Source: an uncultured Ignavibacterium sp. (GTDB lineage: Bacteria > Bacteroidota > Ignavibacteria > Ignavibacteriales > Ignavibacteriaceae). Taken from it: a stretch of DNA of 45,347 bases. This document shows, piece after piece, positions 1 through 45,347 of the stretch. Below the pieces are notes generated by a model that did no database searches, was not told the origin of the DNA, and saw nothing but the letters and a program-made list of their open reading frames with translations. The stretch covers positions 1 through 45,347 of the forward strand of contig CALEBT010000041.1 in assembly GCA_937942875.1 (NCBI GenBank). The letters are read 5' to 3'. Every line of letters starts with the position of its first letter. Within the stretch, counting starts at the first letter, position 1. A program made the position numbers and the translations under genes.

Positions 1-348
1 TGCTCCTTCAAGCGCAATTCTGGCATCACTTTCAACTCTGAAAATATTCAATGGAATTTTTTTATGTGCAGCAAGATGAGTAATTGCTTTTTCAAGATCT
101 TCAGCATCATTTCTTCTTCCTCCGCCTGTAGTTCCGAGAACTATACCTGCTATATCCTCGATACTTAAATTATTTTTTTTAATGCAATCAAGAATTAAAT
201 CTAAAATAGTCTCTGAAACTTTGTCAGTTCCTAGTATTAAGAAATTGGAAGGACCACCAGTAGTTTCGTAAATAATTTCGAGATTAAGGTTGGTAAGGAG
301 GCACTTACTTTTAGTTCCTCCACCATCTATTCCAATAAAATATTTCAT
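1..348 (-). CDS. BadF/BadG/BcrA/BcrD-type ATPase, N-acetylglucosamine kinase-like (C-terminal part missing)
   Basis: The reverse strand reads an open frame from an ATG at 346-348 to the left edge, giving the first 116 residues. The N-terminus MKYFIGIDGGGTKSKC is the phosphate-1 loop of the ASKHA sugar kinase/ATPase fold. Further on come a glycine-rich GTTGGGRR segment and VESDARIALEGA, which matches the second phosphate loop region of NagK-like kinases. Family members phosphorylate N-acetylglucosamine or related amino sugars, or act as activator ATPases. The amino-sugar kinase reading is the likelier one for a protein of this type outside a dehydratase cluster, but the fragment cannot settle the substrate. 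The gene is divergent from the small exported protein that starts at 476. Confidence 0.8.
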   Translation of the reverse strand, partial: MKYFIGIDGGGTKSKCLLTNLNLEIIYETTGGPSNFLILGTDKVSETILDLILDCIKKNNLSIEDIAGIVLGTTGGGRRNDAEDLEKAITHLAAHKKIPLNIFRVESDARIALEGA

Positions 349-440
349 AATTTTTAATAATTTTTTCCATCAAAGATACAAATTTTATTGGTCGATTTTG
401 ATAATTCTTTTTCTCAAAATAAGATTTTATAATTATTTTA

Positions 441-469
441 TTGACAAATAATCATACAAATTTTATATT
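441..469 (+). promoter_or_regulatory. Predicted sigma-70-type promoter with almost no 5' leader
   Basis: A perfect TTGACA at 441-446 and TATATT at 464-469 are separated by exactly 17 bases. A start about 7 bases after the -10 box would fall at or next to the GTG at 476, so the message would be leaderless or nearly so. This is seen by eye in AT-rich DNA, where TATATT is common. The full -35 box at ideal spacing is the stronger part of the evidence. Confidence 0.5.
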
Positions 470-475
470 CACATC

Positions 476-874
476 GTGAAAAATAAATTATTATATATTT
501 TAGTTATTCTTTTCACTTTTTCAACACTTTTTGCTGGTGCGTTCATTCAGTATTTTAATGCAAAAAGTGAAGGTGATGACATTCGTCTGGAATGGAGAAC
601 TGCCGAAGAATCTAATCTCAAGATGTTTGTAGTTGAAAGAAAAACTCACAATAATGGGTTTATTGAGATTGGTTTTGTTACTCCAAAAGGATCAAATTCT
701 TCTTACGTCTATGTCGATCAAAACGTTTATAAAACCACTGATCTGATTTTTATATACCGACTAAAGATAGTTGAAAATAACAACCAATTTTCTTACTCTA
801 ATGAAATTTCTGTTTCCCATAGCGTATCAGGCGTAAAAAGAACCTGGGGTAGCATCAAAGCTATGTTTAGATAA
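476..874 (+). CDS. Small exported protein with a fibronectin-III-like fold
   Basis: This 132-residue protein starts at a GTG. The first ~20 residues (MKNKLLYILVILFTFSTLFAG) form a typical Sec signal peptide, which fixes the start because no later start codon keeps it. The remainder has the alternating strands of the fibronectin-III-like modules common in exported Bacteroidota and Ignavibacteria proteins: a DDIRLEWRTAEESN strand pair, FVVERK, FIEIGFV, then a YVYVD turn and an IYRLKIV strand. No sorting tail, lipobox or catalytic motif is visible. It is followed 13 bases later by the SpoIID-family gene. Its function is unknown; a small periplasmic or surface binding module is an inference. Confidence 0.7.
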   Translation: MKNKLLYILVILFTFSTLFAGAFIQYFNAKSEGDDIRLEWRTAEESNLKMFVVERKTHNNGFIEIGFVTPKGSNSSYVYVDQNVYKTTDLIFIYRLKIVENNNQFSYSNEISVSHSVSGVKRTWGSIKAMFR

Positions 875-887
875 ATCCTCTCTAGTT

Positions 888-2147
888 TTGCGTTATTCAG
901 AATATCCGGTAAAATACAAAATCACAAATTCAACTTTAATTAAACTACTTGTAATAGTTCTTATTCTATTATTTTCTTTTTCTTGTCTAACCTCAAAAAG
1001 AGTTGCAAAAGCCGATAAAGAAATCACATTAAAGAAGAGTGAGGAAGTCAGAGTTTTATTGTCCGAATCAAAAAAAATCAAAATTGATTTTGATAATGAA
1101 ACAGAAATAATAGACATTATTGGTGGAAGAAGCTCTATTAAAAAAAAATCATCGGTTCAATTCATAATTTCAAATAGTGGAATAAAGAGCTTACTAAAAG
1201 ATAAAGAGATCTTTTCTAAAGAATTTTTAATTGTTCCTAAATCAAATAATTATCTTCTGTTCAACGGAAAAAAGTACAGGGGTTATTTTAAGATAATTTC
1301 AAATTCATCCTCGCTTATGTTGATTAATTATCTCAATATAGAAGATTATGTAAAGGGTGTAATTCTAAAAGAGATGCCTTTAGGAAAAGGTGAGGATAAT
1401 TATGAAGCGATAAAAGCTTTTTCTATTCTTGCACGTACTTATGCAATGAAAAAAAAATTAGAGTCCAAAGAATTCTTTGATTTGTATGATGACATTAGAG
1501 ATCAGGTTTATGGCGGAATGAGCAGTGAAAATGAAATTACTAATTCTCTGGTGGATTTTACAAAAGGACAGTTACTGTTTTATAATAAAAGTATAGCAAC
1601 TGTTTTTTATCACTCAACCTGTGGTGGATATACCGAAAATGTTGAAAATGTCTTTAATTCCCATCCAATCCCCTATTTGATATCCAAGCAGGACAATAAT
1701 CTACCAAACTGTAGTATTTCCCCAAGATTTGAATGGGAAGAATCGTTTAGTGAAAATATAATTATTAAAAGACTTTTAGAATCAAATTATATTTCAGATA
1801 GAAATTCCAGAATAAAAAGTATTGAAATTATTAGTCGGTTCAAGTCTCGCAGAATTAATGAATTAAAAATTACAGTGATTGAAAATAAAAAATTAAAAGA
1901 AGTATCTTTGTTCAGTAATAATATCAGATTTGTTTTAAAGAATTCGAAAGGCAGCATTTTGCCAAGTTCAAACTTTGATGTTCAAAAACAAAGTGGTGAG
2001 AAATATATTTTCAAAGGAAAAGGATTTGGTCACGGAGTCGGAATGTGTCAATGGGGCTCAATCAAACTGTCAAAAGAAGGAACTAATTTCAAAGAAATAT
2101 TAAATTTTTACTTTCCTGAAACTGAAATAAAAAAAGTTTATGATTAA
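888..2147 (+). CDS. SpoIID/LytB-domain protein, probable lipoprotein
   Basis: A 419-residue protein read from a TTG start. A hydrophobic stretch at residues ~18-32 ends in FSFSC (Cys33), which could be a lipobox. The SpoIID domain occupies roughly residues 145-415. It contains INYLNIEDYVKGV, an ARTYAM segment, a YHSTCGGYTE motif and the C-terminal GKGFGHGVGMCQWG signature. In the family this fold is a lytic transglycosylase acting on denuded glycan strands, or an amidase enhancer (LytB). Outside spore formers it probably acts on cell-wall turnover. The 3' end overlaps maf by 8 bases, so the two are very likely cotranscribed and translationally coupled. The TTG start is uncertain, and the true N-terminus may lie a few codons further in. 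Confidence 0.82.
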   Translation: MRYSEYPVKYKITNSTLIKLLVIVLILLFSFSCLTSKRVAKADKEITLKKSEEVRVLLSESKKIKIDFDNETEIIDIIGGRSSIKKKSSVQFIISNSGIKSLLKDKEIFSKEFLIVPKSNNYLLFNGKKYRGYFKIISNSSSLMLINYLNIEDYVKGVILKEMPLGKGEDNYEAIKAFSILARTYAMKKKLESKEFFDLYDDIRDQVYGGMSSENEITNSLVDFTKGQLLFYNKSIATVFYHSTCGGYTENVENVFNSHPIPYLISKQDNNLPNCSISPRFEWEESFSENIIIKRLLESNYISDRNSRIKSIEIISRFKSRRINELKITVIENKKLKEVSLFSNNIRFVLKNSKGSILPSSNFDVQKQSGEKYIFKGKGFGHGVGMCQWGSIKLSKEGTNFKEILNFYFPETEIKKVYD

Positions 2148-2721
2148 AACTGATTTACAAATTTATCTCGCTTCAAAATCTCCAAGACGAAGAAAACTAT
2201 TAAAGCAACTAAATATTAAATTTAAGTCTTTCTCTGTTGATCTGGATGAAGTATTTGATAAAAATCAAACTCCATTGGAAAACGTCTTAAGAATTTGCAA
2301 AGAAAAAATGCAACTTGCCAAAAAAAAAGTTGATAATGGCATTATTATAACCTGTGATACAATTGTAATAATTAAAAATGAAGTACTAGGAAAACCAGTA
2401 GATAAAAAAGATGCTTATCTTTTATTGAAAAAACTAAGCGGAAAGACTCATATCGTTATTACTGCATATTCTATTTATAATTCGTTTTCAAAAAAACAGA
2501 TAACCAGATTTGAAGAGACTAAAGTTACTTTCAGAAAACTTACAGATACTGAAATAATAGAGTATATTGAAACCGGCAGTCCGATGGATAAAGCTGGGGC
2601 TTATGGAATACAAGATGATTTCGGAGCAGTTTTTGTCAGTAGAATTGAAGGTTGCTATTATAATGTAGTTGGTCTTCCACTTTCAAAATTTTATCACGAT
2701 TTAATTAAGATAATAAATTAG
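2140..2721 (+). CDS. maf: Maf-family nucleoside triphosphate pyrophosphatase
   Basis: A full-length 193-residue Maf protein. It has the N-terminal substrate-binding motif LASKSPRRRKLL (residues 10-21), the catalytic CDTIV motif (Asp73), LGKPVD, LSGKTH and the C-terminal MDKAGAYGIQ and NVVGLP motifs. Maf enzymes hydrolyse dTTP, UTP or modified nucleotides to monophosphates and pyrophosphate, and are thought to clean the nucleotide pool and to affect cell division. The start overlaps the SpoIID gene by 8 bases, and the stop shares a base with the GTG of the next gene, so the three form a compact operon. Confidence 0.92.
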   Translation: MIKTDLQIYLASKSPRRRKLLKQLNIKFKSFSVDLDEVFDKNQTPLENVLRICKEKMQLAKKKVDNGIIITCDTIVIIKNEVLGKPVDKKDAYLLLKKLSGKTHIVITAYSIYNSFSKKQITRFEETKVTFRKLTDTEIIEYIETGSPMDKAGAYGIQDDFGAVFVSRIEGCYYNVVGLPLSKFYHDLIKIIN

Positions 2722-3683
2722 TGGAATTCCTCAGAAAAAAAATTTTTATAATAATTATCTTCGCTGGAATCTTATACCTGGCTTTTTCGGTCTATTCTGA
2801 TTTTGAAAAATTATTATCATCATTTAGAAATTTTAATTTCATTTTGCTACCCTTGATTTTATTTCTTTCACTACTCAATTACTTATTCAGATTTTTTAAG
2901 TGGAATTACTATCTCGGAATCATTAATGTTCAATTAAATAAACGAGATTCAGTTATTGTCTTTTTAAGTGGATTTTTGATGAGTATTACTCCCGGAAAAC
3001 TTGGAGAACTTTTCAAATCATTTTTGATTAAAAGAATAAATGGCACTTCAATTTCTAAAACTGCCCCCGTTGTCTTAGTAGAAAGAATCACAGATTTTCT
3101 TTCATTGGCATTTCTGGCTCTTATTGGTTCTTATTTCTTCAATTACGGATTTATAATTTCACTTTTAATGACAATCTTTTTAATTCTGATTATTATAATG
3201 ATAACTAATAGTGGAATTTTTGAAATATTTTTAACTGCTATTTCCAAAATAAATTTTCTAAAAGACAGAGTTTCAAAGTTTCATCAACTTTTTGAATCCA
3301 CAGAGTTATTATTGAAAATGAAACCCCTTTCATTCGCTTTAGTAATCAGTATAATCTCCTGGGGATTTGAATGCCTGGGATATTACTTAGTTATTACCAA
3401 TTTCTCTGATGAGATTAGTTTACTCTGGTCTGCTTTTAGTTACAGCTTTAGTACGATAGTTGGGGCAATATCAATGCTTCCCGGTGGACTTGGTATTACC
3501 GAAGGTTCTATCTTAATTATGCTTAAAAACTCAGGATTAAAACTAAGTGATTCGACTGCAGTCACATTTATAACCCGCGCTTCAACTCTTTGGTTTGCTG
3601 TAATTATCGGAATGATAGCATTTATAATTTTTAATCATAAGTTTGGGGAAATTGAGATTAAAGATATAAATGATAAAAATTAG
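2721..3683 (+). CDS. Lysylphosphatidylglycerol synthase TM-region-like (YbhN/UPF0104) membrane protein
   Basis: A 320-residue integral membrane protein starting at GTG, one base into the maf stop codon. It has about seven to eight hydrophobic segments. Family signatures are visible: SITPGKLGELFKSF near residues 88-101, the VVLVERITDF motif, and GGLGITEGS near residue 258. This is the flippase-type membrane half of MprF, present here without the soluble aminoacyl-transferase half. Stand-alone members are annotated as UPF0104/AglD-like and are suspected of moving lipids or lipid-linked sugars. The substrate cannot be read from the sequence. Confidence 0.82.
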   Translation: MEFLRKKIFIIIIFAGILYLAFSVYSDFEKLLSSFRNFNFILLPLILFLSLLNYLFRFFKWNYYLGIINVQLNKRDSVIVFLSGFLMSITPGKLGELFKSFLIKRINGTSISKTAPVVLVERITDFLSLAFLALIGSYFFNYGFIISLLMTIFLILIIIMITNSGIFEIFLTAISKINFLKDRVSKFHQLFESTELLLKMKPLSFALVISIISWGFECLGYYLVITNFSDEISLLWSAFSYSFSTIVGAISMLPGGLGITEGSILIMLKNSGLKLSDSTAVTFITRASTLWFAVIIGMIAFIIFNHKFGEIEIKDINDKN

Positions 3684-3768
3684 TCTGAACTTCCCGATCA
3701 GTTATATAACCCGAGCATTAGCCCTTCTTTCATATTTACATTAGACTCTCGTCCATAACTGCAAAATC

Positions 3769-3852
3769 ATTCCCAATTCTTAATTCTAAATTCTACATTC
3801 TAAATTATACATTCTAAATTATACATTCTAAATTATACATTATTCATTCCCA
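3769..3852 (+). repeat. Array of twelve tandem 7-bp repeats (ATTCTAA family)
   Basis: From 3769 to 3852 the sequence divides exactly into twelve 7-base units: ATTCCCA, ATTCTTA, ATTCTAA, ATTCTAC, then three pairs of ATTCTAA+ATTATAC, then ATTATTC and ATTCCCA. The three identical 14-bp pairs suggest recent expansion. The array lies in the 230-bp gap between the flippase-like gene and ytxH; the rest of that gap holds no gene I can support. It resembles the heptanucleotide short tandem repeats (STRR type) known from other bacteria. Confidence 0.8.
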
Positions 3853-3913
3853 TATTATCTTGATTTTCATCGGCTTCAATGGTATTTTTTGAGTGTAAAA
3901 AAAAGGAGTTCAT

Positions 3914-4333
3914 ATGTCTCACGATAATAACAGTGGAAAAAGTTTTTTAGTTGGTCTATTAGCAGGTGGAGCAATTGGTGCATTAGTTGCATTATTATTT
4001 GCTCCTAAAAGTGGCAGAGAGCTTAGAGCAGATCTCAAACTCAAGGGCGAAGAATACTTAGACGAAGCCGAGAAATATATTTCTGAAGCCAGAGAGAAAG
4101 CAAGAGAATTGATTAATGAAGGTAAGAAAAGGTCTGAAAAGATTATCTCTGAAGCAAAATCAAAATCCCAGGAATTGATAAAAGATGCTGAAAAAATAAT
4201 CAATGAAGCTAAGGAAAAAACCAGCGAAGTAATTACACATACGAAAGAGAAAATAGAGACTGAATCAGGTAGAATTTCCTCAGCATTTAAAGCCGGAGTT
4301 GATGCTTATAAAGAGTCTAAAAGTCAATCATAA
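3914..4333 (+). CDS. YtxH-domain protein
   Basis: A 139-residue protein with a strong ribosome binding site (AGGAG, 3903-3907). Residues ~10-35 hold the YtxH signature: a glycine/alanine-rich membrane segment LLAGGAIGALVALLFAPKSG followed by RELR. The rest, residues 36-130, is a long charged amphipathic helix with repeated EAKEK-type heptads, as in late-embryogenesis-like stress proteins. The family is linked to general stress response and envelope localisation, but its biochemical role is unknown. It overlaps the next gene by one base, so the two form a pair. Confidence 0.85.
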   Translation: MSHDNNSGKSFLVGLLAGGAIGALVALLFAPKSGRELRADLKLKGEEYLDEAEKYISEAREKARELINEGKKRSEKIISEAKSKSQELIKDAEKIINEAKEKTSEVITHTKEKIETESGRISSAFKAGVDAYKESKSQS

Positions 4334-4722
4334 TGGAATTACTTAACCAGATTCTTTTTGCAATTTTATTAATATCAGCAGCTATGCTTTGCATAGCTCT
4401 GATATTTTATGTAAAAAGGATTGTAACCTCGGTTGAAGAATTAAACAAAGAAGTTAAAAACTTAAATTCATCACTTAATCCTCTCATCAAATCCACTGTT
4501 GAGCTTGCCCAAAATCTTAACGACTTTAGTCTTGAAGCAAAAGAACAGATGAAAGTTACTAAAAAAATAATCGAGGATGTAAAGTTAAAAGTTGAAAAGA
4601 TTATTGAATTCGAAGAAAAATTGCGTGTTGGGATAGAAGATTTTACACAGCCGTTTTTGTCTAATCTTTACGCCTTGAAAAATGGAATAAGTGCTTTTTG
4701 GAGAAAAATCAAAGAAAACTAA
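4333..4722 (+). CDS. DUF948-like membrane-anchored coiled-coil protein
   Basis: A 129-residue protein with one N-terminal membrane helix (residues ~5-27), then a long amphipathic helix with V/L heptads (residues 30-95), and a short C-terminal amphipathic end. This matches the YtxG/DUF948 type, which commonly sits beside YtxH genes. Here the start codon shares a base with the ytxH stop, supporting a joint function at the membrane. No enzymatic motif is visible, and the role is unknown. Confidence 0.7.
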   Translation: MELLNQILFAILLISAAMLCIALIFYVKRIVTSVEELNKEVKNLNSSLNPLIKSTVELAQNLNDFSLEAKEQMKVTKKIIEDVKLKVEKIIEFEEKLRVGIEDFTQPFLSNLYALKNGISAFWRKIKEN

Positions 4723-4749
4723 ACTTCATTTATTCATATCTTAATGTCT

Positions 4750-4755
4750 AGGAGG
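4750..4755 (+). promoter_or_regulatory. Strong Shine-Dalgarno site for a TTG start
   Basis: AGGAGG lies 8 bases before the TTG at 4764. It fixes the start of the EF-G paralogue despite the weak start codon. Confidence 0.8.
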
Positions 4756-4763
4756 AAATCATC

Positions 4764-6857
4764 TTGAAAGAATATAGACCAGATTCAATTCGTAACATTG
4801 TTTTTATCGGACACGGGGGCTCCGGAAAAACTTCGTTGTCCGAAATTTTACTTTATACAGCTCACGAAATCAACAGAATTGGTACTGTCGCCGAAGGTAA
4901 TACAATATCTGATTATTCACAAAATGAAATTGAAAAACAAATATCTATTTCTACTTCAGCTCTTCATTTCGAATGGGAAGGAATTAAGGTAAATTTACTT
5001 GATACTCCCGGTTACACTGATTTTGTTGGCGATGTTAAAGCAGCGTTAAAGGTATGTGACACTGCAGTAATGGTTCTGAAATCTGCTGAAGGAATCGAAG
5101 TAGGAACAGAATTAACTGGTAGTTTTATTAACGAATTTGCTCTTCCCTCTGCAATTATTATAAATAAAGTTGATAACGAACATTCAACCTTTTTTGAAAC
5201 TTATGAAAAATCCAAGAAAAGATTAACAAGCGGAGCTACAATTATTACTTTTCCAGTTAAAGAAGGAGTAAATTTTAATTCAGTTATTGATATTCTGAAA
5301 ATGAAAATGTTCGAGTATGGTGATCCGGGCAGTAGAAAAGTCAATATAACAGATATTCCTCCAGAACTGATAGATAAAGCGAATGAATTGAGAACATATT
5401 TAATTGAAAAAGTAGCAGAAGCCAGTGAAGATTTAATGAATAAATATTTTGAAGAGGGAACTCTTTCAGAAGAAGAAATCAAAACTGGTTTAAAGACTTC
5501 AATATTAAATAGAAGCATAACTCCTGTTTTTGCTCTATCAGCAACAAAAGCAGTTGGAATGAATAATTTATTAAACTTTATCTCCGACTTCTTTCCCTCC
5601 CCTGCTGATAGAGGTGGTGAAGAAGCATTTCTCACTGGGAAAAATGAAAAAGTTTTAGTTAAACCCGATCCAAATGGTGAGCCTGTTTTATTTATATTTA
5701 AAACTGTTTCTGAACAACACGTTGGTGAATTGTCGCTCTTTAAAGTATTCTCCGGAACATTAAAAGCAGGAATGGATCTGGTAAATCAATCAAATAGTAA
5801 ATCAGAAAGGTTAAGTCAGATTTCAATAGTAAATGGAAGAAACAGAAAAGAAATTACACAGATTCAGGCTGGGGATATTGGTGCAGTTGTTAAATTGAAG
5901 GATACTCATACGAATAATACTTTAGCATCAAAAAATTTCGGTGTAACTATTACACCTATTCAATTCCCCGATCCAGTTATTCACGGTGCAGTTATTCCCA
6001 AAGCAAAAGGTGATGAAGATAAAATAGCTAATGGATTACATACATTACACGAAGAAGACCCTTCATTTACTGTAAAATATGACCCTGAAATTTCTCAAAC
6101 TATAGTATCTGGTCAGGGTGAATTACAATTGGCACTAGCAGTTAAAAGACTTAAAGAAAGATATGGAGTTGATGTAGATTTAGTTGAACCAAAAATTCCT
6201 TACAGAGAAACTATTAAAGCTTCAGTCTCTGATGTTGAATACAAACATAAAAAACAATCAGGCGGTCGTGGTCAATACGGTCACGTTCACTTTAAAATGG
6301 AACCTCTTCCACGTGGTAAAGGATTTGAGTTTGTTGATGCAATTGTTGGTGGAGTTGTTCCGGGAAGATTTATTCCTGCAGTTGAAAAAGGAATTCAGGA
6401 AACTATGGCTAAAGGTGTTATATCAGGAAATAAAGTTGTTGATGTCAAAGTAACTTTGTTTGATGGCACTTATCATAGTGTTGATTCAGATGAAATGTCC
6501 TTTAAGATTGCCGCTTCAATGTGCTTTAGAAAAGGTTTTATGGAGGCTAAACCTTGTTTGCTTGAACCAATAAATGAAGTCGAAGTAAAAGTACCTGAAG
6601 AGTATATGGGCGATGTTATGGGCGATATTTCAGGACGAAGAGGAAAAATCCTTGGAATGGACTCAGATGGAAGTTTCCAGATAATTAAAGCTCTTGTTCC
6701 TTTAGCAGAACTTTACAAATATTCTTCTCAATTAAGAAGTTTGACTCAGGGACGTGGTATCTTCAAAACAAAATTTGACCACTACGAAGAAGTACCAAAA
6801 GAAGTTGAACAAAAAGTAATAGATGAATACAATAAATCCAGAGAAGAAGAAAAATAA
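4764..6857 (+). CDS. fusA: Elongation factor G (FusA2-type paralogue)
   Basis: A full-length, 697-residue translational GTPase starting at TTG behind a perfect AGGAGG. It has the P-loop GHGGSGKT (residues 16-23), G3 DTPGYTDF (80-87) and G4 NKVD (134-137), followed by EF-G domains II-V (for example GGVVPGRFIPAVEKGI in domain IV). The switch I region reads QNEIEKQISISTS, without the RGITI motif of the canonical elongation factor. This marks it as the second EF-G type found alongside the str-operon copy in many bacteria. No ribosomal protein or EF-Tu genes are nearby. Canonical EF-G translocates tRNA-mRNA; whether this paralogue does so or acts in recycling or stress is not shown here. A terminator follows. 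Confidence 0.88.
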   Translation: MKEYRPDSIRNIVFIGHGGSGKTSLSEILLYTAHEINRIGTVAEGNTISDYSQNEIEKQISISTSALHFEWEGIKVNLLDTPGYTDFVGDVKAALKVCDTAVMVLKSAEGIEVGTELTGSFINEFALPSAIIINKVDNEHSTFFETYEKSKKRLTSGATIITFPVKEGVNFNSVIDILKMKMFEYGDPGSRKVNITDIPPELIDKANELRTYLIEKVAEASEDLMNKYFEEGTLSEEEIKTGLKTSILNRSITPVFALSATKAVGMNNLLNFISDFFPSPADRGGEEAFLTGKNEKVLVKPDPNGEPVLFIFKTVSEQHVGELSLFKVFSGTLKAGMDLVNQSNSKSERLSQISIVNGRNRKEITQIQAGDIGAVVKLKDTHTNNTLASKNFGVTITPIQFPDPVIHGAVIPKAKGDEDKIANGLHTLHEEDPSFTVKYDPEISQTIVSGQGELQLALAVKRLKERYGVDVDLVEPKIPYRETIKASVSDVEYKHKKQSGGRGQYGHVHFKMEPLPRGKGFEFVDAIVGGVVPGRFIPAVEKGIQETMAKGVISGNKVVDVKVTLFDGTYHSVDSDEMSFKIAASMCFRKGFMEAKPCLLEPINEVEVKVPEEYMGDVMGDISGRRGKILGMDSDGSFQIIKALVPLAELYKYSSQLRSLTQGRGIFKTKFDHYEEVPKEVEQKVIDEYNKSREEEK

Positions 6858-6882
6858 TTACATAATAAATTAATTTTATTTA

Positions 6883-6918
6883 AGGCTGTCTGATATTAAA
6901 TTGGGCAGCCTGTTTTTT
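6883..6918 (+). terminator. Intrinsic terminator after the EF-G gene
   Basis: Bases 6883-6890 (AGGCTGTC) pair with 6904-6911 (GGCAGCCT) in an 8-bp stem containing one G-U pair. The 13-base loop is followed by six T residues at 6913-6918. It ends the ytxH/EF-G transcription unit and lies just before the HIT gene. Confidence 0.85.
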
Positions 6919-6929
6919 AAGTAAGAATT

Positions 6930-7433
6930 ATGAAAAATTTGTGGTCACCCTGGCGTTCGAAATACATTGAATCATTTGCTAATCCAGATGAAAATAAAGG
7001 ATGTATTTTCTGTAATATGATTTCAATGAATCCGAGTTCAGAGGATAATCTTGTTATTGAGCAAAATGATCTCTCTTTCACAGTGATGAATCTTTATCCA
7101 TACAACAACGGTCATTTAATGGTTGTGCCTAAAAGACATTTGAGCAAGCTATCTGAATTAAACGAAAAAGAATTGTTAGAGTGCTTACAAAAATTACAGG
7201 AACTTGAAAGTGTTTTAATTGACATAATGAAACCTGATGGATTTAATATTGGAATAAATTTGGGTAGAGTCAGTGGTGCTGGAATAGATGATCATATCCA
7301 TTTTCATATAGTACCAAGATGGAACGGAGATACTAATTTTATGCCTGTCTTAGGTGAAGTAAAAGTTATCTCACAGGATTTATTAAATACAAAAAAAATG
7401 ATAATAGATAATTTGAAAAAGAAACAGAGTTAA
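6930..7433 (+). CDS. HIT-family hydrolase (Ap4A phosphorylase-like)
   Basis: A 167-residue histidine-triad protein. The zinc-type CxxC (Cys25, Cys28) comes first, then NLYPYNNGHLMVVPKRH and the triad HIHFHIV (His122, His124, His126), followed by PRWNGDTNFMP. This arrangement is typical of the branch close to Ap4A phosphorylase/FHIT that hydrolyses dinucleoside polyphosphates or nucleoside phosphoramidates. It starts 12 bases after the T-tract of the terminator and leads a group with the TPR lipoprotein and the DUF58 gene. Confidence 0.9.
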   Translation: MKNLWSPWRSKYIESFANPDENKGCIFCNMISMNPSSEDNLVIEQNDLSFTVMNLYPYNNGHLMVVPKRHLSKLSELNEKELLECLQKLQELESVLIDIMKPDGFNIGINLGRVSGAGIDDHIHFHIVPRWNGDTNFMPVLGEVKVISQDLLNTKKMIIDNLKKKQS

Positions 7434-7444
7434 AAGGATTTTTT

Positions 7445-7942
7445 ATGAAATATACATTCTTGTTATTCCTTCTGATATTAGTTGCTTGTTCTAAAAATTA
7501 TGAAAAGAATATTGCCGAAGCAGATAAACTAATCGAGCAAAGAGATTTCAAAAAGGCAGTTGAACTTCTAAAGGAAGCTGCGTCATCTGATGATGAGAAA
7601 ATATCTTCAGTTGCACTGAGAAAACTTGGAGTAATTTATCAACAGAATAATTTGCCCGAAGTAGATTATAACGAATCACAATTAATAGCTCAACAATATT
7701 TCTACAAAGTGTTTGAGAAATTTCCCAAGTCACCGGAAGCACCTAAAAGTTTATTTATGTCTGCTTACTTATTAGCAAATGAATTAAAACAATTTGATGA
7801 AGCAACCAAACAATACAATTTATTTTTAGAGAAATATCCGGGTGATGAATTAGCTGCTTCAGCTAAAATAGAACTTGAAAATATTGGTCTTTCTCCTGAA
7901 GAAATTTTGAAGAAAAATATTAACAACTCTGATGCGAATTAG
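7445..7942 (+). CDS. TPR-containing lipoprotein
   Basis: A 165-residue protein whose signal peptide ends in the lipobox LVAC (Cys15). The mature part has two or three tetratricopeptide-type helix pairs: one at residues 27-50 (AEADKLIEQRDFKKAVELLKEA), one near 55-80 and one near 100-140 with YNLFLEKYPGDELAASAKIEL. The last resembles the repeats of BamD and YbgF. A scaffold role at the outer membrane or in the periplasm is likely, but the partner is unknown. The gene lies 11 bases after the HIT gene and overlaps the DUF58 gene by 11 bases. Confidence 0.8.
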   Translation: MKYTFLLFLLILVACSKNYEKNIAEADKLIEQRDFKKAVELLKEAASSDDEKISSVALRKLGVIYQQNNLPEVDYNESQLIAQQYFYKVFEKFPKSPEAPKSLFMSAYLLANELKQFDEATKQYNLFLEKYPGDELAASAKIELENIGLSPEEILKKNINNSDAN

Positions 7943-8840
7943 TTCTTCAGATTACAAAAATTTCTTAAATCCTACAACTATTTCAAAAATTAATAATTTA
8001 GAATTAAGAGCCAGATTAGTTGTTGAAGGATTTTTAATTGGTCTTCATAAAAGTCCTTATCACGGTTTCAGTATAGAATTCAGTGAACACAGACCTTATA
8101 TGATTGGTGATGACCTAAAGAATATTGATTGGAGGGTTTTTGCTAAGACCGAAAAATATTTTATAAAACAGTATGAAGAAGAAACCAATCTTAAAGCTTA
8201 TATAATTCTTGATTCCAGCCGTTCGATGTCTTTTACTTCTCAATCAGGAATGAATAAATTAGATTATTCGAAAACATTGGCAGCATCCTTAGCATATTTA
8301 TTAGTCAAACAAAGAGATGCAGCTGGTCTTATTAATTATTCTAACAGAGTCGAGCATATTCTTATTCCAAAAGCAACAAAGAATTATTTGACAGAAATTA
8401 TTAAAGTTTTGAGTTCAATTCAGCCGGCTGATGCAACTAATACGGCATTTGCACTCACAGAGCTTGCAGAGAAAATAAAAAGAAGAAGTCTTGTAATTAT
8501 TATTTCTGATTTCTTTGATGAATTGGATAAAACGATTAAAGCACTTAAAAACTTTTCTTACCTTAAAAATGAAGTTATTGTCTTTCAGATTCTGGATCCG
8601 ATGGAGCTGAATTTTGGATTTCAGAATGATTCTGTTTTTGTGGATTTAGAAACAAATGAGAAAATAAGCACCCAACCATATCAACTCAGAAAAGCTTATC
8701 AGGATGCAATGAAAGAATTCACGGATAAAATCAAATACGAATGCCTGAAAGCAAACTTTGATTATAATTTAATTCAAACTACAGAATCATTTGATAAAGC
8801 CCTTTTTAAGTTTATTCAGAAAAGAAAAAGGCTATATTAA
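7932..8840 (+). CDS. DUF58-domain protein with VWA-like fold
   Basis: A 302-residue protein with the hallmark DUF58 region GDDLKNIDWRVFAKT (near residues 59-73). After it comes a von Willebrand A-like core with a metal-ion site DSSRS (residues 94-98). DUF58 proteins are usually encoded next to MoxR AAA+ ATPases and are thought to work with them in assembly of membrane or periplasmic complexes. No moxR gene is visible in this window, which is unusual. The 3' end overlaps the convergent glmM-like gene by 9 bases. Confidence 0.88.
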   Translation: MRISSSDYKNFLNPTTISKINNLELRARLVVEGFLIGLHKSPYHGFSIEFSEHRPYMIGDDLKNIDWRVFAKTEKYFIKQYEEETNLKAYIILDSSRSMSFTSQSGMNKLDYSKTLAASLAYLLVKQRDAAGLINYSNRVEHILIPKATKNYLTEIIKVLSSIQPADATNTAFALTELAEKIKRRSLVIIISDFFDELDKTIKALKNFSYLKNEVIVFQILDPMELNFGFQNDSVFVDLETNEKISTQPYQLRKAYQDAMKEFTDKIKYECLKANFDYNLIQTTESFDKALFKFIQKRKRLY

Positions 8841-10178
8841 ATTTTTGATTTCCTGATAAAAATCCTCAGAAATTTTCTCTGCCATATCTTTTGTTTTAGC
8901 TTCTGCAAGTATTCTTATAATCGGTTCTGTATTAGATTTTCGTAAATGTACCCAGTAATCCTCAAAATCTATTCTCAATCCATCATCTGTATTTATTTGA
9001 TTTTCGGAATACTTTTCAATAAGCTGATTTACAACTTCATCAGGTGACTTTGTCAATTCTATTTTCTTTTTTGAAATAAAATATTGCGGAAGACTTTCCT
9101 TTAATTCTGAAATAGTGATTTTATTTTCACATAAGTTTTGAAGGGTTAATGCTATCCCGACCAACGCATCTCTACCATAATGAATTGCCGGAAAAATAAC
9201 TCCACCACTTCCCTCTCCACCAATTATCGCATCTACTTCTTTCATTTTCTTTACAACGTTAGCCTCACCAACAGGAGCTCTGAAAACATTACAATTGAAA
9301 TCTTTTGCAATATCTTCAACTGCTCTTGTAGTTGATAAATTTATTACAACATTTCCCTTTATTTTTGATAAAACATATTTAACACATTGAGCAATTGTAT
9401 TTTCTTCACCAAAGGGCTCACCTTTTTCTGTAATAAGTACAAGTCGGTCAACATCCGGATCAACCACAATTCCTAAATCAACATTGTTGTTTTTTACCAC
9501 TTTGAAAGTATCAATAAGGTTTTCTGGTAATGGTTCAGGTAATCTCGGGAAAATACCTGATTTATCACAATTAAATTCAATTACATCGCATCCGAGGAGT
9601 GCTAATAATTTTGGTACAGAGTAAACTCCGGCACCATTAACGCAATCGAGAAGTACTTTGAACTTTCGTTCCTTAATTTTTTCTACATTAATTATTTCAA
9701 GATTAAGTATGGCTTCAATATGTTTATCTATAGCTTCAAAATATTCAGTTCTTTTTCCAATCCTCTCCCACGAATTATAACTCTTTTGTTTATCTAAAAA
9801 ATTTATCAAAATTTTATTTTCATCCGGAGAAAGAAATTCACCAGTTCCATTCAATAACTTAAGTGCATTCCATTCATTTGGATTATGAGATGCAGAGATT
9901 GCAATTCCTCCTTGCGCTTTTTGATCTTTGACAGTAAACTGAACTGTCGGTGTTGGAACAATTCCAATATCTACAACCTCAAGTCCTTTTGACAGAAGTA
10001 CTCCTGCTACAATATTTTTCACCATCTCACCCGTTATTCTTGAATCCCTTCCGACAATAACTTTTCCTTTTTGAATAAATTCTGAATAAGCATAAGTATA
10101 ATTTGTGATCACCTCAGGAGTTAAAGTCTCTCCAACAACTCCTCTTATTCCTGATACACTTACCATAAGTTTTGACAT
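8832..10178 (-). CDS. glmM: Phosphoglucosamine mutase / phosphomannomutase family
   Basis: A 448-residue alpha-D-phosphohexomutase. It starts with SVSGIRGVVG. It has the phosphoserine loop ISASHNP (Ser97), the metal-binding loop DPDVDRL (near residue 241), the sugar-binding loop GEGSGG and the C-terminal phosphate-binding loop RKSNTEPIIR. GlmM converts glucosamine-6-phosphate to glucosamine-1-phosphate for UDP-GlcNAc synthesis. A phosphomannomutase or phosphoglucomutase activity cannot be excluded from sequence alone. It is last in a minus-strand series after the photolyase (9-bp gap) and runs convergently into the DUF58 gene. Confidence 0.85.
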   Translation of the reverse strand: MSKLMVSVSGIRGVVGETLTPEVITNYTYAYSEFIQKGKVIVGRDSRITGEMVKNIVAGVLLSKGLEVVDIGIVPTPTVQFTVKDQKAQGGIAISASHNPNEWNALKLLNGTGEFLSPDENKILINFLDKQKSYNSWERIGKRTEYFEAIDKHIEAILNLEIINVEKIKERKFKVLLDCVNGAGVYSVPKLLALLGCDVIEFNCDKSGIFPRLPEPLPENLIDTFKVVKNNNVDLGIVVDPDVDRLVLITEKGEPFGEENTIAQCVKYVLSKIKGNVVINLSTTRAVEDIAKDFNCNVFRAPVGEANVVKKMKEVDAIIGGEGSGGVIFPAIHYGRDALVGIALTLQNLCENKITISELKESLPQYFISKKKIELTKSPDEVVNQLIEKYSENQINTDDGLRIDFEDYWVHLRKSNTEPIIRILAEAKTKDMAEKISEDFYQEIKNLI

Positions 10179-10186
10179 AAATTACC

Positions 10187-11554
10187 TCAAGTAGTTTTAA
10201 TTTCTGATTTAAGTTTTTCAATTTTAGAAATATATTTTTTAACATCGAATTTTCTCTCAGCTCCGTTGCGATTCATATAACGGATTTTTCCGAAAATTTC
10301 TCTTTCAAACCAAGGTCTATCGTGAACTCCACCAATAGACCACGCACAACCGGTATATCCATTTGGATCTCTTCCATCAAATTCATATCTATCATTAAGA
10401 TAGATTGCAATTCTTAATGCTTCTTCAGGAGATTCAGTCCATTCAAGAATTTTTTTTGCCCAATACATCCTCATATAACCGTGCATTTTACCTGTTATCA
10501 CCATTTCAGATTGAGCTGCATTCCAGAGGTCATCGTGTGTTTTTGAAAACTCTAAATCCTGCTCTGAATAGATAAATTCTCTTTCATCTTTTCTGTGCTG
10601 GTTGAGTGAAGTTTTTGCCCAATCAGGAAAACCATTAACATTATCATAATTAGTATTAAAATAACAGAAATTATCAGACAATTCTTTTCTGATTATTAAC
10701 TCCTCGAGAAATGCTAACGAAGACTGATGATTAGGAAATAATTGTTTAACAATCAAAGCAATTCGTTGAGAAGAAATTTGTCCGAAATGAAGATATGGTG
10801 AAATATTTGACAAACCATCAAGACTTGGATCATTTCTTATTTCGTGATAATTCTCAAACTTTTTATTTATAAAATTATTAAAAGTATTAAATGCCTCATC
10901 TTCTCCTGATTGAAAGAACGATACGGGTTTAACTTTATTATCAACATTTAATTCAGAATAAATTTTTTTCCAATCAGTTCCATCACAATCAAAATTACTA
11001 TTATTCATAGATTTTAACTTTGGTATATCAACAAGAAATTCATCTAAGAGCTTATTTATTTTTGGTCTGATAGTGTATGCAGCGAATTCTTGTTTATTTG
11101 ATGCAACCAAACAAGGAACGATGTTATGAGTATCAACTTCATAGAAAGGAATTTTAATCTTTTTTGCAATCTCTCTTTTCCAAACTCTTTTTATTTTCAA
11201 AGGGTCAAAATCACAAACTAAAGTATTTGCCTTGTTAGTTTGAATAAAATCAGGGATTGTGTCTTGTGGTTCACCTGAAAGCAGAAAGAATGAAATATTA
11301 AAATCCTGTAGTTTTTTTTCAACCTTTTGTAAACCTTTAAGTAAGAAATCATAGTGTCTAAGTGTTGCACCGAGAAAACTCTTAACCAAGGAAAAAACTA
11401 CTACAAGACTAACTTTATTCTCTAATGCTAAATGCTGAGCAAACAACAAAGCATAATTATCTGAAACTCTTTGGTCTCTGCTCATCCAATAAATGACAGG
11501 ACCGTTTCCTTCTTCACCTTTCTGAAGTAATCTTACTCTTTTATCAAAGTTCAC
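10187..11554 (-). CDS. Class II deoxyribodipyrimidine photolyase
   Basis: A 455-residue FAD-dependent DNA repair enzyme. The N-terminal Rossmann-like domain has VIYWMSRDQRVSDNYAL, characteristic of class II CPD photolyases. The C-terminal FAD domain contains HGYMRMYWAKKILEW, NDRYEFDGRDPNGYTGCAWS and HDRPWFEREIFG. It splits cyclobutane pyrimidine dimers using blue light. The cells must therefore see light at some stage despite the rich anaerobic-type electron transport genes in the window. It lies between the haem-binding protein gene (24-bp gap) and glmM. Confidence 0.93.
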   Translation of the reverse strand: MNFDKRVRLLQKGEEGNGPVIYWMSRDQRVSDNYALLFAQHLALENKVSLVVVFSLVKSFLGATLRHYDFLLKGLQKVEKKLQDFNISFFLLSGEPQDTIPDFIQTNKANTLVCDFDPLKIKRVWKREIAKKIKIPFYEVDTHNIVPCLVASNKQEFAAYTIRPKINKLLDEFLVDIPKLKSMNNSNFDCDGTDWKKIYSELNVDNKVKPVSFFQSGEDEAFNTFNNFINKKFENYHEIRNDPSLDGLSNISPYLHFGQISSQRIALIVKQLFPNHQSSLAFLEELIIRKELSDNFCYFNTNYDNVNGFPDWAKTSLNQHRKDEREFIYSEQDLEFSKTHDDLWNAAQSEMVITGKMHGYMRMYWAKKILEWTESPEEALRIAIYLNDRYEFDGRDPNGYTGCAWSIGGVHDRPWFEREIFGKIRYMNRNGAERKFDVKKYISKIEKLKSEIKTT

Positions 11555-11578
11555 GATAAAAATAAATATTTGAGACTT

Positions 11579-11989
11579 TTATCTTGATAATGACCATTCT
11601 CGGATAATTCTTTTATCCTCATCACTTAATTTTCCTTTTGGGTTAAAAATACGATAACTCCAAGGAGGCATTCTTTCCTTCAAGACTTCTTCCCAGATTT
11701 CTTCCTTGATTTTATCTTCTTTCATCGAGTGGTAATCCCATTCAGTAAAATTAAGATGCTCCCTTCCTTCTTTAACATCATAGGAAATTAAAAAAGACAC
11801 AGGAGCTACTTTTGAATACCATTTCCATTCCGTTGAATTAGAATGGCAATCATAACAAGCTCTGACTAATACTTCTTTCAAATTATTCGGCATTGGCATT
11901 TCTTGTTTTATAGGAGGATTACTTCTTTCAACAGGAATAAACTGAATACCTGCCAATACAATCAGTAAAAAGATTATAAACTTTTTCAT
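11579..11989 (-). CDS. Haem-binding domain protein, exported
   Basis: A 136-residue protein with an N-terminal signal or anchor segment (MKKFIIFLLIVLAGIQFIPV). A single c-type haem motif CYDCH lies at residues 45-49, followed by SNSTEWKWYSKVAPVSF and a later MPPW motif near residue 110. This is the short 'haem-binding domain' family common in Bacteroidota, presumed to be a periplasmic monohaem c-type cytochrome. No partner enzyme is adjacent. It lies 13 bases after transketolase and probably shares its transcript. Confidence 0.85.
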   Translation of the reverse strand: MKKFIIFLLIVLAGIQFIPVERSNPPIKQEMPMPNNLKEVLVRACYDCHSNSTEWKWYSKVAPVSFLISYDVKEGREHLNFTEWDYHSMKEDKIKEEIWEEVLKERMPPWSYRIFNPKGKLSDEDKRIIREWSLSR

Positions 11990-12002
11990 AATAATTCCTT
12001 AA

Positions 12003-13997
12003 TTAGTTATTTAATAATTTTATAGCTTTATTGACAATATTATCAACAGTAAAGCCAAATTTTTCAAACAATATTTTTTCCGGTGCTGATGCTCCAAAAG
12101 ATTCAATGGTTATAGCAATTCCCTTTTCACCAATATATTTTTCCCAACCGAACTTTCTGCCAGCTTCTATTACTATTCTGTTATTAATATTAACCGGAAG
12201 GATTTGATTCTTATATTCATCACTTTGTAATTCAAAAATTTCCCAACTTGGAAAACTTATAACTCTAACTCCATAACCTTTTTTTTCTAGTTCCTCTGAA
12301 GCATTTAATGCCAGTTCAACTTCAGAACCTGATGCCATTAAAATTAAATCTATTCTGTGAGAATCTTTTAAGATATAAGCGCCAAAATTTAATCCTCGTT
12401 GATGAGCTAACTTTCTTCGGTCTAATGTTTTAACTTTCTGACGTGTTAAAATTAATGAAATCGGACCACCTTTATGTTTAATCGCAAATTTCCAGGCTTC
12501 AACAACCTCATTAGCATCGCACGGACGAAGAACAATGTTATTTGGAATAGCTCTTAATGAAGCAAGATGTTCTATGGGCTGATGAGTAGGACCATCTTCC
12601 CCCAGACCAATACTGTCGTGAGTAAATACGTAAATTACCTTGATTTCCATTAAAGCAGACAATCGTAATGAAGGTTTCAAATAATCAGAAAAAATCAGAA
12701 AAGTTCCACCAAAAGGAATTAAATTCGAATGTAGAGCAATTCCATTTAACATTGCTGCCATAGCGTGCTCTCTAACTCCAAAATGAATATTTCTTCCACT
12801 TCTATTGTATAAACTGAAAACACCAGCATCTTTTACATAAGTATTATTTGATTCCGAAAGATCAGCACTTCCACCAATTAAAAAAGGAATTTGTTTGCTT
12901 AATTCCGAAATAACTTTTCCAGAAGCTTGTCTTGTAGCCATTGATTCGGTAAAAAAAGGCAAATCATTTTCCCATTCATTATTTATTTTATTCTCAAGGA
13001 ACTGATAGAGTAAATCCCTTTTCTGAGGGTATTGTTCAGAATATTTTTCAACTAATTTTTTCCAATTCTCTTCTGATTTAATACCATTTATCTTAACTTC
13101 TTGAAAATGCATTTTTACTTCTTCTGGAACATAAAATTCTTCTTCCCAACCCCAATTAAGATTTCTTTTGGTTAATTTAACTTCCTCTTCTCCTAAAGGT
13201 GAACCGTGAGATGAAGATTTATTTTGTTTATTAGGACTTCCATAACCAATTATACTTTTACAAATTATTAGAACTGGTTTATCAGAATTTTCGATAGCTT
13301 TGTTTGTTATCTCACTCAATTCTGCAAGATTATTTACATCATTTATTCTAAAAACATTCCAGTGATAAGCCAAAAATCTTTTTTCAACATCATCTGAATA
13401 GGCAAGATTTGTCTCACCGTCTATTGTAATTCCGTTATCATCATAAAAGAAAATTAATTTTCCTAATTTCTGATGACCGGCAAATGAAGCAGCTTCGTGA
13501 GAAATGCCTTCCATTAAATCACCATCACTGCAAAGACAAAAAATGAAATGGTCAAAAATTTTAATTTCATTTTCATTAAAAAGTGAAGCGAGATAATCTC
13601 TGGCAACCGCCATTCCAATAGCAGTAGCAAAGCCTTGCCCAAGAGGTCCGGTTGTCATTTCAACACCAGGTGTGTGTTTATATTCAGGATGCCCGGGTGT
13701 TTTACTACCCCATTGACGAAAAGATTTCAAATCATTTAATGAAATATCATAACCACATAAATGCAAAATCGAATAAAGCAACATACTCCCGTGCCCGGCA
13801 GATAAAATAAATCTATCTCTGTTTATCCAATTTGGGTTAGCAGGATTATGTTTAATTACATTTTTATATAGATGATACACTATCGGTGCACAACCAAGTG
13901 GCATTCCCGGATGTCCTGAATTTGCCTTTTGAACAGCATCAATAGAAAGAGTTCGTATTGTATTTATAGAGAGTGTCCTGATTTCTGAATTAGTCAT
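12003..13997 (-). CDS. tkt: Transketolase
   Basis: A full-length, 664-residue transketolase. It has the N-terminal [15 protein letters not shown], the thiamine diphosphate motif beginning [18 protein letters not shown] (residues ~157-175), the pyrimidine-domain [15 protein letters not shown] and the [18 protein letters not shown] loop with catalytic histidines. The enzyme moves two-carbon ketol units between sugar phosphates in the non-oxidative pentose phosphate pathway. It is preceded by the MetX-like gene (24-bp gap) and followed by the haem-binding gene. The neighbours are not obviously related in pathway. Confidence 0.96.
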
Positions 13998-14021
13998 TTA
14001 AATCTCGTTTTAATTTGCAAT

Positions 14022-15038
14022 TTAATCTGATGTGAGAAAATTATTTATCAAATCTCTGACTTTTTCCATTTCACAATTAACAGCAAGATGACCACAATTA
14101 TTTTTCAAAACTACGAGTTCAGACTTTGATAGCTCAGCAAACAGAATTGCATTATCAGGATTTACCATCATATCACTATCAGAGACAATAATTAACAGTT
14201 TTGATTTGATTTGTTTTGCAGCTGCCTCTAAATCATTATTATACTCACTAACTATATCATAAGATACAATTGCTTTTAGTTGAGTCAAATAATTTTCTAA
14301 TGTGTAAATAGAATCTGGTTCTTTATAAAATTTATTAAAGTATGAGTTAAAATCTGAAACCGGAATTGTTTTATTTAAGTAATTTGGAGTTCTGGATATT
14401 AGTGCTGTAATCATATCCATAAAAGCTTTTATATTTATCTTAGAAGCATTTAATGAAATAAGATATTCTGCTAAATTAATTTGAAGATTTGTCCATAGTA
14501 AATCAAATGTACTTAATCTAGGAGATGAAACATAAGACACAATTCTTTTTGCATAATTAGGATATTTAATTGCAAAGTGAAATGCTGTCATTCCACCCAT
14601 CGAACCTCCTACAATTCCGAATAATTTATCAATTTTTAAGTATTGAGTTAATGCTAAGTAATATACTTTGGTTAAATCATCGAAACTAATTTCAGGAAAC
14701 GATTCATAATTAGATGGTGAAATAGAGTAACCATTACTTAAAGCATCTATAGAAATAATACAAAATTTATTCGTATCAATAAAAGAATATTTCGATAGCA
14801 ACACTCCAATGTTTTCAGAATTACCACCTAACCAAGTCGGGAAAAATATAATATTAGAACTATCTTTATTTGATTTTCCAAAAACTCGGTAAGTAACGTA
14901 ACAATTTTTAATTGTATCATTACTATCAGTAATAAAATCATCCATAGACAATTTTTGCAAAGGATAATCAGAAGCAATGTTTTGTGAAAAGCTAAGTTGA
15001 GTAAAACAAATTGATAAAATTACAATAAAATATTGCAT
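14022..15038 (-). CDS. Exported alpha/beta hydrolase of the homoserine acetyltransferase (MetX) type
   Basis: A 338-residue protein with a signal peptide (MQYFIVILSICFTQLSFSQ). The rest follows the MetX pattern: a FFPTWLGG oxyanion segment, the nucleophile elbow GGSMGG (Ser146), an acid in VSDSDMMVNP (near residue 290) and the catalytic histidine in NNCGHLAVNCE. MetX itself is cytosolic. The export signal, and divergence from the strictly conserved MetX motifs, suggest a secreted hydrolase or acyltransferase with another substrate. It starts about 115 bases downstream of tRNA-Pro on the same strand. Confidence 0.8.
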   Translation of the reverse strand: MQYFIVILSICFTQLSFSQNIASDYPLQKLSMDDFITDSNDTIKNCYVTYRVFGKSNKDSSNIIFFPTWLGGNSENIGVLLSKYSFIDTNKFCIISIDALSNGYSISPSNYESFPEISFDDLTKVYYLALTQYLKIDKLFGIVGGSMGGMTAFHFAIKYPNYAKRIVSYVSSPRLSTFDLLWTNLQINLAEYLISLNASKINIKAFMDMITALISRTPNYLNKTIPVSDFNSYFNKFYKEPDSIYTLENYLTQLKAIVSYDIVSEYNNDLEAAAKQIKSKLLIIVSDSDMMVNPDNAILFAELSKSELVVLKNNCGHLAVNCEMEKVRDLINNFLTSD

Positions 15039-15152
15039 AACGATAGTAATTAAAGTTTATAAAAGTCTTTGCAATTTTAATAAAAAGATTAGAATAAATT
15101 GGAATGATAAAAATTATTATTGATGATGAATTTTGAGTGATATAAGTAATTG

Positions 15153-15226
15153 TCGGAACGGCGGGATTTGAACCCGCGACCACCTGAACCCCATTCAGGT
15201 ACGCTACCGGGCTGCGCCACGTTCCG
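15153..15226 (-). tRNA. tRNA-Pro (anticodon GGG)
   Basis: Read on the minus strand, bases 15226-15220 (CGGAACG) pair with 15160-15154 (CGTTCCG) as a 7-bp acceptor stem, with A73 at 15153. The anticodon arm is CCTGA, loop ATGGGGT, TCAGG, giving anticodon GGG. The T arm has the standard GGTTCAAATCC loop. The length is 74 bases without an encoded CCA. Only two bases separate its 5' end from the stop codon of the MerR gene. Confidence 0.97.
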
Positions 15227-15228
15227 AA

Positions 15229-15633
15229 TTATAGTGAGTTATATATTTCTTCAAGTGCTTTTCTTATTTCTAATAGCTCTTTTTTAAAGTTCTTTTTATC
15301 AGGACTTTCCTTTAAATAATTTTCATCTTTAATCTCTGAGCTTTTAGTTTCTTTTTCGAGAGCAATTTCATTTATCAAATCAACATCGGAATTTTCATTA
15401 AGAATATTTTTTGCACCTTCAATAGTGTACTTTTTATCACGAAGCAAAGATTTTATTTTTAATATAACGTTAATGTCTTTATTCGTGTAAATCCTATTCC
15501 CAGCACGGTTTTTTTGAGGGCGTAATTGTTCAAATTCTGTCTCCCAATATCTTAAAATATATTGTTCTACCGAAGTTAACTTGCTAACCTCACTAATAGA
15601 ATAATATAATTTTTTAATTGATAAATCTTTCAT
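15229..15633 (-). CDS. MerR-family transcriptional regulator
   Basis: A 134-residue protein with an N-terminal winged helix-turn-helix of MerR type: LYYSISEVSKLTSVEQYILRYWE (residues 9-31), followed by the wing FEQLRPQKNRAGNRIY and a helical region. The C-terminal part (residues ~80-134) is a charged helix without cysteines for metal or redox sensing. Short MerR proteins of this kind are common in Bacteroidota and Chlorobi, and their ligands are mostly unknown. The stop codon is 2 bases before tRNA-Pro on the same strand, so the two probably share a transcript. Confidence 0.87.
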   Translation of the reverse strand: MKDLSIKKLYYSISEVSKLTSVEQYILRYWETEFEQLRPQKNRAGNRIYTNKDINVILKIKSLLRDKKYTIEGAKNILNENSDVDLINEIALEKETKSSEIKDENYLKESPDKKNFKKELLEIRKALEEIYNSL

Positions 15634-15728
15634 TAAATAAATAGATGGTTAAATCTCAGGTAAAAATAAGTAATTGATTAAAAAATAACAAATTAACTAT
15701 TTAATAAGGGAATTTAGCTTAGCTAAGT

Positions 15729-16154
15729 CTAAATATCAGACAACTTTAGAATTGAGTAAACAGCGGCAAAATAGCCATAGTGTTTTATTCCAGAGATATA
15801 GCCATCACAACTTGTCGCCGTTATTAGATTTTGTCTGAATGACTCTCTTTTTGATAAATTTGATAAATGAACTTCAATTTTGGGAATTTTTATTAAATCT
15901 AATGCATCTTTTATGGCAACAGAAGTATGAGAATATCCACCCGGATTTATAATTAAGCCATCAAAATCTTGAGAATTTTGAATTTTGTCTATAATGCTTC
16001 CTTCATCATTTGCCTGAAAAAATTGAAATTCAATTTGAGGAAATTCTTTGATTAATTCACTATTTATTTCATCCAGGGTAAGCTCACCATAAACTGTTCT
16101 ATCACGTAAACCTAACAAATTCAAATTTGGTCCATTTATAATTAATATTTTCAT
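15729..16154 (-). CDS. aroQ: Type II 3-dehydroquinate dehydratase
   Basis: A 141-residue protein from the ATG at 16152-16154 (a TTG one codon upstream is also possible). It has the type II signature KILIINGPNLNLLG at the N-terminus, the catalytic tyrosine in TVYGELTLDEI, INPGGYSHTSVAI with the active-site histidine, and EVHLSNLSKRE. The enzyme dehydrates 3-dehydroquinate in the shikimate pathway. Its start overlaps the stop of the 95-aa protein (TGATG), so the two are translationally coupled. The ~95 bp between its end and the MerR start contains nothing I can name. Confidence 0.95.
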   Translation of the reverse strand: MKILIINGPNLNLLGLRDRTVYGELTLDEINSELIKEFPQIEFQFFQANDEGSIIDKIQNSQDFDGLIINPGGYSHTSVAIKDALDLIKIPKIEVHLSNLSKRESFRQNLITATSCDGYISGIKHYGYFAAVYSILKLSDI

Positions 16155-16441
16155 CAAATTTCCGTTAATTCTTCGATTATTTCTCTAAGTTTTGGATTTA
16201 TGTACAAATCCTCGATTCCAAGTTCTTTCAGGGCTGTTGCTAAAATAGTAGCTTTTTTCTGAGTGGGAGCAAATTTATTTATTATTATTATTTTTTTTTC
16301 TTTAACCACACAATAACCACCCTTAAAATCACCTTTTTCGAATCTGACCGATACACCTAATTTAATAGCGATTTCTTTTAATTCATTTATTAAAAGTTCA
16401 AATTCTTTCTCTTTAATTTTCAATTTTCCCTCTTTTGTCAA
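16154..16441 (-). CDS. Conserved-looking hypothetical protein (95 aa) coupled to aroQ
   Basis: A 95-residue protein of unknown family. The sequence is compact and well ordered: an amphipathic helix (KEFELLINELKEIAIKLG), strands VSVRFEKG and GGYCVVKEKKIIIIN, then a helical end with TQKKATILATALKELG. This alpha-beta pattern looks like a real small globular protein. It overlaps the end of the upstream membrane protein gene by 29 bases and its stop overlaps the aroQ start. This tight arrangement is the main evidence that it is translated. I do not recognise a function. Confidence 0.7.
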   Translation of the reverse strand: MTKEGKLKIKEKEFELLINELKEIAIKLGVSVRFEKGDFKGGYCVVKEKKIIIINKFAPTQKKATILATALKELGIEDLYINPKLREIIEELTEI

Positions 16442-16955
16442 GTGGTTTGAAAACTATTAAAACAGCAGTAATCATATGCAGTATTAAACTTGCTATTGGA
16501 AAACTTGATAAAGATTGAATTCTTTTCTCATATAAAGATAAAATACTTGTCGAATCGCCAATTCTGTAAAATAAATACTCAAATAATTTAATATCAATCA
16601 GAGATAAGTAAATTTCGAAAGGAAGACATAGAAAGACGATTGCTAAACTTATAAAAAGCCATCCCATTTTCTTAATATTCTTTCCAATATAAATTGTATA
16701 AGCTATTATAAATATTATAAATATAGTATATGAAACAAAAGAAACTGAAAATAAAGGAACGAGTTGATATGATATCAAATTAACAGTTTCAGGTACTATC
16801 TGATTTTTCAGGGATATTCTACCAAATTCATCTGATTGGAAAAAATAATAAATCGTTAAGATTTTTGTGATTTGAGATCCCAACCAAACTGATCCCGAAA
16901 TAAGTATTATTGATTGCAGAAGCTTATTGATTATTTCGGATTTTATTTTATTCAT
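16413..16955 (-). CDS. Hypothetical four-helix membrane protein
   Basis: A 180-residue protein with about four predicted membrane segments: residues ~12-36, 62-88, 97-116 and 150-170. No conserved functional motif is recognised. It lies 15 bases after the YitT gene and overlaps the next small gene, so it sits within a YitT - membrane protein - small protein - aroQ run. The function is unknown. Confidence 0.65.
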   Translation of the reverse strand: MNKIKSEIINKLLQSIILISGSVWLGSQITKILTIYYFFQSDEFGRISLKNQIVPETVNLISYQLVPLFSVSFVSYTIFIIFIIAYTIYIGKNIKKMGWLFISLAIVFLCLPFEIYLSLIDIKLFEYLFYRIGDSTSILSLYEKRIQSLSSFPIASLILHMITAVLIVFKPLDKRGKIEN

Positions 16956-16970
16956 ATTTATAAATTTTAT

Positions 16971-17912
16971 TTAAACTCTTCTTCTGAATCCTTCACCCAT
17001 TACTTCGTGAACATTGTGTATCGTAACGAAAGCCAAAGGATCAATGTCTTTAATAATTTTTAATAATTTAACTAATTGCTTGATGGTTACAACTGTAACC
17101 ACAACTTCTCTTTCTGTTCCAGTGTATAATCCCCGTGATTTAATAGCAGTGGCTCCACGATTTAACTGACTCAATATTGCTTCAGATATTTCTTTATTTT
17201 TATCAGAAATTATATGGACTGATCGTGCATAATCAAATCCATCAATAATTGCGTCAACAATCTTTCCAGAAACAACTAAAAGAAATAAAGCATAAAGAGT
17301 CAAAACTAAAGCTGGTCTTTGATCTGCAAGGTTTTTAATATCAATAATAAATCCTGCAAAAAGGATAACAAAGAAATCAATAAGAATAATAGCCATTCCT
17401 GGTTTAATTCCAAATCTCTTATTTAGTATTGCTGCTACTATATCTGACCCTGCTGTAGTTCCTTTGAACTTGAATATCAAACCCAAACCTATTCCAAGAA
17501 AAGTAGCACCTAATAAAATCAAAAACATAAAATCATTATTGTACAAATCTGTTATAGTTTGACTTTTGTGAAGTGGAATTCCACCAATTATTGGAGTTTC
17601 TCCTCGGAAAAAATCAATGAAGAATGCATTGAGAGTAAAACCATAAAAAGTTTTCACCCCAAATTCTTTCCCTAACTCTTTTACGCCCCATAAATATAAT
17701 GGAATGTTTAACAACCAAATCATTACTCCAACCGGAATAGTTTTCGACGAAAGATAATGAATAGCCATAGATAACCCACTGACACCGCCGGGGACAACTT
17801 TTGCATCAACCAGAAAAACACCTATTCCGATTGCCATTATTGCAGCACCTAAGGTTATAAAAAAATAATCTATGATGGTTTGATATCTTGATTCTTTAAA
17901 CATATAAATCAT
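16971..17912 (-). CDS. YitT-family membrane protein (DUF161/DUF2179)
   Basis: A 313-residue protein with five or six membrane helices in the N-terminal two thirds. Family signatures include KVVPGGVSGLSMAIHYL, a GATFLGIGLGLIFKFKGTTAGSDI segment and IDAIIDGFDYARSV. The C-terminal DUF2179 domain (residues ~225-310) is soluble and contains GATAIKSRGLYTGTEREV. YitT proteins are widespread membrane proteins of unproven function, suspected transporters with a regulatory cytosolic domain. A second ATG three codons downstream (position 17903) is an equally possible start. Confidence 0.9.
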   Translation of the reverse strand: MIYMFKESRYQTIIDYFFITLGAAIMAIGIGVFLVDAKVVPGGVSGLSMAIHYLSSKTIPVGVMIWLLNIPLYLWGVKELGKEFGVKTFYGFTLNAFFIDFFRGETPIIGGIPLHKSQTITDLYNNDFMFLILLGATFLGIGLGLIFKFKGTTAGSDIVAAILNKRFGIKPGMAIILIDFFVILFAGFIIDIKNLADQRPALVLTLYALFLLVVSGKIVDAIIDGFDYARSVHIISDKNKEISEAILSQLNRGATAIKSRGLYTGTEREVVVTVVTIKQLVKLLKIIKDIDPLAFVTIHNVHEVMGEGFRRRV

Positions 17913-17981
17913 ATAAATTTCTTCATCACAAATTTATATTATTCGGGGTGTAATTAAAACTTTGGTCGAATATCGAAGATT

Positions 17982-19838
17982 TTAACTAGATTCGTTCAAA
18001 TTTTCTAGGTTGGGGTTTAGTGCCAGATTAATTTTACTAATGATAGGTTCCATACTTTTTTCAGCTTTTTCTTTTAAACTGTTTTCATTCTCTAACTTTT
18101 CTTTCGTTAAATCTTCAATTCTTTTGTCAATCAGTTCAATTTTTGTATTATGTTCTTCTGTTAATGCAGAGATCTTTTTATTAAAATCTTTACGAATAAG
18201 TTCAATATTAAATTCTTTTTCTCTTTTGAGTTGTGCAATTTTTCTCTTCAGATTTTGCTGATAATTACTTTTTTCGATGAAAACAAGCATTGAATATATT
18301 AAGGATATAATTATACCAACTAAAAAAGTAATTGCTGCCCATTTTATTCCTTCAATAATCAGATAACTCATTAAAGAATATGCTTTACTGCTGCTGTCAT
18401 AATCAAAATTAAAATAATTTGCCAGAATTGCCAGTAAGAAAACAAAAATTGAAGTAATAAAATTATAAATCATAGAATTTTGTAAAGCCTCAACAGGATT
18501 AAACTTAGAAACTAAATCCACATTTGATAATAAGTACTCTGACTCTGAAATAGCGCTAGTGATTGATTCATCAAAAAGTTTAATTGACTCCTGCATTTTG
18601 AGTTCAGCCTGCTCTTTTGATTTAATCAATTCATCTTCCAATTCTTTCTTTTTGGTTTGAAATTCTTTTATTCTTCTATCATAATCACCGATCTTTTCAT
18701 ACATTTCAGAGTAAAACTTTTTCTTAATGTTTTCTTTGAGATTTTCAACTAAATCCAAAAATATTTTTTCAATTAAAGGAATTATTAGTTTGAAGAAAAC
18801 AGAATTTATATTGTTTTTATCTGAAAAAATATGATTCAAGAAAATCAGGTTAGAGACTAAAGATTCATCAAGATATTCTACTAAATTTATTTCATTTATT
18901 GCGCCGATTCTTAGTTCAATTTTGTCAAAAGTAATCTTTTTGTCAAAGTGATTGGATAATACCTTATTAATGATTTTATTACTGGCAGCTAAATCATTTA
19001 AATTAAATATATTAGGTAATGTTGGATTTTGCAAAAAATAATAGAATTGATTCAGATTATTTTTTTCCAATGCATTTTTAATCTTTTCTAAGTCAACAGA
19101 AAGAATTTTGTTTAATGAATCCTCAACTTTGTCTTGTTGATTTAATTTTGTATATAAAATGCATCTTAAAAAATGAGCATTAACACCTTTAGGATTTGTT
19201 TGCAAAGAAATATTTAATTTCTCTTCTGCTTCCAGCCAATTCTCTAAATTAAAATAAACATATGATTTATAAAGATTTACAAAATAAGTGAAAATCTTTT
19301 TACAAGATTTTGAAGGATCTAAATAAACAAGTAAATTCTCTGCTTCATTCAGCTCCCTTAATGCCAATTCATAATTGATTGAATTTTTATAATACAAAAA
19401 AACTATTGATTTAAGTAATGGTATCAGAATATGATTTATTCCAAAGAAGGATTTAGTCAATCCCAAAAATAATTTTAGGTTGATCTCACTTTTATTTGTA
19501 TCTTCTTCAAGAAATATCTTGGAAAAATGTTTTTTAAGTTCAATGTGTTTAGGTCTGAATAAAGATAATTTTTCTTTGAATTCATTTTCAAAAGTAATTA
19601 TATAAGGATTGTCCCAAACCCAAAGTAGCGGAGTATCTTTTTCATCTATAAATGGCTCTGAACTCAAGGGATTATCACAATTCGAAAAGAATTGTTTCAT
19701 CTCAATTATTTTTTCTGCAGGAGATTTATTACCGCTTGTAAAATTATCGAAATATAATTTTCTTACTCGGTTAAACTCCACCCTTTCAAGTTCAGAACTT
19801 GATGAAGCATTAAGTAATATTTCTTCTTCTCTAATCAA
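17982..19838 (-). CDS. TPR/coiled-coil protein with two central membrane helices, unknown function
   Basis: A 618-residue protein that I do not recognise. Residues ~1-130 are a charged N-terminal region containing a conserved-looking LLWVWDNPYI. Residues ~184-245 look like two TPR-type repeats (WLEAEEKLNISLQTNPKGVNA). Residues ~365-430 form a coiled coil, ~458-476 and ~498-520 are two membrane helices, and ~524-596 form a second coiled coil ending in a short tail. Both coiled coils would lie on the same side of the membrane as each other. There is no signal peptide, so the TPR part is probably cytosolic. It stands alone between YitT and a divergent Lol-type transporter. Confidence 0.75.
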   Translation of the reverse strand: MIREEEILLNASSSSELERVEFNRVRKLYFDNFTSGNKSPAEKIIEMKQFFSNCDNPLSSEPFIDEKDTPLLWVWDNPYIITFENEFKEKLSLFRPKHIELKKHFSKIFLEEDTNKSEINLKLFLGLTKSFFGINHILIPLLKSIVFLYYKNSINYELALRELNEAENLLVYLDPSKSCKKIFTYFVNLYKSYVYFNLENWLEAEEKLNISLQTNPKGVNAHFLRCILYTKLNQQDKVEDSLNKILSVDLEKIKNALEKNNLNQFYYFLQNPTLPNIFNLNDLAASNKIINKVLSNHFDKKITFDKIELRIGAINEINLVEYLDESLVSNLIFLNHIFSDKNNINSVFFKLIIPLIEKIFLDLVENLKENIKKKFYSEMYEKIGDYDRRIKEFQTKKKELEDELIKSKEQAELKMQESIKLFDESITSAISESEYLLSNVDLVSKFNPVEALQNSMIYNFITSIFVFLLAILANYFNFDYDSSSKAYSLMSYLIIEGIKWAAITFLVGIIISLIYSMLVFIEKSNYQQNLKRKIAQLKREKEFNIELIRKDFNKKISALTEEHNTKIELIDKRIEDLTKEKLENENSLKEKAEKSMEPIISKINLALNPNLENLNESS

Positions 19839-20004
19839 TCTTCATATACTTTTTATCCAATTATCGGTTTTTTTTACAATAAGTTGAGTTTTAATTAAAA
19901 ATTAAAATGTGTTTCTTCAATAAAACTTAAATTTACTTTAAGAATGAAAATCTTTTTTTTTAATTTTGAATAAAACATTAACTTTTTAAGGCAGAATACT
20001 GACT

Positions 20005-21222
20005 GTGAATCTCTCATTTTTCATTTTCTCGAAATTCTTTAAATCCAGCCGAAAATCGGGATTCCTTGGCTTAATTTCAATTATTTCCACTATTGGAATT
20101 TGTCTGGGAGTTTCTACCTTAATTATTGCTTTAAGTGTAGTTTCAGGTTTTGAAAAAACCTTAACGACTAAGATTATAGAAATGGATTCACATATTAAAA
20201 TTTTCTCTGTTGACCACAGAATTAATCTTAAGTTTGCAGATATTGGAAGAATATTTGAAAATTATAAAAGTAACTTTGATTATGTTTCTCCTAATTTGAA
20301 CAAAACAGTAATAATCAGTAAAAAAGGAAATTCTGACGGAATTACATTAAAAGGAATTGGTAACCTTAATTATTTGGAAAAGATAAAATCAAATTTGGTT
20401 GAAGGAAATTTTAATATTGAGAATAAAAACCAAATTATAATCGGAAAGTCTTTTGCAAAGCGTTTATTTCTAAAGGTTGGTGATAAAGTTTCGCTCTTCT
20501 CATTAAATAATTATTCTAAAAATAATTTTGATGAATTTCCTGATATAGAACAATTCACCGTATCCGGAATTTATGAAAGTGGGATTACAAACTACGATGA
20601 TATTGTCGCCTTTACTGATTTAAGAACAGCCCAAGAATTTTTGATAAATGGTAATGACCTTATAAATGAAGTTGATATTAAATTAAAAAGTTTAGACAAC
20701 ATTCAACTTATCGTATCAGAAATCAGAGATAATTTGAAATATCCATTATATGCACAAAATATTTTTGAGATGCACAGAAACATTTTTACCTGGATTGAAC
20801 TTCAAAAAAAACCTATTCCAATCGTTCTTAGTTTTATAATTATAGTATCGGTTTTTAATATTATAAGCACTTTATTTCTCATAGTAATTGATAAAACTTC
20901 AGCAATAGGTATTCTAAAATCATTAGGCTTAAAAAGAAATCAAATTTTATTTCTTTTTCTTTTTCAAGGAATGAAAATTAGTTTCTATGGAATAATATCC
21001 GGAAATTTACTTGCATTATTACTTATGCATATTCAAAAAACATTTAATATTATCAAAGTTCCCTCCAGTATTTATATGGTAACAAATATCCCTTTCGATT
21101 TTTCCATTAACATATTTACATTAGTTTCATTTACAACAATAGGATTGGCTTTTTTAGCTGCTTTGTCACCCAGTATTGTATCCTCAAAAATTAATCCAAT
21201 CAAAGCCATAAAATTTCAATGA
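20005..21222 (+). CDS. LolC/E-type ABC transporter permease (first of two)
   Basis: A 405-residue permease read from a GTG start, with the LolCE/FtsX topology: one N-terminal helix (ISTIGICLGVSTLIIALSVVSG), a periplasmic domain of about 220 residues, and three C-terminal helices. The last part contains KTSAIGILKSLGLKRNQI, the coupling helix that contacts the ATPase. In the family, two such permeases with LolD extract lipoproteins from the inner membrane and hand them to LolA. It overlaps the second permease by four bases (ATGA). Confidence 0.88.
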   Translation: MNLSFFIFSKFFKSSRKSGFLGLISIISTIGICLGVSTLIIALSVVSGFEKTLTTKIIEMDSHIKIFSVDHRINLKFADIGRIFENYKSNFDYVSPNLNKTVIISKKGNSDGITLKGIGNLNYLEKIKSNLVEGNFNIENKNQIIIGKSFAKRLFLKVGDKVSLFSLNNYSKNNFDEFPDIEQFTVSGIYESGITNYDDIVAFTDLRTAQEFLINGNDLINEVDIKLKSLDNIQLIVSEIRDNLKYPLYAQNIFEMHRNIFTWIELQKKPIPIVLSFIIIVSVFNIISTLFLIVIDKTSAIGILKSLGLKRNQILFLFLFQGMKISFYGIISGNLLALLLMHIQKTFNIIKVPSSIYMVTNIPFDFSINIFTLVSFTTIGLAFLAALSPSIVSSKINPIKAIKFQ

Positions 21223-22439
21223 AGCTTGAAACATTTATATCCAAAAGATATTTTATATCAAAACACAAGATTAACTTTATTACTATAATTTCGATCATTT
21301 CAACCTTAGGTATAATGATTGGCGTAGCATCATTAATTGTAGTCTTATCTGTTTTTAATGGATTTGGAAGTCTTGTCGAATCTTTTCTTACGAGTTTAGA
21401 TCCTGATTTAAGAATTGACTTCTTTCAGAACAACAATGAGTATGTTTCTGCTGCCGATTCATTATTAAAAAATAATAATGATATAAAAACCTATACACCA
21501 TATTTAACATCAAGAGTTCTTATAGAAAGCAGATATGCTCAATCAGTTGTAAATCTAAAGGGAATAGAATCAGAGAAATTTTCTGAATTATATGACTCTT
21601 CTAAAATAATTTTTTATAAAAGTGATTTAAATAATATTTCCATTCCGGGTATTTATCTGGGAATTATTCTTGCCAATGATTTACAAGTTAATTTGGATGA
21701 TACAATCAATGTTTTTGCACCATCTTCAATGAATAGTTTCTTAAATAGTTTTAGCCCAATAAAAAGTAGAGCATTTTTTGTAAAAGGAATTTTCTATTCG
21801 CAGAATAATCAATACGATAAAAACTTATCAATTATTGATTTGAATTCCGCACTTTCCCTTTTCGGTTCATCCAAACCAATACAAGGTTTTGAAATATCTC
21901 TTAGTGAAAAAGACAAAATAGGAAAGCTAAAGGATGAGTTAGAGAATAACTTAAATTGGAAAGCAGAAGTATTAGATAAATATGAAATTCATAGTGAATT
22001 ATTTTCAGTGATGAAGATTGAAAGGTGGGTTGCATACTTATTATTATCTTTAATAATAGCTGTTGCCTCTTTCAATATTTTAAGTTCTTTATTAATGACT
22101 GTGCTTGAGAAAAAAAGAGATATATCAATTATGAAATCTTTTGGAGTTTCAGAAAAATCAATATTAAAAATTTTCTTAAATGAAGGTGCTATAATAGGAA
22201 TTGTCGGAACTATTTTAGGAACGATTTTAGGTTTAGTGATTTGTTGGCTGCAGATAGAATATAAAATTTATCCTTTAGATCCTACTCAATACAAAATTGA
22301 TAGTCTTCCGCTTGAAGTTCGAATAATTGATTTTTTTACTGTTGCATTTGCTTCAATGACTTTGTCAATTATTTCTGCCTCCTTCCCTGCTTCAATAGCA
22401 TCAAAAACTAACCTTATTGAAGGAATTAAATGGGAATAA
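21219..22439 (+). CDS. LolC/E-type ABC transporter permease (second of two)
   Basis: A 406-residue paralogue of the preceding permease with the same layout: N-terminal helix (ISTLGIMIGVASLIVVLSVFNGFG), a large periplasmic domain, then three membrane helices with the coupling segment KKRDISIMKSFGVSEKSI. Two different permease subunits plus one ATPase match the LolC-LolE-LolD heterodimer. No lolA is present in the window. The lipoprotein substrates would include those predicted here at 7445. Confidence 0.88.
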   Translation: MKLETFISKRYFISKHKINFITIISIISTLGIMIGVASLIVVLSVFNGFGSLVESFLTSLDPDLRIDFFQNNNEYVSAADSLLKNNNDIKTYTPYLTSRVLIESRYAQSVVNLKGIESEKFSELYDSSKIIFYKSDLNNISIPGIYLGIILANDLQVNLDDTINVFAPSSMNSFLNSFSPIKSRAFFVKGIFYSQNNQYDKNLSIIDLNSALSLFGSSKPIQGFEISLSEKDKIGKLKDELENNLNWKAEVLDKYEIHSELFSVMKIERWVAYLLLSLIIAVASFNILSSLLMTVLEKKRDISIMKSFGVSEKSILKIFLNEGAIIGIVGTILGTILGLVICWLQIEYKIYPLDPTQYKIDSLPLEVRIIDFFTVAFASMTLSIISASFPASIASKTNLIEGIKWE

Positions 22440-22443
22440 TTTT

Positions 22444-23124
22444 ATGAAAGTTTTGTTGGAAGCAAAAAATATTTACAAATCGTTTAGAAATAATTCTAGT
22501 AATATTTTAGAAGTTCTTAAGAATGTTAATCTATCAGTTTTGGAAAATAAAATTTCAATAATTGTCGGAGCATCTGGCTCAGGGAAATCGACTTTACTTC
22601 ATATTCTTAGTGGTTTAGATGAACCAGATTCCGGTGAAGTAATTTTTATGGGCAATAATATCCATAAATTTAAAGGTGATGAATTATCTTATTTCAGGAA
22701 TAAAAATATCGGCTTCGTATTTCAATTCCATCATCTGCTTCCGGAATTTACTGCAGTTGAAAATGTTGCAATTCCTTATATGGTTGATGGAAAGAATCTG
22801 AAAAAAGCATTGAAGAGATCTGAAGAAGTATTAAATCTCGTTGGAATGTCTGATAGACTTAATCACAAGCCAGCAGAATTATCTGGCGGAGAACAACAAC
22901 GAGTAGCGATTGCCAGAGCTATGGTTAATGATCCAAAAGTAATTTTTGCTGATGAACCAACCGGAAATCTTGACTCTAAAAACAGTGAATCAATTCACGA
23001 ACTATTTCTAAAATTGAGAGATGAACTCGGAAAAACTTTTGTGATTGTAACTCATAATACCCAACTTATTCAGCTTGCCGACATCATTTTTGAGATAAAA
23101 GATGGTATGATACAAAATGTATAA
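22444..23124 (+). CDS. lolD: LolD-type ABC transporter ATP-binding protein
   Basis: A 226-residue ATPase from the ATG at 22444. An upstream in-frame start at 22417 would sit inside the permease gene and adds no conserved residues, so I rejected it. It has Walker [11 protein letters not shown]-loop [10 protein letters not shown], signature LSGGEQQR, Walker B VIFADEP followed by TGNLDS, and the H-loop VTHN. The [16 protein letters not shown] segment is characteristic of the LolD/MacB/FtsE subfamily. It completes the transporter begun by the two permeases upstream and ends 8 bases from the convergent cupin gene. Confidence 0.93.
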
Positions 23125-23131
23125 AACTTAC

Positions 23132-23452
23132 TTATTTGTAAAAAATAGCCAGCCAAATTGTTTTTTCAGAATCTGAAGTTTTTTCAACTCTATGCTTTTT
23201 GTGAGCAGGAATTATTAAATAATCATTTCTTTTCAAAGTTATATCTGTGCCATCTTCAAATTTAAGATTAGCCGAACCTTGCAGGACCATAACAAATTCA
23301 TTTTCATCCTGGTCATACCAAAAATTTTCAGAAGATGAATGATTATCAGAAATTATTCTTTCAACTCGCATTATATCGGAGTTAATTAAAACTTCAATCA
23401 TCTCCTCCTGCAAATGATCCGGAATATTATCAAGGAAGTTTTTCTTAAACAT
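23132..23452 (-). CDS. Small cupin-domain protein
   Basis: A 106-residue single-domain cupin. Cupin motif 1 is seen as FWYDQDENEFVMVLQGSANLKFEDG, and motif 2 as DYLIIPAHKKHRVEKT. Both contain the expected His/Glu metal-binding positions only in part (a clear HR in motif 2). Proteins like this bind a metal and a small ligand, or act as isomerases; the substrate is unknown. The gene lies 6 bases after the Wzi-like gene, so the two are probably cotranscribed. Confidence 0.85.
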   Translation of the reverse strand: MFKKNFLDNIPDHLQEEMIEVLINSDIMRVERIISDNHSSSENFWYDQDENEFVMVLQGSANLKFEDGTDITLKRNDYLIIPAHKKHRVEKTSDSEKTIWLAIFYK

Positions 23453-23458
23453 TTTTTA

Positions 23459-25141
23459 TTAAAAAGCTAGTTTCATTTTTAAGACAGCAAAAGTTATAAT
23501 CTGCTTCTCATTATTTGATAACTTGATTTCTTTTTCCATTCTAAGAATTAAATCAAATATTATTTCATTTACAGGCTCAAAGTAAATTCCTAAAGTGTAA
23601 AAAGTGTAATTCCATCTTTCACCATCCAGAAATAGAGCTGTTTTATTTGGCATTAAATCCGGATGACTGAAATAAATATCTCCTCCAACGTTTTTAATTA
23701 AGTTTCCATTATTATCGTATTCATTCTTCCCTTTCCTGACAAAAGAAACATCACTCCAAAATCTTATTCTTTCACTAAAGTTATAAGTAAGTTTTAATAA
23801 AATCTCATCTGCATTTGGTCCGATTCGGTGACCAAGATTTTGTCCAAAAGAAGTGTAAGTATTTTTTGGATCAATATGTGTGTAAACATAAGGTCGTATT
23901 TTGGTGTACTCGCATATAAACGATAAATCTGAAATACTGAATGGCTGATACCAAAAAGCTCCGATTTGATAAGCTGTTTTATTTGTATATCTGTCAAAGT
24001 CTTGAAGATTACTTAATATATTTTCGTCCAGAAAAAATGTTGCCTGAAGCTCTAAATTTTCTATTGGATTAGTTTTAAAGTCAATAAATACATTTCCATT
24101 ATCACGGTCCTGAATATCCATTTCAATAAATTTATAAAATGCAATTGGGGATAAATACCCTAATTCAAGTCCTCTCCCTGAATATATTATTGATTCACCG
24201 ATTCCAAATTCAAAATTCTCGAATGCTAACTTAAGTTTGTTTATTGCTATAAATTTAGTAAAACGATCTTCTCTTTTAGGTAAAAATTCACCAACAGTTG
24301 ATGCGTGAATTGATGTGATATGAAAAGGTTTATAATCAAAGTCAAATTTAATAAAATCTAATGTTGGATTATTACCACTGATTATGAGCTTATTTCCGTA
24401 ACCATATCCAAAAGTAAAATCCTCTCTACCAAGCTGAACAGCAATATCCATATTGGGATAAGGTTTTGAATTCAATCTTAAATATCCGTAAGTAAAACCA
24501 TAATTACCTATATTTTCAATTTTTTCAACCCATTTAAAATTACTCAACAATCGGGGCTCAATTTTTTCAGCAAGAAAAAAGTTTCCACTTACTCCACCTT
24601 TTATAACTGTAAGATTGTAACCTAAATTGTCAAATACAGTACCACGTAATCTGAAGCCAATATCATACAAATTAGAATTAGTCGTTGGAGATGGATAAAG
24701 TTTTTGACCGTGATAAAGATGTCCAATTCCCTCCAAAAAGATACTGTTCTGTTCTTCTGCTGAAGCATATAAATACTTTTTCTTATTGGAAAAAATATTT
24801 GAAATACCACTAAAAAAGTTTTCATTCGGATTTAATAATTGTGATGCTTCATTGTTGTCCAAATTATCTGAAAGTTCATCCCTGAACTTTTTCAAACTTT
24901 TCTTTTCTGTATCACTAAGTAATTCTGATTTTTTCTCTATTTCATTCAAATGATTCAATATTTGATTTCTCGAAAGGACTAAATTATCATCCTTCAGATA
25001 GTGAATAATTTTCTTCACTCTCATTTCTTTTAAAAAAGTATAAACTTTATGTTCAACAGGAAGATTATCTTCCTGACCAAACAACTGAAAGGATATAATA
25101 GGTATAAGAGTAATGAAGAAGTGAATATATTTTATATTCAT
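23459..25141 (-). CDS. Wzi-like outer membrane beta-barrel (capsule assembly family)
   Basis: A 560-residue protein read from the ATG at 25139-25141, chosen because the signal peptide MNIKYIHFFITLIPIISFQLFGQ starts there; a longer frame upstream adds only an unlikely basic extension. After a charged helical region (residues ~25-100) comes a long run of alternating amphipathic strands with aromatic ends. It includes VQLGREDFTFGYGYGNKLIIS and the C-terminal ITFAVLKMKLAF, as in porin-like barrels. The pattern matches the Wzi/capsule assembly family of Bacteroidota. A role in attaching surface polysaccharide is known for E. coli Wzi and only inferred here. Confidence 0.75.
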   Translation of the reverse strand: MNIKYIHFFITLIPIISFQLFGQEDNLPVEHKVYTFLKEMRVKKIIHYLKDDNLVLSRNQILNHLNEIEKKSELLSDTEKKSLKKFRDELSDNLDNNEASQLLNPNENFFSGISNIFSNKKKYLYASAEEQNSIFLEGIGHLYHGQKLYPSPTTNSNLYDIGFRLRGTVFDNLGYNLTVIKGGVSGNFFLAEKIEPRLLSNFKWVEKIENIGNYGFTYGYLRLNSKPYPNMDIAVQLGREDFTFGYGYGNKLIISGNNPTLDFIKFDFDYKPFHITSIHASTVGEFLPKREDRFTKFIAINKLKLAFENFEFGIGESIIYSGRGLELGYLSPIAFYKFIEMDIQDRDNGNVFIDFKTNPIENLELQATFFLDENILSNLQDFDRYTNKTAYQIGAFWYQPFSISDLSFICEYTKIRPYVYTHIDPKNTYTSFGQNLGHRIGPNADEILLKLTYNFSERIRFWSDVSFVRKGKNEYDNNGNLIKNVGGDIYFSHPDLMPNKTALFLDGERWNYTFYTLGIYFEPVNEIIFDLILRMEKEIKLSNNEKQIITFAVLKMKLAF

Positions 25142-25214
25142 TTTTCTCTTTTCACAAAAAGATTTTTTAATCAACAAGAAAAAGATATTTTTGTGCTAAA
25201 AATAATAAAAATCT

Positions 25215-25481
25215 ATGCGACCTATTTATCTTTTTATTGAAAAAAATGGTTTTACGCGAAAAATTATGATAGATATGGCTTATCTCTCATCTAAGAAGAA
25301 GATCCGATTGCCAAAATATTTATTCGAAGAGGGGCTTTATTTCCTTTACCCGGAATCTAAAAATAGATCTCTTATTAGTAAGTATGAGCTAACTAAAGAC
25401 AAAATAATCAAAGAAGATCAGCATTTTTATTACTTTAAATTTCCTTTCTCAATTAAAGATATATCTGAAGTTTCAAATTAA
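25215..25481 (+). CDS. Small hypothetical protein (88 aa)
   Basis: An 88-residue open frame from an ATG, just upstream of the DUF3078 gene (20-bp gap). The product is basic, has no signal peptide, and contains two strand-like stretches (RPIYLFIEKNGFTRKIMID and HFYYFKFPFSI). I recognise no family. Position, direction and plausible amino-acid composition argue for a real gene, but no clear Shine-Dalgarno site is seen. Confidence 0.45.
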   Translation: MRPIYLFIEKNGFTRKIMIDMAYLSSKKKIRLPKYLFEEGLYFLYPESKNRSLISKYELTKDKIIKEDQHFYYFKFPFSIKDISEVSN

Positions 25482-25501
25482 AACTTTATGAAAGTATAAT
25501 T

Positions 25502-26356
25502 ATGCGCTGTTTTTTCATTCTCTTAACAGTTTTATATTCAGACTTTATTACAGCTCAGATTGAGGTTGATACAACACTGAAAAAAGGTTGGAATAATAAC
25601 GTTATCCTTGGATTAAATATAAGCCAGATCTCATTTAAAGATTGGTCTCAAGGTGGTTCAAATTCGTTATCCTATACAGGTTTTACCAATAGCCAGGCAA
25701 TTTTTGTTGATGAATCCTGGAGATGGGCAAATTATCTTAAATTAGCATACGGAAGAACTAAAATAGAATCTCAAGGATACAGAACCACTGATAACGAATT
25801 ATTTTTCGAAACAGTTATATCAAAGAATTTAGGTTGGAAAATTGACCCTTATTTTTCAGCATCTGTCCGAACTGCTATAACTAAAGGATTCGATTACAAG
25901 TTTTCTCCAGAGGTTCAAATAGCAGATTTCTTTGATCCTGGTTATCTGACACAGGCATTAGGCTTTCTTTATCATGATGATAAAAATAAGTTTTTCAGCA
26001 GAGTTGGAATATCACTTCAAGAAACGTTTGCTAATAAGTTCGCTAACCTTTACTCTGACAATCAAGAAACTGTTGATAAAACAGAAAAATTTAAATTAGA
26101 GACAGGAATAGAGTCTGTTACAGTCTGGTTTTATGAACTTTTACCAAAGACTTCATACTCTACTTATGTAAGACTTTTCACTAGATTTGATAAGCTTGAT
26201 GTTTGGGATGTTCGCTGGGATAACAATATTACTGCAAAAGTAAATGACTATCTGAATGTTAACCTGAATGTTTTGATTGTTCACGAGATCAACCAGACAA
26301 GAAGAACTCAAATAAAACAGACATTAAATCTTGGATTTATCTTTAAGTTGATTTAA
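25502..26356 (+). CDS. DUF3078-domain exported protein
   Basis: A 284-residue protein with a signal peptide (MRCFFILLTVLYSDFITAQ). It has the conserved DUF3078 start KKGWNNNVILGLNISQISFKDW, followed by SQGGSNSL and a series of alternating strands ending in a hydrophobic NLGFIFKL. The family is predicted to be an outer-membrane barrel found mainly in Bacteroidota and relatives. Its role is unknown. It ends 3 bases before the convergent nitrilase-family gene. Confidence 0.88.
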   Translation: MRCFFILLTVLYSDFITAQIEVDTTLKKGWNNNVILGLNISQISFKDWSQGGSNSLSYTGFTNSQAIFVDESWRWANYLKLAYGRTKIESQGYRTTDNELFFETVISKNLGWKIDPYFSASVRTAITKGFDYKFSPEVQIADFFDPGYLTQALGFLYHDDKNKFFSRVGISLQETFANKFANLYSDNQETVDKTEKFKLETGIESVTVWFYELLPKTSYSTYVRLFTRFDKLDVWDVRWDNNITAKVNDYLNVNLNVLIVHEINQTRRTQIKQTLNLGFIFKLI

Positions 26357-26359
26357 TAA

Positions 26360-27121
26360 TCAAATCAATTTAATATCTTCAAGAAACGGTAGTTTATTTC
26401 TGACTTCATTTACAAAATTTTTATCAATATCAGAAATAAATAAACCCTCCTGGTCAATTACTGATAAAATTTCTTGTCCCATTGGGTCAAATACTGAGCT
26501 ATATCCATTATAATTCAACTTTATATCCCTCCCTACTCTATTTACTCCGATTACATAACATTGATTTTCTATTGCTCTTGCTTTCAATAGACTTCTCCAA
26601 TGCTCAATTCTTGTATCAGGCCAGTTAGCAATATCAACTATTAAATGAACTTTCTTTTTAGCATATTTTCTATAAAGTTCAGGAAATCTTAGATCATAAC
26701 ATATTGATAAACCAACTTTGAAATTTTTAACTTTAGAAATCGCAGGTTTCTTACCTGCACTGAAATATTTATCTTCTTTAGCAAAGGAAAATGGATGAAT
26801 CTTTCTGTAAAGTTTTATCAATTTACCTTTACTATTTATATGCAAAAGAGAATTAAATGGTTTTGATTTAGATTTTTCAATAATTCCTACAAAAACTTCA
26901 ATAGATTTTTCAATTGCCAAATCAGAAAAAAATCTGAAAGTTTCTCCGTTTATTGATTCTGCCAATGTGCTGGCATTCATTGAAAATCCCGTTAAACTCA
27001 TTTCTGGAAGAATTAGTAAGTCAAATTTTTCTTTTTGGGATTGAAGAATACTTAAAATCTTGTTTTTATTTGCCTCTTTATCCTCCCAGAGAGGAGAATA
27101 TTGTAATAATGCTGCTTTCAT
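26360..27121 (-). CDS. Nitrilase-superfamily carbon-nitrogen hydrolase (omega-amidase-like)
   Basis: A 253-residue enzyme with the full Glu-Lys-Cys triad: Glu40 in LILPEMSLTGF, Lys107 in LYRKIHPFSF and Cys141 in SICYDLRFPELYR. The MSLTGF and HPFSFAKED motifs are typical of the YafV/Nit2 branch, which hydrolyses alpha-ketoglutaramate or related omega-amides, a metabolite-repair activity. The exact substrate is inferred from similarity. It is divergent from the sensor kinase gene across an 89-bp gap. Confidence 0.92.
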   Translation of the reverse strand: MKAALLQYSPLWEDKEANKNKILSILQSQKEKFDLLILPEMSLTGFSMNASTLAESINGETFRFFSDLAIEKSIEVFVGIIEKSKSKPFNSLLHINSKGKLIKLYRKIHPFSFAKEDKYFSAGKKPAISKVKNFKVGLSICYDLRFPELYRKYAKKKVHLIVDIANWPDTRIEHWRSLLKARAIENQCYVIGVNRVGRDIKLNYNGYSSVFDPMGQEILSVIDQEGLFISDIDKNFVNEVRNKLPFLEDIKLI

Positions 27122-27210
27122 AAATCAGTGAAGTATAAAATGAATGAATTTTTCTCTTAATCAGTACTCCAAAGTTAATTATTTTTGAAACAACAAATAA
27201 CTAATATTCG

Positions 27211-28626
27211 ATGAGCAATTTTCAGTTTGATTTTGATCTGTTCGACAATTTCCCTGATATGTATTTTATTGTAGATAGTAATGGGAAAATTATTAAAACA
27301 AATAAATTTGCGGAGAAAAAATTAGCAAATGAATTGCAGAAAGAAGAAAACTTCTTCGATATGATTGAATTGTGTGACAGAAGTTTTTCTGATAAGCTTT
27401 TTGCAGAGACTAAATCTTCTAATGTTTCAAAATCAATTAATACAAGATTATTCATTAACAGAAATTATCTTGATGTAAATATTACTTTTATTCCTTTTCT
27501 TAATGGGCAATACGATAACTACATAATAATTGCTCGCGATATATCAGAAGAAAAACAAAAAGAAATTGAACTGACACGATTTTTTAATATTGCAGAAAAT
27601 AGTGTTAATCCAATTCAGATTACAGATTTAAATGGAAGAATGATTTATGTAAATCGTGCTTTTGAAAATGCTTCCGGATATTCTAAAGAAGAATTGTTAG
27701 GCAAGAATCCCAGAATATTCGGAAGCGGAAAATTAACCTCATCATTTTGGGATAAAATGTGGGCAACTATCTCAAGCGGAAAAGTCTGGGTCGGAGAAGT
27801 AGAAAACAGGAAAAAAAACGGTGAGCCATTTTATACTCAATTGTTGATTTCCCCTATAATTGATAAAGATAATAATGTTACCGGCTATTTCGGAATTCAC
27901 AGAGATTTAACAGAAAAACGCTCTTTTGAAAGACAACTTATACACTCCCAAAAAATGGAAAGCATCGGTACCTTAGCGGCCGGAATTGCTCACGAAGTTG
28001 GCAATCCATTAGCATCAATATCTGCTCTTGTTCAGGTTGCTCTGCGATCAACTAAAGAACCCTTAGTTATAGAAAAATTAGGTTTAGTTAAAAACCAGAT
28101 TACCAGAATTTCAAAAATTATCAGAGATCTTGTTGACTTTTCAAGACCATCAAATTATGAGTTAAGATTTACTGATATTAACAAAGTTTTGAATGAAGCT
28201 ATTGAAATAACCAAAGTAGGGACAAAAGCTAAAGATATTACCTTTGAATCTCATTTAAGTGATATGTTACCTAACTTACCTTTGATAGCTGATCAGATTC
28301 AACAAGTATTTTTAAACATTTTATTAAATGCTGTTGATGCCATATCTGAAAAAAAGATTAAGAATAATGAAAAAATTAAAATTAAATCATCAGCTGAAAA
28401 TGATGCGGTAATTATAACTTTTACTGACTCCGGACCTGGAATTTCTGAAGAAAACCTGAACAAAATATTTGAACCATTTTTCACTACTAAAAAAGAAGGA
28501 AAAGGCACTGGTCTTGGGCTTTGGGTTAGTTATGGAATTGTCAAAAGTTTTCAAGGTGAAATAAAAGTTTCTAGTAAATTAGGTGAAGGAACAACTTTCA
28601 CAATAAAATTACCTATTAACAATTAG
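27211..28626 (+). CDS. Cytosolic PAS-domain sensor histidine kinase
   Basis: A 471-residue histidine kinase without membrane segments. PAS-like domains lie at residues ~8-113 and ~122-240; the second has [21 protein letters not shown] and [10 protein letters not shown]. The dimerisation domain carries the phospho-acceptor His261 in [15 protein letters not shown]. The ATPase domain has an N-box [18 protein letters not shown], and [10 protein letters not shown]. Being cytosolic, it must sense an internal signal through its PAS domains. It lies 10 bases before the NtrC-type regulator, its evident partner. Confidence 0.95.
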
Positions 28627-28636
28627 TAAGGTTAAA

Positions 28637-29992
28637 ATGAGCTATAAAATTTTAGTCGTTGATGACGAAGAGATCATCAGAGATAATCTTTCGTATGTTT
28701 TAGAGGCAGAAGGTTTTCAGGTAGAAAAAGCTGAAAACGGATTAGTTGCATACAACAAAGTCAAAGAAAAACATTTTGATTTGATTATTACAGATATCGA
28801 AATGCCTTCAATGAAAGGTACTGAATTATTAGAAAAAGTTAAATCCCTTGACCCTCAAACTGCGGTAATAATAATTACTGCTTTCGGTTCTTTAGAAACA
28901 GCAATTTCAGCTTTAAGAAACGGTGCAAGTGATTATATTCTCAAACCAATAGAATTTGATGAACTAATACTCAAAGCAAAAAGATTATTTGAAATCAAGG
29001 AGATCATTATTGAAAATAAAATCTTAAGAGAAGAAGTTCACAGACAATATGACTTTGAGCATATAATTGGCAAAAGTGCTGCTATAAAAAATGTTTTTGA
29101 GATGATTAAAGCCGTAGCAGATACTGAATCTACAGTGTTGATCAGCGGTAAAAGTGGAACTGGTAAAGAATTAGTTGCAAAAGCTATACACTTTAATAGT
29201 CGAAGAAAAAACAAGCGATTTGTAGCTGTTAATTGTGGGGCAATTTCTGAAAATCTGATAGAAAGTGAATTATTCGGACATAGAAAAGGTGCATTTACAG
29301 GTGCGATTTCCGATAAAGAAGGTTTTATAAAGGCTGCAGAGGGTGGCACTTTATTTTTAGATGAAATTAGCGAAATGCCTCCTCAGTTACAGGTAAAACT
29401 ACTTAGAGCTATTCAGGAGAAAGAATATACTCCTGTTGGAACCACTTTATCGCTTCCTGCAAATGTAAGATTTATTGCAACAACTAATCGTAACTTGGAG
29501 GAAGAAGTAAAGAATGGACGATTTAGAGAAGATTTATATTACAGAATAAATGTTGTTGAAATACATTTACCCTCTCTTCGGGAAAGAGAAGAAGACATTC
29601 CTTTGTTAGCAAACCATTTCTTGGATTTTTACAGGAAAAAACTGAATAAAAATATTAAAGGTATTGATAACGATGCTATGAGAGCTCTGATGAATCACGA
29701 ATGGAAAGGTGAGGTAAGAGAATTGGAAAACATTATCGAAAGAGCTGTTATCTTCAGTAAAAATGAATTTATTACGGTAGATGATTTACCTCAATCTATT
29801 GTTCCATCAAAAGGTTTATTTAATTTCACATATACCGGTTCATTGGAAGAAAGCGTTAAAAGATTTGAAAGAGATTATATTATTAAAGCATTACAAACTA
29901 ACGAATACAATAAAGAAAAGACAGCTGAAGATTTGAATGTCGGTCTTTCAACATTATACAGAAAACTTAAAGAATTGGATATACAGATTTAA
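28637..29992 (+). CDS. NtrC-family sigma-54-dependent response regulator
   Basis: A 451-residue regulator with three domains. The receiver (residues 1-120) has the acidic pocket Asp9/Asp10, phosphorylation site Asp53 in ITDIEMP, and a Lys in LKPIEF. The AAA+ domain (residues ~140-370) has Walker A GKSGTGKE, the sigma-54-contacting loop GAFTGA, Walker B GTLFLDE, and FREDLYYRINV. A Fis-type helix-turn-helix lies at the end (NKEKTAEDLNVGLSTLYRKLKEL). It requires sigma-54 and is probably phosphorylated by the kinase encoded just upstream. Its targets are unknown, and the cytochrome operon downstream is a candidate. Confidence 0.96.
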   Translation: MSYKILVVDDEEIIRDNLSYVLEAEGFQVEKAENGLVAYNKVKEKHFDLIITDIEMPSMKGTELLEKVKSLDPQTAVIIITAFGSLETAISALRNGASDYILKPIEFDELILKAKRLFEIKEIIIENKILREEVHRQYDFEHIIGKSAAIKNVFEMIKAVADTESTVLISGKSGTGKELVAKAIHFNSRRKNKRFVAVNCGAISENLIESELFGHRKGAFTGAISDKEGFIKAAEGGTLFLDEISEMPPQLQVKLLRAIQEKEYTPVGTTLSLPANVRFIATTNRNLEEEVKNGRFREDLYYRINVVEIHLPSLREREEDIPLLANHFLDFYRKKLNKNIKGIDNDAMRALMNHEWKGEVRELENIIERAVIFSKNEFITVDDLPQSIVPSKGLFNFTYTGSLEESVKRFERDYIIKALQTNEYNKEKTAEDLNVGLSTLYRKLKELDIQI

Positions 29993-30076
29993 ATCCATTT
30001 TCATATAAGAGAAAATTAAATTAAACTTATTTCATATTTGACAATATTCTTCAAAATCTTTGAATTTATTGAAATT

Positions 30077-30104
30077 TTGACTAATTCCTATTTTGGCATA
30101 TTAT
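30077..30104 (+). promoter_or_regulatory. Predicted sigma-70-type promoter for the receiver-like gene
   Basis: TTGACT at 30077-30082 and TATTAT at 30099-30104, with 16 bases between, lie just before the ATG at 30121. The predicted leader is about 10 bases, so initiation would rely on little or no Shine-Dalgarno sequence. Seen by eye only. Confidence 0.35.
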
Positions 30105-30120
30105 TCGAAGATTTACAAAT

Positions 30121-30504
30121 ATGAAAAGAGTAATAATTTATAGTCCGGATTTTAGCCTTTGCTATAGCCTTTTAGTTTTTTTACAAAATCATTATAAGAT
30201 TGTTGTAACTACTGATTTTGAATTACTTAATTCTTTTCCTTTTGATAGTAAAAATGATGCTGTTTTCATTGACCACGAACCAAATCCTCAATTAGTCTTA
30301 ACTTGTGAAAAAATTAAGGCCGAAAATCCAGAAGTGCCCGTTTTTTTAACTTATGTTTACACAAATAGAACTTCTCAATCTGAAAATAAGATCAAATCTT
30401 TCGTAAATGAAATATTTTACAAGCCTTTTGATCTTAATGAAATTAGTTTAAAGCTGACCTATATTTTAGAACATCCGCATATTCTAAATGATAATTTTAG
30501 ATAA
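30121..30504 (+). CDS. Receiver-like (degenerate response regulator) protein
   Basis: A 127-residue single-domain protein that follows the receiver fold: a first strand RVIIYSPD with only one acidic residue where receivers have two, a possible phosphorylation Asp51 in VFIDHEP, the conserved Thr77 in PVFLTYVY, and Lys101-Pro102 in IFYKPFD. It has no output domain. It may be a phosphate sink, a protein-interaction module or a pseudo-receiver. It lies between the two-component genes and the cytochrome operon, all on the same strand. Confidence 0.65.
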   Translation: MKRVIIYSPDFSLCYSLLVFLQNHYKIVVTTDFELLNSFPFDSKNDAVFIDHEPNPQLVLTCEKIKAENPEVPVFLTYVYTNRTSQSENKIKSFVNEIFYKPFDLNEISLKLTYILEHPHILNDNFR

Positions 30505-30609
30505 TTTCTAATAATTGCAAAAATTTATTGATTTTTTTTATTTGTAATGAGAAGTAAGTAAAAAAAAGTTCAAAAAATGCAAAAAATCAAATGTATTACA
30601 GTTATTTAA

Positions 30610-30625
30610 TGGTATTTAATTTGTA
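30610..30625 (+). promoter_or_regulatory. Candidate sigma-54 -24/-12 element before the cytochrome operon
   Basis: The 16 bases TGGTATTTAATTTGTA match the sigma-54 pattern at the -24 TGG and -12 TTG positions with the right 10-base spacing. They carry GT where GC is expected at -12. It lies ~32 bases before the first cytochrome ATG (30657), and an NtrC-type activator is encoded just upstream. The match is imperfect, and the TATAAAT beside it could equally serve as a sigma-70 -10 box. Confidence 0.22.
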
Positions 30626-30656
30626 TAAATATTAAACAACAAAAAACGAGGTTTAT

Positions 30657-31001
30657 ATGAAAAACATAACTCTTTATTTAATTCTTGTTCTTTCAATTGT
30701 TGCTTTATATGGTTTCGCTTTTGCTATAGCCGGCAATGATGAACCCGATGGAAAGAAAATCTTTGTCGACAATAAATGCAATATGTGCCACACTATTAAA
30801 AGCGTTGGAATTGAATCAAAAAAATCAGATGCAACTGATATCGTTGAGCTAGAAAAAGATAAAAATGCTGAATTTTGGATGAAATATCTTATGAAAAAAG
30901 AAAAATTGAATGGGAAAGATCACAAAACAGCTTTTAAGGGTAAAGAAGAAGACCTGAAAAAATTAGTTGATTGGATGATGACTTTAGGCAATAAAAAATA
31001 G
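30657..31001 (+). CDS. Monohaem c-type cytochrome
   Basis: A 114-residue exported protein. The signal peptide or anchor is MKNITLYLILVLSIVALYGFAFAIA. One haem motif, CNMCHTIKSVG (Cys41, Cys44, His45), follows DGKKIFVDNK, the usual start of class I cytochromes. A Met in the C-terminal helix (DWMMTLG) could be the sixth ligand. It is a likely small periplasmic electron carrier. It leads the operon with the 13-haem cytochrome b/c fusion (27-bp gap) and the NapC-type protein, and probably receives electrons from them. Confidence 0.88.
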   Translation: MKNITLYLILVLSIVALYGFAFAIAGNDEPDGKKIFVDNKCNMCHTIKSVGIESKKSDATDIVELEKDKNAEFWMKYLMKKEKLNGKDHKTAFKGKEEDLKKLVDWMMTLGNKK

Positions 31002-31028
31002 TTAAAAGAGATTAGAAGTTTTAATTTT

Positions 31029-33191
31029 ATGGCACTCAGGCAGAAAATTACTATTAAAAGAAAGATGTTCCCTCTGCATCTTTTTATATCTCTCCTCACA
31101 ATCGGATTAGTTATTTTGCCCTCAAACATAAATGCTCAATCAGTAGAAGACTGTCTGAGCTGCCATAATGATAGTGAACTTACAATGGAAAAAAAGGGAA
31201 AGACAATTTCCCTTTTTGTTGATGAAAATACTTATAATAAATCTGTCCACTCAAAATTATCTTGTGTAACTTGTCATAAAGGATTTAGTGCAGAGGATTT
31301 ACCTCATGCTGAAAATATTAAAGAAGTTAATTGCATAAGTTGTCATTCTGATGCTTTAACTAAACATAAATTCCATCCTCAGATTTTGTTCTCTAAAGGA
31401 ATGGGAAAAGGTCAGGACATTTCCTGTAAGTCTTGTCATGGAATGCACGATATTCAACCAGTTAAAAGAAGTAAATGGACATCCAGTAATTTAACTAATG
31501 CTTGTGGTAATTGTCATATAAAACAAAAAGAAGAGTATGTCCAATCTAATCACTTTTTAGCAAAGCAAACTAATGGAACAGATTCACCTGATTGTTTGAC
31601 TTGTCATAAAGAGCAGATAACAAAATCTTCATTTACGGATAATTTATTGGGAAAGAAATCTGCTCAGGAAAAACTTTGTCTATCTTGCCATCTTGATAAT
31701 CCTGATGTTAGAAATAGAGTAAATCCAAAAGCAAAGTTTATTCAGGCATATAATAATAGTGTTCACGGTGCTTCTTTGCATAGTGGTAATTCTGAAGCCG
31801 CAAATTGTATTGATTGCCACAGTTCTCACATGGTATTAAAAAGCTCTGATTCAAGATCCCACGTTAACAGATTAAATATACCATCCACTTGTGGAAACTG
31901 TCACTCTGAAATTGAAAAAGAATTTGAAGAAAGTATTCACGGAGTAGCAGTTTCTCGTGGTAACATTGATTCACCTGTTTGTACCAGTTGTCACGGAGAA
32001 CATAATATTCTAAAACATACAGATCCAAATTCACCCGTTGCCTTTAAGAATGTATCATCAATGATATGTGCACCTTGCCATAGCTCTGTCAGGCTTTCTG
32101 AAAGATATGGTTTGGCAACAAATAGATTTGAAACATTTACAGATTCATATCATGGTTTGGCTTTAAGAGGTGGTTCTGCTACGGTCGCTAATTGTGGTAG
32201 TTGTCACGGATATCATAATATAAAACCATCAAGTGACCCTACCTCAATGGTTCATAAAGATAATTTAGTTAAGACTTGTGGGTCTTGTCATCCCGGGGCT
32301 AATACTCGTTTTGTTACCGGGACGATTCACGTCTCGTTAGATAAAGCCGAAGAACCTATTCTCTATTGGATTGCAAATGCTTACATTATTTTAATTATCT
32401 CCATTGTTGGTGGAATGCTTATCCATAATGCCTTTGATTTATATCGTAAAGCTAAATTGAAAAAGCAGATTCAAATGGGTGAAGTTCATATAGAAAAACA
32501 CGGACATGGCTTATACCTTAGAATGACTCTTAATGAACGAATTCAACATGCTACTATGGCTCTAAGCTTTATAGTTCTTGTAATAACTGGTTTTATGTTA
32601 AGATTTCCTGAATCGTGGTGGGTTAATCATATTAAAGAATTAAGCTCCGATGCTTTTGAATATAGAAGTTTAATCCACAGAATTGCTGCAGTGGCTATGA
32701 TTCTAATAAGCTTATATCATATTTATTATATCCTTTTCACCAAACGCGGTCGGCAGTTAGTCATAGATTTATTTCCAAGATTCCAGGATTTGAAAGATGC
32801 CATTGGAGTTGCGAAATTCAATCTGGGTTTATCTAATGCAAAACCAAAATTAGATCGGTTTTCTTATATTGAAAAAGCAGAGTATTGGGCTCTTGTCTGG
32901 GGTACAATTGTTATGACTTTAACTGGTCTTTTGATGTGGATTTATACAGATATTGCAGGGACCTTCACAAAACTTGAATGGGATATTGCAAGAACAATTC
33001 ATTATTATGAAGCCTGGTTGGCATTTTTGGCTATTGTTGTTTGGCATTTCTATTTTGTAATTTTCAATCCTGATGTTTATCCTATGAATCTTGCCTGGCT
33101 GAAAGGCACTTTGACAGAAGAAGAAATGGCTCACGAACATCCTCTTGAGTTAGAAAAAATAAAACAAAGAGAACAAGAAAACTCTCAATAA
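31029..33191 (+). CDS. Thirteen-haem c-type cytochrome fused to a b-type cytochrome membrane domain
   Basis: A 720-residue protein. A signal/anchor segment (residues ~14-35) is followed by 13 CxxCH motifs that I counted between residue 42 (CLSCH) and ~420 (CGSCHPG). The spacing and extra histidines are typical of cytochrome c3/c554-like multihaem domains. The C-terminal third has about five membrane helices with paired histidines (NERIQHATMALSFIVLV, IHRIAAVAMILISLYHIYYI, HYYEAWLAFLAIVVWHFYF), matching the cytochrome b561 / formate dehydrogenase gamma type. It probably oxidises menaquinol at the b haems and passes electrons to the periplasmic c haems. The final acceptor is not encoded here. 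Confidence 0.88.
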   Translation: MALRQKITIKRKMFPLHLFISLLTIGLVILPSNINAQSVEDCLSCHNDSELTMEKKGKTISLFVDENTYNKSVHSKLSCVTCHKGFSAEDLPHAENIKEVNCISCHSDALTKHKFHPQILFSKGMGKGQDISCKSCHGMHDIQPVKRSKWTSSNLTNACGNCHIKQKEEYVQSNHFLAKQTNGTDSPDCLTCHKEQITKSSFTDNLLGKKSAQEKLCLSCHLDNPDVRNRVNPKAKFIQAYNNSVHGASLHSGNSEAANCIDCHSSHMVLKSSDSRSHVNRLNIPSTCGNCHSEIEKEFEESIHGVAVSRGNIDSPVCTSCHGEHNILKHTDPNSPVAFKNVSSMICAPCHSSVRLSERYGLATNRFETFTDSYHGLALRGGSATVANCGSCHGYHNIKPSSDPTSMVHKDNLVKTCGSCHPGANTRFVTGTIHVSLDKAEEPILYWIANAYIILIISIVGGMLIHNAFDLYRKAKLKKQIQMGEVHIEKHGHGLYLRMTLNERIQHATMALSFIVLVITGFMLRFPESWWVNHIKELSSDAFEYRSLIHRIAAVAMILISLYHIYYILFTKRGRQLVIDLFPRFQDLKDAIGVAKFNLGLSNAKPKLDRFSYIEKAEYWALVWGTIVMTLTGLLMWIYTDIAGTFTKLEWDIARTIHYYEAWLAFLAIVVWHFYFVIFNPDVYPMNLAWLKGTLTEEEMAHEHPLELEKIKQREQENSQ

Positions 33192-33216
33192 TTTTTTAAA
33201 CTTTCCGGAGGATTTA

Positions 33217-36987
<3,771 letters not shown>

Positions 36988-36995
36988 TAAAAATA

Positions 36996-37769
36996 TTATA
37001 CTTGTTCAAGAGTTTTTGATTTCAGTTTAGCAGCAATATAATCCCTATTCATTCTGGCAATAAATTTAACAGAAATACCTTTCGGACATTCAGCTTCGCA
37101 AGCATACGTATTTGTACAGCTTCCAAAACCAAGTTCATCCATAACCTTAATCATTCTATCAACTCTTCTGTACCTTTCGGGTTGACCTTGAGGTAATAAA
37201 CCCAAATGTGAAATTTTTGCTGATACAAATAACATTGCAGAGGCATTTTTGCAGGCTGCTACACAAGCACCGCATCCGATACAAGCTGCAGCGTCAAATG
37301 CTTCGGATGCCACATCTTTTGGAATCGGAATCATATTTGCATCCTGTGCTCCGCCAACGTTAGCTGAAATATAACCGCCAGCTTGCAAAATTTTATCAAA
37401 ACCGGAGCGATCAACCATTAAATCTTTAATTACTGGAAAAGCTTTGGCTCTGAATGGTTCAATCCAAATTGTGTCACCATCTTTAAAATTTCTCATATGC
37501 AATTGGCAAGTTGCTATTCTTGGTATCGGACCGTGTGGCTGACCATTGATAACTAAACCACAAGTACCACAAATTCCTTCTCTGCAATCACTTTCAAAAA
37601 CCACCGGTTCCAAACCTTGTGATTCTAATTTATTGTTTAACTCATCCAACATCTCCAAAAAGGAAGCATCGGGAGATACTGAAACATCGTAATCTACAAA
37701 ACTGCCGACTGAATTAGCATTTTTTTGTCTCCAGATTTTGAGTTTTAATTTCAGAATTTTTGTTTCCAT
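36996..37769 (-). CDS. sdhB: Succinate dehydrogenase/fumarate reductase iron-sulfur subunit
   Basis: A 257-residue iron-sulfur subunit. The N-terminal plant-type ferredoxin domain binds a 2Fe-2S cluster through [10 protein letters not shown] (Cys62, Cys67, Cys70) plus a later Cys in RIATCQLHM. The C-terminal domain has [11 protein letters not shown] and [16 protein letters not shown] for the 4Fe-4S and 3Fe-4S centres. It transfers electrons between the flavin in SdhA and the haems/quinone in SdhC. The gene shares one base with sdhA. The dehydrogenase/reductase direction cannot be decided from sequence. Confidence 0.96.
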
Positions 37770-39679
37770 TATTTATAACTCCTTACTGCTGGTTTTACAT
37801 ATTCAAAAACAAGGTTTTCTTTATGAAGTTCCCAGTTGAAATTTTCTTTGAATTCCCAGGCGGCTACATAAGAATAATTTTCATCATCTCGTTTAGCTTC
37901 TCCATCTTCATACTGATACTCTTCTCTGAAATGTCCACCGCAGGATTCATTTCTATTAAGTGCATCGATTGCCATTAATTCTCCTAATTCAAGATAATCA
38001 ATTAACCTTCCTGCTCTTTCTAAAGTCTGATTAACGTCATCTCCACTTCCGGGCACATTTACTGATGTCCAGAATTCTTCTCGTAAATTTCTGATTTGTG
38101 AAATAGCTTCTTTCAATCCTTTTTCATTTCTCGCCATACCAACTTTATCCCACATTATTCTGCCAAGCTGTTTGTGAATATCATCAACTGTACGTTTTCC
38201 TTTAATTGATAAAAGCTTTTTAGTTGTTTCCTGAACTTCATTTTTAACTTTTTCAAATTCAGGATGAGATGTATCCACTAAAGTGGGTTTATAAGAAGCA
38301 AGATAATCACCCATTGTGTAAGGAATTATAAAATAGCCATCGGCTAATCCTTGCATAAGTGCAGAGGCACCTAATCTGTTAGCTCCGTGATCAGAAAAAT
38401 TAGCTTCTCCAAGAACAAAAAGACCAGGCAAGTTACTCATAAGATTGTAATCAACCCATAAACCACCCATAGTATAATGAGGGGCTGGATAAATTTTCAT
38501 AGGAACCTGATAAGGATTATCACCGGTGATAGTTTCATAAATCTCGAACAAATTTCCATATCTTTCTTCAATTACGTTTCTACCAAGTCTTTTTATTGCA
38601 TCTCTGAAATCGAGATAAACGGCTTCTCCACCGAGTACTCCTCTACCTTCGTCACAAACTTCTTTTGCAGCTCTTGAAGAAATATCTCTCGGAGACAAGT
38701 TTCCAAATGATGGATATTTTCTTTCAAGATAATAATCTCTTTCTTCTTCAGGAATATCATTAGGTTGTCTCATATCATTTTTAATTTTGGAAACCCATAC
38801 TCTTCCATCATTTCTTAAAGATTCGCTCATTAACGTTAATTTTGACTGTGATTCTCCGTGAAGAGGTAAACAAGTAGGGTGAATCTGAGTAAAACACGGA
38901 TTTGCAAATAATGCGCCCCTTTTATGTGACCTCCAGATTGCCGTAGTATTACAATTCATTGCATTAGTAGATAAAAAGAATACATTAGAATAACCACCAG
39001 TAGCAAGAACTACAGCGTGAGCAGAATATTTTTCTATTTCACCGGTTACCAAATTTCGAACAACAATTCCTTTTGCCTGACCATCAATTACAACTAAATC
39101 CAACATTTCTCTTCGTGTAAATAATTTTACTGTTCCTAAATCTATTTGACGATTCATTGATGCAACTGCACCGATAAGTAATTGTTGACCTGTTTGTCCG
39201 CGTGCATAAAAAGTTCTTGAAACCTGTGCACCGCCAAAGGAACGATTATCTAATAGTCCACCATATTCGCGTGCAAAAGGAACTCCTTGAGAAACACATT
39301 GATCTATAATATTGCCGCTGACTTCTGCAAGTCTGTAAACATTTGCTTCTCTTGCTCTGAAATCTCCACCTTTTACTGTATCATAAAAAAGTCTGTAAAC
39401 CGAATCACCATCATTTTGATAATTCTTCGCAGCATTAATTCCACCCTGAGCAGCAATAGAATGAGCTCTTCTTGCACTGTCGTGAAAAGTAAAAGTTAAA
39501 ACATTGTAACCTAATTCTCCCAAAGTCGCAGAGGCAGATGCACCTGCTAAACCAGTGCCAACAACGATGATAGTGTATTTTCTTTTATTGGCAGGATTAA
39601 TAAGTTTTAAGTTGAATTTATGATTTGTCCATTTTTCAGAAATATTTCCTGAGGGGACTTTTGATTCTAATTTTATCAT
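37769..39679 (-). CDS. sdhA: Succinate dehydrogenase/fumarate reductase flavoprotein subunit
   Basis: A 636-residue flavoprotein. The FAD-binding motif [17 protein letters not shown] lies near residues 39-55. The histidine that carries the covalent flavin is His73 in [14 protein letters not shown]. Substrate-site segments include the [11 protein letters not shown] loop, the [20 protein letters not shown] stretch and the C-terminal [14 protein letters not shown]. It belongs to the B-type enzymes found in Bacteroidota, Bacillus and Epsilonproteobacteria. It oxidises succinate to fumarate in the TCA cycle or the reverse. Its start overlaps the sdhC stop (ATGA), with a clear AGGAGG upstream inside sdhC. 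Confidence 0.97.
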
Positions 39680-40350
39680 TTAACACCTCCTGACAAAAAA
39701 AAGTAGATTGGCATTGATGCGAAACCAACAGCCATAATAATTGCATAAATGGTTCCAAGTTTTTTAATTAGTGGAGTGTATTTTTTACTGTTTAATCCAA
39801 ATGTTTGAAATGCACTTTGAAAACCGTGATTAAGATGAAAACCTAACAGAATCATTGCAATGATATACAATAAAACATACCACCAGATTTGAAAGAAACC
39901 GACTACTATATCATAATATTGGTGAGCATCAGCTAACTGCTGAGGATCGTGAACATTAAACCTCCAGAAAAATGTTCCAAGATGTAATACGAGAAAAATA
40001 AAAATTATTGAACCAGATATAAACATAGTTCTCGAGAAAATAGAGCTATTTTCGGTCGAACCGTTAATTTTATATTCAACAGGTCTGGCTCTTTTATTTT
40101 CTAACCATAAACGAAATCCATTGAATATATGAAAAACAAAAGCCGCAAGCAGTACTAGTTCGATAACTCTAATCAGTGGTTTAATAACATCAAGTGTTTT
40201 GACATAACCATTGAAAGCGTCAGGACCAAAGAATAAAGTAATATTTCCTATAAGATGGATAATCAGAAAAATCAACAAAAAGCTGCCGGTAATCGCCATT
40301 ACAAATTTTTTACCAATTGAGGAATTAAGAAAATTATTTAACCAATTCAT
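39676..40350 (-). CDS. sdhC: Succinate dehydrogenase cytochrome b558 subunit
   Basis: A 224-residue membrane protein with five predicted helices and histidines placed to bind two haems ([39 protein letters not shown]). This matches the single-subunit, dihaem b558 type of Bacillus and Bacteroidota rather than the SdhC/SdhD pair. It anchors SdhAB to the inner membrane and reacts with menaquinone. It is first in the sdhC-sdhA-sdhB order and has a strong ribosome binding site (AGGAG). Confidence 0.95.
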
Positions 40351-40556
40351 TATTCTACTCCTTTACTGAGTTTAAATTGATTATATGATGAGGTTTTATA
40401 TCGGTTAAAGTTAAAATCATTAGTGAGCAAATACTATAAAAATTTCAAAAAATGATTATTTTCATTTCAAACTTATAAAAAATTATTAATCGATAAAATT
40501 ATTTTTAAGTTTTTATATTAATAATAACAACATATATTTTTAAATAGTTCTTTAAA
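40351..40556. other. AT-rich divergent promoter region between sdhC and the B12 riboswitch
   Basis: This ~200-bp gap holds no gene. It must contain the promoters for the leftward sdh operon and the rightward B12 locus, since those genes are divergent. It is very AT-rich and I cannot single out convincing -35/-10 boxes by eye. Confidence 0.4.
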
Positions 40557-40744
40557 AATTTTACAGTGTTCTCGTCCTAAAATTTTAGGATAAGAGAAAT
40601 TATAGGGAAGTCCGGTGAAAATCCGGCGCTGTCGCGCAACTGTGAAATTCAGTAAGCAGTATGCAATAAACAGTAGGCAAAATGTTGCTTACTGCATACT
40701 GCCAACTGCCTACTGAATGAAGCCAGGAGACCTGCTGTAAAATT
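40557..40744 (+). promoter_or_regulatory. Cobalamin (vitamin B12) riboswitch aptamer
   Basis: The core is unmistakable: GGGAAGTCCGGTGAAAATCC, then GGCGCTGTCGCGCAACTGTG at 40614-40644, and the B12-box AGCCAGGAGACCTGC at 40721-40735. A closing helix P1 pairs 40557-40566 (AATTTTACAG) with 40735-40744. A second helix at 40569-40598 contains the perfect palindrome TCCTAAAATTTTAGGA. The peripheral stem at 40647-40718 is built from 7-bp repeats. B12 riboswitches of this class turn down B12 uptake genes when adenosyl- or other cobalamins are plentiful, in agreement with the receptor gene downstream. The loop-5 base order (TCGCG) differs from the more usual CCCGC, and the downstream loop is complementary in part. 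Confidence 0.95.
40650..40715 (+). repeat. Inverted pair of 7-bp repeats (CAGTAGG family) forming a riboswitch stem
   Basis: On the plus strand, 40650-40677 reads CAGTAAG, CAGTATG, CAATAAA, CAGTAGG, plus CA. After a 6-base spacer, 40688-40715 reads CTTACTG, CATACTG, CCAACTG, CCTACTG, preceded by TG. The second arm is the same repeat on the other strand (CAGTAGG, CAGTTGG, CAGTATG, CAGTAAG). Pairing of the arms extends the helix base ATTCAGTA/TACTGAAT. Confidence 0.85.
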
Positions 40745-40883
40745 CTTTTTAATCAACCTTCGCGGGTGAGGTAAGATTAACGATAGACTCTCAAAATTTC
40801 TTTTCGTTGTATCTCAGCTTGACTTCGCGAAGTTACTTTGTTTAAGTAAACAATTAACTGTGCTTTCAGGAGTAACTTCGATG
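40745..40883 (+). promoter_or_regulatory. Riboswitch expression platform controlling the btuB ribosome binding site
   Basis: Three segments compete. Segment A (40758-40766) lies in a small hairpin, ACCT 40756-40759 with AGGT 40769-40772, whose loop contains CGCGG. Segment B (40823-40839) contains the palindrome ACTTCGCGAAGT. Segment C (40869-40880) covers the Shine-Dalgarno AGGAG (40868-40872) up to the start codon. B (CGAAGTTACT, 40828-40837) pairs perfectly over 10 bp with C (AGTAACTTCG) and would block translation. A can pair with B over 9 bp, including two G-U pairs, and would free it. This is read from complementarity only. Confidence 0.65.
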
Positions 40884-42818
40884 ATAAAAAGGACGCTTTG
40901 TCTTTTTTTAACATATTTATCTTTTACCACAGGTAATTTATCAGGTCAAACTGATGATTCCTTAAAAACTTATTCTTTGAGTCAAGTTGTTGTTACTGCA
41001 ACAAAATTTGAAATTGACGCAGGATATTCTCCAAGCAGAATTGAAATAATTAATTCCAACCAGATAAAGAACTCAAATGGTAGTCGTCTGGCAGATATCT
41101 TAAATCATTCTCCTGCAGTCTTTATAAAATCTTATGGCTCTACCGCTTCACTTAAGACGATTTCATTAAATGGTCTTGGTGCTGAACATACCTTAATACT
41201 TATAAATGGTGTTAAAATAAATTCGTTCCAGAACGGTCAAATAGATTTATCTCTTATTCCAAAAGAAAATATTGAAAGAATCGAAATAGCGAATAATGGA
41301 ATAAGTTCGATCTATGGCAGTGAAGCTGTTGCAGGAGTTGTAAATATCATTACTAATAATAGTAATCACAAATTATTTGATAATAGTATCAGTGTTACTG
41401 CCAATGCTGGTTATGGTTCATTTAATACATCAAGACTCGGAGTTTCATTAAGCAATAGAATAAATGATTTCAATTTTGGTATATACTACAGCAAAGAAAA
41501 ATCAGATGGAAATTTTGATTATTACTTTAATAACGGTTTGGAGAAAATATTAAAGAAACGGGAAAATGCAGCTTACAATCTGCAGGATGTTGGTATAAAC
41601 TCACAATTATTTTTTAACAGTAATAACAGATTAATTTTTTACTCTACATATTCATCTCAAGATAAGCAAGTACCAGGAATTGAAACAGGTACTCCTCCAT
41701 CAAAAACCGAACAGAAGGATAAAAACTGGAACAACATAATTAGTCTTGAAAATAATTTTAACGAAAGATTATTCCTTAAAACGAACTTTAATTTTCAGAA
41801 TAACCTGATGAATTATGAAATTAAACCTTTTATAAACAGTTACTATAAAAACATAGTAGCGGGTATTTCCCCTGAACTGAATATAAAGTTATCTGATTAT
41901 GATATTATAACAGGTTACAGTTTCACTTATGCTGATTTGAAGAGTAATGAAGTTGAAGATAAGTCAAGAAGAAATCAACACGCATTATTTATTTCAGGAA
42001 GTAATAATGTATTTAATAATCTTAAGCTTTTTGCGTCATTAAGGGTTGATCATTTTTCCGATCTCAAAAAAAATGCTTTGACATCCCGCCTCGGATTTAA
42101 TTTCAAACCATTTGACAAAATTGCTCTGAATCTGCGGGCAAATGTCGGTAATAATTTCAGAGCTCCAACTTTTAATGATCTTTACTGGAAAGAGTCAGGT
42201 AATCCAAACCTTAAACCTGAAAGATCTTTCAATTTTGAAACAGGATTTTTAGGACTATTTGAGTTGTTAATACCAATACAATTTGATTTTTCTTTCACAT
42301 ACATAAATGCAAAAGATAAAATTATCTGGCTACCTCAGAGAAATTTTTTTTGGTCACCTGTTAATGTTGGTTCATCAGAATCGAAAAATTATTTATTAAA
42401 CCTTTCTTATAATCAAAAGATTTCTGAGCAATTAGAACTGGGATTGAATTCAGGAATTAATTTTATCAACTCTAAGAAAACAAATGAGTCCTTTCAGAAT
42501 GATCCGACAATAGATAAATATTTTCCTTATCTGCCTTTGCAATCAATAAAACTTGGGGTGATGATAGATTATAAAAATTTCGGAATTAATCTTTTTTACA
42601 CTCATACAGGAAAGAGATATTCTGATTTTGAGAATAAAAAACCGATGAACCAGTTCAATATTCTCGATGGAAATATCACTTTTGATTTTAGTATGTGGGA
42701 AACAAAGACTTCATTAAAGTTTGAGGTAAATAATATTACTAACACAGACTATCACACAATATCCGGCTATCCGATGCCGTTGAGAAACTACTTCATAACA
42801 TTATCAATTAACTATTAG
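40881..42818 (+). CDS. btuB: TonB-dependent vitamin B12 receptor (BtuB-like)
   Basis: A 645-residue outer-membrane receptor from the ATG at 40881, with AGGAG at 40868-40872. A longer frame starting at the GTG at 40860 would swallow the ribosome binding site. The signal peptide is residues ~1-23. A TonB-box-like region and plug domain follow (VVVTATKFEIDAG, then LADILNHSPAVFIKSYGS, TLILINGVKIN, ERIEIANNGISSIYGSEAVAGVVNI). The C-terminal 450 residues are a 22-strand barrel, with NFRAPTFNDLYW and the terminal aromatic strand YFITLSINY. The cobalamin riboswitch directly upstream assigns B12 as the substrate. It lies 10 bases before the BtuG-like gene. Confidence 0.9.
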   Translation: MIKRTLCLFLTYLSFTTGNLSGQTDDSLKTYSLSQVVVTATKFEIDAGYSPSRIEIINSNQIKNSNGSRLADILNHSPAVFIKSYGSTASLKTISLNGLGAEHTLILINGVKINSFQNGQIDLSLIPKENIERIEIANNGISSIYGSEAVAGVVNIITNNSNHKLFDNSISVTANAGYGSFNTSRLGVSLSNRINDFNFGIYYSKEKSDGNFDYYFNNGLEKILKKRENAAYNLQDVGINSQLFFNSNNRLIFYSTYSSQDKQVPGIETGTPPSKTEQKDKNWNNIISLENNFNERLFLKTNFNFQNNLMNYEIKPFINSYYKNIVAGISPELNIKLSDYDIITGYSFTYADLKSNEVEDKSRRNQHALFISGSNNVFNNLKLFASLRVDHFSDLKKNALTSRLGFNFKPFDKIALNLRANVGNNFRAPTFNDLYWKESGNPNLKPERSFNFETGFLGLFELLIPIQFDFSFTYINAKDKIIWLPQRNFFWSPVNVGSSESKNYLLNLSYNQKISEQLELGLNSGINFINSKKTNESFQNDPTIDKYFPYLPLQSIKLGVMIDYKNFGINLFYTHTGKRYSDFENKKPMNQFNILDGNITFDFSMWETKTSLKFEVNNITNTDYHTISGYPMPLRNYFITLSINY

Positions 42819-42828
42819 GAGGTTCAAA

Positions 42829-44148
42829 ATGAAAAAATTCTTTTCTACCATTTTGTTTTTGGCTGTTGCTGTTTTTTTAAATGCACAACAACTAAGTAAA
42901 GTTTATGTTCTTTCAGAAGGTGGTTTCAGTGCCGGAACTTCGATGCTTTCTTTATATGATAACTTCAACAACATTTTTACACAAAGTATTTTTTCGCCGG
43001 GAAATATAGGCTTATATCCAGATGGTTTAGTTTATCACGAAGGTTATCTTTATTTAACGGAACAAGGAAGCTTTGGAAGTAGTGGTAAGATTTATAAACT
43101 CGATACGCTTGGAACTGTTTTATCCTCAGCAACAGTCGGAACAAATCCGTATTCACTTGCAATCACCAATAACAAAATCTATATAACAAACGGTCCGGCA
43201 AGCAATGTTTCGGTTTTGAATCTGAATGACCTTTCTTTTGTTAAAAACATTTCTGTAGGTGTGTACCCACAGGAAATCATAACATTTAACAATAAAGTTT
43301 TTGTTGCCAACAACAGCTTATTCGGGGGTTCTTCCGATTCAACTGTCTCAGTTATCGATGCCTCACTTGATTCGGTTGTCGCTACAATTACTGTTAAGAA
43401 AGACCCATCTGCATTTGCAATAACAAATGATAACTATTTGCTTATTGGTTGCCCGGGAAATCAAATCAACGGCAGAATATATAAGGTTGATCCAGCCACA
43501 TATCAGAAAATTGCAGAATATAGCATACAGGGCTTTGGGTTTGGCAAAGATATTTCAGTGGATAAAAACAGCAATAATATTTTCTTCATATCATATACAA
43601 ATGACATTGTTAAGTATGACTTAACAAATGGGAATACATCTTTAGTTCTTGCATCGGTTTATCCAAATAATTACTATTATGGCTATGCTTTTGATTATAC
43701 CTCAAAAAAACATTTTGTTCTTGATGCAAAAAACTTTGTAGTTGAAGGAACATTAAGTATTCTTGACAGCTTATTCAATTTATTGGCAACACATCAAACT
43801 GGCATTGCTCCAAGAAGAATTGAATTTAAGTATTATGATAATCCTTCGGGTGTTGATAATAAATTTATTGCAAACACTTTTATGCTCGATCAAAATTATC
43901 CTAATCCTTTTAATCCAAGCACTCGTATTAGTTGGCAGTCACCAGTAGGCAGTAGGCAAACATTAAAAGTCTATGATGTTCTTGGAAATGAAATCAGAAC
44001 TTTAGTTGATGAGTACAAAGAGGCAGGCAAATATGAAGTTGAATTTAATGCAAATGATATTCCGAGTGGTATTTACATTTATAAACTAACAATAACCACC
44101 GAGAGCAAAATATTTACATCATCCAAAAAAATGACATTGTTAAAATAA
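42829..44148 (+). CDS. BtuG-like beta-propeller protein with T9SS sorting tail
   Basis: A 439-residue exported protein. The signal peptide is MKKFFSTILFLAVAVFLNA. Residues ~22-340 form a YncE/DUF5074-type beta propeller with repeated strands: KVYVLSEGGF, then NKIYITNGPASNVSVLNLND, NKVFVANN, and STVSVIDASLDSVVATITV. The last ~85 residues are a type IX secretion tail (NYPNPFNPSTRISW, VYDVLGNEIRTL, GIYIYKL, KKMTLLK). In Bacteroides, BtuG proteins of the DUF5074 propeller type capture B12 at the surface and cap BtuB, but are lipoproteins. Here the same partner position follows btuB under one riboswitch, with the lipid anchor replaced by a T9SS tail. The B12-binding role is an inference. Confidence 0.8.
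   Translation: MKKFFSTILFLAVAVFLNAQQLSKVYVLSEGGFSAGTSMLSLYDNFNNIFTQSIFSPGNIGLYPDGLVYHEGYLYLTEQGSFGSSGKIYKLDTLGTVLSSATVGTNPYSLAITNNKIYITNGPASNVSVLNLNDLSFVKNISVGVYPQEIITFNNKVFVANNSLFGGSSDSTVSVIDASLDSVVATITVKKDPSAFAITNDNYLLIGCPGNQINGRIYKVDPATYQKIAEYSIQGFGFGKDISVDKNSNNIFFISYTNDIVKYDLTNGNTSLVLASVYPNNYYYGYAFDYTSKKHFVLDAKNFVVEGTLSILDSLFNLLATHQTGIAPRRIEFKYYDNPSGVDNKFIANTFMLDQNYPNPFNPSTRISWQSPVGSRQTLKVYDVLGNEIRTLVDEYKEAGKYEVEFNANDIPSGIYIYKLTITTESKIFTSSKKMTLLK
43929..43958 (+). repeat. CAGTAGG-family 7-bp repeats inside a coding region
   Basis: Bases 43929-43958 read TAGTTGG, CAGTCAC, CAGTAGG, CAGTAGG, CA. This is the same repeat family that forms the riboswitch stem 3.3 kb upstream. Here it encodes the SWQSPVGSRQ segment of the T9SS tail in frame. 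Confidence 0.8.
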
Positions 44149-44167
44149 AAAAGCAAAGAGGTTATCT

Positions 44168-44356
44168 ATGCTGAAGGATATATTGAAGATTGCTCATAAA
44201 AACGGAATCATTCTGAGAAAAGACAAGTTTATTTATGATAATAAAGAAATAAGTTTTTCGGAATTTATTGCTTTCATTAACAAGCATAAATTTAATAAAG
44301 GAATCGAAAAAGCAATTTTAAATTCTAAAAAGGTACTTTTTAATGTTAAGCAATAA
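44168..44356 (+). CDS. Small hypothetical protein (62 aa) in the B12 locus
   Basis: A 62-residue protein with a good ribosome binding site (AAAGAGG, 44155-44161) 20 bases after the BtuG-like gene. It is basic, has no membrane helix, and is mostly helix with one strand-turn (IILRKDKFIYDNKEISFSEF). It overlaps the CWC gene by 14 bases, which suggests coupled translation. I recognise no family. Confidence 0.6.
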   Translation: MLKDILKIAHKNGIILRKDKFIYDNKEISFSEFIAFINKHKFNKGIEKAILNSKKVLFNVKQ

Positions 44357-44585
44357 ATACGAAATAAAACGGTGCCCGAGATGCAACAAAGAATTTCAAT
44401 GCAAATCGGGCAACATAACTCAATGCCAGTGTTTTGCAATCCAGCTTAACAGTGCAGAGCTGAGATTCATTAAAGAAATTTATGATGATTGTTTGTGCGC
44501 CGAATGCATGATTAAAATGAAACAATTGTACAGAGAAAAGCAGGTCCTCGAATATTTTTCAGCTATTAAGCACGATAGTATTTAG
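44343..44585 (+). CDS. Cysteine-rich CWC-family protein
   Basis: An 80-residue protein with the CWC pattern: CPRCNKEFQC near residues 11-20, CQCFAIQL near 28-35, and CLCAEC near 51-56. Seven cysteines in such a small protein imply metal (probably zinc) binding. The family has no established function. Its position in the B12-regulated cluster, overlapping the 62-aa gene, suggests a role in B12 handling, but this is inference. About 150 bp separate it from the DUF6580 gene, with no terminator visible. Confidence 0.8.
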   Translation: MLSNKYEIKRCPRCNKEFQCKSGNITQCQCFAIQLNSAELRFIKEIYDDCLCAECMIKMKQLYREKQVLEYFSAIKHDSI

Positions 44586-44733
44586 ATATTTTTTAGTCAG
44601 TATTGAAACAAAAATTGCTTAATGTACTAATAATTATCCGTAATTTATTAATTTTGAACAAATAAAACTTTATCTTTAAAGTAGAAATAAGAAGAAACTC
44701 TAAAACTCAGATTTTATAAGAAAGGAAATTATA

Positions 44734-45270
44734 ATGAGCGAAATGGTTAAAAAGATATCACCAAACTTTTTGGTTGTAACTTTAATGGTATTTGCTGCTG
44801 CGTTTGTAAGACTTATACCGCATCCTCCAAACTTTGCACCGATTGCTGCAATGGCTTTATTCGGAGGATCTTACTTCAATAAAAAATCTTTTGCATTTGC
44901 GGTTCCTCTTGCTGCAATGTTTTTAACTGATTCAATAATTGGCTTTCACTCAGGAATGTGGATTGTCTATTTGAGTTTTGCATTGATTGTAGTAATCGGA
45001 ATGTTGATTTTAAAGAAAGTAAGTGTTAAAAATGTTGTACTTGCTTCGGTTACAGCTTCAATCAGTTTCTTTATCATAACAAACTTCGGTGTTTGGGCAT
45101 TCGGAACAATGTATCCTAAAAATATTGCAGGTTTAATCGAATGTTATGTTGCTGCAATTCCATTTATTCATAATACTTTAATTGGGGATTTATTCTTCAG
45201 TGGTATAATGTTCGGAGTCTATGAATTTGCAAAAACAAAACTCCCGGTTTTATCCGAAGCAAAAGCTTAA
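44734..45270 (+). CDS. DUF6580-family putative transport membrane protein
   Basis: A 178-residue membrane protein with a ribosome binding site (AAAGGAAA) before the ATG. It has five or six membrane helices and the family's HPPNFAPIAAMALFGG segment near residues 30-45, TDSIIGFHSGMW, and a C-terminal IPFIHNTLIGDLFFSG. The arrangement resembles the substrate-binding (S) subunits of ECF vitamin transporters. That, and its place at the end of a B12-regulated cluster without BtuCDF, make inner-membrane uptake of B12 or a precursor an attractive guess. No ECF ATPase genes are nearby, so transport itself is unproven. Confidence 0.82.
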   Translation: MSEMVKKISPNFLVVTLMVFAAAFVRLIPHPPNFAPIAAMALFGGSYFNKKSFAFAVPLAAMFLTDSIIGFHSGMWIVYLSFALIVVIGMLILKKVSVKNVVLASVTASISFFIITNFGVWAFGTMYPKNIAGLIECYVAAIPFIHNTLIGDLFFSGIMFGVYEFAKTKLPVLSEAKA

Positions 45271-45290
45271 CTAAAAATAAAAACTTTATC

Positions 45291-45314
45291 AGCCGGCTTT
45301 GTCCGGCTTTTTTT
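45291..45314 (+). terminator. Intrinsic terminator at the end of the B12 locus
   Basis: AGCCGG (45291-45296) pairs with CCGGCT (45303-45308) around a 6-base loop CTTTGT, followed by T residues to 45314. It lies 20 bases after the DUF6580 stop and ends the B12 locus transcript. Confidence 0.92.
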
Positions 45315-45316
45315 AT

Positions 45317-45347
45317 ATGAAGAAAAACATTCCGTTACTGATTGATT
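45317..45347 (+). CDS. Possible start of another gene, truncated by the window edge
   Basis: An ATG at 45317 opens MKKNIPLLID and stays open to the right edge. Only ten residues are visible, and no clear ribosome binding site is present because the terminator lies immediately before it. Whether this is a real start cannot be told. Confidence 0.3.
   Translation, partial: MKKNIPLLID

Follow-up and report, generated by a model that had tools for sequence, protein, structure and literature searches.

A BtuG-like propeller protein with a type IX secretion tail encoded beside a riboswitch-controlled BtuB-like receptor in an uncultured Ignavibacterium sp.

Background

BtuG1, BtuG2 and BtuG3 of Bacteroides thetaiotaomicron (PMC6143338, PMC10404256), the closest described counterparts of the protein studied here, are seven-bladed propellers displayed as surface lipoproteins; their genes adjoin btuB and are preceded by a cobalamin riboswitch. 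Within BtuB2G2, a linker at the N-terminus runs along loops of the receptor, and a role as a hinge has been proposed for it (PMC10404256). BtuK1 of the same organism (9s6c), also a lipoprotein, shares the B12-binding propeller fold. Cargo proteins of the type IX secretion system (T9SS) of type A (TIGR04183) carry a Sec signal and a sorting domain. The same repeat type and fold occur in E. coli YncE and in the archaeal YVTN propeller 1l0q, for neither of which a link to btuB is known to us.

Organization of the locus

The window, that is, the whole stretch of 45,347 nt analysed here (contig CALEBT010000041.1, positions 1 to 45,347), came from an uncultured Ignavibacterium sp., a host outside the Bacteroides group. 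The following features were found on its forward strand:

40547–40753, + strand: cobalamin riboswitch (RF00174) at the head of the locus (cmscan 76.7 bits, E 2.8e-17)
40860–42818, + strand: BtuB-like TonB-dependent receptor, 652 aa from GTG (plug and barrel; TIGR01779; BtuB1 8blw_A)
42829–44148, + strand: BtuG-like propeller protein with T9SS tail, 439 aa (ORF, family models, profile, fold)
44168–44353, + strand: ORF of 62 aa, no family found (68% identical in the nearest relative, L032)
44343–44585, + strand: cysteine-rich CWC protein (PF14375, 1.5e-13; 75% identical in L032)
44734–45270, + strand: DUF6580 membrane protein, candidate inner-membrane partner (PF20221, 9e-62)

The riboswitch, scoring well above the RF00174 gathering score of 31.5 bits, was the sole one detected in the genome, which is 71% complete. 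Translation of the receptor more likely begins at an ATG at 40881 than at the GTG. Only 10 bp, within which an AGGAGG was located, separated the receptor gene, ending at 42818, from the start of the propeller ORF at 42829. The original prediction had described the same ORF coordinates, the 10-bp gap and a btuB-like gene headed by a riboswitch, all of which were confirmed.

Domains and export signals of the propeller protein

The 439-aa protein was divided into four parts, all on the + strand:

42829–42885, + strand: Sec (SPI) signal peptide, approximately residues 1–19, no lipobox (sequence; model helix 2–15)
42892–43830, + strand: seven-bladed propeller domain, residues 22–334 (model blocks mostly at pLDDT 90–96)
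43840–43881, + strand: predicted flexible C-terminal tether, residues ~338–351 (pLDDT <50 at 338–350)
43882–44145, + strand: T9SS type A C-terminal sorting domain, residues 352–439 (PF18962, TIGR04183; model beta strands 353–437)

The signal peptide read MKKFFSTILFLAVAVFLNAQ|Q. Its cut site, around which no Cys is found, aligned with the lipobox Cys of relatives; hence the lipobox Cys and lipoprotein export signal of a surface lipoprotein such as BtuG were missing. The protein scored above the gathering score of DUF5074 (PF16819, 31.3 versus 27.2) and above the cut-offs of both tail models (Por_Secre_tail PF18962, 35.3 versus 27; TIGR04183, 31.6 versus 23), and its match to the YncE model fell far under the cut-off of that model. 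With a Sec signal and a Por_Secre_tail, it has the make-up of T9SS type A cargo, in keeping with the DUF5074 propeller, Sec signal, lack of a lipobox and T9SS tail that had been read from the sequence beforehand. In the AlphaFold model (overall pLDDT 88), the very low confidence at residues 338–350 suggests that the tether is probably flexible.

Relationship to BtuG

When the propeller protein was used as a single-sequence query against the PDB, no match was retrieved other than a subunit of hydrazine synthase and a generic YVTN propeller. A profile of 25 sequences, comprising this protein and 24 relatives mostly of the same class, had BtuG3 (8p97_B) as its top match with an E-value of 2.8e-31, positions 1–342 aligning collinearly on 1–353. 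Second by E-value was the archaeal 1l0q, with a score added up over repeats; all remaining BtuG entries were matched at 1.2e-23 or better, versus 2.6e-11 for E. coli YncE. In a Foldseek search with the AlphaFold model, 16 of the 17 top rows were BtuG, the exception being 1l0q at rank 6, and VIA-align gave Z scores of 34 to 37 for BtuG (37 to BtuG1), 32 for 1l0q and 28 for YncE; BtuK1 was more remote than BtuG, at Foldseek rank 18 with a Z of 28.7 compared with about 37. Residues 21–336 aligned on BtuG, although identity in the structural alignment was just 16% to 20%. The seven-bladed propeller and full-length similarity of a BtuG were thus found (E 2.8e-31 to BtuG3, Z 37 to BtuG1), and the comparison of predicted structures proposed earlier returned a propeller nearest to BtuG. 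Since the sequence profile and the fold were both nearest to BtuG, the protein was regarded as a BtuG relative.

With BtuG1-3, the protein shared the EG-F loop of blade 1 and the pocket aromatics at the positions of Trp194, Tyr316 and Tyr335 of BtuG2. Among the 22 tailed forms described below, the Trp194 position was F, W or Y in all 22, that of Tyr335 was F or Y in all 22, and that of Tyr316 was Y or F in 17, while Trp272 and Tyr239 had no firm counterpart. The net charge of this propeller was -5, versus -16 counted for BtuG2, and long-range electrostatic capture may therefore be weaker. The low identity to BtuG, the two lost pocket residues and the weak charge would fit a BtuG fold with an altered ligand or duty, such as binding of a different cobamide or of a metal chelate, or a structural role as a lid, and in B. 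thetaiotaomicron, no cobalamin binding was observed for BtuK2, which is similar to BtuK1 (PMC12751083). However, nearly all sampled loci were under control of a cobalamin riboswitch, and putative corrinoid adenosyltransferase genes were present in lipoprotein loci of the same family, so that an altered ligand or duty is considered very unlikely. We infer instead that the propeller binds B12, attaches to the surface and contacts the receptor, in the manner of BtuG, a very tight corrinoid binder that forms a stable lid complex with BtuB.

Distribution and gene order in relatives

About two dozen of the 197 genomes surveyed in the class encoded full-length relatives of the propeller, with a riboswitch on the same contig, at most about 4 kb away, in nearly all of them (G070 and G116, whose contigs end at the propeller, could not be assessed), and with a btuB relative as the neighbouring gene wherever the contig continued. 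Among 247 genomes of the phylum, 108 had profile matches; most of the 40 loci that were read shared the gene order, and a riboswitch was near nearly all of those checked. The tailed propeller gene started -4 to 15 bp after the receptor gene in most loci. A narrower profile was used for the scan of the genome collection, where matches were mostly T9SS tails of unrelated proteins. In Gracilimonas mengyeensis, a cultured member of the Balneolales, the riboswitch, btuB and a tailed propeller gene occurred in the same order.

Placement beside btuB in a cobalamin-riboswitch locus, as in BtuG, therefore recurs in relatives, and a survey of the kind proposed earlier placed them next to btuB and a B12 riboswitch at nearly all sites inspected. 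T9SS tails were common in the genomes examined, which would favour a generic YVTN/YncE propeller with such a tail that came to lie beside btuB by chance; however, the order recurs in dozens of genomes, and profile and fold alike favour BtuG over YncE, leaving this explanation a negligible probability. Chance placement was ruled out by the same gene order in many genomes. The original prediction of a BtuG-type propeller delivered by T9SS was largely supported by the predicted fold, the gene order and the exchange of lipid anchor for tail, and none of its refuting outcomes that were checked came about, but the part confining it to this lineage was not, because the tailed form also occurs in Balneolales and in several unnamed families.

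The lipoprotein loci of family f8 mostly have an adenosyltransferase-like gene between btuB and the propeller gene; judged by eye from its HIYYGYGKGKTT motif, the product reads as a corrinoid adenosyltransferase.

The BtuB-like receptor

Family searches with the receptor identified a TonB plug and barrel. Its best specific model was TIGR01779 (TonB-B12, E 8e-55), but the 186.4 bits obtained were below the equivalog cut-off of 599.7. The nearest solved chains were BtuB1, BtuB3 and BtuB2 of B. thetaiotaomicron, the best being BtuB1 (8blw_A, 3.7e-38). As the cut-off was not reached, yet B12 receptors supplied both the top-scoring model and the closest solved structures, the receptor was named BtuB-like.

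In the receptor tree, which had the same main groups as the propeller tree, the receptor of the window clustered with receptors having a BtuG neighbour, and BtuG-less receptors formed a separate clade. The receptor and the BtuG-type lid thus seem to travel together. At the cobalamin riboswitch, six genomes from the family to which the window belongs, one of them from the same genus, had a more distant TonB receptor without BtuG, and in four of these six loci sdh genes lay on the opposite flank, as they do in the window, both judged by eye. These BtuG-less riboswitch receptors, at L214:3922-5958 and in L211-L216, would fit an in-place swap of a receptor-lid module.

Exchange of anchor and tether

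Across the class and the phylum, 66 BtuG relatives were compared, with the tailed side propellers of L111 and L115 left out and lipoboxes called by a broad rule that takes in LQSC, YSGC and similar motifs (three cases by eye). A T9SS tail without a lipobox was present in 22 and a lipobox without a tail in 44, and none of the 66 had both. Of ten members chosen for a check with the curated model, TIGR04183 was found in all seven tailed proteins and in none of the three lipoproteins. Lipid anchor and T9SS tail were exchanged even inside a single family, and both forms were encoded in a single locus in G159 and G193 (loci L036:9761-13087 and L039:7578-10851), with an adenosyltransferase-like gene between the tailed and the lipid-anchored propeller genes.

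In an unrooted propeller tree built without signal and tail, the tailed form required at least four changes, all four forced by well-supported branches. Within a well-supported set of 24, the nine tailed forms of the window's class were nested among 15 lipoproteins. None of 200 bootstrap trees showed the tailed forms with a single origin. Such an origin was also rejected when enforced as a constraint, monophyly costing 272 log units (AU test, p 2e-43). The anchor has been swapped repeatedly, several times in evolution.

The spacers changed along with the anchors. The stretch between the lipid Cys and the first strand had a median length of 16 residues in lipoproteins, versus 4 residues after signal cleavage in tailed forms; past the conserved Pro of the last blade, lipoproteins had 7 residues to the end, versus 23.5 to the C-terminal domain in tailed forms, the start of this domain being model-dependent (the Pfam start is 5 residues later). 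Read from the sequences, a tether of approximately 16 residues is relocated from the N-terminus to the C-terminus together with the anchor. Because a propeller's first strand lies next to its last, a C-terminal hinge of similar length, at the same place as the N-terminal one, is plausible for the tailed forms.

T9SS genes and proposed mode of action

In the window's genome (71% complete), SprA was encoded on contig G000:C25 and the sortase PorU on G000:C30 (989 bits), so that the translocon and sortase expected for T9SS cargo were both present. PorP_SprF did not serve as a T9SS marker here, since it was weak or missing in relatives as well. According to PMC10202324, T9SS cargo may be shed into the medium instead of being anchored, and a T9SS tail alone cannot separate release from anchoring; the tight packing of receptor and propeller genes is compatible with either. 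The propeller could accordingly be secreted and released as a soluble corrinoid scavenger that re-docks on the receptor, with no tethered lid. We consider this unlikely, since the tailed form replaces lipid-anchored homologues and has a tether of similar length, and the genome has a gene for a PorU sortase.

The propeller probably captures corrinoids at the surface in the manner of BtuG; it would serve as the lid of the adjoining BtuB-like receptor and be exported by T9SS and fixed by its C-terminus. Gene order, homology, the predicted fold, mutually exclusive anchors, their repeated exchange and the T9SS core genes are the observations behind this reading. When cobalamin is scarce, the riboswitch would permit expression of the receptor and propeller genes. 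The propeller would be carried over the inner membrane by Sec and moved through the outer membrane by T9SS via its C-terminal domain, which PorU would then cleave off, attaching the propeller to the surface by a flexible C-terminal tether. The pocket face would take the corrinoid, shut onto the receptor and pass the ligand on for TonB-driven import. Compared with BtuG of Bacteroides, the lipidated N-terminal tether would be replaced by a C-terminal T9SS tether of similar length, and the hinge could stay where it was; corrinoid binding, lid action, surface fixation and the position of the hinge are what we infer.

Because the lipid anchor, which is part of the definition of BtuG, is missing, we prefer to call the system a T9SS-tailed BtuBG variant and not a strict BtuG. 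Unlike BtuG1-3, the protein has a Sec signal and a T9SS C-terminal domain in place of a lipobox and lipoprotein export signal, and its tether is C-terminal; unlike other T9SS type A cargo, with which it shares the Sec signal, the sorting domain and SprA and PorU in the genome, it is likely the partner of a TonB-dependent receptor. From YncE and 1l0q it differs in that these match the whole domain more weakly in sequence and structure. The variant, considered new, is not confined to the window's lineage and is also present in Balneolales and other families. In the open-licence literature, BtuG and type IX secretion were co-mentioned solely in a reference list, and no text combined DUF5074 with cobalamin.

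In the window's class and in Balneolales-type genomes, B12 receptors are thus accompanied by BtuG-like proteins, with a T9SS tail in about one third of the sample read and a lipid anchor in about two thirds. The mechanism of capture is hence tied neither to lipid anchoring nor to the gut. The chances are about even that lids of TonB receptors are interchangeable between two unrelated display routes, the tether switching ends at nearly constant length and the pedal-bin mechanism being indifferent to the type and end of the anchor. The pair of tailed and lipid-anchored forms gives a direct handle on the lid model by asking whether the tether can exit from either end.

Neighbouring genes and minor observations

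A peripheral stem of the riboswitch was lengthened by a 75-base hairpin (40648–40722) of degenerate 7-base GCAGTAG units with a fold z-score of -6.2. Units of this type recurred at 43935–43958, in the region coding for the T9SS tail, making 7 sites in total versus 0.03 expected.

Between the propeller and DUF6580 genes, the 62-aa ORF and the CWC protein gene were both retained in the nearest relative, L032. The DUF6580 gene adjoined the riboswitch-controlled receptor in L032, L033, L051 and L053, and in L211-L216, where the receptor lacks BtuG, proteins resembling the DUF6580 protein were seen by eye at the same position. The DUF6580 protein (44734–45270) may be an inner-membrane B12 importer; its predicted model was poor (pLDDT 63), and the match to the ECF S-component 4hzu_S in the structure search (TM 0.47) is a hint only. 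In L111:3232-4893 and L115:3628-4971, a second, divergent T9SS-tailed propeller, perhaps another capture protein, followed a lipoprotein relative of BtuG.
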